Below are positions 1-48,313 of a stretch of 48,313 nt of DNA, piece after piece (within the stretch, counting starts at the first letter, position 1; every line of letters starts with the position of its first letter). The stretch is from the NCBI GenBank assembly GCA_031459765.1, contig JAVKHY010000016.1:1-48313 (forward strand). Reading direction: 5' to 3'. The position numbers and the translations under genes are program-made. The notes beneath the pieces are model-generated. The model was not told where the DNA came from, did not search any database, and worked only from the letters and a program-made list of their open reading frames with translations. This DNA is from Armatimonadota bacterium. GTDB lineage: Bacteria; Sysuimicrobiota; Sysuimicrobiia; Sysuimicrobiales; Kaftiobacteriaceae.

Positions 1-771
1 CCCGTCGGCGAAACTCGTCGTGCTATAGGTGGTGACGTTGCCGTTGGCGTCGCGCTCTTCAGCGATGAGGCTCCCCGAGAAGGTGCGGGTCGCCCCCTTG
101 GGCAGGGCGATGGTGTGCAGGCCGTCCCAGGTGCAGTTCACCGAGGTGGCCTGGATGTTGCCGGTGATCCGCAGCCCCCCGGCGGCCTGCGGGGAGAGCC
201 GGGGACTGCCGGTCGCCCCCGCCCTCGGGTCGATGGGTTCCTGCGGCGTGCAGTTGTAGTGGAGGGTCATCGTCGCGTAGCTTCCCACGTCCTTGACGTA
301 GCGCTGGTAGCGGTGCAGGGCGTCCGGAGAGGTCCACTCCTCCACGAAACGAAACGCAGCCCGGTTGCCGTCGGGCTCCAGCACATCCGCCCCCAGGACA
401 TCCAGCAGGTGGTTGAACTGGAAGCGGAAGGGGCCGTTAGGGGGCGGCGGCGGGCCGGCGGCGGCGGCCGGCGAGGTAAGATCCCGGGGCTGAGCGTTGG
501 TGTAGGCGCGCACCACCAGCGGCACGCGCCCCGGCCCCCAGATGTCCACCGCCCGCACCGTCAGGTGCCCGTCCCGCACATCGACATCGAGCGATAGCTC
601 GGGAAGCCGCTGCTCGGGCTGCTGGCCCAGCGGATCCTCGGGCAGCGGCAGCGGCGGGGCGAAGGGGGCCTGCGCAGACGCCGGAGGCGCCAGGTCCGGC
701 AGCAGACTCGCCGCCAGGAAGACGGCGGTGAAGAGACCAGTCAGACCGGCGCGCAGCCGACGGCGGCGCAT
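1..771 (-). CDS. RHS/YD-repeat-like secreted protein, N-terminal part (runs off left edge)
   Basis: Reading leftward from the ATG at 771-769, one frame stays open for 257 codons to the window edge. It opens with a signal peptide: basic MRRRR, a hydrophobic run to about residue 27, then an Ala-X-Ala site near residue 34. A Pro-rich linker follows, then a beta-rich region with elements typical of the N-termini of RHS-type proteins, such as VPLVVRAYTN (about residues 95-104), GADVLEPDGNRAAFRF and, near the edge, ERDANGNVTTY. Such proteins are large secreted or surface shells, some ending in a toxin domain; that end lies outside the window. A GGGAGG ribosome binding site lies about 10 bases upstream. 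The family call rests on motif resemblance; the existence of the coding frame is firmer. Confidence 0.62.
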   Translation of the reverse strand, partial: MRRRRLRAGLTGLFTAVFLAASLLPDLAPPASAQAPFAPPLPLPEDPLGQQPEQRLPELSLDVDVRDGHLTVRAVDIWGPGRVPLVVRAYTNAQPRDLTSPAAAAGPPPPPNGPFRFQFNHLLDVLGADVLEPDGNRAAFRFVEEWTSPDALHRYQRYVKDVGSYATMTLHYNCTPQEPIDPRAGATGSPRLSPQAAGGLRITGNIQATSVNCTWDGLHTIALPKGATRTFSGSLIAEERDANGNVTTYSTTSFADG

Positions 772-911
772 GGCGGGGCCTCCCGGACTCAGCGACCGAG
801 ACGAGATTGTCGCTTGAAACTGTGTTTACGCCCGTGATACCCGGAGTCGTTCGGAATTAGACTTCCTTATCATACATACTGAGGTGAGGTCCGGGAGGAA
901 AGTCGAGGGCC

Positions 912-928
912 CTGCCGGAGGACGGCAG
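912..928. other. Small hairpin between the RHS-like gene and yvcK
   Basis: CTGCCG at 912-917 pairs with CGGCAG at 923-928 around a 5-base loop, 25 bases beyond the stop of the minus-strand yvcK-like gene. No convincing T-run follows in the minus direction, so it is at best a weak terminator. The rest of 772-952 holds no gene that I can see; it must contain the promoter of the RHS-like gene, but no clear -35/-10 pair stands out. Confidence 0.3.
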
Positions 929-952
929 AATCGGGACAAATCAGGCGTCAGG

Positions 953-2293
953 CTAGCGGGCTTGGGCGGCGGCCGGGTCGGCGGTGAGCCCGCCGGCCAC
1001 AAGCAGACGCATCAGGGTCTGGGCCACGGCAGCCGGGTCGTGGCGGAGGACGTCTTCTTCGCTGATCAGGTAGCCCTCCACGGGGATGACGCCCAGGGCC
1101 CGGATGGTCTCGATGTCCGGCTCCACAGGGATGGCCCCTTCCGCCTCGTAGCGGGCCAGGAGGGCACGGTTGCGCGGGCGCTGGACGTTGACCAGGACAT
1201 GGGTGAAGAGGCCGTCGCCCGCCTGGCCGATGAGTTGGCGCACGTGCTCGCTGGCGGTGAAGCCGTCGGTTTCTCCGGGCTGGGTCATGACGTTGCAGAC
1301 GTAGACGCGCAAAGCGGCCCGGTTGGCGCGGATGGCCTCGGCGACCCCGCGAACCAGCAGGTTGGGGATGACGCTGGTGTAGAGGCTGCCCGGCCCCAGG
1401 ACGATGAGCTCGGCCTCGGCGATGGCCTGCAGGACCTCCGGAACCGGGGCGACGTCGGCGGGCTTGAGGGCCACGCGCGTGATGCGCCGGCGGGCCCGGG
1501 TGATCTGCGACTCGCCCTCGATCACCGAGCCGTCTTCGAAGGTCGCGGCCAGCACGACGTCCTCGACGGCGGAGGGCAGGACCCGGCCGCGGATGTTCAG
1601 CACCTTGCTCGTTTCCTTGACCGCACTCTCCAGGTCCCCCGTGACCCCGGCCAGGCTGGCGATGAAGAGGTTGCCGAAGGCGTGGCCGTCCAGGGCGCCG
1701 CCCTGGAAGCGGTATTCGAACAGTTGCGTCATCAGCGGCTCGCTCTCGGCCAGGGCCACCAGGCAGTCGCGGATATCGCCCGGCGGGAGGATGCCCAGTT
1801 CGCGGCGGAGCCGGCCCGAGGAGCCGCCGTCGTCGAAGACGGTGACTACGGCGGTGAGGTGGTCGGTGTAGGCCTTCAGCCCGCGCAGCAGGGTGGAGAG
1901 TCCCGTCCCGCCCCCGATGGCCACGATCCGACGGCCGCGGCGGCGATGGCGCTGCTGGTGCAGGACCTCCACCAGCGTCGTCTCCCCGCGGGGCATCAGG
2001 GCGCCGGCGATCGAGGCGATGGTGCCGCGCAGGCCGTAGAAGACCACGGCCGCGCCGACCACGAGGAGGGCCGCCCCGAAGATCGCCGGAGAGATCGAGC
2101 CGCGGGTCAGGATGAGGAGCGACAGCGCGGCCCGGAAGACGAGGTACTCCACCCAGCCCAGCGGCTTGACATTCGCCAGCAGGGAGGTCCCGGCGCTGAT
2201 CACGAGGATGCCCGCGGCCAGCAGCGCGGCCCACCGCTTCACGCCGATGCCCGGGGCGAACCAGCGCGACCACTGCCGCAGTCGGACGCTCAC
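953..2293 (-). CDS. yvcK: YvcK/CofD-like protein with N-terminal membrane domain
   Basis: The C-terminal two thirds (from about residue 121) is a YvcK-type Rossmann domain: AIGGGTG at 125-131 and FDDGGSSG at 153-160, as in the UDP-sugar-binding family needed for growth on gluconeogenic carbon and for envelope synthesis in Bacillus and Mycobacterium. Residues 19-95 add hydrophobic segments absent from Bacillus YvcK, followed by the basic stretch HRRRGRR, so the protein is probably membrane-tethered with the YvcK domain in the cytoplasm. Total 446 residues against about 320 for the soluble form. The start is GTG at 2293, 21 bases after the rapZ stop, so it is likely the last gene of the minus-strand operon. 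YvcK next to RapZ is a common pairing in Gram-positive genomes; the usual third partner WhiA is not in the window. Confidence 0.9.
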   Translation of the reverse strand: MSVRLRQWSRWFAPGIGVKRWAALLAAGILVISAGTSLLANVKPLGWVEYLVFRAALSLLILTRGSISPAIFGAALLVVGAAVVFYGLRGTIASIAGALMPRGETTLVEVLHQQRHRRRGRRIVAIGGGTGLSTLLRGLKAYTDHLTAVVTVFDDGGSSGRLRRELGILPPGDIRDCLVALAESEPLMTQLFEYRFQGGALDGHAFGNLFIASLAGVTGDLESAVKETSKVLNIRGRVLPSAVEDVVLAATFEDGSVIEGESQITRARRRITRVALKPADVAPVPEVLQAIAEAELIVLGPGSLYTSVIPNLLVRGVAEAIRANRAALRVYVCNVMTQPGETDGFTASEHVRQLIGQAGDGLFTHVLVNVQRPRNRALLARYEAEGAIPVEPDIETIRALGVIPVEGYLISEEDVLRHDPAAVAQTLMRLLVAGGLTADPAAAQAR

Positions 2294-2314
2294 GAAGGTC
2301 CTCTGGCCCTTGCC

Positions 2315-3223
2315 TTATTCCTTGCGCACGTCGCGGTGCCGCACGGTGACGGTGTAGCCGCGGTCCTTCAGGTAGGTGGAGAGTTCGTCGGCCAGCACCA
2401 CCGAGCGGTGCTTGCCCCCGGTGCAGCCGATGGCCACGGTGAGATGGGACTTCCCCTCCTCCACGTACTGCGGCAGGAGGTAGTCCATCATCTCAATCAG
2501 CTTGCGCATGAACTCCCGGCTGGCCGGCTGCGACAGGACGAAGCGGCGCACCTCGGGGCTGTCCCCCGGCAGCGGGCGCAGCGCCTCCACGTAGTGGGGG
2601 TTGGGCAGGAAGCGGCAGTCGAAGACCAGGTCGGCGTCCAGCGGGATGCCGTACTTGTAGCCGAAGGAGACGACGCCGACGTTCAGGGCGCCTTCCCGCC
2701 CGCCGCGGACGAAGGTGTCCATGATCTCCTGGCGGAGGTCGTGAACGGTGAGGGTGGTGGTGTCGATGACCTTGTCCGCCTGTTCCTTCACCGCCTGGAG
2801 GCGCTCCCGTTCGGCGCGGATCCCTTCCAGGACGCCGCCGGCCTGGGCCAGGGGGTGCTTGCGCCGGGTCTCCTCGAAGCGGCGCACCAGCACCTCGTCG
2901 GAGGCGTCGAGGAAGAGGATCCGGTACTCCACGCCCATCTCTTCCAGCTGGGCCAGGGCGGCGAAGAGGTCGTCGAAGAACTCGCCGCCCCGCACGTCGA
3001 TGGCCAGGGCGGCGCGGTGGACCCGGCCGTCGCTGCTCAGGCACAGTTCCGCGAACTTCGGCACCAGGGCCGGCGGCAGGTTGTCCACGCAGAAGAAACC
3101 CAGGTCCTCGAACACCTTCATCGCATTCGACTTCCCCGCCCCGGACAGCCCGGTGATGATCAGGAACTGGATATCGGCCACCGGCAGCCGCATCTGGCGC
3201 CGGCTCGCCGCCGATCTCGGCAC
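2315..3223 (-). CDS. rapZ: RNase adapter / nucleotide-binding protein RapZ
   Basis: A 302-residue P-loop protein of the RapZ (YvcJ) family. The Walker A motif GLSGAGKS is at residues 25-32, followed by the family signatures FEDLGFFCVDNLPPAL and, near the C-terminus, IGCTGGKHRSV. Family members bind nucleotides; in E. coli RapZ steers RNase E to the GlmZ RNA and controls glucosamine-6-phosphate synthesis, while the Gram-positive role is less clear. The start is GTG at 3223, chosen because GGGAGG lies 5 bases upstream; an internal ATG at 3193 lacks a good site. The gene is followed by yvcK after 21 bases and preceded by a small membrane-protein gene, so it is probably co-transcribed with both. 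Confidence 0.93.
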   Translation of the reverse strand: MPRSAASRRQMRLPVADIQFLIITGLSGAGKSNAMKVFEDLGFFCVDNLPPALVPKFAELCLSSDGRVHRAALAIDVRGGEFFDDLFAALAQLEEMGVEYRILFLDASDEVLVRRFEETRRKHPLAQAGGVLEGIRAERERLQAVKEQADKVIDTTTLTVHDLRQEIMDTFVRGGREGALNVGVVSFGYKYGIPLDADLVFDCRFLPNPHYVEALRPLPGDSPEVRRFVLSQPASREFMRKLIEMMDYLLPQYVEEGKSHLTVAIGCTGGKHRSVVLADELSTYLKDRGYTVTVRHRDVRKE

Positions 3224-3265
3224 AGGCCCCTCCCGACCGTCGTCTTACCGGTTAGTGTACCACCG

Positions 3266-3604
3266 TCATGCGATGAGGAGTCGGCTGAGCAGCGTGGAGA
3301 TGATGGCGATCAGCAGCGCGCCGATGAAGGCCGACCAGAAGTTGCCGATCGCCAGCGGCGTAACCGCCGCCACCAGGTAGAGCATGATCGCGTTGATGAC
3401 CAGGGTGAACAGACCCAGGGTGAGGATGTTGATCGGCAGCGTCAGGAGCAGCAGCAGCGGCCGGATAACGGCGTTCACGATCCCGAGCACCAGGGCGGCG
3501 ACGAGCGCCCCGCCCAGATCGGGCACGCGGAGCCCCGGGAGGATCCGGGTCGTAAGGTAGATGGCGACGGTGTTGAAGACCCAGCGCAGCAAGAATCCCT
3601 GCAT
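3266..3604 (-). CDS. Phage holin family 4-type small membrane protein
   Basis: A 112-residue, almost wholly hydrophobic protein with four predicted membrane segments separated by short loops (for example LPGLRVPDLGGALVAALVLG and NAVIRPLLLLLTLPINILTLG). The NAVIRPLLLLLTLPIN stretch is typical of the Phage_holin_4_2 family, which despite its name is chromosomal in most bacteria and of unknown function. GAGGAGG lies just upstream of the ATG at 3604. It sits 10 bases after a PspC-domain gene; the two families often neighbour each other, which suggests an envelope-stress or membrane-maintenance role. Nothing phage-like is nearby. Confidence 0.82.
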   Translation of the reverse strand: MQGFLLRWVFNTVAIYLTTRILPGLRVPDLGGALVAALVLGIVNAVIRPLLLLLTLPINILTLGLFTLVINAIMLYLVAAVTPLAIGNFWSAFIGALLIAIISTLLSRLLIA

Positions 3605-3614
3605 CGGCGCCTCC

Positions 3615-3818
3615 TCAGGCGGTCGCGGGCTCCTCGGGCATGATGATCCAGGCGACGATGTAGCCCAGCAGCCCCACGGGAAGCGTGCCGGGGAAGAGCG
3701 TGATCAGCGCCCACAGGAGGCGCACGATGGTCGGGTCGGCGTCCAGGTACTCGGCGATCCCGCCGCACACGCCGGCGATCATCCGGCTCTTCCTCGAGCG
3801 CATCAGCCGCCGCGCCAT
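3615..3818 (-). CDS. PspC-domain small membrane protein
   Basis: A 67-residue protein made of little more than a PspC domain: basic N-terminus, RMIAGVCGGIAEYLDADPTI, then a hydrophobic segment ending in IVAWIIMPEE. In enterobacteria PspC senses membrane damage in the phage-shock response; stand-alone short PspC proteins in Gram-positives are presumed membrane stress proteins. ATG at 3818 shares its A with the sucD TGA (TGATG) and has GGAGG 7 bases upstream; a GTG three bases earlier is possible but worse placed. Translation is probably coupled to sucD. Confidence 0.85.
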   Translation of the reverse strand: MARRLMRSRKSRMIAGVCGGIAEYLDADPTIVRLLWALITLFPGTLPVGLLGYIVAWIIMPEEPATA

Positions 3819-4684
3819 CACAGCACCTCCGCCACCAGGCTGGCCACCTCGCCGGGCAGGGTGGCCACCGCCACCTTCGCCCGGCGCAGGGCCTCGATCT
3901 TCGCTTCGGCCGTGCCGGCGCTGCCCGAGATCACGGCGCCAGCGTGGCCCATGCGTTTGCCGGGTGGGGCGGTGCGTCCGGCGATGTAGCCGACCACGGG
4001 TTTGGTGACGTGGGCCGCGATGAAGGCCGCCGCCTCTTCCTCGGCGGCGCCGCCGATCTCCCCGATCATCACGATGGCCCGGGTGGCGTGGTCTTCCTGG
4101 AACATCCGCAGGACGTCGGTGAAGGTCGTCCCCACGACCGGATCGCCACCCAGCCCCACCGCGGTGCTCTGGCCGATCCCCCGCCGGGTCAGTGCGGCGA
4201 CGATCTCGTAGGTCAGGGTACCGCTCCGGGAGACCACGCCCACGGGCCCGGGGGTGAAGAGGTGGTTGGGCATGATCCCCATCTTGCTCTCCCCCGCCGA
4301 GGCCAGCCCCGGGCAGTTGGGGCCGATGACCCAGAGCCCGCGTCGGCGCGCCAGGGTGACGAAGAGGATCGAGTCCTGCACCGGGATGCCTTCGGTGATC
4401 ACCACGATGGGATTCATCCCGGCGGCGACGGCCTCGAGCACCGAGTCCTTCGCCGCCGCGGCGGGGACGAAGATGCAGGAGGCGTTGGCGCCGGTCTGCT
4501 CCACCGCCTCGGCGACCGTCTCGAAGACAGGCACGCCGTGGACGGTGGCTCCTCCCTTCCCCGGCGTCACCCCCGCCACCACCGCCGTGCCGTACTCCAG
4601 CATCCGGGCGGTATGGAACTCGCCCTGATAGCCGGTAATCCCGTGCACCACGACCCGGGTCTGTCTGTTGATCAGTATGCTCAC
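3818..4684 (-). CDS. sucD: Succinyl-CoA ligase, alpha subunit
   Basis: A 288-residue protein with full-length SucD architecture. An N-terminal CoA-binding domain has [17 protein letters not shown] and GGVTPGKGG-like elements; the ligase domain carries GPNCPGL and the phosphohistidine motif GHAGAVISG near residue 240. With SucC it makes succinate and ATP or GTP from succinyl-CoA in the TCA cycle. The start is GTG at 4684 with GAGGGG upstream. Unusually, the gene does not follow sucC directly: a phosphodiesterase-like gene lies between them, ending 13 bases before this start. It overlaps pspC downstream by one base. Confidence 0.95.
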
Positions 4685-4697
4685 GGCTCGCCCCTCA

Positions 4698-5630
4698 TCA
4701 TCGCCCTTGCTCCGCCACCGGGATCACCGGCCTGCCCCGCCACCCGGCCGGGAGCGACAGGCCGAGCCCGGCGATCGCGGTCGCGGCGGTATCGTAGATC
4801 ATGACCGGGCCGCCGATCGCCCCGGGCGTGACGGCACCGAAGGCCAGCCAGGGGATGGTCGTCTCCTCCGGCGCGGCGCCGCCGTGCCGGCGGCCCGTCC
4901 CGCCGTGATCGGCGGTGACGATGAGCAGGCTCTCGCCGAGGCGGCCCATCCCCGCGAGCGCCTCCAGGATGGCCGAGACGGCGTCGGGCACCTTCCGCAT
5001 CGCCGCCAGGTAGGGTTCGGACATCCACCCGGAGGCGTGTCCCCGGGCGTCGGGGTCGGAGACGTGGAGGAACAGCAGATCCGGCCGGTACCGCGTCAGG
5101 TAGCGCATGGCCTCCTCCGCCGCCAGGGGCATCGCATAGCGGGGGTACGGCAGGTACACCGCGTGCATCGACGCGGCCGACGGGACCAGCCACAGCAGCT
5201 TGCGCTTGGTGACGAAGGCCGCGGTCCGGCCGCCGTGACGGGTCACCACCGAGAAGACCGTGGGCCTCCGAATGCGGCCCGGCGGGTTGTCGGGGTTGCT
5301 GCGCATGCCGTGGACGGAGGGCGGCACGCCGGTGAGCATCGAGGTGTGGGCCGGCAGCGTGGAGCTCGGCAGGGTCGTCTGCGCCGTCCAGGAGTAGGCC
5401 GCGCGGGCCAGCAGCGCCGGGGGAAAGACCTGCCGCGTGGCATCGGCCCGGGCGCCGTCCACGCTGAGGATCACGACGTGCCGGACCGTCCGGGTGCCCG
5501 CCCCGCCCCAGGCCGGCGGAGCCCCGCCGGCCGTCGCGGCCACGATGACGGCAACGAAGACCAGCAGCCCGATGGCCCGGACGGCGGATGCCGCCCTGCG
5601 GGTTAGGAGCCATCGGGCGAAGGCCGTCAC
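4698..5630 (-). CDS. Secreted alkaline-phosphatase-superfamily phosphodiesterase/pyrophosphatase-like protein
   Basis: A 310-residue protein with an N-terminal signal or anchor segment (about residues 16-36, ending [12 protein letters not shown]). The body resembles type I phosphodiesterase/nucleotide pyrophosphatase: the metal site SVDGAR (Asp58), the nucleophile region [16 protein letters not shown] (86-101), then [12 protein letters not shown] and TADHGGTG, which carry further Asp and His metal ligands. The reaction is probably phosphodiester or pyrophosphate cleavage outside the membrane; the substrate cannot be read from sequence. GTG at 5630 overlaps the sucC stop by 4 bases (GTGA), and sucD begins 13 bases after its stop, so it is embedded in the sucCD transcript. 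Its position between two subunits of a cytoplasmic enzyme is odd. Confidence 0.78.
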
Positions 5631-6736
5631 GCCGCCTCCCGGGCCAGGGCCACGGCGCGGCGCGCCGCTTCCTCGGGATCGATGAAGGCGTCGAACCCTG
5701 CGGCCTTCAGGATCCTGCGACCTTCTTCCTCGTTGGTGCCGGTCAGACGGACCACCATCGGCAGCGGCGGCGGGGTGGCGGCGATGGCCCGGGCGATGTC
5801 GTCGCAGCGGGTGATGCCGCCGAAGATGTTCACAAAGAGCACGCGCAGGCCGGGCTTGCGGGTGACGATGGCGATCGCCTGGCGCATGTTCTCCTCCGAG
5901 GCCCCGCCCCCGACATCCAGGAAGTTGGCCGGGGCGCCGCCGAAGTGGGCGACCATGTCCAGCGTGGCCATCACCAGCCCGGCGCCGTTGCCGATGATCG
6001 CGATGTCGCCGTCCAGTTCCACGTAGGAGAGCCCCGCCGCCTTCGCCTCGCGTTCCAGGGGGGTGAGCTCTTCATTGCCGGGCAGATCGCGGTGTCGGAA
6101 CACCGCGTTGTCGTCGATGATCACCTTGGCGTCCACGGCCAGCAGGCGGCCGGCCACCACGGCCAGGGGGTTGATCTCGGCCAGCTCGGCGTCCTCGACC
6201 TGGCAGAGCCGGTACAGCGCCGTGGCCACGCCCACGAAGTCTTTCAGCAACTGGCCCTGCAGGCCGAGCCTCCGGCCCAGGCCGCGGGCCTGGAAGGGGG
6301 GAAAGCCGAGGAAGGGATCGACACTCTCCCGGGCGATCCTCTCGGGCGCGCCGCGGGCCACCTCCTCGATGTCCACACCGCCGGCGGCGGAGGCGACGGC
6401 GACGAGGCTGCGCGCGCTCCGATCGATGGTGAAGGCCAGGTAGTACTCGGCGCCGATCTCCACCGCTTCCGCCACCAGCAGCCGTCGCACCGGTTCGCCT
6501 TTGATGGACATCCCCAGGATCGCCGCGGCGCGGTCCCGGGCTTCGGCCGGAGTGTGCGCCAGCTTGATGCCCCCGGCCTTGCCCCGGCCGCCCACCAGGA
6601 CCTGGGCTTTGAGGACCAGGGGGTAGCGCAGCGTCAGGCCCTCGATCTCCTCGGGCCGCTCGATGACGACGCCGGCCTGCACCGGGATGCCGTAGCGGTG
6701 GAAAAGGGCCTTGGCCTGGAACTCGTGCAGCTTCAT
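5627..6736 (-). CDS. sucC: Succinyl-CoA ligase, beta subunit (ADP/GDP-forming)
   Basis: A 369-residue ATP-grasp protein starting MKLHEFQAKALFHRYGIPV, the classic SucC opening, which fixes the start at 6736 although the frame is open further upstream. It has the nucleotide-binding GGRGKAGGIKLA, ELAEINPLAVV (Mg site), GNGAGLVMATLD and FLDVGGGA. It forms the alpha-beta enzyme with SucD. The ATG overlaps the stop of the upstream acetyltransferase by 4 bases (ATGA), and its own stop overlaps the downstream phosphodiesterase by 4 bases, so the whole set is translationally coupled. The length is slightly short of the usual 380-390 but all domains are present. Confidence 0.95.
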   Translation of the reverse strand: MKLHEFQAKALFHRYGIPVQAGVVIERPEEIEGLTLRYPLVLKAQVLVGGRGKAGGIKLAHTPAEARDRAAAILGMSIKGEPVRRLLVAEAVEIGAEYYLAFTIDRSARSLVAVASAAGGVDIEEVARGAPERIARESVDPFLGFPPFQARGLGRRLGLQGQLLKDFVGVATALYRLCQVEDAELAEINPLAVVAGRLLAVDAKVIIDDNAVFRHRDLPGNEELTPLEREAKAAGLSYVELDGDIAIIGNGAGLVMATLDMVAHFGGAPANFLDVGGGASEENMRQAIAIVTRKPGLRVLFVNIFGGITRCDDIARAIAATPPPLPMVVRLTGTNEEEGRRILKAAGFDAFIDPEEAARRAVALAREAA

Positions 6737-7317
6737 CGTCGCAGCTTCTCCTCCAGGTGCGCCCGGACGGCGGGCCACTCCTCCGCAATGATACTGAAGT
6801 AGATCGAGTCCCGCACCCGTCCGGTGGCGGTGATCAGGTGGGAGCGCAGGACCCCCTCTTCCTTCGCCCCGATCCGTCGCAGCGCCTGGCGCGAGCGGAG
6901 GTTCAGGGCGTCGGTCTTGAACTCCACCCGCAGGCAGTGCCACGATTCGAAGGCGTGACGCAGCATCAGGTACTTGGCCTCGGTGTTCACCGCCGTGCGC
7001 TGCCAGGGGCGGGCGATCCAGGTCCAGCCGATCTCCACGCGGCGGTGCGCCGGCTCGATGGCGCCGAAGCGCGTGCTGCCCACGACGCGCCCGGCGGCCC
7101 TGGCCACGATGGCAAAGGGCAGGGCGCGCCCGGCGGCCTGTTCGGTCAGGGCCTGCGCCACGTACGCCGCCATCTCCTGGGGGGAACGGACAACCTGCGT
7201 GGTCCAGCGCCAGAGGTCGGGATCGAGACCGGCCTCGATCAACGCCGGCAGGTGGTCCGCCGACAGCGGCTCCAGCCGGACGTGCCCGCCGTCGAGGACC
7301 ACCGGCCGAAGATCCAT
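6733..7317 (-). CDS. GNAT-family N-acetyltransferase (RimJ/RimL type)
   Basis: A 194-residue protein with the RimJ/L-like GNAT pattern: an N-terminal RLEPLSADHLPAL strand-helix, VVGSTRFGAIEPAHRRVEIGWTWI in the core, and the late NLRSRQALRRIGAKEEGVLR acetyl-CoA/C-terminal motif typical of proteins that acetylate protein N-termini or small amines. The substrate cannot be inferred. It lies 10 bases after mdh and overlaps sucC by 4 bases, so it is carried in the TCA operon; it may modify a TCA enzyme or simply travel with the cluster. Confidence 0.85.
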   Translation of the reverse strand: MDLRPVVLDGGHVRLEPLSADHLPALIEAGLDPDLWRWTTQVVRSPQEMAAYVAQALTEQAAGRALPFAIVARAAGRVVGSTRFGAIEPAHRRVEIGWTWIARPWQRTAVNTEAKYLMLRHAFESWHCLRVEFKTDALNLRSRQALRRIGAKEEGVLRSHLITATGRVRDSIYFSIIAEEWPAVRAHLEEKLRR

Positions 7318-7327
7318 CCCGGACCGC

Positions 7328-8260
7328 TTACAGTTTCAGCGCCCCGATGTGCTCCCGCACCGCGGCGACCGACGCCTTGAACGCCGCGCGCTCCTGGTCG
7401 TCGAGCGGCAGCTCGATGATGCGCTCCACCCCGCCGCCCCCCAGCACCACCGGCACCCCGATACAGACGTCGCGCTCGCCGTACTCGCCGTCCAGGTAGA
7501 CGCTGCAGGCCAACAGGCGCTTCTTGTCCCGGAGGATGGCCTCGACCATCTGGGCGATGGCCGCCCCCGGCGCGAAGAACGCCGAGGATCCCATCAGCTC
7601 GGTGATCTCCGCCCCGCCCCGCCGGGTGCGCGCCACGATGGCGTCGATCCGCTCGGGGCCGATCAGATGGCCGAGGGGTACGCCGCCGACATTGGCGAAG
7701 CGCGGCAGCGGCACCATATCCTTGTCCGTGTGCGCCCCGATCACCATGGCCTGGACGTCCTCGACGGAGACGCCGACCTCACCGGCGATGAAGGTCCGGA
7801 ACCGGGTGGCGTCCAGCGCCCCGGATTCGCCGATGACCCGCTCCCGGGGGAACCCCGAGACCTTGTAGGTGAGGTAGGTCATTGCGTCCAGCGGGTTGGT
7901 GACCACGATCAGGTAGGCCTGGGGCGAGAACTTCACCACCTGCTCCACCACGCTGCGCACGATGCCGGCGTTGGTGTCGAGGAGTTGCTCGCGGGTCATC
8001 CCGGGCTTGCGGGCGATCCCGGCGATGATCACCGCGACGTCGCTGCCCGCGGTCTCCTCGTACCCGTTGCTGCCCACGATGCTGACGTCGACACCGCGGA
8101 CGGGCAGGGCCTGCCGCAGGTCCAGGGCCTTGCCCATGGGCATCTTCTCGATGATGTCCACCAGAACGAGGTCGGCCAGTTCCTCGGCGGCCAGCCAGTG
8201 GGCGGTGGTGTGGCCGACCATCCCCGCGCCGACGATCGTCACCTTCGGACGGCGTCCCAT
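7328..8260 (-). CDS. mdh: Malate dehydrogenase (LDH-like type)
   Basis: A 310-residue NAD-dependent dehydrogenase: Rossmann VTIVGAGMVGHTTA at the N-terminus, DI after beta-2 (NAD preference), the substrate loop IARKPGMTREQL whose Arg at the specificity position indicates malate rather than lactate, VTNPLDAMT, RVIGESGALDATRF and the catalytic IGAHTDKDMVP His. It oxidises malate to oxaloacetate. ATG at 8260 is favoured because the family starts 5-8 residues before the glycine motif; a GTG nine bases upstream (8269) is possible. It follows icd after a 64-base gap and precedes the GNAT gene by 10 bases. Confidence 0.94.
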   Translation of the reverse strand: MGRRPKVTIVGAGMVGHTTAHWLAAEELADLVLVDIIEKMPMGKALDLRQALPVRGVDVSIVGSNGYEETAGSDVAVIIAGIARKPGMTREQLLDTNAGIVRSVVEQVVKFSPQAYLIVVTNPLDAMTYLTYKVSGFPRERVIGESGALDATRFRTFIAGEVGVSVEDVQAMVIGAHTDKDMVPLPRFANVGGVPLGHLIGPERIDAIVARTRRGGAEITELMGSSAFFAPGAAIAQMVEAILRDKKRLLACSVYLDGEYGERDVCIGVPVVLGGGGVERIIELPLDDQERAAFKASVAAVREHIGALKL

Positions 8261-8324
8261 GCTCCTCACGCTCCCCTGTCGTCGCGACGCGCGGTAGCGC
8301 TGCAGCGACGGCCGTTGGTCTTGG

Positions 8325-9572
<1,248 letters not shown>

Positions 9573-9598
9573 GACGACTCCTCCTCGCCGCCTCGCCC

Positions 9599-9628
9599 TT
9601 GACGGTGGGTGGCGGCCTCGCCTAGGAT
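9599..9628 (+). promoter_or_regulatory. Candidate promoter of the FadR-type regulator
   Basis: TTGACG at 9599-9604 and TAGGAT at 9623-9628 are separated by 18 bases and point toward the regulator gene starting at 9676. A second possible -10, TATACT at 9633-9638, has no matching -35. No strong ribosome binding site precedes the ATG at 9676. Confidence 0.45.
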
Positions 9629-9630
9629 GG

Positions 9631-9636
9631 ATTATA
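9631..9636 (-). promoter_or_regulatory. Perfect -10 box for the icd operon
   Basis: Read on the minus strand the hexamer is TATAAT, about 60 bases upstream of the icd start. No good -35 is found 16-18 bases further upstream, so activator help is possible. It lies inside the divergent promoter region, ten bases from the candidate operator. Confidence 0.5.
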
Positions 9637-9645
9637 CTGGATCAG

Positions 9646-9656
9646 TGGTCAGGCCA
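9646..9656. promoter_or_regulatory. Candidate GntR/FadR-type operator
   Basis: TGGTCAGGCCA is an imperfect dyad with TGG/CCA ends, like the TGGT...ACCA half-sites of FadR-subfamily regulators. It lies between the two divergent genes, upstream of the icd -10 and downstream of the regulator -10, where binding could affect both directions. This is inference from motif shape and position. Confidence 0.35.
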
Positions 9657-9675
9657 CCAGCCCGGTCCCGGCGCC

Positions 9676-10377
9676 ATGGCGTCGCCCTCTGACCGTCTCT
9701 TCCAACCGGTGCGCCGCAGCCGCCTCTACGAGGGCATCGTGCGGCAGATCCAGAACCTCATCGCCGACAAACACCTCCAGCCCGGGGACCGGCTGCCCGG
9801 GGAGCGCGAGCTGGCCGACGCCCTCTCCGTGAGCCGCGCCTCGGTGCGCGAGGCGCTGCGCGTCCTGGACTTCATCGGCGTCGTGGACGTCCGCCCCGGC
9901 GAGGGGACGTTTGTCAGCACCACCCCGCCCACCCCCATCGACCCCTCGATGTACAGCATCCTCTCCGAGCGCACGGTGTTGCTCGACCTGCTGGAGGCGC
10001 GGCGCATCCTGGAGGAGGGCATCGTGACGCTGGCGGCGCGCCAGGCCACGGCGGACGACCTGCAGGAACTGGAGGAGTTCCTGCGCCAGCGCGAGGCCGA
10101 TCTGGCCGCGGGCAAGGCCGATGTCGAGAGCGACATCCAGTTCCACACCATGGTCGCCGAGGCCACGGGCAACATGGTGCTGGTCAGCGCCATGCGCCAT
10201 CTCGGCGAAATCTGGCTGCAGGCCCGGGAGAAGACCGGGCGCCGGGACACCAGTCCCCAGCGGGCGCTGCGCTTTCACCAGCAGATCCTCTCCGCCATCC
10301 GGCGGCGGCAGGGCGCGCAGGCCCGGCGGGTGTTGCGGCAGCATCTGGAGGACATGCGGGCGGAGATCGAAGCCTGA
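9676..10377 (+). CDS. FadR-family (GntR) transcriptional regulator with FCD domain
   Basis: A 233-residue regulator. The winged helix is at residues 17-82, with LQPGDRLPGERELADALSVS and RASVREALRVLDFIGVVDV followed by the wing RPGEGTFV. The C-terminal all-helical FCD domain (about 100-230) contains DIQFHTMVAEATGN and RALRFHQQILSAI, whose Asp and His residues fit the metal/acid-binding pocket of this family. FCD regulators commonly sense organic acids (pyruvate, lactate, citrate, glycolate). Its place between the icd-mdh-suc and fum-sdh arms suggests that it responds to a TCA-related acid and controls one or both arms. ATG 9676 is the only start that gives the normal N-terminus; there is no clear Shine-Dalgarno. 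Confidence 0.88.
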   Translation: MASPSDRLFQPVRRSRLYEGIVRQIQNLIADKHLQPGDRLPGERELADALSVSRASVREALRVLDFIGVVDVRPGEGTFVSTTPPTPIDPSMYSILSERTVLLDLLEARRILEEGIVTLAARQATADDLQELEEFLRQREADLAAGKADVESDIQFHTMVAEATGNMVLVSAMRHLGEIWLQAREKTGRRDTSPQRALRFHQQILSAIRRRQGAQARRVLRQHLEDMRAEIEA

Positions 10378-10418
10378 AAACCCGTGGTCCGAAGGACCCG
10401 GGCCTGAGGAGGACGGCG

Positions 10419-11840
10419 ATGGCCACCGAAATCAGAAAGACGCGCATCGAGAAGGACAGCCTGGGCGAGATGGAGGTGCCCGTAGACGTCTACTACGGTG
10501 CCAGCACCGCCCGGGCCATCCGTAACTTCCCCATCAGCGGACTGCGCTTCCCCCGCCCGTTCCTCCGGGCGCTGGGGCTCATCAAGCGCGTCGCGGCGGA
10601 AGTGAACATGGAGCTGGGCCTGCTGGATCGGCGGATCGGCGCGGCGATCGTGCAGGCGGCGACCGAGGTGGCCGAGGGTCGCTGGGACGAGCAGTTTCCC
10701 CTGGACATCTACCAGACGGGCTCCGGGACCTCGACGAACACCAACGCCAACGAGGTCATCGCCAACCGCGCCACGGAGCTCCTCGGCGGGCAGCGGGGCA
10801 GCCGGCTGGTCCACCCCAACGACCACGTCAACATGTGCCAGTCCAGCAACGATGTCATCCCTACGGCGATCCATCTGGCGGCGCTCACCGAGATCCAGCA
10901 GGCGCTGATTCCGGCCATGGAGGAGCTGCGGCAGGCACTGGCCGACAAGGCCAGGGAGTTCTGGGGGATCGTCAAGACGGGGCGCACCCACCTGATGGAC
11001 GCCACCCCGATCCGGCTGGGCCAGGAGTTCGAAGGGTATGCCGGACAGGTGGAGCGCGGCATCCGTCGCCTGCGGCTGGCCCTGGACGACCTCCGCGAGG
11101 TGCCCCTCGGCGGCACCGCCGTAGGCACCGGGACCAACGCCCACCCGGAGTACGCGAAGAAGGCCTGCGCCCGCCTGTCGGCGCTCCTGGGGACGGAGGT
11201 CCGCGAGACCACCAACCACTTCCAGGCGCAGTCCTCCCTGGACGCCCTGGTCTTCACCTCCGGCGTCCTGCGCACCTATGCCACGGCCCTCATGAAGATC
11301 GCCAACGACATCCGCTGGATGGGCAGCGGTCCCCGCGCGGGACTGGGGGAGCTGATGCTGCCCGCCGTGCAGCCGGGCTCTTCGATCATGCCGGGGAAGG
11401 TCAACCCCGTCATCGCCGAGTCGGTCATCCAGGCCTGCGCCCAGGTGCAGGGCAACGACCTGGTCGTGGCCCTGGGCAACCAGTGGGGCAACTTCGAGCT
11501 GAACACCATGATGCCGGTGATCGCGCACAACCTGCTCTGGTCCATCGGCCTGCTGAGCGCGGAATCCAGGAACTTTGCCACCCAGTGCGTGGCCGGGCTG
11601 GCCGTCACCCCGCGGGCCGCGGCGCTCGTCGAGCAGGGACTGATGCTGGCCACGGCGCTGGCGCCGGTGATCGGCTACGACCGGGCGGCGGAGATCGCCA
11701 AGAAGGCGGCGGCCACCGGCCGAACGATCCGGGAGGTGGCGAAGGAAGAGACGACGCTGTCGGAGGCGCAACTGGCCGAGATCCTCAATGCGGAACGGAT
11801 GACCGAACCGGGATTCCACGGCGCGGGGGGAGGCGGGTAA
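10419..11840 (+). CDS. fumC: Class II fumarate hydratase
   Basis: A 473-residue member of the fumarase/aspartase superfamily. It has TGSGTSTNTNANEV, HPNDHVNMCQSSNDVIPTA, KTGRTHLMDATPIRLGQEF and the signature GSSIMPGKVNPV. The THLMDATP variant and NQWGNFELNTMMPVIAHN fit fumarase better than aspartase (which usually has TQLQDAVP). It interconverts fumarate and malate in the cytoplasm. GAGGAGG lies 6 bases before the ATG. It follows the FadR-type gene after 41 bases, and its stop overlaps the sdhC start by one base (TAATG), so fumC and sdhCAB are co-translated, placing succinate-to-malate conversion in one operon. Confidence 0.93.
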   Translation: MATEIRKTRIEKDSLGEMEVPVDVYYGASTARAIRNFPISGLRFPRPFLRALGLIKRVAAEVNMELGLLDRRIGAAIVQAATEVAEGRWDEQFPLDIYQTGSGTSTNTNANEVIANRATELLGGQRGSRLVHPNDHVNMCQSSNDVIPTAIHLAALTEIQQALIPAMEELRQALADKAREFWGIVKTGRTHLMDATPIRLGQEFEGYAGQVERGIRRLRLALDDLREVPLGGTAVGTGTNAHPEYAKKACARLSALLGTEVRETTNHFQAQSSLDALVFTSGVLRTYATALMKIANDIRWMGSGPRAGLGELMLPAVQPGSSIMPGKVNPVIAESVIQACAQVQGNDLVVALGNQWGNFELNTMMPVIAHNLLWSIGLLSAESRNFATQCVAGLAVTPRAAALVEQGLMLATALAPVIGYDRAAEIAKKAAATGRTIREVAKEETTLSEAQLAEILNAERMTEPGFHGAGGGG

Positions 11841-12637
11841 TGCTGCGACGACTGCTGGTCGAAGAGCGGGGCGCCGTGGCCGGACTCCCCAGTCCCCATG
11901 TCGCAGCGACGCTGCGACGGGATCCCTGGGTCCGTGAGATCCTGCCGATCCTGCTGGGCCTGGGGGTCTTCGTCGTCTACGCCACCTGGCGCGCCTTCAT
12001 GAACGCCCACTACTACGTGGCGCCGTACATCTCGCCCTTCTACTCGCCCTGCCTGGCCGCGACCTGCGAGCATCCGCTGGTCGCGGTGCTCGGCCCGTGG
12101 TGGCGCCTCACCCCGTCGCTTCTCGTGGTCTGGGTGCCGCTCGGCTTCCGCCTCTCCTGTTACTACGCGCGGAAGATCTACTATCGCTCCGTCTTCTGGG
12201 CCCCGCCGGCCTGCGCCGTGCGGGACCGGCCGACGACCTACACCGGCGAAACCGCGTTTCCCTGGGTCCTGCAGAACATCCACCGGTACTTCTGGTATCT
12301 GGTCCTCCCCATCGTCGCCGTCCACTGGTACGATGTGGTGCTGGCCTTCCGCTTCGCCGACCGTTGGGGAATCGGTCTGGGGACCTTGATCATCCTGGCG
12401 GACGCGACCTTCCTCTCGCTGTACACCTTCAGCTGCCACGCCTGCCGCCACCTCTGCGGCGGGCACGTGAACACCTTCTCCCGGGCGCCGGTGCGCCGGC
12501 GGCTGTGGGAGTGGGTGAGCCGGATCAACGTCTCGCACGGGACCTGGTTCTGGCTGGCCCTGGGCACGATCGTCCTGGCCGACCTGTACATCTACCTGCT
12601 CTCGCTGGGGATGCTGTCGGATTTGAGGATCCTGTGA
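11840..12637 (+). CDS. sdhC: Succinate dehydrogenase membrane anchor, Sdh1-like, Cys/His-rich
   Basis: A 265-residue membrane protein with about five hydrophobic segments (near 34-50, 91-105, 149-170, 179-197, 234-256). It is unlike the short E. coli SdhC/SdhD pair and resembles the single larger anchor of mycobacterial Sdh1. Notable residues are C71, C76 and H78; C107; C125; H148 and H162 in membrane segments (possible heme ligands); and the cluster C199-H200-C202-H204-C206-H209. The mycobacterial Sdh1 anchor has been reported to carry a membrane-embedded Rieske-type 2Fe-2S centre, and these Cys/His sets could serve the same purpose here. It is expected to pass electrons from SdhB to quinone. 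The gene overlaps fumC and sdhA by one base each. Confidence 0.82.
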   Translation: MLRRLLVEERGAVAGLPSPHVAATLRRDPWVREILPILLGLGVFVVYATWRAFMNAHYYVAPYISPFYSPCLAATCEHPLVAVLGPWWRLTPSLLVVWVPLGFRLSCYYARKIYYRSVFWAPPACAVRDRPTTYTGETAFPWVLQNIHRYFWYLVLPIVAVHWYDVVLAFRFADRWGIGLGTLIILADATFLSLYTFSCHACRHLCGGHVNTFSRAPVRRRLWEWVSRINVSHGTWFWLALGTIVLADLYIYLLSLGMLSDLRIL

Positions 12638-14433
12638 TGCGTACCGCCTACAGCGTGCACGACTACGATGTGATCGTGATCGGCGCCGGGGGCGCGGGGA
12701 TGCGCGCCGCCATCGAGGCCGCCCAGCAGGGCGCCCGCACGGCCATCATCTGCAAGTCGCTGCTGGGCAAGGCCCACACCGTGATGGCCGAGGGCGGTGC
12801 CGCCGCCGCGCTGGGCAACGTCAACCCCCAGGACAACTGGCAGGTGCACTTCCGCGACACGATGCGCGGCGGGAAGCTGCTGAACAACTGGCGGATGGCG
12901 GAGATCTTCGCCAAAGAGGCCCCCGAGCGCATCCTGGAGCTGGAGGAGTGGGGGGCCGTCTTCGACCGGACGAAGGACGGCCTGATCTCGCAGCGCGACT
13001 TCGGCGGCCACCGCTACGCGCGGCTGGCCCACGTCGGCGACCGCACCGGCCTGGAGATCATCCGCACCCTGCAGTACAAACTCATCCATCTGAACGTGGA
13101 TGTGTTCATGGAGTACACGGTCACGCGCCTGCTCACCGACGGCGGCCGCATCGCCGGCGCCTTCGGCTACCGCCGGGACACCGGGGAGCTGCAGGTCTTC
13201 AAGGCCGGGGCCGTGGTCCTGGCCACGGGCGGCTTCGGCAAGGTCTGGAAGTACACCTCGATGTCCTGGGAGTCCACCGGCGACGGCATCGCTCTGGCCC
13301 TGGACGCCGGGGCGGACCTGCTGGACGTGGAGATGGTCCAGTTCCATCCTACGGGCATGGTCTGGCCGCCCGGGGCGCGCGGCATCCTGGTCACCGAAGG
13401 GGTCCGCGGAGACGGCGGCGTGCTGCGGAACAAGGACGGCCGCCGGTTCATGTTCGACTACATCCCCGAGTTCTTCAAAGCGGAGACCGCCGAAACCGAG
13501 GCCGAAGCCGACGCCTGGTACACGGACAAGAAGAACAACCGCCGGCCGCCGGAGCTGCTGCCGCGCGACGAGGTGACCCGGGCGATCTACGCGGAGGTAA
13601 AGGCCGGCCGCGGCAGCCCCCACGGCGGGGTCTTCCTGGACATCGCCAGCCGGCGCAGCGCCGACTACATCCGGAAGCGGCTGCCCTCGATGTACCACCA
13701 GTTCCTGGAACTGGCCGGGGTGGACATCACACGCGAACCCATGGAGGTCTACCCGACCTGTCACTACAGCATGGGCGGGATCCGCGTCGACGCCGAGACC
13801 CAGGGGGCCACCGTCCCCGGACTCTTCGCCGCGGGCGAGGTGGCCGCGGGGCTGCACGGCGCCAACCGTCTGGGCGGCAACTCCCTCACCGATATCCTGG
13901 TCTTCGGCCGCCGGGCCGGGCTGTACGCCGCGAAGCACGCGCGGGAGCTCGTCCACGCCTCCGATCCCCTCGACGACCAGATCGAGGAGGCGGCCCGGGA
14001 GCTGCTGGCGCCCTTTGCCGCCGCGGGCGGGGAGAGCCCCTACGCGATCCAGGCCGAACTGCAGGAGGTCATGCAGGAGCACGTGGGGATCTACCGCGAC
14101 GAGGCCGGGATGCGCACGGCGCTGGACAAGATCCAGCAGCTGAAGCGGCGGGCCCGGGCGGTGCGCGCCGAGGGGCCGCGCGAGTACAACCCGGGCTGGC
14201 ACGCCACGCGCGATCTGCACTCCATGTTGACCGTGGCGGAGGTGGTTACGCTGGCGGCGCTGGAGCGGAAGGAGACGCGCGGCGGGCACAGCAGGACCGA
14301 CTACCCGGCCGCCGACCCGCAGTGGGGGAAGGTGAATGTCGTCGTGCGCAAGGTCGGCGGGGAACTCCAGCTGGACCGGGTGCCCATTCCCGAGATGCCT
14401 GCGGAGCTCAAGGCGCTGCTGGAGGCTACGTAG
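12637..14433 (+). CDS. sdhA: Succinate dehydrogenase flavoprotein subunit
   Basis: A 598-residue flavoprotein. It has the dinucleotide-binding DVIVIGAGGAGMRAAIEAA, KAHTVMAEGGAAAALGN with the His expected to bind FAD covalently, the substrate-site QFHPTGM, EGVRGDGGVLRNKDGRRFM, PTCHYSMGGI and HGANRLGGNSLTDILVFGRRAG. It oxidises succinate to fumarate. ATG 12637 overlaps the sdhC stop (TGATG), and the stop is directly followed by the sdhB ATG. The C-terminal helical domain contains RDLHSMLTVAEVVTLAALERKETRGGHSR as usual. The anchor-flavoprotein-iron-sulfur order matches mycobacterial Sdh1. Confidence 0.95.
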   Translation: MRTAYSVHDYDVIVIGAGGAGMRAAIEAAQQGARTAIICKSLLGKAHTVMAEGGAAAALGNVNPQDNWQVHFRDTMRGGKLLNNWRMAEIFAKEAPERILELEEWGAVFDRTKDGLISQRDFGGHRYARLAHVGDRTGLEIIRTLQYKLIHLNVDVFMEYTVTRLLTDGGRIAGAFGYRRDTGELQVFKAGAVVLATGGFGKVWKYTSMSWESTGDGIALALDAGADLLDVEMVQFHPTGMVWPPGARGILVTEGVRGDGGVLRNKDGRRFMFDYIPEFFKAETAETEAEADAWYTDKKNNRRPPELLPRDEVTRAIYAEVKAGRGSPHGGVFLDIASRRSADYIRKRLPSMYHQFLELAGVDITREPMEVYPTCHYSMGGIRVDAETQGATVPGLFAAGEVAAGLHGANRLGGNSLTDILVFGRRAGLYAAKHARELVHASDPLDDQIEEAARELLAPFAAAGGESPYAIQAELQEVMQEHVGIYRDEAGMRTALDKIQQLKRRARAVRAEGPREYNPGWHATRDLHSMLTVAEVVTLAALERKETRGGHSRTDYPAADPQWGKVNVVVRKVGGELQLDRVPIPEMPAELKALLEAT

Positions 14434-15189
14434 ATGAAACCCGGGGAGAAGGTGACGCTCAGAGTCTGGCGGGGAAGCCCCGCGGGGGGCGCGTTCCGGG
14501 AGTACCAGGTGGAGGTGGCCCCGGGCATGGTGGTGCTCGACGCCCTGCGCGCGGCGCAGGCCGCGGAGGCGCCGGACCTGGCCATCCGCTGGAACTGCAA
14601 AGCGGGAAAGTGCGGCTCCTGCAGCGCGGAGGTCAACGGTCACCCGGTCCTGATGTGCATGACGCGGCTGGAGGAGATCCGCGAGCCGGGACCGGTCACG
14701 GTCACGCCGCTGAAGACCTTCCCCCTGATTAAGGATCTGGTCACCGACGTCTCCTTCAACTACCAGAAGGCCAAAGAGATTCCGCCCTTCACCCCGGGCC
14801 CGAAAGACCCCGACGGGAAGCGGCGCATGTATCAGGAGGATGTGGAGCGGATCCAGGAGTTCCGCAAGTGCATCGAGTGCTTCCTCTGCCAGAACGTCTG
14901 CCACGTCATCCGCGATCACCCGGAGCACAAGCCGGCCTTTGCCGGGCCGCGCTTCTTCATTTACCTGGCGAACCTGGAGATGCACCCCTGGGATACCGTG
15001 GACCGCACCGACCTGATCAAAGGGCAGGCCGGCATCGGCTTCTGCAACATCACCAAGTGCTGCACCGAAGTCTGCCCGGAGAAGATCCGCATCACGGACA
15101 ACGCGATCATTCCGCTCAAGGAGCGGGTGGTGGACCAGCACTACGATCCGATCCTCTGGCTGTGGCGGAGGGTGACCGGGCGCAGGTAA
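14434..15189 (+). CDS. sdhB: Succinate dehydrogenase iron-sulfur subunit
   Basis: A 251-residue protein with all three cluster motifs: 2Fe-2S cysteines C55, C60, C63 and C75 (NCKAGKCGSC...C); 4Fe-4S cysteines C145, C148, C151 and C155 (CIECFLCQNVC); and the third set C203, C208/C209 and C213 (CNITKCCTEVCPEK), normally a 3Fe-4S centre. It carries electrons from FAD in SdhA to the anchor. Its ATG follows the sdhA TAG with no gap. It is the last intact gene of the fumC-sdhCAB operon; no clear terminator follows, and a broken reading frame starts 31 bases later. Confidence 0.95.
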   Translation: MKPGEKVTLRVWRGSPAGGAFREYQVEVAPGMVVLDALRAAQAAEAPDLAIRWNCKAGKCGSCSAEVNGHPVLMCMTRLEEIREPGPVTVTPLKTFPLIKDLVTDVSFNYQKAKEIPPFTPGPKDPDGKRRMYQEDVERIQEFRKCIECFLCQNVCHVIRDHPEHKPAFAGPRFFIYLANLEMHPWDTVDRTDLIKGQAGIGFCNITKCCTEVCPEKIRITDNAIIPLKERVVDQHYDPILWLWRRVTGRR

Positions 15190-15219
15190 AACGGCGAGCT
15201 CCACAGGAATTTCTGCGTC

Positions 15220-15939
15220 GTGTGGCGTCTGTGGCGGCCCCGGGAAACTCTGCAGACCATTGAAGGCCTCGCCCCCCGCCTGGACAGCTGGAATCGCAAG
15301 GACGATCCCGCTCAGATTGAGTTGCGCAGGTATCTCGCCAGCCTGATGCAGCGGGTTGGCCCGCTGCCGGACCGGCAACCTCTATTCCTCTCGCTGGCCG
15401 TTGATGTCCGTGTACCCCAGCATCTTACGCAGTTTCACGACCTGGAAAACTACCTGTTCCCGCTCTTTAGGCCAGGCGGCTTTCACCCGGCGCGGCTTGT
15501 TCTTGCCGCTGGAGTCAAGAGAGTCGGTGGAGGATCGACTCTCCAGATCGGGGTGGCCGAAACAATCGACGCCGCTGGGTTGCAGGAGTGAGCCCACTTT
15601 GCCTGTGTATCCGGCTCCGGCACACAGACAAAGGCCTGGAAGGAGGGCATACGGAACAGCTTGGCCTCTGCCCACCTCCATCCGCCGGGAGATGGTCCCG
15701 TAGCAGTCCACCTTGCATGGCGCGGGGCATCACGACGGAACTGGACATTGCTTTGGAAACCTACCGGGGATGCCATGGGACCCGTCTTAGGCGAAACCCG
15801 GCCGTTCCATCCTCTTGACGACCGGATTGTCGAACTCCATCTCCATTGGATCCCCGACGATTCGCTCGGACACCGGGTCGTCGTCGGCGTGTGGTGGCGA
15901 AGCCTCTCTCCTCCCGCTTCGAGCGGATCGCAGCCGTAG
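15220..15939 (+). pseudogene. Unknown protein gene interrupted by one in-frame TGA
   Basis: From the GTG at 15220 a frame reads 123 codons to a TGA at 15589-15591 and then continues in the same frame for another 115 codons to a TAG at 15937-15939. Both halves look protein-like: the first has WRPRETLQTIEGL and HDLENYLFPL; the second has WKPTGDAMGPVLGE and HPLDDRIVELHLHWIPDD. AGGAA precedes the GTG. The simplest reading is a 239-residue gene broken by a single nonsense base. The first half has a faint likeness to RusA-type resolvases (an Asp-Leu-Asp/Glu-Asn motif followed by a G-rich strand), too weak for a call. G+C is visibly lower than in the flanking genes, hinting at transfer. A sequencing error or readthrough cannot be excluded. 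The remaining 15940-16105 shows no gene. Confidence 0.6.
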
Positions 15940-16105
15940 CTGGTGGCCGAAGAATGAACGCGCAGGCGCCGCCAGCGCGCTCCCAGACCGTGCGTCTCTC
16001 ACGATCAACTCGCCCCGGGACGAGTCGTTGACATCGCGTCTTGGCGCCGGCTGTGCCACATCGGGCGCCGCGCCAGACCGACCGCTCCAACCCGAGGGCG
16101 TCAGA

Positions 16106-17377
16106 CTAGCGCGCGGCCGTCTCCAGCGCCGGCCCCCGTGTCCGCGCAGGCTCGATGGTATCGAGGTCGATCATCGCCCGGTGACGCGAGGCGATGACGG
16201 CGATGGACGCCGCCATCAGCACGCCGCTTCCGGCGATGGCCAGCGGCGTCCCCACGGTGTCCGCCAGCGTCCCGGCCAGCAGCGCGTTGAGCGGGCCGCT
16301 CCCGATGAGGGCGAAGGTGTACAGGCTCATGATCCGGCCCCGCAGCGCGTCCGGCACGTAGGTCTGGATCGTCGAGTTGCAGATCGACAGGAACGACATG
16401 ATGGCGCCCGCCGTAAACGCGGTGAGCGCCATGGACAGGAACAGGTGGCGGGAGGCGGCCAGCAGCACCAACCCCGCGCAGGCGGTCAGGCCAAACCCCA
16501 GGATCAGTCGCCCCGGGCGCCGCGGCGTCCCGAGGGTGGCCACCCCCAGCGCCCCGAGCGTCGCCCCCACACCGGCGGATCCGATCAGGAAGCCGTTTTC
16601 CCTCGGCCCGCCGCCCAGCACCCGGCTGGCGATGACGGGCATCAGCACCACGTAGGTGAAGGCGAAGGTCCCGGCCAGCGCCACCATCAGGAGCAGCCCC
16701 CGGATGAGCGGCGTGCGCGCGGCGAAGGTCAGGCCCTCGCGGAGATCCCGCCAGGGATTGGTCAGGCGGCGGACGACCGCGGAGGCCGGCCGGATCAAGG
16801 ACAGGGCGACGAGGATGGCCGGATAGGTGACGGCGTTGACCGTAAAGGCCCAGGCCGGTCCGAAGGACGCATAGATGATGCCCCCGAGGGGCGGACCGAC
16901 GACGCGGCTGCCGTTGAACGCCGCGGAGTTCAGGGCGATGGCGTTGGTCAGGTCCTCGCGCGACACCAGCGACGGGATCATCGATTGGCGCGCCGGCGCG
17001 TCAAAGGCCATGACCGTCCCGTTCACCAGCGCGATCAGGTAGATGTGCCAGACCCGCACCAGGTCCGTAAAGGTGAGGACGGCCAGGGCGACCGCCGAGG
17101 CCATGAAGACGCCTTGGGTTCCCAGCAGCAGCCGCCGCCGATCCACGCGGTCGGCCACGACGCCCCCGAAGAGCGCGAAGACGGTGCTGGGCAACCCGAA
17201 GAACAGGGCGGTCATGCTCGTGGCGAAGGGCGAGCGGGTGAGTTCCCAGACGAAGTACCCCGTGGCCGTGGACTGCACCCACATCCCGACCAGCGAGACC
17301 ACCATCCCCGTCCAGAAGAGGCGGTAGTTGGGATGCCGCAGGGCGGCGAAGGTGGAGCCCGGGCCCGGCGCGCTCAT
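16106..17377 (-). CDS. MFS transporter (MFS_3/EntS-like)
   Basis: A 423-residue protein with about twelve membrane helices, beginning STFAALRHPNYRLFWTGMVVS, the usual opening of the MFS_3 exporter group (enterobactin exporter and macrolide efflux relatives). The loop 2-3 motif reads GGVVADRVDRRRLLLGTQ. A probable proton-driven exporter in the cytoplasmic membrane; substrate unknown. The start at 17377 overlaps the upstream HTH gene stop by 4 bases (ATGA), ruling out the longer upstream frame. As the last gene of a regulator-regulator-transporter operon it is likely the target of ArsR-type control. Confidence 0.9.
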   Translation of the reverse strand: MSAPGPGSTFAALRHPNYRLFWTGMVVSLVGMWVQSTATGYFVWELTRSPFATSMTALFFGLPSTVFALFGGVVADRVDRRRLLLGTQGVFMASAVALAVLTFTDLVRVWHIYLIALVNGTVMAFDAPARQSMIPSLVSREDLTNAIALNSAAFNGSRVVGPPLGGIIYASFGPAWAFTVNAVTYPAILVALSLIRPASAVVRRLTNPWRDLREGLTFAARTPLIRGLLLMVALAGTFAFTYVVLMPVIASRVLGGGPRENGFLIGSAGVGATLGALGVATLGTPRRPGRLILGFGLTACAGLVLLAASRHLFLSMALTAFTAGAIMSFLSICNSTIQTYVPDALRGRIMSLYTFALIGSGPLNALLAGTLADTVGTPLAIAGSGVLMAASIAVIASRHRAMIDLDTIEPARTRGPALETAAR

Positions 17378-17595
17378 CGCCCGCGGCGGGAGGGCGCCAC
17401 GAACGCCTCCAGGTCGCGGCGAAGGATCCGGTACACCTTGCCCAGTTTCGCCGCCGGCAGCCGCCCGGTCCGGATGTACTTGTAGAGCGTGATCTTGTGC
17501 ACCTGGAGGTACTGCGCGGCCTGCTCCACGGTCAGGACCTCGCGGTCCCGCACCAGGGCGTCGATGCTGGGATAGGCGCGGCCCATGGTCTTCAT
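17374..17595 (-). CDS. Excisionase/MerR-like helix-turn-helix protein
   Basis: A 73-residue protein consisting of a DNA-binding domain of the HTH_17 (excisionase) type: LTVEQAAQYLQVHKITLYKY, then IRTGRLPAAKLGKVYRILRRDLEAFV. Family members bind DNA as small regulators or phage excisionases. Here there is no integrase; instead it sits between an ArsR-type regulator and an MFS transporter with 4-base overlaps on both sides (ATGA at 17592 and 17374), so it is probably a second regulator of the same operon. GGAGG lies within the end of the arsR-type gene just before the ATG. Confidence 0.85.
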   Translation of the reverse strand: MKTMGRAYPSIDALVRDREVLTVEQAAQYLQVHKITLYKYIRTGRLPAAKLGKVYRILRRDLEAFVAPSRRGR

Positions 17596-18680
17596 CGTCC
17601 TCCCACCTCGTCGGAGGCTCCCGCCTGGCGCCCGGCGACGAGTTCACGCACCTGTCGACCGATCCGGACCGCGGTGTCCGGCCGCAGCTGGAAGAACTTC
17701 AGGCCCCCCCGCTCCACAGAGCGCACGAGGTGCGCCGCCCGCAGCTGGGCCAGATGGTGGATCGCCGTGACGTGGCTCACGCCGAGCCGGTTCGCGATCT
17801 CCTGAAGGTACATCTCCCGCTCCGCCAGCATCTGCAGGATGCGCAGCCGCGTCTCGTCCCCGAGCGCCTTGCACAGACGGGCCAGCTCCTGCACCGGCGA
17901 GACCTCCTCGCCCCGGGTCAGGTCCACGGGATAGATGAACAACCGCGCGCCCGGGTACTCGCTGATCAGGTTGTAGGGGCGGAAAAAGTAGGAAGGGGCG
18001 AGCACCACCTGGGCGATCTCGGCGTCCGGCGCCACGGTGATGCCGCCCGTGGCCCGCTCGATAAACTCGGCGGGCGGCAGCTGCAGGGCCAGCGCCGTCT
18101 GCCTCTCCGCATCGGCCCGCAGCAGCGGAATCACCCGCGCCTCCTCCCCGGCGTAGACGCCTCCGTAGAACCCGCGCAGCAGGCGCAGCAGCCGCTGCTG
18201 GACTTCCCCGGGGGGCGAGGTGACGATCTCCCGGACGCGCCCCGCCTCGTACTCCTTGGGATAGGCGGCTAGGAGCTCCCGTACGGCGCTGTCGCGTCGG
18301 GTCCGCAGGACCTCGCGCAGCAGCGGGGCCGCCGGGCGCGCCGCCCGGGGCGCGGTGAGCATCCGCTCCACCACCTCGCGCGGCGAGGCCGCGGCCACGA
18401 GCCGGAGGAACTCGGGAATCGTGGCCCCGGTCCGGCCGGCGAGGAACGAGGTCAAGCCGATCATGAAGCCCCGCTCGCGGGCGAACAGGCGCAGATCCCG
18501 GCGCAGGGCGGCGTCCAGCGCCCCGCGGGCGCGCTGCACCCAGCCGCGGTCGATCTCGAACCCCCGCTCGGGGTCCCAGTTCTCGGCGACGAACAACGCC
18601 GCCAGGAAATCGTAGACCGGCGAGGGGTCCACGCGGACGACGAGGCCGGGGCTCTTGCTGGTGAGGTCGATGACCTTCAT
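17592..18680 (-). CDS. ArsR-family transcriptional regulator with long N-terminal domain
   Basis: A 362-residue protein. The C-terminal winged helix (about residues 264-335) reads LARLCKALGDETRLRILQMLAE, then LQEIANRLGVSHVTAIHHLAQLRAAHLV and a wing, typical of ArsR/HTH_20 proteins. The roughly 250-residue N-terminal part is predicted helical and probably binds a ligand; it has no metal-binding Cys pattern, so a small organic effector is likelier than arsenic. ATG at 18680; no Shine-Dalgarno is obvious. It is the first gene of the operon; promoter and dyad operator lie directly upstream, suggesting autorepression. Confidence 0.87.
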   Translation of the reverse strand: MKVIDLTSKSPGLVVRVDPSPVYDFLAALFVAENWDPERGFEIDRGWVQRARGALDAALRRDLRLFARERGFMIGLTSFLAGRTGATIPEFLRLVAAASPREVVERMLTAPRAARPAAPLLREVLRTRRDSAVRELLAAYPKEYEAGRVREIVTSPPGEVQQRLLRLLRGFYGGVYAGEEARVIPLLRADAERQTALALQLPPAEFIERATGGITVAPDAEIAQVVLAPSYFFRPYNLISEYPGARLFIYPVDLTRGEEVSPVQELARLCKALGDETRLRILQMLAEREMYLQEIANRLGVSHVTAIHHLAQLRAAHLVRSVERGGLKFFQLRPDTAVRIGRQVRELVAGRQAGASDEVGGR

Positions 18681-18691
18681 GGCGGGGAAGG

Positions 18692-18715
18692 TGATGTAGA
18701 CAATTGGCTACATCA
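18692..18715. promoter_or_regulatory. 24-bp near-perfect dyad, probable operator of the ArsR/HTH/MFS operon
   Basis: Arms TGATGTAG (18692-18699) and CTACATCA (18708-18715) flank a core with the palindrome CAATTG. The two 12-base halves match at 11 of 12 positions. It lies from about +1 to +24 of the promoter at 18722-18750 and 12 bases before the regulator ATG, the classic place for ArsR-type autorepression. Confidence 0.75.
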
Positions 18716-18721
18716 ATGTTG

Positions 18722-18750
18722 AGCTTACACTACTCAGCCGACGAGGTCAA
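18722..18750 (-). promoter_or_regulatory. Sigma-70-type promoter of the ArsR/HTH/MFS operon
   Basis: On the minus strand TTGACC (18745-18750) and TAAGCT (18722-18727) are spaced 17 bases apart. Transcription would start near 18715, at the edge of the dyad operator. Confidence 0.65.
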
Positions 18751-18790
18751 GTCATCTCGCGGGGCACCGGTCAGGCACCGGCCCCAGGAA

Positions 18791-19456
18791 TCAGCCGTCT
18801 TGGGACGGAGGTTTCGGCGCGCTCTTCTGCCAGGTGGTGTCGGGCGTTCCGGCCCGGGCGTTCGCCGCGCGCGCCAGGACGAAGAGCAGGTCGGAGAGAC
18901 GGTTCAGGTAGCGGATGATCTCGGGATTCACGCTCTCCCGGCGGGCCAGCGTGACCACCCGGCGTTCGGCGCGCCGGCAGACGGTGCGGGCCACGTGCAG
19001 CGCCGCGGCCAGGGGATCGCCGGCCGGGAGGATGAACTCGCGCAGAGGGGGCAGCGTCTCCTGATAGAGGTCGATCACCCCTTCCAGCACCTTGACCTCC
19101 GCGTCGGTGATCGCCGACGGGGTCTTCGGCGGCCCGGGAGTCGCCAGCTCCGCCCCCAGGTCGAACAACCGGTGCTGAATCCGGTCGAAGACCTCAAGGA
19201 GATCGGTCTCGCGGGTGAGGGCCCGGGCCGCACCGATGACGGCGTTCAGTTCGTCCACGGCGCCGTACGCCTCGACGCGGGGATGGTCTTTGGGCACGCG
19301 CTGCCCGCCGATCAGCCCGGTCTCGCCGCGGTCCCCCGTCCGGGTGTAGATGCGCGGCCCGGGCGCCGTCGTGACCTGACCCTGACCCCTCCGGCGCCCC
19401 CGGCCTCCCCTGCGCCCGCGCCTCCGCCGCCGTTTGGGCGGCTGCTCGTCGCTCAC
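18791..19456 (-). CDS. ATP:cob(I)alamin adenosyltransferase, PduO type
   Basis: A 221-residue protein. After an Arg/Gly-rich tail of about 30 residues the PduO/MMAB fold begins with IYTRTGDRGETGLIGGQRV (ATP-binding loop) and continues with RVEAYGAVDELNAVIG, FILPAGDPLAAALHVARTVCRRAERR and RYLNRLSDLLFVLAR, all family signatures. It attaches adenosyl to cob(I)alamin to make coenzyme B12. GTG at 19456 overlaps the stop of the S9 peptidase gene by 4 bases (GTGA). No B12-dependent enzyme is in the window. The basic tail is unusual and might bind nucleic acid or polyphosphate; that is speculation. Confidence 0.92.
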   Translation of the reverse strand: MSDEQPPKRRRRRGRRGGRGRRRGQGQVTTAPGPRIYTRTGDRGETGLIGGQRVPKDHPRVEAYGAVDELNAVIGAARALTRETDLLEVFDRIQHRLFDLGAELATPGPPKTPSAITDAEVKVLEGVIDLYQETLPPLREFILPAGDPLAAALHVARTVCRRAERRVVTLARRESVNPEIIRYLNRLSDLLFVLARAANARAGTPDTTWQKSAPKPPSQDG

Positions 19457-21501
19457 GGGTCGAGCCCGCCGTCGCTCCCTCCCGCCGCCACCGCCTCCCG
19501 CTGTGGCGCCGGCTGGCGCAGGTGGTCGGCGAACCACCTGACGATCCAGCGCAGGCGCTCCAGCCGGTGGGCCGGCTTGCCGGCGCGGGAGAGGTCGTGG
19601 CTCTCTCCGGGAAATCGGACGAAGACGACCTCGCGGCGCAGTTTCTTCAAGGCGGCGAAGAGCTGCTCGGCCTCGGGCATCGGACAGCGCAGGTCCATCT
19701 CGCTGTGCAGGATCAGCAGCGGGGTCCTGATGTTCGCCACGTAGGCCAGGGGCGAGCGCTCCCAGTACCAGGTCGGCGACTCCCACGGATCGCCCGGGAA
19801 CTCCCAGAAGCCCTTCATGTAGGCCAGGTCGCTCGTCCCCCACTGGCTGAGGTGGTTGCTGATCGAGCGCATCGTCACCGCCGCCTTGAAGCGGTCGGTA
19901 TGGCCGATCACCCAGTTGGTCATGAACCCGCCGTAGCTGCCGCCGGCCACGCCGAGCCGCTCGGGGTCGAGGAAGGGGAAGCGCTCAAGGGCGGCGTCGA
20001 GCCCGCGCATGATGTCCTCGTAGTCCTTGCCCCCCCAGTCGTGGTGGGTGGCGGCGGTGAAGCGCTGGCCGTAGCCCTGGCTGCCGCGCGGGTTGGTGAA
20101 GACGACCGCAAACCCCTCCGCCGCCAGGACCTGAAACTCGTGGAAGAAGGCCTCGCCGTACGCCCCGTGGGGACCGCCGTGGATCTGCAGGATGGCGGGA
20201 TAGCGCCGGCCCTCCTGGAATCCCGCGGGGCGCATCACCCACCCCTCCACCGGCCAGCCGTCCGCGCCTTCGTAGGTGAACCGTTCCGGCCGGCTCAGGA
20301 CGAGGCCGTCCAGCAGGTCGGCGTTGACCGCGGTCAGCCGCCGCTCGCGGAGCGCGTCGCCGTCCAGGCGCACCGCCCAAAGGTCGCCGGGAGTGAGGGG
20401 ATCGGACACGGCGAGCACGCCGTTCTGCACCGCGCGGTCGAAGTCGTATCCGTAGATTTCGCGGCGGATGCCGGTCAGGACGGTCACGGCGCCGGACGAG
20501 ACCTCGACCCGGGCCAGCTGGTTGGTCGCCCCCTCGGCGACGAGCACCAGGACGGCCCGGCCGTCCGGGAGCCAGACCGGACGACCGACCCTGGGATGGG
20601 CCCGCATGTCCGTGATGATGTGGTGGGCGAGACTGCGGTCGAGCCCGGCCGTCACGCACACCGGCGACCCGCCGGCCAGGGGCGCGATCCACAACCGGGT
20701 GTTGGTCGCGCTCATCGCCTCGTTGTCGTGCCCGAGGTAGGCGATCCGTGCGCCGTCGGGCGACCAGGCCGGCATGGCGCACGGCCCCACGGAGAACGTC
20801 AGGCGCCGCCCCTCGCCGCCCGCGGACGGGAAGACCCAGATGTCGGTCACGTTGGTGTAGTCGGCGTCGTCCGAGCGGTTGGCGACGCAGGCGATCCACC
20901 GGCCGTCCGGGGACCAGGCCGGGTCGCTGTGGTCGAACTCCCCGTCCGTGATCTGGCGCACCTCCCCGCCCTCGGCCGGCACGACGAAGATGTGCTTGTA
21001 CCGTCCGTCCCAGTAGCCCTCGCCGTCGAACTTGTAGCGCACGCGGGTAATGACCTTCACGTCGCTCTTGTCGTCCCTGGACCCCTCCGGCTTTCCGGCG
21101 AAGGCGATCCACCGGCCGTCCGGGGACCAGGCCAGGTCGGTGGGGTTGCGGTTCCCTGTCGTGACGGCCGTCGCTTCCCCGCCATCCACCGGAATGACGT
21201 AGATCTGCTTTGGCTTCCTGGCGCCGGGCTCGGCGGCGGCCGCACCGCGGTCGGAGAGGAAGGCGATGCGCCGTCCGTCGGGCGACCACCGGGGCAGGCT
21301 GTCCTGGTGGCCGCCGGCGGTGAACTGCCGGGCCGGGCCCCCCTCCAGCGGGACGATCCAGAGGTGTGAACGGTAGGTGTCGGCCTCACGGTCGGCGACC
21401 TTCTGGACATAGACCACCCATCGGCCGTCCGGAGAGATCTGGGGATCGCCGATCCACTTCAATGCCAGGAGGTCGTCGATCGTGATGGTCCGCCCACTCA
21501 T
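19453..21501 (-). CDS. S9-family serine peptidase (acylaminoacyl-peptidase/DPP-like)
   Basis: A 682-residue protein with two domains. The N-terminal half is a beta-propeller of PD40/TolB-like repeats (ISPDGRWVVYVQKV, WSPDGRRIAFLSDR, WSPDGRWIAFAGKP and more). The C-terminal half is an alpha/beta hydrolase with HGGPHGAYGEAFFHEFQ, the nucleophile motif GGSYGG (Ser about 522), Asp about 602 in SEMDLRCP and His about 634 in GESHDLSR. Such enzymes release acylated amino acids or dipeptides from short peptides. No signal peptide, so probably cytoplasmic. GGAGG lies 8 bases before the ATG. It follows the metallophosphoesterase gene after 70 bases and is coupled to the adenosyltransferase gene. Confidence 0.93.
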   Translation of the reverse strand: MSGRTITIDDLLALKWIGDPQISPDGRWVVYVQKVADREADTYRSHLWIVPLEGGPARQFTAGGHQDSLPRWSPDGRRIAFLSDRGAAAAEPGARKPKQIYVIPVDGGEATAVTTGNRNPTDLAWSPDGRWIAFAGKPEGSRDDKSDVKVITRVRYKFDGEGYWDGRYKHIFVVPAEGGEVRQITDGEFDHSDPAWSPDGRWIACVANRSDDADYTNVTDIWVFPSAGGEGRRLTFSVGPCAMPAWSPDGARIAYLGHDNEAMSATNTRLWIAPLAGGSPVCVTAGLDRSLAHHIITDMRAHPRVGRPVWLPDGRAVLVLVAEGATNQLARVEVSSGAVTVLTGIRREIYGYDFDRAVQNGVLAVSDPLTPGDLWAVRLDGDALRERRLTAVNADLLDGLVLSRPERFTYEGADGWPVEGWVMRPAGFQEGRRYPAILQIHGGPHGAYGEAFFHEFQVLAAEGFAVVFTNPRGSQGYGQRFTAATHHDWGGKDYEDIMRGLDAALERFPFLDPERLGVAGGSYGGFMTNWVIGHTDRFKAAVTMRSISNHLSQWGTSDLAYMKGFWEFPGDPWESPTWYWERSPLAYVANIRTPLLILHSEMDLRCPMPEAEQLFAALKKLRREVVFVRFPGESHDLSRAGKPAHRLERLRWIVRWFADHLRQPAPQREAVAAGGSDGGLDP

Positions 21502-21571
21502 GCCCGGATCCTCCGCAGGTGACGTTCAGAGCACCTCTGCCACTTTTCCACCCTGTCCGCGCCCTCCTGCC

Positions 21572-22303
21572 CTATCTCCCGTAGGCCAGCCGCTCGGCGA
21601 GGATCGCCGGCAACCCCGCCGCCTCCATCTTGGCCTGGGTGACCTCCAGCGGATAGGGAAGGCGCACCAGCGTCGCCGTGCCCGCGCCCTCGTCCAGCCA
21701 CAGGTAGGCCGCCCGCGGATCGCCGTCCCGGGGTTGTCCGACACTGCCGACGTTGATGATGTACCGGCAGGCGGGACGCAGATCCAGCGGGTCCTCCGGC
21801 AGGAGCGGAAGCGCGGTGATCCCGTCGCCGTCCTGGACGAAGACGCCGGGAACATGGCTGTGCCCGACCAGGCACAGGTGGAACTCCGCGGCGGCGAAGC
21901 CGGCCCGCGCCGTCACCACGTCCACGATGTACTCTTCGACCGGATCGCGCGGGCTGCCGTGCACGGCGAGGAAGGCGGGCCGCCGGTGGGTTTCGGGCAG
22001 GTCCTCCAGGAACCGTCGGACCCCGTCGGTGAGGCGCGCCTGCGTCCACAGAATGGCCGCCCTGGCATAGGGGTTGAAGGCGGCAATGTCCAGGCGGCCC
22101 AGGGCGGCGCGGTCGTGGTTGCCGACCACCGCGGCGGCCAGGCGGGGCCGCAGACGCTCGACGCAGGCCACGGGATCGGGCCCGTAGCCGACAAAATCGC
22201 CGAGGCAGAGCACGGCGTCGGGACCCCGCCGCTCCACATCCGTCAGGACGACCTCCAGCGCCTCCAGGTTGGCGTGCACATCGGAAAGGATGGCGTACCG
22301 CAT
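21572..22303 (-). CDS. YfcE/MJ0936-like metallophosphoesterase
   Basis: A 243-residue calcineurin-like phosphoesterase starting MRYAILSDVHANLEALEVVL. Metal-ligand motifs in order: SDVHAN, GDFVGYGPDP, GNHDRA, AVHGSP and GHSHVPG, followed by INVGSVGQPRDGDPRAAY, which marks the bacterial/archaeal group with phosphodiesterase activity on small substrates. Likely cytoplasmic and Mn- or Ni-dependent; true substrate unknown. The start at 22303 is set by the family's N-terminus; the open frame extends further upstream into ccmH, which would be antifamilial. It begins 8 bases after the ccmH-like stop. Confidence 0.9.
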   Translation of the reverse strand: MRYAILSDVHANLEALEVVLTDVERRGPDAVLCLGDFVGYGPDPVACVERLRPRLAAAVVGNHDRAALGRLDIAAFNPYARAAILWTQARLTDGVRRFLEDLPETHRRPAFLAVHGSPRDPVEEYIVDVVTARAGFAAAEFHLCLVGHSHVPGVFVQDGDGITALPLLPEDPLDLRPACRYIINVGSVGQPRDGDPRAAYLWLDEGAGTATLVRLPYPLEVTQAKMEAAGLPAILAERLAYGR

Positions 22304-22311
22304 GGCGGGAG

Positions 22312-22698
22312 TCAGGAGGGAGCGGAGGGGTGCGGCCGGGTCAGGCCGCGGAGGTAGCGGACCAGGACCAGGATGCCGACGGCAAAGGCCGCGACCGGCG
22401 TCAACCACAGGACCAGCCCCGCCCCCCGCTTGGGCGGGGCGGCGAGAACCGACTCACCGAACTGGCTCACGAAGTAGTCCAGGATCTGCTCCCGGGTCTC
22501 GCCGCGCTGCAGACGCGCCCGGATCTCGGCGCGCATCTGGACGGCCAGGGTGGCGTTGGACTCGGCCACGGTCTGGCCCTCGCAGACGGGACACATCAGC
22601 TCGCGGGCGATGGCATCGACCTGATCCTCGAGCGTCGGCGCGGCGGCGGCCGGCACGGCCAGGGACAGGAGGAGCAGGACCGTCACCACGGGGAGCAT
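22312..22698 (-). CDS. ccmH: CcmH-like cytochrome c maturation thiol protein
   Basis: A 128-residue protein with a signal/anchor segment (LLLLSLAVPAAAA), then a small helical domain holding the redox motif MCPVCEGQTVAESNA (CXXC), RAEIRARLQRGETREQILDYFVSQFGESVL, and a C-terminal membrane helix (about 96-114). This matches CcmH/NrfF, which reduces apocytochrome c before heme attachment. AAGGAGAG lies upstream of the ATG. No ccmE, ccmF or ccmC gene is in the window, so the maturation machinery must be elsewhere. Confidence 0.9.
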   Translation of the reverse strand: MLPVVTVLLLLSLAVPAAAAPTLEDQVDAIARELMCPVCEGQTVAESNATLAVQMRAEIRARLQRGETREQILDYFVSQFGESVLAAPPKRGAGLVLWLTPVAAFAVGILVLVRYLRGLTRPHPSAPS

Positions 22699-22768
22699 CG
22701 CTGTCTCTCCTTCGGGGCGCCCGAAGAGGCTTCCTGTAGGGGGAACGCGAAGCAGCTTCTAGCGGGCT

Positions 22769-23983
22769 GTGTCGCCGAGCCTATCGACGTTTTCGCCCCT
22801 CCGGCCGTGGATTCCGGCGCCGATCCGGCGCAATGCCCGGATCGACATCGTCGCCGCCGCCCTGTACGGCCTCTTCGGCGGGTTGACCACCCCCTTCATC
22901 CCCTTCATGGCCCGCGACCGTCTGGGGGCCAGTTCGCTGCTGGTCTCGCTGGTGATCGCCTCCCAGGGGATCGTCCTGCTGCTCTCCCTGTGGTACGCGC
23001 GCTTCGTCCGCATCCGGCACCCGGTGCGCGCCGTGATCGTCCCCTCGCTGCTGGCCCGCGGCCTGCTCCTGGTGATGCCCGCCGTGCACACGGCCACGGC
23101 GTACGTCGCCCTCATCTTCGCCCACTATGCCATCGCCTCGATCAGTATGCTGGGCTACGCGGAAGTGATGCGCGCCGTCTACCCGGCCGACATCCGCGGA
23201 AGGATGATGGCCGTCGTCCGGGTCGGCATGGCGCTGAACTGGATCGCCGCCTCGCTGTTGGGCGGGCGGCTCATGCAGTTCGTCCCCTTCCAGTGGATCT
23301 TCGCCGTGGGCGGGGCTTTCGGGATCACGAGCTCCCTCGTCTTCAGCCGGATCCGCCTGCCGGCGCAGGTCCCGGCCGAGGATCCCGTCGATCTCTCCCA
23401 GACGCGCCAGATCCTGCGGGACAACCGCCCCTTTCGGAACTTCCTCACCGGCCTGCTGGTCTACGGCTTCGGCGTGTGGTTCATCAGCCCGGCGATCCCG
23501 ATCCTCCTGGTGGACCACCTGCACGCCACCAGCTTCCAGGCCGGTCTCCTCGGCGCGGTCAGTTCCGCCACGTGGCTGTTCTCCTACTACCACTGGGGAC
23601 GGATGATCGACCGGCGGAGCGCGGTGTGGACGATGAGTCTGGTCCTGTTCATCGGGACGCTCACCCCCGCCATCTACCTCCTCTCGCCGAACGCCTGGGT
23701 GGTGCAGCTGGCGGGGGTCACGGAGGGCCTGACGTCGGCGGGGTTCGACATCGGCTGGCTGACCGCCGTCCTGGAGTACGCACCCCCCGGACAGATCCGG
23801 CACTACGTGGCCATCTACAACACGCTGGTCGGGGTGCGCGGCTCGACCGCTCCCTTCCTGGCCGGAGCCCTCCTGCCTCTATTCGGCGTCCGCGCCGTCT
23901 TCGCCATCGGGATCGTCCTTACCCTGACCGGGGCCCTGCTCCTCCACCGCGCGATCCGACCTGCGCCTCCCAGCAGGGCCTGA
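22769..23983 (+). CDS. MFS transporter
   Basis: A 404-residue protein with about twelve hydrophobic segments, including IVAAALYGLFGGLTTPFIPF, ADIRGRMMAVVRVGMALNWI (cytoplasmic loop motif) and YGFGVWFISPAIPILLVDHL. A membrane exporter or sugar/drug transporter of the major facilitator type; the substrate is not evident. The GTG start at 22769 is the best available but lacks a strong ribosome binding site. It diverges from ccmH (70-base gap), and its 3' end overlaps a convergent small gene by about 65 bases. Confidence 0.85.
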   Translation: MSPSLSTFSPLRPWIPAPIRRNARIDIVAAALYGLFGGLTTPFIPFMARDRLGASSLLVSLVIASQGIVLLLSLWYARFVRIRHPVRAVIVPSLLARGLLLVMPAVHTATAYVALIFAHYAIASISMLGYAEVMRAVYPADIRGRMMAVVRVGMALNWIAASLLGGRLMQFVPFQWIFAVGGAFGITSSLVFSRIRLPAQVPAEDPVDLSQTRQILRDNRPFRNFLTGLLVYGFGVWFISPAIPILLVDHLHATSFQAGLLGAVSSATWLFSYYHWGRMIDRRSAVWTMSLVLFIGTLTPAIYLLSPNAWVVQLAGVTEGLTSAGFDIGWLTAVLEYAPPGQIRHYVAIYNTLVGVRGSTAPFLAGALLPLFGVRAVFAIGIVLTLTGALLLHRAIRPAPPSRA

Positions 23984-24212
23984 GCACTGCGGCGAGGTCC
24001 GCGGGCGCCAGCCGCCACTGTTCGATCTCGATGCGACGCTCCCCCAGGTGCAGCCGCTCCCGCTCCACCGGCGCGTAGAAGCGCGCCCAGAAGGCGTCTT
24101 CGGCGTCTTCCAGCAGCGCAACGACCCGGCCGTCCACGCGCACGTCGAGCCGGCAGCCGGCCGACGTGCGGACGACCCAGGCGTCCTGGGCGCCGAAATC
24201 GCGGCGCAACAC
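23919..24212 (-). CDS. Small unknown protein, possibly starting earlier at a CTG
   Basis: A frame of 97 codons from GTG 24212, with a good protein look: RRDFGAQDAWVVRTSAGCRL, RVVALLEDAEDAFWARFYAP and RRIEIEQWRLAPADLAAVLR. In-frame coding character continues upstream (LRPTWPKRRRLLAQLREV) to a CTG at 24263 that overlaps the stop of the upstream gene as CTGA; that would give 114 residues and mimic the 4-base overlaps seen throughout this genome. I recognise no family. The last 20 or so residues overlap the 3' end of the convergent MFS gene and may be poorly conserved. Confidence 0.5.
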   Translation of the reverse strand: MLRRDFGAQDAWVVRTSAGCRLDVRVDGRVVALLEDAEDAFWARFYAPVERERLHLGERRIEIEQWRLAPADLAAVLRPCWEAQVGSRGGGAGPRSG

Positions 24213-24259
24213 CTCCCGCAGTTGCGCCAGAAGACGACGCCGCTTCGGCCAGGTCGGCC

Positions 24260-24508
24260 TCAGTGCGCCAGCCTCCGTCCCAGGTCGTCGAGGAACGCGC
24301 CCAGGTAGGCGGCACCGATCTCATCGGGATCGGTCCGCTCCGCCAGCGCCTCCCGATCGAGATCCAGCGACGCGGCGATGTCGTTCACCATCGGCCGCAG
24401 CGTCTGCAGGTAGGTCTGCAGGTTCTTCGCCGCCGACCGCGTGTGGGGCACCGGGATGACGAACCCGCGCTTGCGCTCCCCGGGGGTCATCAGCCGTCCT
24501 GTGCGCAT
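24260..24508 (-). CDS. Small unknown protein downstream of the YbaK-type gene
   Basis: An 82-residue protein with no recognised domain. It has a basic N-terminus (RTGRLMTPGERKRGF), VIPVPHTRSAAKNLQTYLQT and an acidic helical end (RTDPDEIGAAYLGAFLDDLG). It starts 3 bases after the stop of the YbaK-type gene, with GAGGTGAG close upstream, so it is co-translated. It may pair with the following small gene; function unknown. Confidence 0.6.
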   Translation of the reverse strand: MRTGRLMTPGERKRGFVIPVPHTRSAAKNLQTYLQTLRPMVNDIAASLDLDREALAERTDPDEIGAAYLGAFLDDLGRRLAH

Positions 24509-24511
24509 CGC

Positions 24512-24994
24512 TCACCTCGTCACGGCGTGGGGATAGGTGAACTCCACAATCTTCGGCTGGACCAGGCGCCGGAAGTCGGCGAAGGCCACGGACATCGTCT
24601 CGCGGTGGGTGCCGGCGTTGAACACGATCCGCGGATCTTCGGTCAGCGACCGATCGACGACGACCGGAACCCCGTAGAGATTGGCAAAAGGAGGCATGGC
24701 GCCGACCTCGCAGTCGGGGAAGAGGTGGGCGAACTCCTCTTCCCGGGCCAGCCGGACCTCTCCGGCGCCGAGGGCCGCCTTCAGGCGGGGGATGTCCACG
24801 CGGCGCGGCGCGGGGAGGACCAGCGCCGTGATCTTCCCGTCCACGAACGCCATCACCACCTTGGCCACGAGCATCCCGGGCACGTGCTGCACCGCGGCCA
24901 CCTCCTGCGCGGTGTACACCTCGGGATGCGTGGTCGTCTGATACTCCACCCCCTGCTCCCGGAAGTACCGCTCCAGGCGCTCGCGGCACGTCAT
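24512..24994 (-). CDS. YbaK/ProX-type aminoacyl-tRNA deacylase-like protein
   Basis: A 160-residue protein of the YbaK/INS fold: HPEVYTAQEVAAVQHVPG, then KVVMAFVDGKITALVLPA with the conserved Lys, and VGAMPPFANLYGVPVVVD, the substrate-binding signature. Relatives hydrolyse mischarged tRNAs such as Cys- or Ala-tRNA(Pro); this group lies near the stand-alone editing proteins of unsettled specificity. ATG 24994 was chosen because GGAGG stands 8 bases upstream; the longer open frame has no such site. It heads a run of three small genes. Confidence 0.87.
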   Translation of the reverse strand: MTCRERLERYFREQGVEYQTTTHPEVYTAQEVAAVQHVPGMLVAKVVMAFVDGKITALVLPAPRRVDIPRLKAALGAGEVRLAREEEFAHLFPDCEVGAMPPFANLYGVPVVVDRSLTEDPRIVFNAGTHRETMSVAFADFRRLVQPKIVEFTYPHAVTR

Positions 24995-25047
24995 CGGTCC
25001 CACCTCCTTCTCAACTGTATTATGCGCCTGGACAAGGCGCGGAGGCG

Positions 25048-25458
25048 TCACCGTCCGAAGGCGCCGGTGGTGTAGGCGCGGGCCAGCAGCGCCGCCTGGG
25101 TCAGACAGAGCAGGGCCAGGGCGCGGGCTTCGCGACCGCCCGCGGGGTCGCGCAGCATCGCCCGGCGCAGAGCGCCTCCCGGCCGCAACCCGAACTGGAG
25201 CACGGCGCCGACCAGGACGAGGGGGCCGTAGAGGAAGTGGAGCGGCGCCCGGGGGCGGCCGCCGCCGACGGCAAGGATCACTCCGGCCGCGAGCTGGACC
25301 GCCGCCAGCGCGACCACGACCAGGAGCAGCGTCCAGAAGGCCGCGCCCAGCCGGGACCGCCTGAGGTCGGCCAGCAGCGCCCAGCCCGCGAGCAGGACAT
25401 TCCCTGCGATCTCCAGGGTGATCAGGGCGGGGAAGGCGTGGAGTACGACGAGGCGCAT
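25048..25458 (-). CDS. Small integral membrane protein of unknown function
   Basis: A 136-residue protein with four predicted membrane helices (about 5-27, 38-64, 70-90, 112-130) joined by short Arg-rich loops (RRSRLG, GGRPRAPL, RRAMLRDPAGGREAR). No family recognised. It starts 15 bases after the DnaB-like gene and is probably co-transcribed with it; the YbaK-type gene follows after 53 bases. Confidence 0.65.
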   Translation of the reverse strand: MRLVVLHAFPALITLEIAGNVLLAGWALLADLRRSRLGAAFWTLLLVVVALAAVQLAAGVILAVGGGRPRAPLHFLYGPLVLVGAVLQFGLRPGGALRRAMLRDPAGGREARALALLCLTQAALLARAYTTGAFGR

Positions 25459-25473
25459 CCCGCGGCTAGCCTT

Positions 25474-26991
25474 CTACACGGGCGTGAGCAACCCTTCCTC
25501 GCGGAGTTGTTCGAGGATCTGCTGCATCTTGGCGAAATCGCGGAACCCTGCGGTGAACTGATCTTCCGTCTTGTAGCCGATCTCCACGAACTTGTTCAAC
25601 GTGACAAAGAAGGCGTACTGGATCGTCGAGGCCACGCTGTCCGGGGCGTCGCGGTTCTTGTCCAGATGCAGGTCGATGATGTCCACCCGGGGGACGACCT
25701 CGCTTCCGGTGCGGCCGGCCCGGGCCTCGGTGACCAGGATGTCGTGCAGGTTCTTCGTCGCCACCCAGTCCTTGCTGAAGACCATGGCCACGTCCAGGTC
25801 GTACTCCAGGTCACCCGAGCCCACGCTGTGGTGCATCGTCGGCCGCGCGAACTCCGAGACGTCTTCGGCCGGCTTCTCGTCCAGTCGGCACCCCTCTTTG
25901 TCCAATGGAGAGATGGCGAAGACCGGGCAGTTCAGCTCCAGGCTGAGGTCGGCCAGCTTGCCCGAGATGAGGTCGGTGCGGGCCTTCTCGTCGTGGACGG
26001 GCTCCTCCAGGGGCATGCGCTGCAGGTAGTCGATGAAGATCGCGCATTCGTCGGTGTGAAAGAGGTGCATCAGGTTGTGGGCGCGGGCCTTCACCCGCTC
26101 CACGGTGTCGTTGCGGCCGGACTCGATGAGGAAGAGGGTGCCCAGCCCGCCCTTCATTTTCTCCCAGGACTCCTTGACCCGCTCCTGGATCCGCGGCGCC
26201 GTGCCGTCCGCCGTGAGGAGGATCGCCGGGTTGACCAGGGCCTCGCGGGCCAGCAACCGCGAGAACAGGACCCGGCTGGTCTGCTCCCAGGAAAAGTACA
26301 GCACCGGGATCTGGTAGCGTGCGGCCACGGCGTGGGCCAGTTCCAGGGCGAAGTTCGTCTTCCCCCGCCGGGGCGCGCCGGCCAGGCCGTAGTAGAACCC
26401 CCGCCGCAACCCCGAGATCGCCTCGTTCAGGCGCTCGAAGGGGGCCACGTTGTAGCCGAGGGTGCGGCCCGCGCCGCCGCCGACGATCTCCTCCACCAGC
26501 TGCTTGCCGATCTCGGAGGCCGGCAGCGTCGAGCGCGCCAGGCGCTGCTGCTGGATCTCCATCAGCGGCGGGATCAGCCCGCCCACGAAGTCGACGATGT
26601 CCTGCCCGTCGGTCCGCTCTTCCTCCAGGTACGTCGTGATCGCGGTGTTGATCTCGACGAGCCGCAGCCGGCTGTGACGGGCCTTGAGCAGGTCCACGTA
26701 GGCGATGACCGTCGCCGCATCGGGCTCCGGCGTGGCCAGCACCTGGTCCAGGAATCGGCGCATCTCCGGGGAGCCGGCGCCGCGCTCGTTGAGCAGGGCG
26801 CGCACGGCCAGGGGATCGAGGGGGATGTCGGGCTGCTCGTTGAGGTCCAGGAGGACCTTGGCCACGGTCCGACCCAGGGAATGGGGCATCAGCTCGGGCC
26901 GGAAGCCGGCTTCCAGGGCCTTGCCGAGAAGGAAGCGGTCGCGGAGGAACCCGCTGAGCAGGGCGCGTTCGATCGCCGACGCCTCTTCCAT
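25474..26991 (-). CDS. Divergent DnaB-like replicative-helicase-family ATPase
   Basis: A 505-residue protein with the two-domain plan of DnaB: a helical N-domain (about 5-105), a linker, then a RecA-like C-domain from about residue 180. Walker A is GAPRRGKT (205-212), followed by YFSWEQTSRVLFSRLLARE (motif H1a Glu), CAIFIDYLQRM (H2), CPVFAISPLDKEGCR (H3, lacking the usual Gln-X-Ser-Arg), SVGSGDLEYDLDVAMVFS (H4) and DLHLDKNRDAPDSV (H5). A DNA-unwinding or recombination motor is likely, but H3 and the KNR loop differ from chromosomal DnaB, so it may be a second, mobile-element-derived paralogue. ATG 26991 with GGTGGTGG upstream is preferred over a TTG at 27027. Confidence 0.8.
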   Translation of the reverse strand: MEEASAIERALLSGFLRDRFLLGKALEAGFRPELMPHSLGRTVAKVLLDLNEQPDIPLDPLAVRALLNERGAGSPEMRRFLDQVLATPEPDAATVIAYVDLLKARHSRLRLVEINTAITTYLEEERTDGQDIVDFVGGLIPPLMEIQQQRLARSTLPASEIGKQLVEEIVGGGAGRTLGYNVAPFERLNEAISGLRRGFYYGLAGAPRRGKTNFALELAHAVAARYQIPVLYFSWEQTSRVLFSRLLAREALVNPAILLTADGTAPRIQERVKESWEKMKGGLGTLFLIESGRNDTVERVKARAHNLMHLFHTDECAIFIDYLQRMPLEEPVHDEKARTDLISGKLADLSLELNCPVFAISPLDKEGCRLDEKPAEDVSEFARPTMHHSVGSGDLEYDLDVAMVFSKDWVATKNLHDILVTEARAGRTGSEVVPRVDIIDLHLDKNRDAPDSVASTIQYAFFVTLNKFVEIGYKTEDQFTAGFRDFAKMQQILEQLREEGLLTPV

Positions 26992-27018
26992 GCCACCACC
27001 CTCGCACTCGCAAAACGA

Positions 27019-27043
27019 CCCGTCCAAATCCTACCTGGACGGG
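27019..27043. promoter_or_regulatory. Perfect inverted repeat upstream of the DnaB-like gene
   Basis: CCCGTCCA (27019-27026) and TGGACGGG (27036-27043) are separated by 9 bases, 28 bases before the ATG at 26991. It may be an operator or a leader hairpin; no T-run follows in either direction. Confidence 0.5.
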
Positions 27044-27055
27044 CCGCCTCCCAGG

Positions 27056-27077
27056 ATAACCTCCACGAATGGGTTAT
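27056..27077. promoter_or_regulatory. Second inverted repeat upstream of the DnaB-like gene
   Basis: ATAACC (27056-27061) and GGTTAT (27072-27077) flank a 10-base spacer, 12 bases from the 8-bp repeat. Two dyads in a 117-base gap suggest control of the DnaB-like gene, or attenuation between it and the tRNA-linked transcript upstream. Confidence 0.35.
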
Positions 27078-27108
27078 GCCCGGACCGAGAGGGTTTAGAC
27101 CGCGTTGT

Positions 27109-27456
27109 CTATTGTCGCCGGATGCGGCGCCGACCCTGGCCTGGCCTGACCAGCGTCCGGTAGGTGCCGACCGCCGCATCGCAGACCCAGCCGCCTTCCG
27201 GGATCCGAGCTTCGCCGGCGTGGAACGACAGGCGCAGGCCGTCCAGACGCAGCCGGACGGCGCCGCGGGACATGACGACGGCGGCGATGCCCTTCCGGCC
27301 CAACAGCTCCAGCACCCCCGGCGCGAAGGCCACGCCGCCCAGACCCACCGCGCCTCCCCCGGAGGGCACAGGATAGACCGCAAGACGGTCCGCGTAGGCC
27401 AGGACGCGGCCGGAGGGGGCCGCTATGGTCACATCCCTGAATCCGGACGGCCTCAT
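27109..27456 (-). CDS. Unknown protein downstream of tRNA-Arg
   Basis: A 115-residue protein of beta-rich character: FRDVTIAAPSGRVLAYADRL, VGLGGVAFAPGVLELLGRKG, VRLRLDGLRLSFHAGEARIP, with a very basic tail (RPGQGRRRIRRQ). No family recognised. ATG 27456 is preferred since GAGG stands 5 bases ahead; an alternative ATG at 27477 begins on the last A of the tRNA CCA end. It is probably transcribed with the tRNA. Confidence 0.5.
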   Translation of the reverse strand: MRPSGFRDVTIAAPSGRVLAYADRLAVYPVPSGGGAVGLGGVAFAPGVLELLGRKGIAAVVMSRGAVRLRLDGLRLSFHAGEARIPEGGWVCDAAVGTYRTLVRPGQGRRRIRRQ

Positions 27457-27476
27457 CCGCACCTCTGCGGGAGTCA

Positions 27477-27552
27477 TGGCGCGCCCGGAGGGATTTGAAC
27501 CCACGGCCTTCGGCTCCGGAGGCCGACGCTCTATCCGCTGAGCTACGGGCGC
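27477..27552 (-). tRNA. tRNA-Arg (anticodon CCG), CCA encoded
   Basis: On the minus strand the 76-base cloverleaf has acceptor GCGCCCG/CGGGCGC, discriminator G and a genome-encoded CCA at 27480-27477. The D arm has GCTC...GAGC, the anticodon stem TCGGC/GCCGA holds the loop CTCCGGA (anticodon CCG, reading CGG codons, frequent in this G+C-rich genome), and the T arm has GTGGG-TTCAAAT-CCCTC. All stems pair. Confidence 0.96.
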
Positions 27553-27573
27553 GCGGATGAGAGGTGCGAAACG

Positions 27574-27579
27574 ATTATA
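27574..27579 (-). promoter_or_regulatory. Extended -10 promoter of tRNA-Arg
   Basis: On the minus strand TGCTATAAT gives a perfect TATAAT with an extended TG motif, 22 bases before the tRNA 5' end. No good -35 is seen, which fits an extended -10 promoter. Confidence 0.6.
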
Positions 27580-27654
27580 GCAGGTCCGATCGCGTCTGGC
27601 CCCGGGCGCCAGGGGGCACAGGAGGGATAACCCCGGTCCTAAGGGGGTGCCCGC

Positions 27655-27780
27655 ATGGACGAACTGCTGAAGGTGCTCGCGGTCCTGTTCACCGCAAGCC
27701 TGCTGGTGCTCGGTGCCGGCACGCTCATTCAGGTCGTCGAGCAGCTGCTGCACCGCCCGCAGCCCGGGACGCGGCACTAG
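27655..27780 (+). CDS. 41-residue single-span membrane peptide
   Basis: ATG at 27655 follows a G-rich ribosome binding site (AAGGGGG, 7 bases upstream). The frame encodes 41 residues: MDELLKVLAVL, a hydrophobic helix to about residue 27, then QVVEQLLHRPQPGTRH and a TAG. Codon choice is C/G-ending like the neighbours, supporting a real gene. No family recognised. It stands alone between the divergent tRNA and the cyclic-nucleotide-binding gene 98 bases downstream. Upstream, GGGCAC (27614-27619) can pair with GTGCCC (27647-27652), bracketing the ribosome binding site. Confidence 0.6.
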   Translation: MDELLKVLAVLFTASLLVLGAGTLIQVVEQLLHRPQPGTRH

Positions 27781-27878
27781 CCGACCCGTCCATCTGGCTG
27801 CGGTCTCCGTCGGCAGGGAACGGGCAGTCACCAGAGAACAACAGACGAAGTCCCGGGACGGCCTTCAGGAGGCACGCC

Positions 27879-28307
27879 ATGCCCGACACCTCGGCCTATC
27901 TGGAGCAGCTGCGCAAGGTGCCCATCTTCAAAGCGCTGCCGGCGCGTGAACTGGAGTTCATCTCGCGCTCGGTGAAGGAGCGGACCTACGAGCCGGGGGC
28001 CGTCATCGTCAAGCAGGGCGACCCGGGCATCGGCTTCTTCATGATCATCGACGGACGGGTCGAGGTCTCTCACGACTCGCACAAGATCCGCGAGATGGGA
28101 CCGGGCGAGTTCTTCGGCGAGATGGCCCTGATGGAGGAGCGTGTCCGCACGGCCACGATCACAGCGAAGGAAGCGACGCGCTGCCTGCAGCTGGTCCGCT
28201 GGGATTTCCGGGCGCTGCTGAAGGAGAACCCCGAACTCGCCGTGCGCATGCTGGAAGTCGTCGTCCAGCGGCTGCGCGAACACCCACTCACCCACGAAGC
28301 GGACTGA
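27879..28307 (+). CDS. Stand-alone cyclic-nucleotide-binding (Crp-like) domain protein
   Basis: A 142-residue protein that is just a CNB beta-roll: LRKVPIFKALPARELEFISR, PGAVIVKQGDPGIGFFMIIDGRVEV, the phosphate-binding-cassette region GPGEFFGEMALMEERVRTATI, and a closing helix. There is no DNA-binding domain, so it may sense cAMP or another ligand and act by protein contact. The Arg after Ala expected for cAMP phosphate binding (RxA) appears as VRTATI, a plausible match. AGGAGG lies 7 bases ahead of the ATG. The rhomboid gene follows 73 bases downstream in the same direction. Confidence 0.88.
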   Translation: MPDTSAYLEQLRKVPIFKALPARELEFISRSVKERTYEPGAVIVKQGDPGIGFFMIIDGRVEVSHDSHKIREMGPGEFFGEMALMEERVRTATITAKEATRCLQLVRWDFRALLKENPELAVRMLEVVVQRLREHPLTHEAD

Positions 28308-28380
28308 CCCCGCCCGGACGGCCCCGCCGGTGGCCTGACCGCGCCGACTGCCGGCGCCGGCGGCCGGGTACACCCTCGAT

Positions 28381-29475
28381 GTGTTCACCTGCCCCACCGA
28401 CGACCGGATCCTGACCCGGACCCGCGGCCCCCACGGGATCTCCTGGACCTGTCCGTCCTGCGGCGGTCGCGCGGTGGGGCTGGGCGTGGTGCGCAAGATT
28501 GTCGCGTCGGCCGTCGTGGATGATCTCTGGGTCGCGGCGAAGCACGGTCGGGGATCCCGGCGCCGACCGTGCCCGTCCTGCCGGGCGCCCATGGTCGAGG
28601 TCGGGACGACGGACGGCGGACCGAAGATCGACGCCTGTACGCGCTGCCACTTCCTGTGGTTCGACCCCTCGGAGTTCGAGACGCTCCCGGCTCCGCCGCC
28701 CCCGCGGCCCGAGCCGGAGCTGCCGCCGCAGGCGCGGGAGATCATGGCCTGGGCCGAGGCGCAGCGGATCGCCGCGCAGCATCGACCCGGAGGCGGCATC
28801 TCCGCGGACGCCCCCGGGGAGATGTGGAAGTACCTCCCGGCCCTCCTCGGCATGCCGGTGGAGTACGACAGCCCCGATCTCAGGCGGCTGCCGTGGATGA
28901 CCTGGATCGTGGCGGCGCTGGCCATCGGGGTGAGCCTGGCCGGCTTTGCCCACATGGAAGACGCGATCCGCCACTACGCCCTCGTCCCCGCGGATCCGTG
29001 GCGTCACGGCGGCCTGACCCTTGCGACCTCGTTCCTCCTCCACGGCGGCCTCTTCCACCTGGTCTCGAATATGTACTTCTTGCTCGTCTTCGGCGACAAC
29101 GTGGAGGACGTGCTGGGCAAGGGCGCCTACCTGGGATTGCTGGCCGCCGCGGCGTTGGCCGGGGATCTCCTGCACATCACCTTCGACCCGCGGCCCCAGG
29201 TCCCCGTGGTCGGCGCCAGCGGCGGCATCTCCGGGATCATCCTCTACTACGCGCTGAAGTTCCCGCGGGCGCGGCTGGGGATCCTGCTGCGGCTGTTCTT
29301 CCTCTACTTCCGATGGGTGTCGTTGCCCGCCTACGCCTATGTCGGGTTCTGGGTCCTGCTGCAGATCCTGGGAGCCTATCAGCAGCTGGCGGGAATCACC
29401 CACGTCTCCGCCCTGGCGCACCTGGGCGGCGCCTCGATCGGCGTCATCGCCTGGGTGCTCACCCGCTCCCGGTAG
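28381..29475 (+). CDS. Rhomboid intramembrane serine protease with N-terminal zinc ribbons
   Basis: A 364-residue protein. The N-terminal 100 residues carry Cys pairs (C4; C24/C27; C64/C67; C86/C89) with the TFIIB-type pattern CPSCRAPM...CTRCHFLWFD, likely binding zinc in the cytoplasm. After a Pro-rich linker, about six membrane helices form a rhomboid domain: HGGLFHLVSNMYFLLVFGDN, the nucleophile motif GASGGISG (Ser about 280) and a late SALAHLGGASIG His (about 346). It would cleave membrane-protein substrates in the bilayer. GTG 28381 starts directly at the first zinc ribbon. It is convergent with the radical SAM gene; the stops are 4 bases apart. Confidence 0.9.
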   Translation: MFTCPTDDRILTRTRGPHGISWTCPSCGGRAVGLGVVRKIVASAVVDDLWVAAKHGRGSRRRPCPSCRAPMVEVGTTDGGPKIDACTRCHFLWFDPSEFETLPAPPPPRPEPELPPQAREIMAWAEAQRIAAQHRPGGGISADAPGEMWKYLPALLGMPVEYDSPDLRRLPWMTWIVAALAIGVSLAGFAHMEDAIRHYALVPADPWRHGGLTLATSFLLHGGLFHLVSNMYFLLVFGDNVEDVLGKGAYLGLLAAAALAGDLLHITFDPRPQVPVVGASGGISGIILYYALKFPRARLGILLRLFFLYFRWVSLPAYAYVGFWVLLQILGAYQQLAGITHVSALAHLGGASIGVIAWVLTRSR

Positions 29476-29479
29476 GCAT

Positions 29480-30643
29480 TCAGTAGTCCCGCGAGAGCAC
29501 GTGCCGGTTGCCGATGCGCACGTTGGTCAGGCCGGCGTCGCGGGCCGCGGCGGCCGCCTCCTCTGCGTGCCCTACCGAGGTGCAGGGGAGGTCGGGCATG
29601 TAGAAGTTCGGAGCAAAGCCCAACAGCGCGTAGGGAATGTCGCGGCAAAAGGAGGCGATGAAGCGGGCGATCCGCCCCACCTCCTCGGCATCCACATAGC
29701 CCGGTACCAGCAGCGTGCTGGCCGCCACCAGCGGCGGCTCGGGACGCCGGGCGACGCGGCCGGCGGCGCGCGCGAAGTTGGCCAGGGTCTGGCGGTTGGT
29801 GTGGCCGGTGAGCACGATGTGCAGGGTCTCGTCAAAGGCCTTCAGGTCGAACTTCACGGTGCCGCCGCTCTGCAGGGAGAGTTCCACCGCCCGGTCCATC
29901 AGTGCGGTGTTGGCTGTCCCGGACGTCTCCCAGCAGACGACCACACCCCGCCGGGCCAGCAGCGCGGCGGAGGCCAGGGCGTGGGGCATCTGGGACGCCG
30001 GGTCACCGCCGAAGTAGCAGACGCAGAACGTCTGGGCATTGGCCGCCGCCGCCAGCTCCTGGGCGCTCGTGGTCCGCCGCCGCAGCGCGGCGACTCCCGG
30101 CGCGGGATCGCCGCGAAGGGCCGCCACCTCCCTGGGGGAGGGGAGCAGGTCCCGGTAATGCCAGTTCTGGCAAAACAGACAGTTCAGGGTGCAGCTTCCG
30201 TAGAAGACGGCGAGGTTGTGCTCTCCCCGCTGTGTTCGTCCGGCGCAGGCCCACATGGCCACGCAGTTGGTGGGCAGGGGATCCCGGTACCAGTGCAGAA
30301 GGCCGCGCGACGGCACTCCCGCCAGGTGGACCAGCCGCCCCCCCTGCACGGTGCGCAGCCCGCAGTAGCCGGTATCTCCTTCCCCGAGCACGCAATCGTG
30401 CAGGCACAGGCCGCAGCGCACACCCCCCGGCGCCCGCGGCGGGACGCTCGGCATGCGGAAGGCGCGGCGCACCGCCGTATGCGACGCGGCCGCCACCTGC
30501 CGGGCTTCAGCGGGCCGCGCGCGGACGCAGGGGCCGCAGATGCCCAGGTGCGCGGCGATCAGAGGGGAGGAGCGACCGCACAGCGCACACCGCTGCTCCC
30601 CGGGACGGGAGAAGCGCTCACGGGTCCGGAGACGGGCCTCCAT
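29480..30643 (-). CDS. Radical SAM enzyme (PflA/AmrS-like) with N-terminal Cys motifs
   Basis: A 387-residue protein. The SAM-binding iron-sulfur motif is CTLNCLFC (C151, C155, C158) followed by QNW, as in pyruvate-formate-lyase-activase relatives and the AmrS group. Two Cys-rich elements precede it: CALC...CGPC (19-39, zinc-ribbon-like) and CGLCLHDC...GYCGLR (77-96), the latter being the N-terminal signature of the AmmeMemoRadiSam radical SAM protein. Later motifs are YFGGDPASQMPHAL, VVCWETSGTAN and VKFDLKAFDETLH. Substrate unknown. The start overlaps the end of the RND gene by 26 bases; a downstream in-frame start would cut into the first Cys motif. Confidence 0.85.
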   Translation of the reverse strand: MEARLRTRERFSRPGEQRCALCGRSSPLIAAHLGICGPCVRARPAEARQVAAASHTAVRRAFRMPSVPPRAPGGVRCGLCLHDCVLGEGDTGYCGLRTVQGGRLVHLAGVPSRGLLHWYRDPLPTNCVAMWACAGRTQRGEHNLAVFYGSCTLNCLFCQNWHYRDLLPSPREVAALRGDPAPGVAALRRRTTSAQELAAAANAQTFCVCYFGGDPASQMPHALASAALLARRGVVVCWETSGTANTALMDRAVELSLQSGGTVKFDLKAFDETLHIVLTGHTNRQTLANFARAAGRVARRPEPPLVAASTLLVPGYVDAEEVGRIARFIASFCRDIPYALLGFAPNFYMPDLPCTSVGHAEEAAAAARDAGLTNVRIGNRHVLSRDY

Positions 30644-33600
30644 CTGTCCGCCCGCCGTTCTCCGCGCCCCCGACCGGTTGGGGAAGACCCGCCGGGACGA
30701 CGCGGCGCCCGCGTACGCGCGCGACCAGGTCGTCCAGCAGCGTGTACACCACCGGGATGACGAACAGGGTCAGCACGGTGGAGGTGGTGAGACCGCCGAG
30801 GACGGCGATGCCGAGCGGGCGGCGCCACTCCGCCCCGCTGCTGCCGATGCCCAGGGCCACGGGCAGCCCGCCCATGATCGACACCAGCGCCGTCATGAGG
30901 ATCGGGCGCAGCCGCGTCTGGCCGGCCTGCAGGATCGCCTCCCGCCGCGGCAGCCCCCGCTCGCGCAGCTGGGTGATGAACTCGATGAGCAGGATGGCGT
31001 TGTTCACGACAATCCCGGCCAGCATCATGATCCCGAGCAGTGACATCAGGTTGACCGTGGTGCGCGTGACCAGCAGCATGAAGAAGACACCGATCCCGGC
31101 CAGCGGAAGGCTGAACATGATGGCGAACGGGTTGAGCAGCGACTCGAACTGCGCGGCGATGGTCATGTAGACCAGCAGCGTCCCGAGGCCCAGGGCGAAG
31201 AACATATCGGTGAAGGTCTCCTGCTGGAATTGCGCCTCGCCGGCGAAGGCGATGCTGTATCCCGGCGGCACCGTGATCTCCTTCAGTTTGCCCTGGATCT
31301 CGGAGACCACGGCGCTCAGCGGGCGGCCCGCCAGCCCGGCCTCGACGGTGACGAGACGTTGCCGGTTCAGACGGTCGATGGTGATCGGCCCCCGGCGCAG
31401 CTCCATCCGCCCCACATCGCTCAGGTAGATCGGCGTCCCGTTCACCTGGCCGACGCGCAGGGCACCCAGTTCCTGCACGGCGTCGCGATCCTGGGCCCGG
31501 GCCTGCACGGTGATGTCGTACTCCGAACCGGCAATGCGGTACTTGGTTGTCGCCGTCCCGGAGATGTAGGTCCGCAGTTGACTGCCGATCTCCGCGGTGG
31601 TCAGGCCGAGTTCCGCCAGACGCACGCGGTCCAGCCCGATCTGCACCTCCGTCTTTCCCGGCTCGAGGTTGGTGTCCACGTTGCGGGTCCCGGAAGTGGA
31701 GGCGACGGCCTCGCGGACCTGCGCCCCCAGGCGGGCCAGTACCTGCGGATCGGGCCCCGTGATCTCGATCTGCACGGGGCTGGTGCCACCGGCGACGCCC
31801 TGCGAACCGATTTTGACCGTCGCGGCCGGAACATCACGAAGGCGAGCGCGAAGATCTTCCATGACCGCCCCCACGCCGCGCTGACGCGCGTCGCGGGGGA
31901 TCAGCTTGACGAAGATCTGGGCGCGCTGACTGCCGCCCTCGGTGAATCCGAACCCGGTGTCGGAGGCGCCGACGAGGGTAAAGTAGGTGGAGACTTCCGG
32001 AGTGGCCCGCAGGGCGGCTTCCACGGCTTTCGCCGCGCGGTCGGTCTGGGCCAGGGAGCTGCCCGGCGGCATGCGGAGTTCGATCTGGAACTCGCCGTAG
32101 TCGCCCATGGGGAAGAACTCCTTGCCCACCAGGGGCGAGGCCACGATGGCCAGGGCGGCGACAAAGAGGGCCGCGGCGGTGAGCAGCACGCGTCCGCGGT
32201 GCTGCAGGGACCAGGACAGCGCCCCGCGATAGCGCTCGGCCAGCCAGCCATAGAAGCGGTCCCAGCGGGCGAACACCCGGGCCGTCCGCCCCGGCGGCGC
32301 GTCGGCCGTCGCGGGCCGCAGCCACCGTGCGGACAGCATGGGGGTGAGGGTGAAGCCCACGAGGATACTGAACAGGTTGGCAAAGACGACGGTCAGGCCG
32401 AACTGGCGGAAGAACTGGCCGACCAGCCCCCGCATGAAGGCGATGGGCAGGAAGACGGCCACGTTGGCCAGGTTGCTGGCCATGACCGCCAGCTCGATCT
32501 CCTTGGCCCCGCGCAGGGCGGCCTCGCGCGGATCGCTCCCCTCCTGGAGGTGGCGGCTGATGTTCTCGTTGACCACGATGGCGTTATCGATCATCAGCCC
32601 GATGGCGATGGCCAGACCCAGCAGGGAGAGCATGTTGAGCGAGAACCCGGCGAAGTACATGGGGATGTAGGTGGCGACGATCGCCGCCGGCAGGGCCAGG
32701 GCGATGATCAACGTGTTGCGCACGCTGTGCAGAAAGAGAAAGACCACGACCGTGGCCAGGAGGGAGCCCAGGATGAGGTTTCCCTGGACGTCGGCGACGG
32801 AGTCCCGGATGAACAGCGAGGCGTCCAGCGCCGCCTCGATGCTTACGCCGGGCGGCAGCGCGGCGCGCAGCTCCCGGATCGCCTCGTGCACGCCGTCGGC
32901 CACGGCCACCGTGTTGGCGTCGGACTGCTTCTGGATCGTGATCCCCACGCTGTCCTGACCGTTCAGCCGGGTGAGGCGGTCCGGTTCCTTGAGCGTATCG
33001 ACGATGCGGGCCACATCGCGCAGAAGCACGGCGCCCCCCGGGCGCGGGATGCGGAGGTCTCCGATCTCCTCCACGCTGCGGAACTGCCCCATCACCCGGA
33101 CCAGGAACTCCTCATCGCCCTGCCTGAGGCGGCCGCTGGGGATGTTCAGGTTCTCGGCGCGCAGGAGATTCTCGATCTGCAGCACGGAGATGCCCAGGGC
33201 CCGCAGCCGGTCCTGATCCACCTCGACCCGGATCTCCCGCACCCTCCCGCCGGAGACGTTCACCGCGGCCACGCCCGGCACGCGCTCCAGGCGGGGCTTG
33301 ATGATGTTGTCGGCGATCTGCCGCAGTTCGTAGCCGGAGAGCCGGCCGCCCATGCCCAGAATCAGGATGGGCTGGCTGCTGAAGTCGAACTTCGCGACCG
33401 TGGGATCCTCGGCGTCCCGGGGCAGCAGGGGCCGGACGGTGTCCACCCGTTGGCGCACGTCGGCGGTGGCCGCATCGATGCCGGTGCCGAGCTGGAACTC
33501 GATGGCCACGATGGAGGCGCCTTCCTCGCTGGTGCTGTAGACGCGACGGACACCCGGCAGGGAACTGAGCTGTTCCTCCAGGGGTTTGCTGATCAGCGTC

Positions 33601-33779
33601 TCGACTTCTTCGGGGCCGGCGCCGGGATAGGCGGTGATGACCGTGACAAAGGGAAACTCGACGTTGCTCATCAGTTCCACCGGCATCCGGCTGTAGGAGA
33701 TCCCGCCCAGGACCAGGAGGGCGAGGATCACCATCAACACGAACACCGGCCGCCGAACGGCCAGCGCGGAGAGCGACAT
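30618..33779 (-). CDS. RND efflux pump inner-membrane transporter (HAE-1/AcrB-like)
   Basis: A 1053-residue RND protein of normal length. It begins MSLSALAVRRPVFVLMVILA, then has two large loops between helices 1-2 and 7-8, and helix 4 with GLMIDNAIVVNENISRHL, where the proton-relay pair is Asp-Asn rather than Asp-Asp (frequent outside Proteobacteria). The C-half has VNLMSLLGIMMLAGIVVNNAILLIEF. It exports drugs or lipophilic compounds using the proton gradient. The start shares one base with the adaptor stop. No outer-membrane channel gene follows, consistent with a lineage of uncertain outer membrane or with a channel encoded elsewhere. Confidence 0.95.
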   Translation of the reverse strand: MSLSALAVRRPVFVLMVILALLVLGGISYSRMPVELMSNVEFPFVTVITAYPGAGPEEVETLISKPLEEQLSSLPGVRRVYSTSEEGASIVAIEFQLGTGIDAATADVRQRVDTVRPLLPRDAEDPTVAKFDFSSQPILILGMGGRLSGYELRQIADNIIKPRLERVPGVAAVNVSGGRVREIRVEVDQDRLRALGISVLQIENLLRAENLNIPSGRLRQGDEEFLVRVMGQFRSVEEIGDLRIPRPGGAVLLRDVARIVDTLKEPDRLTRLNGQDSVGITIQKQSDANTVAVADGVHEAIRELRAALPPGVSIEAALDASLFIRDSVADVQGNLILGSLLATVVVFLFLHSVRNTLIIALALPAAIVATYIPMYFAGFSLNMLSLLGLAIAIGLMIDNAIVVNENISRHLQEGSDPREAALRGAKEIELAVMASNLANVAVFLPIAFMRGLVGQFFRQFGLTVVFANLFSILVGFTLTPMLSARWLRPATADAPPGRTARVFARWDRFYGWLAERYRGALSWSLQHRGRVLLTAAALFVAALAIVASPLVGKEFFPMGDYGEFQIELRMPPGSSLAQTDRAAKAVEAALRATPEVSTYFTLVGASDTGFGFTEGGSQRAQIFVKLIPRDARQRGVGAVMEDLRARLRDVPAATVKIGSQGVAGGTSPVQIEITGPDPQVLARLGAQVREAVASTSGTRNVDTNLEPGKTEVQIGLDRVRLAELGLTTAEIGSQLRTYISGTATTKYRIAGSEYDITVQARAQDRDAVQELGALRVGQVNGTPIYLSDVGRMELRRGPITIDRLNRQRLVTVEAGLAGRPLSAVVSEIQGKLKEITVPPGYSIAFAGEAQFQQETFTDMFFALGLGTLLVYMTIAAQFESLLNPFAIMFSLPLAGIGVFFMLLVTRTTVNLMSLLGIMMLAGIVVNNAILLIEFITQLRERGLPRREAILQAGQTRLRPILMTALVSIMGGLPVALGIGSSGAEWRRPLGIAVLGGLTTSTVLTLFVIPVVYTLLDDLVARVRGRRVVPAGLPQPVGGAENGGRTDGGPSPDP

Positions 33780-35074
33780 CAGCGGTTCACCACCTTGACC
33801 GCCTGGCCGTTGGCCAGCGACTCCGGCCCCAGCGTGACCACGAGCTCGCCTTCGGCGACCCCGTAGAGGATCTGCACGATGTGATGGTGGCGCAACCCGA
33901 GCAGGACCTTGCGCACGCTGGCCCGGCCGTCCTTGACCACCACGACTTCCGGCTGTCCGTTCTGCCGGATCGCGCCGCTGGGGACCACGACCACGTTCTC
34001 CCTGCGCTCCACCAGCACCGAGACACGGGCCGACATGCCCGGGAGCAGGCGTCCCGATCCGTCGGCCAGCCGGATGCGGACCTTCGCCGCGCGCGTCAGG
34101 GGGTCGGCAGAGGGCTGGATCCGGCTGACGGTGCCGGGCAGCGTCAGGGAGGGATCCGCGTCAGGACGCACCGTCGCCGCCTGCCCCCTGCGCACCTGCG
34201 GCAGGTCGCGCTCCCCGACGCTGACCTCCACCTCCAGGTCGCGGTCGTCGTAGAGGACGGCCACCTTCATCCCCGGAGCGATGAACTCCCCGACGGTGAC
34301 CGGTAGCTCGGCGATCCGCCCGGCAAAGGGCGCGCGGATGGTGGCGTTCTCCAGTTGCAGGCGGACCAGCCGCAGCCCGGCCTGAGCCGCGCCGTAGGCG
34401 GCCTCGGCCTGTTCCACCTGGGCCCGGGCCATGGCCACCTCCTCCTCCCGCGCGCCCGACCGCACGAGGCTGAGCTGTTGACGCGCGGAGTCCAGCTGGG
34501 CGCGCGCCACGTCACGCTGGAGGAGGACCGCGTCGAGCTGCTGCCGGCTGACCGCACCGGCGGCGAACAGCTGCTGCATCCGGGCCACCTCCGCCTCGGC
34601 GTTGCGGAGGGCCGCCTCGGCCTGCCGGACGGCGTTCTCCGCCTGGGCGCGTTCCTGCGACCGGGCGCCGGCCAGCAGCGCCGCCAGTCGGGACTGCGCC
34701 ACCTCGCGCGCCGCGGCGGCCTGGCGGACATTCTCCTCGGCTTGGCGAACCTGTGCTGTGAGTTCCTCCGTCTCGAGCCTGGCGATCGGCTGCCCGGCGG
34801 CGACGCGGCTCCCCTCCTGGACGTACACGGCGGCGATCCGTCCCGCCATCTTGGGGGTCAGGTCCACCCGCCGGGCCGAGAGCACGGTCCCGGTGAGATC
34901 CAGGGTTTGTTCGATCGCCCCCCGCCGGGCCGGCACCGTCTCCACCGCCACGGTCTCCACCGGTGCCGGATTCTGCGCCCCGAGCTGGGGGGCGGCGCGC
35001 ATGCGTTGCTGGGCGACCACTCCTCCCGCGACGAGGAGAACGGCGACGGCCAGGATGATGGTCCACTTCCGCAT
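33779..35074 (-). CDS. RND periplasmic adaptor (HlyD/MFP family)
   Basis: A 431-residue membrane-fusion protein. An N-terminal membrane anchor (about 5-21) precedes the lipoyl half-motif GRIAAVYVQEGSRVAAGQPIARLE, a long coiled coil of Gln/Ala/Arg repeats (about 105-215), the second half-motif ATIRAPFAGRIAELPVTVGEFI, then beta-barrel and membrane-proximal domains ending with VEGELVV-like elements. It links the RND pump to an outer channel or to the envelope. One-base overlaps with the TetR gene upstream and the RND gene downstream make a three-gene operon. Confidence 0.94.
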   Translation of the reverse strand: MRKWTIILAVAVLLVAGGVVAQQRMRAAPQLGAQNPAPVETVAVETVPARRGAIEQTLDLTGTVLSARRVDLTPKMAGRIAAVYVQEGSRVAAGQPIARLETEELTAQVRQAEENVRQAAAAREVAQSRLAALLAGARSQERAQAENAVRQAEAALRNAEAEVARMQQLFAAGAVSRQQLDAVLLQRDVARAQLDSARQQLSLVRSGAREEEVAMARAQVEQAEAAYGAAQAGLRLVRLQLENATIRAPFAGRIAELPVTVGEFIAPGMKVAVLYDDRDLEVEVSVGERDLPQVRRGQAATVRPDADPSLTLPGTVSRIQPSADPLTRAAKVRIRLADGSGRLLPGMSARVSVLVERRENVVVVPSGAIRQNGQPEVVVVKDGRASVRKVLLGLRHHHIVQILYGVAEGELVVTLGPESLANGQAVKVVNR

Positions 35075-35715
35075 CAGCGTACCCCTTCACGTGTGTGTGC
35101 CGTGAACGTGCCCTCTCCCATCGCCAGCCGCAGGGTCTGCACGATCCGCGGCCAGTCGATCGGGACCCCGCTCAGGGCCTCCTGCAGGCTGAGGCCGTCG
35201 AAGGTCGAGACGACGATCGCGGCCAGCGCGTCGGTGTCGACATCCGGCCGCAGCTGCCCGACAGTCTGCGCTTCGCGCAGCAGCGCCGCGATGAACCTTC
35301 GCCACTCGTCGTAGCCGCGGGCGCACAGCGCGCTCAGCCGGTCGTCCTTGCTGGCCTGCGCCCATACCTCCAGGAGCAGACGGGGGGAGAAACCGGGCGA
35401 GGCCTGCTTCGCAGCGAGATCGGCGGTGAACTGTGTCGCGATCCTGTCAATCTTCTCCAGGGGCGTGGTGGCCGTGGCCGCCGCGGCCTTCGCCCGTTCC
35501 AGGGAGTGCGCGACGCTGTGGCCCACAACGGCGGCAAGGATCTCGTCCTTGGACTTGAAGTACGTGTACACGCCGCCCTTGCTCAGCCCCGCTTCGTCGC
35601 AGATATCCTGGATGGTGGTCCGGTGCACTCCGGCCCGCGCGAAGCAGATCGCCGCGGCGTGAAGAATCCGCCTCCGCTGGCCCTGCTCGTGAGCGGTCGT
35701 CACCCTCGGGCTCAT
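35074..35715 (-). CDS. TetR/AcrR-family repressor of the RND operon
   Basis: A 213-residue regulator. The N-terminal HTH reads RRILHAAAICFARAGVHRTT then IQDICDEAGLSKGGVYTYFKSKDEIL, a textbook TetR domain; the rest is a helical ligand-binding domain with a C-terminal TetR_C-like region (LRPDVDTDALAAIVVSTFDGLSLQ). It probably senses substrates of the pump and represses its own operon. AGGAG lies 10 bases before the ATG at 35715; a promoter and dyad lie further upstream. Confidence 0.92.
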   Translation of the reverse strand: MSPRVTTAHEQGQRRRILHAAAICFARAGVHRTTIQDICDEAGLSKGGVYTYFKSKDEILAAVVGHSVAHSLERAKAAAATATTPLEKIDRIATQFTADLAAKQASPGFSPRLLLEVWAQASKDDRLSALCARGYDEWRRFIAALLREAQTVGQLRPDVDTDALAAIVVSTFDGLSLQEALSGVPIDWPRIVQTLRLAMGEGTFTAHTREGVR

Positions 35716-35780
35716 GTGCGCACTACTCCTATGGATCCGATCGACACAGACGGGCCTCCGCTTGCCGGCAAGGGGAATGA

Positions 35781-35798
35781 AAACCGGACGGTCGGTTT
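35781..35798. promoter_or_regulatory. Probable TetR operator
   Basis: AAACCG (35781-35786) and CGGTTT (35793-35798) with a 6-base spacer; on the minus strand the site reads AAACCGACC then GTCCGGTTT, the shape of AcrR/TetR sites. It lies about +7 to +24 from the predicted start of transcription and 66 bases before the tetR ATG. Confidence 0.6.
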
Positions 35799-35811
35799 GA
35801 CTCCCTCCTGG

Positions 35812-35841
35812 ACGCTACACCCCGGGGGAGCCCGCTGTCAA
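35812..35841 (-). promoter_or_regulatory. Promoter of the TetR-adaptor-RND operon
   Basis: On the minus strand a consensus TTGACA (35836-35841) is followed after 18 bases by TAGCGT (35812-35817). It overlaps the last codons of the preceding gene. The -10 is weak but the position relative to the operator is right. Confidence 0.55.
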
Positions 35842-36773
35842 GTCGGGCCGGTCGCGTGCACTCCGGAGGTGCCCGGCGGAGCCCCTCGGGCGCGTCGGAG
35901 CAGGAGCAAAAGCACGGCTCCGGTCCCCCAGGTGACGGCCAGGAAGATCGCCACCCAGCCCAACCCGGGGATGAAGGCCAGCACCCCCAGCAGCGCGGCC
36001 CCGACGACCGCCTCGAGCGCTGCGGCGTGTTGCTCTTGAAAACCGCCCAGGATCCGGTCCCCCAGCAGCCGCGAAACGCCGGCGAAGCCGGCCAGGGCCA
36101 GCAGCATCACGGCGAAGGGCAGGAAGGCGATCAGGGGGATGCCCACGATGGAGACCGCCAGCAGCACGGCCAGGGGCGGGAGCAGGATCCACAGCAGGAT
36201 CCCGGCGAGGATCGCTTCGCCCGGCGAATAGTGCACGGCGTCCGCGATGCGGCGGGTGGGCCCGGGAAACAGCGCGGCCACCGCGGCGGCCAGGACGATG
36301 AATGCGACGAAGGTGAACGTCGCCGCCGCGCGTATCAGCCCCGGCCACCCCATCCACCAGTCGCGCCCCCAGACCCGGCCCTGGCGCGACGCCGGCGGGG
36401 GGCCATCCGGCGGCGGAACGCCGGAGGGCCGGATGCGTCCTCGCACGCGGGCGCCGGGCCGCATCTCCACGCGGCCGTTCGCCGACCAGACGTCGCCGCC
36501 GACCACGGCGCCCGGGGCCAGGGAGATGTCTCCGTTGAAGGTGCGTACGGATCCGGTGACCGTCCCGTTCACGGCGACGTCACCGTTCATCGTCATCGCG
36601 TCGCCGCGCAGCGTCCCGTCCACCTGGATCCGGCCGTTCAGGGTCAGGGCCGAACCGTCATGGACCGTGCCGGGCGGGATGACGATGTCGCCCGAGAGCC
36701 GCACGGTGACGCCCTGTGCCGCCAGGGGAGAAGCGGCCAGGAAAATAACGAGGACGGTCAGGAAGGTCCGCAA
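35838..36773 (-). CDS. Secreted polymer-forming (bactofilin-like) domain fused to a membrane module
   Basis: A 311-residue protein. A signal peptide (VLVIFLAASPLAAQ) is followed by short beta repeats (about 22-120) of the bactofilin/polymer-forming type: LTLNGRIQVDGTLRGDAMTM, NGDVAVNGTVTGSVRTF, NGDISLAPGAVVGGDVWSA, NGRVEMRPGARVRGRI. The C-terminal half has four to five membrane helices, including AFIVLAAAVAALFPGP and the Gly-rich IPGLGWVAIFLAVTW. Such fusions are probably envelope scaffold or surface proteins; the exact role is unknown. It lies 43 bases downstream of the ComB-like gene. Confidence 0.78.
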   Translation of the reverse strand: MRTFLTVLVIFLAASPLAAQGVTVRLSGDIVIPPGTVHDGSALTLNGRIQVDGTLRGDAMTMNGDVAVNGTVTGSVRTFNGDISLAPGAVVGGDVWSANGRVEMRPGARVRGRIRPSGVPPPDGPPPASRQGRVWGRDWWMGWPGLIRAAATFTFVAFIVLAAAVAALFPGPTRRIADAVHYSPGEAILAGILLWILLPPLAVLLAVSIVGIPLIAFLPFAVMLLALAGFAGVSRLLGDRILGGFQEQHAAALEAVVGAALLGVLAFIPGLGWVAIFLAVTWGTGAVLLLLLRRARGAPPGTSGVHATGPT

Positions 36774-36816
36774 CCGGGATCCCTCTCTGGCATGGAGCCG
36801 GCGAGATCTGCTCCGC

Positions 36817-37581
36817 CTACTGCCTACGCTCCCCGGGGACGGTCTCCTCCACCAGCCGCAGTTCGCGTCCTACCGTGGGAACGACGGAGGAGCAGTCCCG
36901 CCGGGCGCAGTAGGACACGTCCGCCTGGAGCCCCAGACGCACGATGTTCCGACCCGCCGCGGCCCGCAGGAACACGGCCAGCGTATCCGGCTCCGATCGA
37001 TACAGCAGAAGGGCGGCCTCCGCCCCGTCGGTGAGGTCGAACGGACCGTGCTCCAGCAACCGGGAGGTGAGATAACCGGCGCAGTAGGCGTCGTCGAGGC
37101 CGAAGCCGCCTTCGCGACCGGCGCAGACCAGCGTTACATCCGACCCCGCGGCCCGGGCGAGGCGGAAGGCCTCGGCCGCCGCCGCCGCGCCGTTGCGCAT
37201 GGCGCCGATGAGCACCGGTCCCAGGCCGGCGACGGCGCGGATCGCCGCCGTGCCGTTCGTCGTGACGAATATCACCGGTCGCCCTCGGATCTCCGCCGCA
37301 GCGAGTTCGACCGGAGAGTTGCCGTAGTCGAATCCCTCGGGAGCCAGCCCGCCCTCTTCGCCCGCCATCACCACCCGGGGGAGCTCGCCTTTCCGGGCGC
37401 GGGCCACCGCGACGCTGGGCGCGATGTACACCCCGTCGGCCCCGCGCTCCACCAGGGTCACGAGCGACGTGCTGGCCCGCAGGACGTCCACGACCACGCA
37501 CACCTGAGGGCGGTCCACCGGCGCGGGGTCCAGCGCCCCCGTGAGGAGCAGCGAGGGGTGGAAGGCGACGTGCAGGCGCAT
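36817..37581 (-). CDS. 2-phosphosulfolactate phosphatase family (ComB-like)
   Basis: A 254-residue protein of the ComB fold: VVDVLRASTSLVTLVERGAD, VVMAGEEGGLAPEGFDYGNSP, VIFVTTNGTAAIRAVAGLGPVLIGAMRN and VTLVCAGREGGFGLDDAYCAGYL. ComB hydrolyses 2-phosphosulfolactate in coenzyme M synthesis in methanogens; bacterial homologues are widespread and usually lack the rest of that pathway, as here, so the true substrate is open. ATG 37581 gives the normal N-terminus (RLHVAFHPSLL) and follows the M48 stop by 10 bases. Confidence 0.88.
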   Translation of the reverse strand: MRLHVAFHPSLLLTGALDPAPVDRPQVCVVVDVLRASTSLVTLVERGADGVYIAPSVAVARARKGELPRVVMAGEEGGLAPEGFDYGNSPVELAAAEIRGRPVIFVTTNGTAAIRAVAGLGPVLIGAMRNGAAAAAEAFRLARAAGSDVTLVCAGREGGFGLDDAYCAGYLTSRLLEHGPFDLTDGAEAALLLYRSEPDTLAVFLRAAAGRNIVRLGLQADVSYCARRDCSSVVPTVGRELRLVEETVPGERRQ

Positions 37582-37591
37582 GCCGCCCTGC

Positions 37592-38680
37592 CTACCCGTT
37601 GAACTGTCGATGGCGCCGGTCCCGCTCGATCGCCCAGCGCAGGCGCGATTCAATGACCGCCGCGGCCTCGGCGACGGACGTCCCCAGGAACGCCCCGTCC
37701 GCAGGGGTCACGATGAGCAGCGTGGTGCGCCCGCCCACGATTTCGTAAACCTGCCCCAGCCGAATCACGCCCACCTCGCCCGGATCGGGATCTCGGTCGA
37801 AGAACCGGTCCAGCGCCGCGGCCATCGCCGCGATGCGGGAGGGATCGGGCAGGCGGAGGATCACCGTGTCGTTGACGGCCAGCTCGGCGACCTGCCGTCC
37901 CCCCTCGGTGACCGTGCGGGTCGTCACCCGCAGGAAGTTGGCGGCGGGACGGCGCACCAGGGGGATGCCGCGCCGGCGCAGTTCGGCCTCGATGTACGCC
38001 ACCCGTTCCTCCGTCTTCGGGTGGTCACGGAGGTCGCCCGGGTCCGCCCGCGGCCGGTAGCGCTCCTCGCGGAGCAGATGTTCCATCACCGTGAGGGCGG
38101 CCACCGGGGTGTACGGGGTCCTGGTCAGGTAGGCCAGCCCCAGGAGGTCCGCCTCCCGCTCCATCTCCCGGGTATAGCCGCTGAGCAGGCCGTAGCTCAC
38201 CAGCTGCGCGCCCTGGGCGATCGCCGGGTCGCGCGTCAGCACGGCGACGACGATGGTCCAGAACGCGGCCTGGTTGCTGCGACGGATCATCGCCATCTGG
38301 TGGCGCCGGGCGGTGTGGGCGATCTCGTGGGCCAGCACCGCAGCCAGCTCGTGGTCGGACCGCACGAAGGCCAGCATGCTGCTGGTGACGTAGACGAAAC
38401 CGCCGGGCAGCGCCACGGCGTTGGGCTCCTTCCACTCGATGACGTTGAACGTCCAGGGGAGGGCGGGACGATCGGAGATCTCCGCGACGAGCCGGCCGAT
38501 GCGCCGGACCCGTTCGACGACGTCCCGGTCGGCGAGGAGGCGGTACTGCGCCTCCAGCTGCTGGGCGTAGGTCCGGCCGATGCGGATCTCCGCCTCGTCC
38601 GCGGACGCCGCCGGCAGGGGCGTCGGAAGGAGAAGGACTGACAGGAGAACGAGCAGGAGCGCGGTCCGCAGCGAACGCAT
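37592..38680 (-). CDS. Secreted M48-family zinc metalloprotease
   Basis: A 362-residue protein from ATG 38680, beginning with a clear signal peptide (RTALLLVLLSVLLLPTPLPAASA). The zinc motif is AHEIAH (HEIAH about 118-122) followed by RRHQ, with the third ligand in REMEREADLLGLAYL (Glu and the ExxxD helix). It resembles BepA/YfgC-type proteases that process or degrade envelope proteins. The C-terminal 150 residues form an extra mixed domain (VNDTVILRLPDP, VIRLGQVYEIVGGRTTLLIVTP). The frame is also open upstream to a GTG at 38770 that overlaps tatD by 8 bases; that start would hide the signal peptide 30 residues in, so 38680 is preferred but not certain. Confidence 0.88.
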   Translation of the reverse strand: MRSLRTALLLVLLSVLLLPTPLPAASADEAEIRIGRTYAQQLEAQYRLLADRDVVERVRRIGRLVAEISDRPALPWTFNVIEWKEPNAVALPGGFVYVTSSMLAFVRSDHELAAVLAHEIAHTARRHQMAMIRRSNQAAFWTIVVAVLTRDPAIAQGAQLVSYGLLSGYTREMEREADLLGLAYLTRTPYTPVAALTVMEHLLREERYRPRADPGDLRDHPKTEERVAYIEAELRRRGIPLVRRPAANFLRVTTRTVTEGGRQVAELAVNDTVILRLPDPSRIAAMAAALDRFFDRDPDPGEVGVIRLGQVYEIVGGRTTLLIVTPADGAFLGTSVAEAAAVIESRLRWAIERDRRHRQFNG

Positions 38681-38762
38681 GGCCAGCGCCGCAGAGGACC
38701 GGCTCTTCAGCGCCGGGCGGATCCCGCCGGCGGGCATGTCGGTTTCGCCCGGCCCATGCTCT

Positions 38763-39536
38763 TCAGCCACCGGAGCACCCCAGGCGAAACACCTTCCGCG
38801 CGTTCTCGGTGGTGACCCCGGCGATCTCCTCGGCGGTCACCCCGCGCAGCGCGGCCAGGCGCGCGGCAATGGGCACGAGGTAGGCCGGCTCGTTGCGCCG
38901 GCCGCGGAAGGGTTCCGGCGTCAACACCGGTGCATCGGTCTCGAGCAGCAGGGCCTCGGCGGGAACGCACCGGGCCACCTCCAGGACCTGACGGGCGTTC
39001 CGGTACGTCACGGGACCCCCGAGGGAGATGACGTATCCGGCCTGGACACACCGGCGGGCGAACTCCGTCGATCCCGAGAAGGCGTGCAGGACCGCCCGCA
39101 CGGATTTCCACTCTCCTAGTATATCCAGGACATCCCCAAACGCCTCCCGGCAGTGAACGACCGCGGGGAGACTCAGCTCGGCGGCCAGACGCAGGTGCCG
39201 GCGGAAGGCGCGACGCTGGATCTCCCGATCGGGACCGCGGACATAGTCCAGGCCCGTCTCCCCGACGGCGACCACCTTCGGGTGCGCGGCCAATCTCCGG
39301 AGTTCGTCCATCGTCTCCGCGGTAACCTGCTCCGCCTCCTGCGGGTGGACGGCCACCGCGGCATAGACGTCCGGGTGCCGGTCGGCCAGCGAGACGGCGG
39401 CTGCGGACGAGGGGACGTCGGAGCCCACCGTGACCATCCCGACCACGCCGGCGGCCCGGGCCCGGGCCAGCACCTGCTCGCGGTCCGGGTCGAAGGCCCG
39501 ATCTTCGAGATGCAGGTGGGAGTCGAAGAGCTCCAT
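38763..39536 (-). CDS. tatD: TatD-family metal-dependent deoxyribonuclease
   Basis: A 257-residue TIM-barrel hydrolase: DSHLHLEDRAFDPDREQVL (HxH metal site), VAVHPQEAEQVTAE, VAVGETGLDYVRGPDREIQRRAF (Glu ligand), PAVVHCREAFGDVLDIL, VLHAFSGSTEFARRCVQAGY and LLLETDAPVLTPEP (Asp ligand). Relatives act as 3'-5' exonucleases in DNA repair or turnover and as D-amino-acyl deacylases. ATG 39536 gives the normal start. It lies 20 bases after metG; the metG-tatD pair is a conserved Gram-positive arrangement. Confidence 0.94.
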   Translation of the reverse strand: MELFDSHLHLEDRAFDPDREQVLARARAAGVVGMVTVGSDVPSSAAAVSLADRHPDVYAAVAVHPQEAEQVTAETMDELRRLAAHPKVVAVGETGLDYVRGPDREIQRRAFRRHLRLAAELSLPAVVHCREAFGDVLDILGEWKSVRAVLHAFSGSTEFARRCVQAGYVISLGGPVTYRNARQVLEVARCVPAEALLLETDAPVLTPEPFRGRRNEPAYLVPIAARLAALRGVTAEEIAGVTTENARKVFRLGCSGG

Positions 39537-39556
39537 CTCCGGGGAGGTACCGGGCC

Positions 39557-41533
39557 TCAGGTGATCTTCGCGCCCTTGGGGGCGTTCTTTTCCACCGTCA
39601 GCAGCGCCACCTGACCGTCCCACTCCGCGGCCAGCAGCATCCCGTGGGAGTCGACCCCGCGCACCCGCCGCGGGGCCAGGTTGGCCAGGACGATGATGCG
39701 CTTGCCGACCAGTTCCTCCGGGGTGTACTGGGGGATGAGCCCGGTGATGATGGTGCGCACCTCGGTTCCCAGGTCGATCCTAGCTTCGATCAGCTTGTCG
39801 GTGTTGGGCACCCGCTTCGCCTCGAGGACCTCGGCGACACGGATGTCCAGTCTGCGGAACTCTTCGATGGTGATGGTCTCTCCCACAGGCTCCTCCTCCG
39901 CCGGCTCCGTTTTCGGGGGCGTCGCCGGCCCAGGACCAGTCTGCGCCTCTCCGGCCTCCCGCACCTCGACCCGGTACTTCTCGATCCTGGGGAAGACCGG
40001 AGCGCCGGGACGGACCCGGGTCCCCGGGGGCACCGTCCCCTCCCGGGCATCCTCCAGACGCTGGGCCTCCAGCGGCACGCCGATCCCCAGCTGGTCCCAG
40101 ACGCGCCGGGTCGCCGCGGGCAGCCAGGGCGACAGGAGGATGGTGACCCCCCGGAGCACCTCGACAGTCTCGGCCAGGGCGGCGCCGGCCCGCCGGCGGT
40201 CCGTCCTGACCGTCCGCCAGGGCGCTTCCTCGTCCAGGAATTTGTTGGCCAGGGCCAGCAACCTCCAGATCTCGGCCAGCGCGCGGGTGAAGTCGAGACG
40301 CGAGAGGAGCGGATCCAGCGCATCGACCACCTCCGCCGCGGTCCGGCGCAGCGCCCCCGCCGTCCCGACCGCCGGCTCGGGCGGGGGAACCACGCCGCCG
40401 AAATGCCGTTCGATCTGCGGCAGCGTCCGGTTGAGCAGGTTCCCGTAATCGTTGGCCAGGTCGGCGTTGAAGCGGTGCACCAGCCCCGGCTTGTTGAAGT
40501 CCCCATCGGCGCCGAAGGGAATCTCCCGCAACAGAAAATAGCGGATGGCGTCCACGGCGATGTCCTGGTCTACACCGGCTTCCTGGGCGATCTCCCGGGC
40601 CAGGGCGGCCGGATCGATCACGTTGCCCAGTGACTTGCTGAACTTCTGCCCCCCGAAGGTGAGCCAGCCGTGGGCAAAGGTCTGCTGCGGGATCGGGATC
40701 CCGGCGGCGTGGAGCAGGATGGGCCAGTAGACGGCGTGGAACCGGACGATCTCCTTGCCCACCAGGTGGACGGTGGCCGGCCAGAAGCGGCGGAACCGTT
40801 CGCCGTCGGGATACCCCAGGGCCGAGATGTAATTGGTGAGGGCGTCGATCCAGACGTAGATGACGTGGCGGCGGTCGAAGGGCACGGGCACACCCCAGGT
40901 GAAGGTGGAGCGGCTGACGGAGAGATCGCGGAGTCCCGCACGCACGAAGGAGACGACTTCGTTCCGCCGCGCCTCGGGTTCGATCAACGCGGGATTCTCC
41001 TCCACGGCCCGCAGCCACCAGTCTTGGTACCTGGACAGGCGGAAGAGGTAGGATTCCTCCGACGTCCACTCCGTCGTGCGGCCCGTGTGGACCGGGCAGG
41101 TGCGGTCCGGACCGAGCTCCGTCTCCAGGTAGAACGACTCACAGGAGGCGCAGTACCAGCCCTCGTACCGCCCCGGGTAGATATCCCCCTGGTCGTAGAG
41201 CTTCTGGAACAGCAGGGCGGCCACGCGCTCGTGGCGGGGCTCCGTGGTCCGGATGAAGTCGTCGTACCTGATGTTCAGGACCTCCCACAGCCGTCGGAAC
41301 TCGGCCGCGATGCGGTCGCACCAGGCCTGGGGCGTCACCCCGTGCTGCCGGGCGGCGCGCTCGATATTGATCCCGTGCTCATCGGTGCCGGTGAGGAAGA
41401 AGGTCTCGTAGCCGGCCAGGCGTTTAAACCGCGCGGCCACGTCGGCGGCAATGGTGGTGTAGGCGTGCCCGATGTGCGGCACATCGTTCACATAGTAGAT
41501 GGGCGTCGTGATGTAGTAGGTCTTTCCGGCCAC
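39557..41533 (-). CDS. metG: Methionyl-tRNA synthetase
   Basis: A 658-residue class I synthetase. TYYITTPIYYVNDVPHIGHA carries the HIGH signature (residues 20-23); a zinc knuckle has CASC and CPVH; the KMSKS loop reads GQKFSKSLGNV. The anticodon domain follows, then a Pro/Glu-rich linker and a C-terminal tRNA-binding domain (FRRLDIRVAEVLEAKRVP...GMLLAAEW) of the OB-fold type that dimerises and grips tRNA. GTG 41533 is chosen because GAGGGG stands about 8 bases ahead and the family begins here; the frame upstream is T-box leader. It charges tRNA-Met. Confidence 0.95.
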   Translation of the reverse strand: MAGKTYYITTPIYYVNDVPHIGHAYTTIAADVAARFKRLAGYETFFLTGTDEHGINIERAARQHGVTPQAWCDRIAAEFRRLWEVLNIRYDDFIRTTEPRHERVAALLFQKLYDQGDIYPGRYEGWYCASCESFYLETELGPDRTCPVHTGRTTEWTSEESYLFRLSRYQDWWLRAVEENPALIEPEARRNEVVSFVRAGLRDLSVSRSTFTWGVPVPFDRRHVIYVWIDALTNYISALGYPDGERFRRFWPATVHLVGKEIVRFHAVYWPILLHAAGIPIPQQTFAHGWLTFGGQKFSKSLGNVIDPAALAREIAQEAGVDQDIAVDAIRYFLLREIPFGADGDFNKPGLVHRFNADLANDYGNLLNRTLPQIERHFGGVVPPPEPAVGTAGALRRTAAEVVDALDPLLSRLDFTRALAEIWRLLALANKFLDEEAPWRTVRTDRRRAGAALAETVEVLRGVTILLSPWLPAATRRVWDQLGIGVPLEAQRLEDAREGTVPPGTRVRPGAPVFPRIEKYRVEVREAGEAQTGPGPATPPKTEPAEEEPVGETITIEEFRRLDIRVAEVLEAKRVPNTDKLIEARIDLGTEVRTIITGLIPQYTPEELVGKRIIVLANLAPRRVRGVDSHGMLLAAEWDGQVALLTVEKNAPKGAKIT

Positions 41534-41549
41534 GGTCACCACCCCTCGA

Positions 41550-41817
41550 AAGACAATGCGCCCCTCGTCCGTGGGACGAGGGGCACCTCCTCGTGGTACC
41601 ACCCAGTTTCGCGCCGTACGCCTCGACGGGTGCGGGGCGTCGCCGCCCGACACCCTGGCCCGTTCACGGGAACCGCCCGGCGGGTCCTACTCGACCCTGC
41701 TCTTTCGGACCCGCAGCTCCGGAGCCATGTTCGCCGCCGTCCTCCCGCCGGCTTCCACCGCACCCGGCTCGCTTCAGGACCGGACAGACGGGTACTCCCG
41801 CTCCGTCACCGCTTGTG
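41550..41817 (-). promoter_or_regulatory. T-box riboswitch leader of metG
   Basis: The leader has the T-box core GGGTGGTACCACG at 41604-41592 on the minus strand, which would form the antiterminator with uncharged tRNA. Stem I features lie upstream: GAGCCGGG...GGTGGAAGCCGGC near 41772-41744, and a specifier-loop stretch GAACATGG with the Met codon ATG at 41728-41726. A terminator hairpin (41560-41584) follows the T-box. Low charged tRNA-Met should therefore raise metG expression. The 5' limit is set from the promoter; the structure was judged by eye, not folded. Confidence 0.88.
41560..41584 (-). terminator. Terminator hairpin of the metG T-box
   Basis: GCCCCTCGTCC and GGACGAGGGGC form an 11-bp perfect stem around a 3-base loop, followed on the minus strand by GCATTGTCTTTC. 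It lies just after the T-box core and about 27 bases before the metG GTG. Confidence 0.8.
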
Positions 41818-41823
41818 CGACCC

Positions 41824-41852
41824 ATTCTACTGGGGCAGAGGGGCAGCGTCAA
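41824..41852 (-). promoter_or_regulatory. Promoter of metG
   Basis: On the minus strand TTGACG (41847-41852), 17 bases, then TAGAAT (41824-41829): a near-consensus sigma-70 promoter about 7 bases before the start of the T-box leader. Confidence 0.75.
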
Positions 41853-41882
41853 TGACAGGGCCGGGACGACGGACCGGCGGCC

Positions 41883-42194
41883 TCAGGGCGGCGGAGGGGG
41901 GTAGGACTCGACGATCTCGTACAGGTCCGCGGGGTCGACAGGTTCAGAAATGGGGACCGCGCTGTTCACCTGACCCCGTGCGGCGCTCCTGACCCAGGCA
42001 TCGTAGGCCGCTGGGCTGTCCCAGGTGGCGATGACGACGTAGGGATCACCCGGCCTCAGAGGACGCAGGAGCTCACCGCTGCGCAGCCCCGCCACCTCCC
42101 TGGCCAGCGCCAGCACGCCGCGCGCCCGGAAGGTCTCCTCGAACTCGCGCTCCCGGCCCGCCGCCACCTGCAGTCTGATGATCGAACGGATCAT
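41883..42194 (-). CDS. ABM-domain (antibiotic biosynthesis monooxygenase-like) protein
   Basis: A 103-residue ferredoxin-like protein: MIRSIIRLQVAAGREREFEETF, then SGELLRPLRPGDPYVVIATWDSP AAYDAWVRS, the pattern of ABM-family proteins (small cofactor-free oxygenases, heme-degrading enzymes, or quinol-like oxidases). The heme-binding or catalytic residues of known subgroups are not evident, so activity is open. It starts 9 bases after the DapA-fusion gene and ends before the metG promoter. Confidence 0.8.
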   Translation of the reverse strand: MIRSIIRLQVAAGREREFEETFRARGVLALAREVAGLRSGELLRPLRPGDPYVVIATWDSPAAYDAWVRSAARGQVNSAVPISEPVDPADLYEIVESYPPPPP

Positions 42195-42203
42195 CGCCCG
42201 CGC

Positions 42204-43364
42204 TCACAACAACCCGGCGGCGGTCAGCAGCTCCCGCAACCGGAGGCGGTGCTCCTCGCTCAGCGGCGGCGCGGGAGCCCGGACGGTGGGGTGGGCGATC
42301 CGGCCGAGCATCGCCATCGCCTCCTTGATGACCACGAAGAAGGGCGCGTCCAGCTGATACAGCGTCGCCAGCTCCAGGCGCTGGCGCATCACCGCGGCCG
42401 CCTCGGCCAGGCGGCCGGCCCGCCAGTGCTCGTAGATCGCCACGGGCGGGGCGGGAGCGACGTTGGCCACCGCGGGGATCGCGCCGTCACCGCCGCTCAG
42501 CAGCGTGTTCAACAGGTGGAACTCGTACCCGCAGAGCACGCTGAACTCGGGTTTGCGCGGCTTGATCCGCGCGATCACCTCGTGGATGTGGCTGATACTG
42601 TCGATCGTCTCTTTGATGCCGAGGACGTTGTCGTGGGCCGTCGCCAGACGGGCCACCAGCGGCGCCGGGATACTGCGGCCCACAACTGCGGGAAAGTTGT
42701 AGATCAGGACCGGGAGGGTCACCGCTTCTGCCACCGCCCCGATGTGCATCTCGATCGCCTGGTCGTTGGGCGTCCAGTAGTAGGGCGGGATGACGATCAC
42801 GCCGTCGGCGCCGATCTCCTCGGCATACCGGGCCAGGGCCACGGCCTCCTCGGTCGCGGTGGACAGGCACCCGACCAGCACGGGAACCCGGCCGTCCGTG
42901 TGGCGGACGACCAGGGCGGTGAACGCCCGGCGTTCCTCCGCCGTGAGGTGCATGGCCTCCCCCGTGCTGCCCAGGGCGAAGACGCCGTGCACGCCGCCCG
43001 CGATGACGAAGTCGAGATGGGCCCGGTTGGCGTCCTCGTCGATGCGCCCCTGCTGATCAAACAGCGTGACCAGCGGCGGAATGATCCCTCCGAATCGACT
43101 CACCCGTCCTGCCTCCTTCATCTGGCGGAGATACTCCGCGACGTAGCGCCTGGCCGGTTCCTCGTACGCCAGGGGGACCAAGACGTCTCCCCAGATCCCG
43201 CTGGCCCCTCGAATCACCTCGGCGTACATCGGCACCTGGCGGCTGCGGACCAGGACCGGAATGCCGGCGTCAAGGAGGATGCGCTCGACCAGGGCCGCTT
43301 CGGACTCGCTGGCCGCCTGGAACACCCGCGCGTAGTCCCGCGGCCGCGGCAACCGACCGGCCAT
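42204..43364 (-). CDS. DUF2007-like domain fused to a DapA-family lyase, with internal start
   Basis: A 386-residue frame. Residues 1-85 resemble DUF2007 (ARVFQAASESEAALVERILLDAGI...WGDVLVPLAYEEPARRYV), a small putative signal-transducing domain. From residue 88 a full DapA/NAL-type TIM barrel starts with SRFGGIIPPLVTLF, then GSTGEAM (132-138), IYNFP with Tyr222 and GIKETIDS with the Schiff-base Lys251. Ser replaces the first Thr of the DapA GTTGE motif, so a pyruvate lyase other than DapA (keto-acid or sialic-type) is likely. An AAGGAGG site at 43118-43112 lies 8 bases before an in-frame GTG (43103), so a separate 299-residue lyase may also be made. It overlaps rsmI by one base. Confidence 0.85.
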   Translation of the reverse strand: MAGRLPRPRDYARVFQAASESEAALVERILLDAGIPVLVRSRQVPMYAEVIRGASGIWGDVLVPLAYEEPARRYVAEYLRQMKEAGRVSRFGGIIPPLVTLFDQQGRIDEDANRAHLDFVIAGGVHGVFALGSTGEAMHLTAEERRAFTALVVRHTDGRVPVLVGCLSTATEEAVALARYAEEIGADGVIVIPPYYWTPNDQAIEMHIGAVAEAVTLPVLIYNFPAVVGRSIPAPLVARLATAHDNVLGIKETIDSISHIHEVIARIKPRKPEFSVLCGYEFHLLNTLLSGGDGAIPAVANVAPAPPVAIYEHWRAGRLAEAAAVMRQRLELATLYQLDAPFFVVIKEAMAMLGRIAHPTVRAPAPPLSEEHRLRLRELLTAAGLL

Positions 43365-44200
43365 CAGCCCTTTCCTCGCATCCGGAGCATCAGCTCATAG
43401 GCCTGGCGTCTGCCGAGCCCGCAGGCCCGCCTCACCTCCTGGACCGCCCTGGTGGGCGGGACCCCCGCCTCCAGCAGGGCACGCATCCGCGCCGCCGGAT
43501 CGTCCTCCCCTTCCGTCACCGCCTCCGTTGCTCCTGCCACGACGATCGTGAACTCTCCCTGCGGGGGGTGAGCGCGCAGGTGGTCCAGCGCCTCTGCCAC
43601 CGTGCCCCGGAACACTTCCTCGAATTTCTTGGTGAGTTCACGGGCCAGCGCCACGCGCCGGTTCCCGAGGACCAGAGCGATGTCCTCCAGCGCCGCCGTC
43701 AGCCGGTGCGGGGCCTCGTAGAGCACCAGCGTCCAGGGCAGGGTGCGCACCGCCGCCAGAGCCCGACGCCGCTCGCCGGACCGGCGGGGCAGGAACCCCA
43801 GAAAGGTGAAGCGGTCGGTGGGCAGGGCCGAGACCGTCAGCGCCGCCAGCACGGCGCTCGCCCCCGGGACCGGGACGATGGTGAGTCCTGCGGAAGCCGC
43901 GGCGCGGATCAACCGGTAGCCCGGATCGGACAGGGCCGGCGTGCCGGCATCGGAGACCAGAGCCACATGCTCCCCCCGGCGCAGGCGCCGGACCAGTTCG
44001 GCGCTGCGCGCCTCCTCGTTGTGCTCGTGAAAGCTCACCGTAGGGGTCGTAATCCCGTAGTGTGTCAGGAGCCGGCGGGTGCGGCGGGTGTCCTCGCAGG
44101 CGATGAGATCGACCTCGGCCAGGACGCGCCGGGCGCGAAAGGTCAGATCTTCCAGATTTCCGATGGGCGTGGCGACGAGATACAGCGTTCCGGCGCTCAT
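43364..44200 (-). CDS. rsmI: 16S rRNA (cytidine-1402-2'-O)-methyltransferase
   Basis: A 278-residue tetrapyrrole-methylase-fold protein: GTLYLVATPIGNLEDLTFRA, DLIACEDTRRTRRLLTHYGI, SDAGTPALSDPGYRLI, VPGASAVLAALTVSALPTDRF and FLGFLPRRSGERR, all RsmI signatures. It methylates the 2'-OH of C1402 in the ribosomal decoding centre using SAM. The C-terminus ends in a short helical domain (TRAVQEVRRACGLGRRQAYELML). It overlaps the upstream LOG-like gene by 4 bases and the DapA-fusion gene by 1. Confidence 0.95.
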   Translation of the reverse strand: MSAGTLYLVATPIGNLEDLTFRARRVLAEVDLIACEDTRRTRRLLTHYGITTPTVSFHEHNEEARSAELVRRLRRGEHVALVSDAGTPALSDPGYRLIRAAASAGLTIVPVPGASAVLAALTVSALPTDRFTFLGFLPRRSGERRRALAAVRTLPWTLVLYEAPHRLTAALEDIALVLGNRRVALARELTKKFEEVFRGTVAEALDHLRAHPPQGEFTIVVAGATEAVTEGEDDPAARMRALLEAGVPPTRAVQEVRRACGLGRRQAYELMLRMRGKG

Positions 44201-44670
44201 GGGGCGGCCAGACGCAGCGCGGCGCGGACGGCCTCCTCCGCCGTCTCCACCACGGTCAGCGGGGCCCGCTCGCCTCCGCGCTGCGCCTCCCAGGTGCGCA
44301 GTCCCACGACGGGCTTCCCGCAGCGCAGGGCATGGCCGATCTCGGACAGGGTGCCGTATCCGCCCCCGATGGCGATCAGGACATCGGCCGTCAGGACGAT
44401 GACGACGTTGCGCATCTGCCCCATCCCGGTGGCGATGGCGACGTCGATGTAGGGATTGGCTTCGTCGCGCTGCGGGCCGGGCAGCACGCCGACCGTCAGG
44501 CCGCGGGCGCCCCGCGCGCCGCGGGCCGCGGCCTCCATCACCCCGCCCAGGCCTCCGCAGAGGAGGATGCAGCCGGCCTCGGCGATCCGCCGACCGACCT
44601 CCTCGGCCAGCGCCTCGTGCGCCGGATCGGAAAAGACGCTTTCACCAATGACGCCGATGACGCGGCGCAC
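44197..44670 (-). CDS. LOG/DprA-like Rossmann protein (TIGR00725 type)
   Basis: A 157-residue protein: IGVIGESVFSDPAHEALAEEVGRRI, ILLCGGLGGVMEAAARGARG and ADVLIAIGGGYGTLSEIGHAL, the nucleotide-binding GGxGT...E motif of the SLOG superfamily. Relatives include the LOG cytokinin-activating enzymes and proteins of unknown role; this short form is of the TIGR00725 kind, whose substrate is not established. GTG 44670 with GGAGG 5-6 bases upstream lies inside the end of the helicase gene (29-base overlap). Confidence 0.87.
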   Translation of the reverse strand: MRRVIGVIGESVFSDPAHEALAEEVGRRIAEAGCILLCGGLGGVMEAAARGARGARGLTVGVLPGPQRDEANPYIDVAIATGMGQMRNVVIVLTADVLIAIGGGYGTLSEIGHALRCGKPVVGLRTWEAQRGGERAPLTVVETAEEAVRAALRLAAP

Positions 44671-47020
44671 GTCGTCCTCCGGGAAGGATCGAAGCCGGGG
44701 CCTGGGGCGGCAGCGGGGCGTCCTGCGCCGGCGGAGGAGGCAGACGGTCTGCGGCCGGACGGAGCAGGCGCTGCAGGATGAGCACGGCGGCCGCCTTGTC
44801 CAACGGCTCGTTCAGGTTGCCGCACTTCGGCGACTGGATACACGACGGACACCCCGCTTCGCAGGGACAGCCTTCAATGGTCCGCAGGGCCGCCGCCATC
44901 ACCTCGTCCAGGAGCGCGTAGCCCTTCTCCGTAATCCCCACCCCGCCGGGATGTCCTTCGTAGATGAAGATCGCCGGGGCGTCCATCTCCGGATAAACCG
45001 GGTAGGAGACGCCGCCCAGGTCCCAGCGGTCACACATCGCAAACAGCGGCAGTACGCCGATCGCTGCGTGCTCCACGGCATGGATGCCGCCGGCCAGATC
45101 CAGCTGGCGGCGGCGGAGCTCCTCTTCGATCCCGGCCGGAATGCCGAACCACAACGCCGTGGTTTGCAGCCGTTCCTCGGGCAGGTCGAGCGGTTCCTCG
45201 CCCAGGACCTCCTCCGAGAAGAGCCGCTTGCGGACAAACCCGGTGACCTGCGTGCGGACCTCGACGTCGCCGAAGCAGGCGACCGTCGGCCCCCACGGGC
45301 GCTGGCGCCGGACGGCGAGGATCTCCAGGTCGGTGTCGGACCGCGGCTGCGTGTAGTAGTCCCCCTCGGCCGGCACCACGGTCGCCGTGCGCGACGCCAG
45401 ATCCAGCCGTCCGACCAGGTAGGGTTCTCCCTGGTGGAGGTAGACCGCACCCGGGTGCAGCTGCTCCAGGGCGCGCGCGCCGTCCACCGTGCCGATGAGG
45501 CGCCCGCCCGGCGCCTCGACCACGCGGAACGCCTCGCCGCCCGCGCTGCGGACCTCCACGTCGCCGGCGGGATAGCGCGCCCCGGCCCAGTACCAGCGGT
45601 CATGCCGGTTCCGCAGGTCGCCGTGTCCTTCCAGGAGGCGGGCCAGCTCCAGCATGCGCGGCCCAAAAAGCTCCGTATCCCGACTTCCCACCGGAAGTTC
45701 GGCGGCCGCACAGCGCAGGTGGCCGGCCAGGATGTACGGGTTCTCCGGATCGATCGCGGCCTGCTCCACCGTCCGCTCGAACAGATACTCCGGCGCGCGC
45801 ATCAGGTACTGGTCGAGGGCGTCTTCCAGCGCGATGAGGACGACCAGGGCCTCATCCGTCCCCCGGCCGGCGCGGCCGGCCCGCTGCCAGGTGCTGGCGA
45901 TGGTGCCGGGATAACCGACGAGCACGGCGGCGTCCAGCCCGCCGACGTCGATGCCCAGCTCCAGCGCGCTGGTCGAGATCACGCCCAGCAACTCGCCGTC
46001 GAACAGCCGTCGCTCGATGGCCCGGCGTTCCCGGGGGAGGTAGCCGGCGCGGTAGGGACTGATGCGGTCGGCCAGCTCCGGCGCCCGCTCCTCCAGGGCG
46101 GCGCGGGCGTAGCGGTACACGAGCTCGGTGATCTTCCGGGCCTGGGTAAAGGCGATGGTCCGCACTTCCCGGCGCACCAGTTCGGCGAACAGGGCGCTGC
46201 CTTCCACGTAGGCGCTGCGGCGGCGCGCCCGGGCCCGGTCGATGATCGGCGGATTCCACAGGACGAACCAGCGCGGCCCCGACGGCGAGCCGTCGTCGGC
46301 GATCACCCGGACGGGCAAACCCAGCAGCGTCGAGGCAAACTCCTCCGGGTTGCCGATGGTCGCTGACGTACAGACGAAGACCGGCGCGGCGCCGTGCATC
46401 CGGCAGATCCGCCGCAACCGACGGATGATGTTGGCGACGTGGCTGCCGAAAACGCCGCGGTAGACGTGGGCGTCGTCGATGACCACATAGCGCAGGCGGC
46501 GGAAGAAGGCCGCCCAGCGGAAGTGCTGGGGGAGGATGCCCACGTGCAGCATGTCGGGGTTGGTGAGGATGATCTGTGCCGTCTCCCGGAGCTCCCTCCG
46601 GCGGCGGATCGGGGTGTCGCCGTCGTAGGTGGCGAAGGGCACGCCCAGCTCCAGTTCCGCAAGGGCATCGGCCTGATCCTGGGCCAGAGCCTTGGTGGGG
46701 AAGACGTACAGCGCGCGGGCCTGGGGGTCGGCGAGCAGCGTCTCCAGCACCGGGACCGTGTAGCACAGCGTCTTCCCGCTGGCCGTACCCGTGACGACGA
46801 CAGTGTGCTCACCGCTGCGCACGGCCCCGATCGCCTCGACCTGGTGCCGGTAGAACCGGCGGATGCCGCGGCGCTGGAGAGCCCGCCGCAGCGGTTCGGC
46901 GGGCGGCGGCGTGAGCACGGCGTAGCGCGCCGGGCGGGGCGGAATGAACTGCGTATGCACCATCTGTCCGGCGTACCCGGACTGGCGCTGGAGGTCGTCG
47001 AGGAAGGCGCGGACATCCAT
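44642..47020 (-). CDS. MrfA/YprA-like DEAD/H-box helicase with DUF1998
   Basis: A 792-residue superfamily 2 helicase. Walker A is TGTASGKT (77-84), motif II is IDDAH (181-185, Asp replacing the usual Glu), then VFVCTSATIGNPEEF, and a second RecA domain with STSALELGIDVGGLDAAVLVGYPGTIASTWQRAGRAGRG. The C-terminal DUF1998 part holds the four-Cys set GCPCEAGCPSCIQSPKCGN typical of MrfA, a 3'-5' helicase for mitomycin-type crosslink repair. The last 40 residues are Pro/Arg-rich and probably disordered. ATG 47020; a possible -10 (CATAAT) lies about 30 bases upstream. Confidence 0.93.
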   Translation of the reverse strand: MDVRAFLDDLQRQSGYAGQMVHTQFIPPRPARYAVLTPPPAEPLRRALQRRGIRRFYRHQVEAIGAVRSGEHTVVVTGTASGKTLCYTVPVLETLLADPQARALYVFPTKALAQDQADALAELELGVPFATYDGDTPIRRRRELRETAQIILTNPDMLHVGILPQHFRWAAFFRRLRYVVIDDAHVYRGVFGSHVANIIRRLRRICRMHGAAPVFVCTSATIGNPEEFASTLLGLPVRVIADDGSPSGPRWFVLWNPPIIDRARARRRSAYVEGSALFAELVRREVRTIAFTQARKITELVYRYARAALEERAPELADRISPYRAGYLPRERRAIERRLFDGELLGVISTSALELGIDVGGLDAAVLVGYPGTIASTWQRAGRAGRGTDEALVVLIALEDALDQYLMRAPEYLFERTVEQAAIDPENPYILAGHLRCAAAELPVGSRDTELFGPRMLELARLLEGHGDLRNRHDRWYWAGARYPAGDVEVRSAGGEAFRVVEAPGGRLIGTVDGARALEQLHPGAVYLHQGEPYLVGRLDLASRTATVVPAEGDYYTQPRSDTDLEILAVRRQRPWGPTVACFGDVEVRTQVTGFVRKRLFSEEVLGEEPLDLPEERLQTTALWFGIPAGIEEELRRRQLDLAGGIHAVEHAAIGVLPLFAMCDRWDLGGVSYPVYPEMDAPAIFIYEGHPGGVGITEKGYALLDEVMAAALRTIEGCPCEAGCPSCIQSPKCGNLNEPLDKAAAVLILQRLLRPAADRLPPPPAQDAPLPPQAPASILPGGRRAPRHRRHW

Positions 47021-47127
47021 CGGGTCGCGGCGCTCCTGCCAGGAGTATTATGACCGCCGCCGCGCCGCCCTGCCAGCGCAGCCGCGACCGGACCGGCCCG
47101 CCGGCGTCCCGACCCCGGAAAGAAGGA

Positions 47128-47152
47128 AGGGCCGGGCGCGGTGCCCGGCCCT
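47128..47152 (-). terminator. Intrinsic terminator of the YVTN/PxKF gene
   Basis: AGGGCCGGGC and GCCCGGCCCT form a 10-bp perfect stem with a 5-base loop 25 bases beyond the stop at 47177; on the minus strand it is followed by TCCTTCTTTCC. Confidence 0.8.
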
Positions 47153-47176
47153 GTTCCTGATTGCTGGTGGTGCGAT

Positions 47177-48313
47177 CTACCGGAAGCGGAAGTCCAGCGT
47201 GTGCGCGCTCCCGTCGTCCAGAGTCACGATAAAGCGCCGGCAGGAGCCGCGCCAGGATCGCTCCGTCTGCCAGGTGTAGCGGTAGTACCCACGGCGGATC
47301 CACGACCAGGCGCGGTCGTTGTCGTCCTTGTGGCGGACGATCTCGTCGTCCTCTTCATCGTCCTCATCCTCGGCGAAGGCGCCCCGGTCGAAGGGACCCT
47401 TGTGGTGGTCGCGCCGGTTCCAGGAGACGTAGCGAAGCCGTCCTTTCGCGCTGACCACGCCGCTGACCGGTCCGCTCGGGCAGGCGATCTTCCCGACCTG
47501 GATCGAGGAGACCGCGCTCAGCGCCTTCACTGGCTGGCCCGTCGAGTCTTCGATCTGCCAGCGCAGGGTGATCCGCGCCCCGGCCCGCGCCGACACCGGG
47601 TTGTGGCGCGGCCGCGGGAAGAATCCGAGGAACCGGTAGCTGGACTTGGAGGGCTCGACGAAGCGGCCGAATCCGACGGCCATGTTGCCGACCGGCACGC
47701 TGGCCACAACCCCATTGGTTGCAGCGTCGATGGCAACCAGCCGGTTCTGGCCCCCGTCAACGACGAAGATCCGGCGCCCGTCCGAACTGACGGCGACGCC
47801 GAAGGGCGCGCCGCCCGGAAGGAGGATGTCGGGCAGCTTCGTATTCGTCGCCGCGTCGATCACGGACACGCTCTCGCTGCCGTTGTTGGCGACGTACACG
47901 CGCGTGCCCGTCGGGTTGACGGCCACCCCCTGGGGCTCCACGCCCACCGGGATGCTAGCGACGATCGCATTGGTCGTGGTGTCAAAGACCCTGAGTCTGC
48001 TGGCATAGTACTCCGTGACGTACAGCCGCCCGCCGTCCGGACTCAGCGCCGCTCCCGTCGCGCCGGCCGCCGGGTCGCCGTCGATCCACTCCGCGACCGT
48101 ATTCGTGGCCGCATCGATTACGGACACTTCGGGCGACCCGTTGAAGTTCACGACGAAGACCTGAGAGCCGTCGGGGCTCACCTCCACCCCGCGCGGTCCG
48201 ATCCCTACGGCAACCGTGGCCACGACCCTGTTGGCGGCCGTGTCCACGACGGACACGCTATTCCCACCGAAGTTGGTGACATAGAGACGCGTCCCCGCCG
48301 GGTTGAGTGCCAC
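47177..48313 (-). CDS. YVTN beta-propeller protein with C-terminal PxKF-like domain (5' end outside window)
   Basis: The frame is open to the right edge; 378 codons are seen. At least five YVTN/surface-layer propeller repeats occupy the first 220 residues (NPAGTRLYVTNFGGNSVSVVD, SPDGSQVFVVNFN, SPDGGRLYVTEYYASRLRVFD, NPTGTRVYVANNGSESVSVID). Then a PxKF-like beta domain begins (SSYRFLGFFP...ARITLRWQIEDSTG) and ends with YTWQTERSWRGSCRRFIVTL and a final F-R-F. An acidic insert (FAEDEDDEEDDEIV) interrupts it. Such proteins are secreted or surface-bound, perhaps adhesive. The true start, and a signal peptide if present, lie beyond 48313. Confidence 0.85.
   Translation of the reverse strand: MALNPAGTRLYVTNFGGNSVSVVDTAANRVVATVAVGIGPRGVEVSPDGSQVFVVNFNGSPEVSVIDAATNTVAEWIDGDPAAGATGAALSPDGGRLYVTEYYASRLRVFDTTTNAIVASIPVGVEPQGVAVNPTGTRVYVANNGSESVSVIDAATNTKLPDILLPGGAPFGVAVSSDGRRIFVVDGGQNRLVAIDAATNGVVASVPVGNMAVGFGRFVEPSKSSYRFLGFFPRPRHNPVSARAGARITLRWQIEDSTGQPVKALSAVSSIQVGKIACPSGPVSGVVSAKGRLRYVSWNRRDHHKGPFDRGAFAEDEDDEEDDEIVRHKDDNDRAWSWIRRGYYRYTWQTERSWRGSCRRFIVTLDDGSAHTLDFRFR

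Follow-up and report, generated by a model that had tools for sequence, protein, structure and literature searches.

A predicted tRNA-Met T-box leader upstream of metG and a tRNA-Ala gene nested in a leucine T-box leader of the same genome

The window, that is the whole 48,313-nt stretch of DNA analysed here, carries the gene for methionine--tRNA ligase, metG, on its minus strand (NF008900, 800 bits against a cut-off of 598; TIGR00398, 500 bits). GTG at 41533 is the likely start codon from the sequence and was chosen because a Shine-Dalgarno-like GAGGGG (41547-41542) stands 8 nt upstream; GTG at 41539 is a possible alternative. We identified a T-box leader ahead of the gene, at 41852-41558 of the minus strand, with promoter, stem I, AUG specifier, core, antiterminator and terminator all in place. 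A first-pass annotation of this DNA had proposed a complete T-box unit before metG without naming a strand, and every element that it listed was found. The features of the locus are the following:

39557..41533, minus strand: metG, methionine--tRNA ligase
41824..41852, minus strand: sigma-70-type promoter TTGACG-17-TAGAAT, 10 of 12 consensus matches
41558..41818, minus strand: T-box leader RNA, full RF00230 model (match proper 41818-41569)
41715..41813, minus strand: stem I, with AGC...GCU closing pairs, AGUA, AG-bulge GAGCCGG and distal loop GGUG
41726..41728, minus strand: specifier AUG (tRNA-Met), in the context GAAC-AUG-G-CUCCGGAGC
41592..41604, minus strand: T-box core GGGUGGUACCACG, exact match, with UGGU (41601-41598) opposite tRNA 5'-ACCA
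41573..41604, minus strand: antiterminator GGG...CGAG / CUCG.CCC, from the covariance-model alignment, helix pairs in relatives
41558..41586, minus strand: intrinsic terminator, 13 bp, loop of 3, tail ATTGTCTTT

The promoter, at 41852-41824 and of the same sequence and spacing as first annotated, occurred once in 1.5 kb, compared with a mean of 0.1 in shuffled sequences. The core GGGTGGTACCACG, exact at 41604-41592, was the sole copy without mismatch in the 48-kb window. It is preceded by AA (GCGAAACUGGG), and the corresponding 5' side, CGAGG, is by eye one base off RRRNG; an RRRNG-stem III-AA motif is given as a T-box feature in a passage of the TBDB paper (PMC7778990). The terminator was also present, at 41586-41558, with a stem that we counted as 13 pairs rather than the 11 first annotated. 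Its 5' arm and the antiterminator have CUCGUCC in common. The terminator-bearing 3' part of the leader (55 nt) folded at -33.3 kcal/mol (z = -4.4 against shuffles), and the fold of the entire leader beat 200 of 200 shuffles (z = -3.4). The antiterminator strand, folded in isolation, favoured a different hairpin. The T-tract that follows the terminator (41557-41549) is weak, with 6 T in 9, and the G+C content is about 72%.

The first-pass annotation had named a covariance search with the Rfam T-box family as the check on its reading, and the lack of a T-box match as the outcome that would speak against it. RF00230 matched the leader over the full model (positions 1-219) at 63.8 bits and E = 1.5e-13 (1.7e-13 in the whole-genome search), though this is below the gathering score of 93. 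A gathering score is a curator's cut-off and not a biological feature. The default, gathering-level Rfam scan of the window returned no T-box, only a tRNA; it overlooked the metG T-box because the score lies under the cut-off, and the T-box was recovered by rerunning RF00230 with an E-value threshold. At the Rfam default cut-off, the same search would thus falsely have come out with no T-box match. The window also contains a tRNA-Arg gene (anticodon CCG) at 27477-27552 of the minus strand.

To follow the leader in relatives, we searched 41 genomes, the window's own and 40 related ones, for MetG and obtained a match in 38. The upstream DNA of 30 metG loci was read, and 29 were usable, one contig starting within the gene. 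A T-box core was located 150 nt or less from the MetG match in 17 of these 29 loci, the window counted, and was not found before metG in the other 12, one of which had only 219 nt upstream. A core-like regex match 681 nt before metG in locus L081 was dropped as too far away and apparently in coding sequence. One of the 17 leaders is on a contig that ends before stem I; the remaining 16, all that bear stem I, keep GAAC-AUG in register, which upheld the ATG specifier of the annotation (AUG at 41728-41726). A -35/-10 pair was present in all 16 relatives that reach far enough. RNAalifold analysis of the 16 aligned leaders gave 20 stem I pairs, in nine of which both partners vary and the pairing is preserved. 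For the 3' part, it found the terminator, three of its 10 pairs being supported by compensatory changes, and did not find the antiterminator, as is expected for a free-energy fold. Antiterminator pairs in the relatives were listed by a script, whose 'longest helix' rule took other pairings in some rows (e.g. G027). The reading that T-box-like motifs came together by chance in G+C-rich DNA, for which a score under the curated cut-off and a G+C content of about 72% might speak, is in effect refuted by the E-value of 1.5e-13, by a position and specifier conserved across 16 relatives and by the covariation. Long GTGAATAGTGA-like inverted repeats were seen between stem I and stem III in the metG T-boxes of G004 (L078), G009 (L075) and G008 (L076).

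The genome has three CAT tRNA genes, namely the initiator, the elongator and a third that is perhaps tRNA-Ile2, judged by eye; all three end in ACCA. On the evidence of its anatomy, the mutual exclusion of its two helices, its conservation and covariation, and the presence of cognate tRNAs whose discriminator matches, the metG leader is almost certainly a class I (transcriptional) T-box riboswitch responding to tRNA-Met. By analogy with the known T-box mechanism, we infer that it binds tRNA and switches as follows. Uncharged tRNA-Met would make two contacts, its CAU anticodon pairing with the AUG specifier of stem I and its 3' ACCA end with the UGGU of the antiterminator bulge; the antiterminator would thus be stabilised, the 13-bp terminator blocked and metG transcribed. 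The 3' end of charged tRNA-Met would be unable to pair, so that the terminator would form and transcription would halt ahead of metG. In this way, methionine shortage would switch on the methionyl-tRNA synthetase gene.

The weak tail of the window's terminator (ATTGTCTTT) may make termination leaky. Tails of the metG leaders ranged from 2 to 8 T in 9, the window's being among the weaker: G012, G021, G005, G007 and G004 had 7 or 8 and the other eleven rows 2-6, where the lowest counts (G002, G009) were taken after a stem that the script had extended into the T-tract. If polymerase simply passed the 6 T in 9 found here, the leader could act mainly at translation start, in class II fashion, with the CCCCUCG arm masking the ribosome site. 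CGAGGGG indeed occurs twice, in the 3' arm of the terminator and in the Shine-Dalgarno-like stretch (41548-41542), and CCCCUCG could pair with either. We consider such a translational switch highly improbable, as five relatives carry 7 or 8 T in 9 and the metG terminator is far stronger than those of shuffled sequences.

For a transcriptional switch, the initiator and elongator tRNA-Met both carry CAU and ACCA, so neither is singled out as ligand by the sequence. The met T-box of Staphylococcus aureus, in the metICFE-mdh leader, resembles the present one in its AUG specifier and in its tRNA-Met ligand (predicted here), and is reported to prefer the initiator (PMC3771891). Sensing of initiator tRNA-fMet rather than the elongator is nevertheless rather unlikely for metG: the S. 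aureus T-box precedes a different gene set, metICFE, and the metG sequence offers no argument for the initiator. The two also differ in that the S. aureus leader controls methionine biosynthesis, with the initiator preference demonstrated, whereas the present one is predicted to control metG. Like the class I T-boxes of RF00230, it has AGUA, the AG bulge, the distal loop and the specifier loop in stem I, the core GGGUGGUACCRCG and an antiterminator/terminator switch, and it is placed before an aminoacyl-tRNA synthetase gene. It differs from them in that it scores below the gathering threshold, is very G+C-rich and belongs to a host outside Firmicutes and Actinobacteria. The metG T-box is real and ordinary in mechanism, a known kind of switch.

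The closest named MetG records come from 'Armatimonadetes' MAGs (80, 75 and 71% identity), which ruled out a Firmicute or Actinobacterium as host; the suggestion that a T-box points to these two phyla was misleading here. The lineage is probably CSP1-3/Sysuimicrobiota, as inferred from the MetG neighbours and from a phylum of one order. Our sample of the host phylum comprised 43 genomes of one order, and CSP1-3/Sysuimicrobiota, once placed with Armatimonadota, is described as one class with one order (PMC11604079). A 2008 survey reported T-boxes from Firmicutes, Actinobacteria, Chloroflexi, Deinococcus/Thermus and Proteobacteria (PMC2494555). A literature search pairing T-box riboswitches with Armatimonadetes yielded no paper, and the term 'T-box' is absent from the accessible text of the Sysuimicrobiota paper (PMC11604079). 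RF00230 matched at E <= 0.001 in all 41 genomes searched in the lineage and exceeded the cut-off in 15 of the 41.

RF00230 matches the window's genome (2.8 Mb, 99% complete) at 12 sites, all below the cut-off. The genes that follow, as assigned by NCBIfam, are ilvB, thrS, DAHP synthase, valS, metG, ileS, ilvE-leuS, proS, glyQ, proC, alaS and pheS; ilvE-leuS was identified from its translation instead, with LeuS backed by a further check. Taking as specifier the codon that stands five bases before the NGAGC-like closing strand of stem I, with one and the same spacing throughout, yielded a cognate codon in all 12. The joint chance of this fit, 2.6e-15, is only indicative, because the spacing was fixed after the alignments had been seen and any of three amino acids was allowed for ilvB, aroF and ilvE-leuS. 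In each of the 12, UGGN also agreed with the tRNA discriminator base, even where it is not UGGU: thrS and glyQ have UGGA with U, and DAHP synthase (Trp) has UGGC with G. These 12 leaders for 10 amino acids make up a Firmicute-style transcriptional T-box regulon in an uncultured, G+C-rich lineage not known for T-boxes. All 12 are hidden by the Rfam default cut-off, suggesting that surveys relying on it under-count T-boxes in such phyla.

Some minor features were seen around these leaders. In the T-boxes of proS (L008 1426-1559) and alaS (L011 1501-1662), stem I is very short, yet its loop keeps the cognate codons CCC and GCC, respectively, at the usual spacing. A guanidine-I riboswitch aptamer (L001 1326-1430; 66.1 bits, over the cut-off) lies just 5' of the ilvB T-box, and a fluoride riboswitch-like match (L008 1678-1740, plus strand; 30.3 bits, short of the cut-off of 34) is on the other strand from the proS T-box.

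Between stem I and the antiterminator of the ilvE-leuS T-box stands an entire tRNA-Ala(GGC) gene, its CCA encoded:

L007 1501-1819 (G000:C4:43421-43739): ilvE-leuS leader, specifier CUC, tRNA at 1694-1768

Of the 46 distinct tRNA genes found in the genome, no other has the anticodon GGC. This stretch folds as a 9-bp helix enclosing the cloverleaf, which indicates that the tRNA replaces the stem III loop. We then compared 27 leaders of the phylum sample (25 ilvE leaders and two more). A tRNA followed by a core, 11-112 nt apart, was present in 21 of the 27, in families f1-f5; in G012 the nested leader is directly 5' of leuS. The leaders of G029 and G038 have no tRNA, and the family f7 genomes examined carry the tRNA elsewhere, without a core. 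No second tRNA element was found inside other long T-boxes of the phylum at nine further loci (L203-L211). In G017 (L124), tRNA-Ala(GGC) lies about 120 nt upstream of the ilvE T-box and not inside it, possibly a rearranged state. In G016 (L135), G019 (L137) and G022 (L131), tRNA-Ala still stands before ilvE and the T-box core was not found; there the T-box seems to have been lost and the tRNA retained.

We then screened 400 genomes of the phylum to which a Chloroflexi MAG belongs for the same pattern, a tRNA 3' end and then a core. It occurred in 34 of the 400, compared with none for the reversed pattern used as a control. In all 34 the tRNA was Ala(GGC) and a LeuS frame came next; CUC stood at the fixed spacing in 28, and the other six showed GAACTC on reading. 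The AA step ahead of the core was present in 20 of 21 leaders of the host phylum and in 34 of 34 of the Chloroflexi MAG's phylum. A flank-joining helix next to the core, 7 pairs or longer, was found in 16 of 21 and 18 of 34, respectively, against 25% and 23% of shuffles. A stem III helix around the nested tRNA is thus likely in many leaders, and not equally clear in all.

The tRNA is Ala(GGC) in every case, in two phyla, and always within a leucine T-box before leuS or ilvE-leuS, so the arrangement looks old and selected. Judging from these sequences, we consider it quite likely that the leucine T-box is such a long-maintained, dual-purpose RNA, in which one tRNA is made at each round of initiation and another is sensed at the end to gate leuS. 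Each transcription of the leader would yield the nested tRNA-Ala irrespective of the T-box outcome, while the 3' end of the leader would sense the other tRNA and decide on leuS. RNase P and the 3' enzymes would excise the tRNA, and the sensor would thereby be severed from the mRNA after the decision. No description of a tRNA gene inside a T-box leader was found in a full-text literature search, which was judged by titles and the start of abstracts and covered few subscription journals; as far as that search shows, a tRNA gene conserved within a tRNA-sensing riboswitch would be a new architecture. It makes testable the role of stem III in sensing charging, the relation between tRNA processing and the life of the leuS mRNA, and the reason for a link between alanine and leucine.

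The nested tRNA-Ala is not always the sole GGC gene: near-identical further copies exist in some genomes of the Chloroflexi MAG's phylum, e.g. at 99% in G366 and G373. In G366, G373, G170, G385, G391, G403 and G345, the nested tRNA is preceded at a distance of about 300-400 nt by a second tRNA-like match, which suggests that these genomes have a tRNA before the T-box as well.
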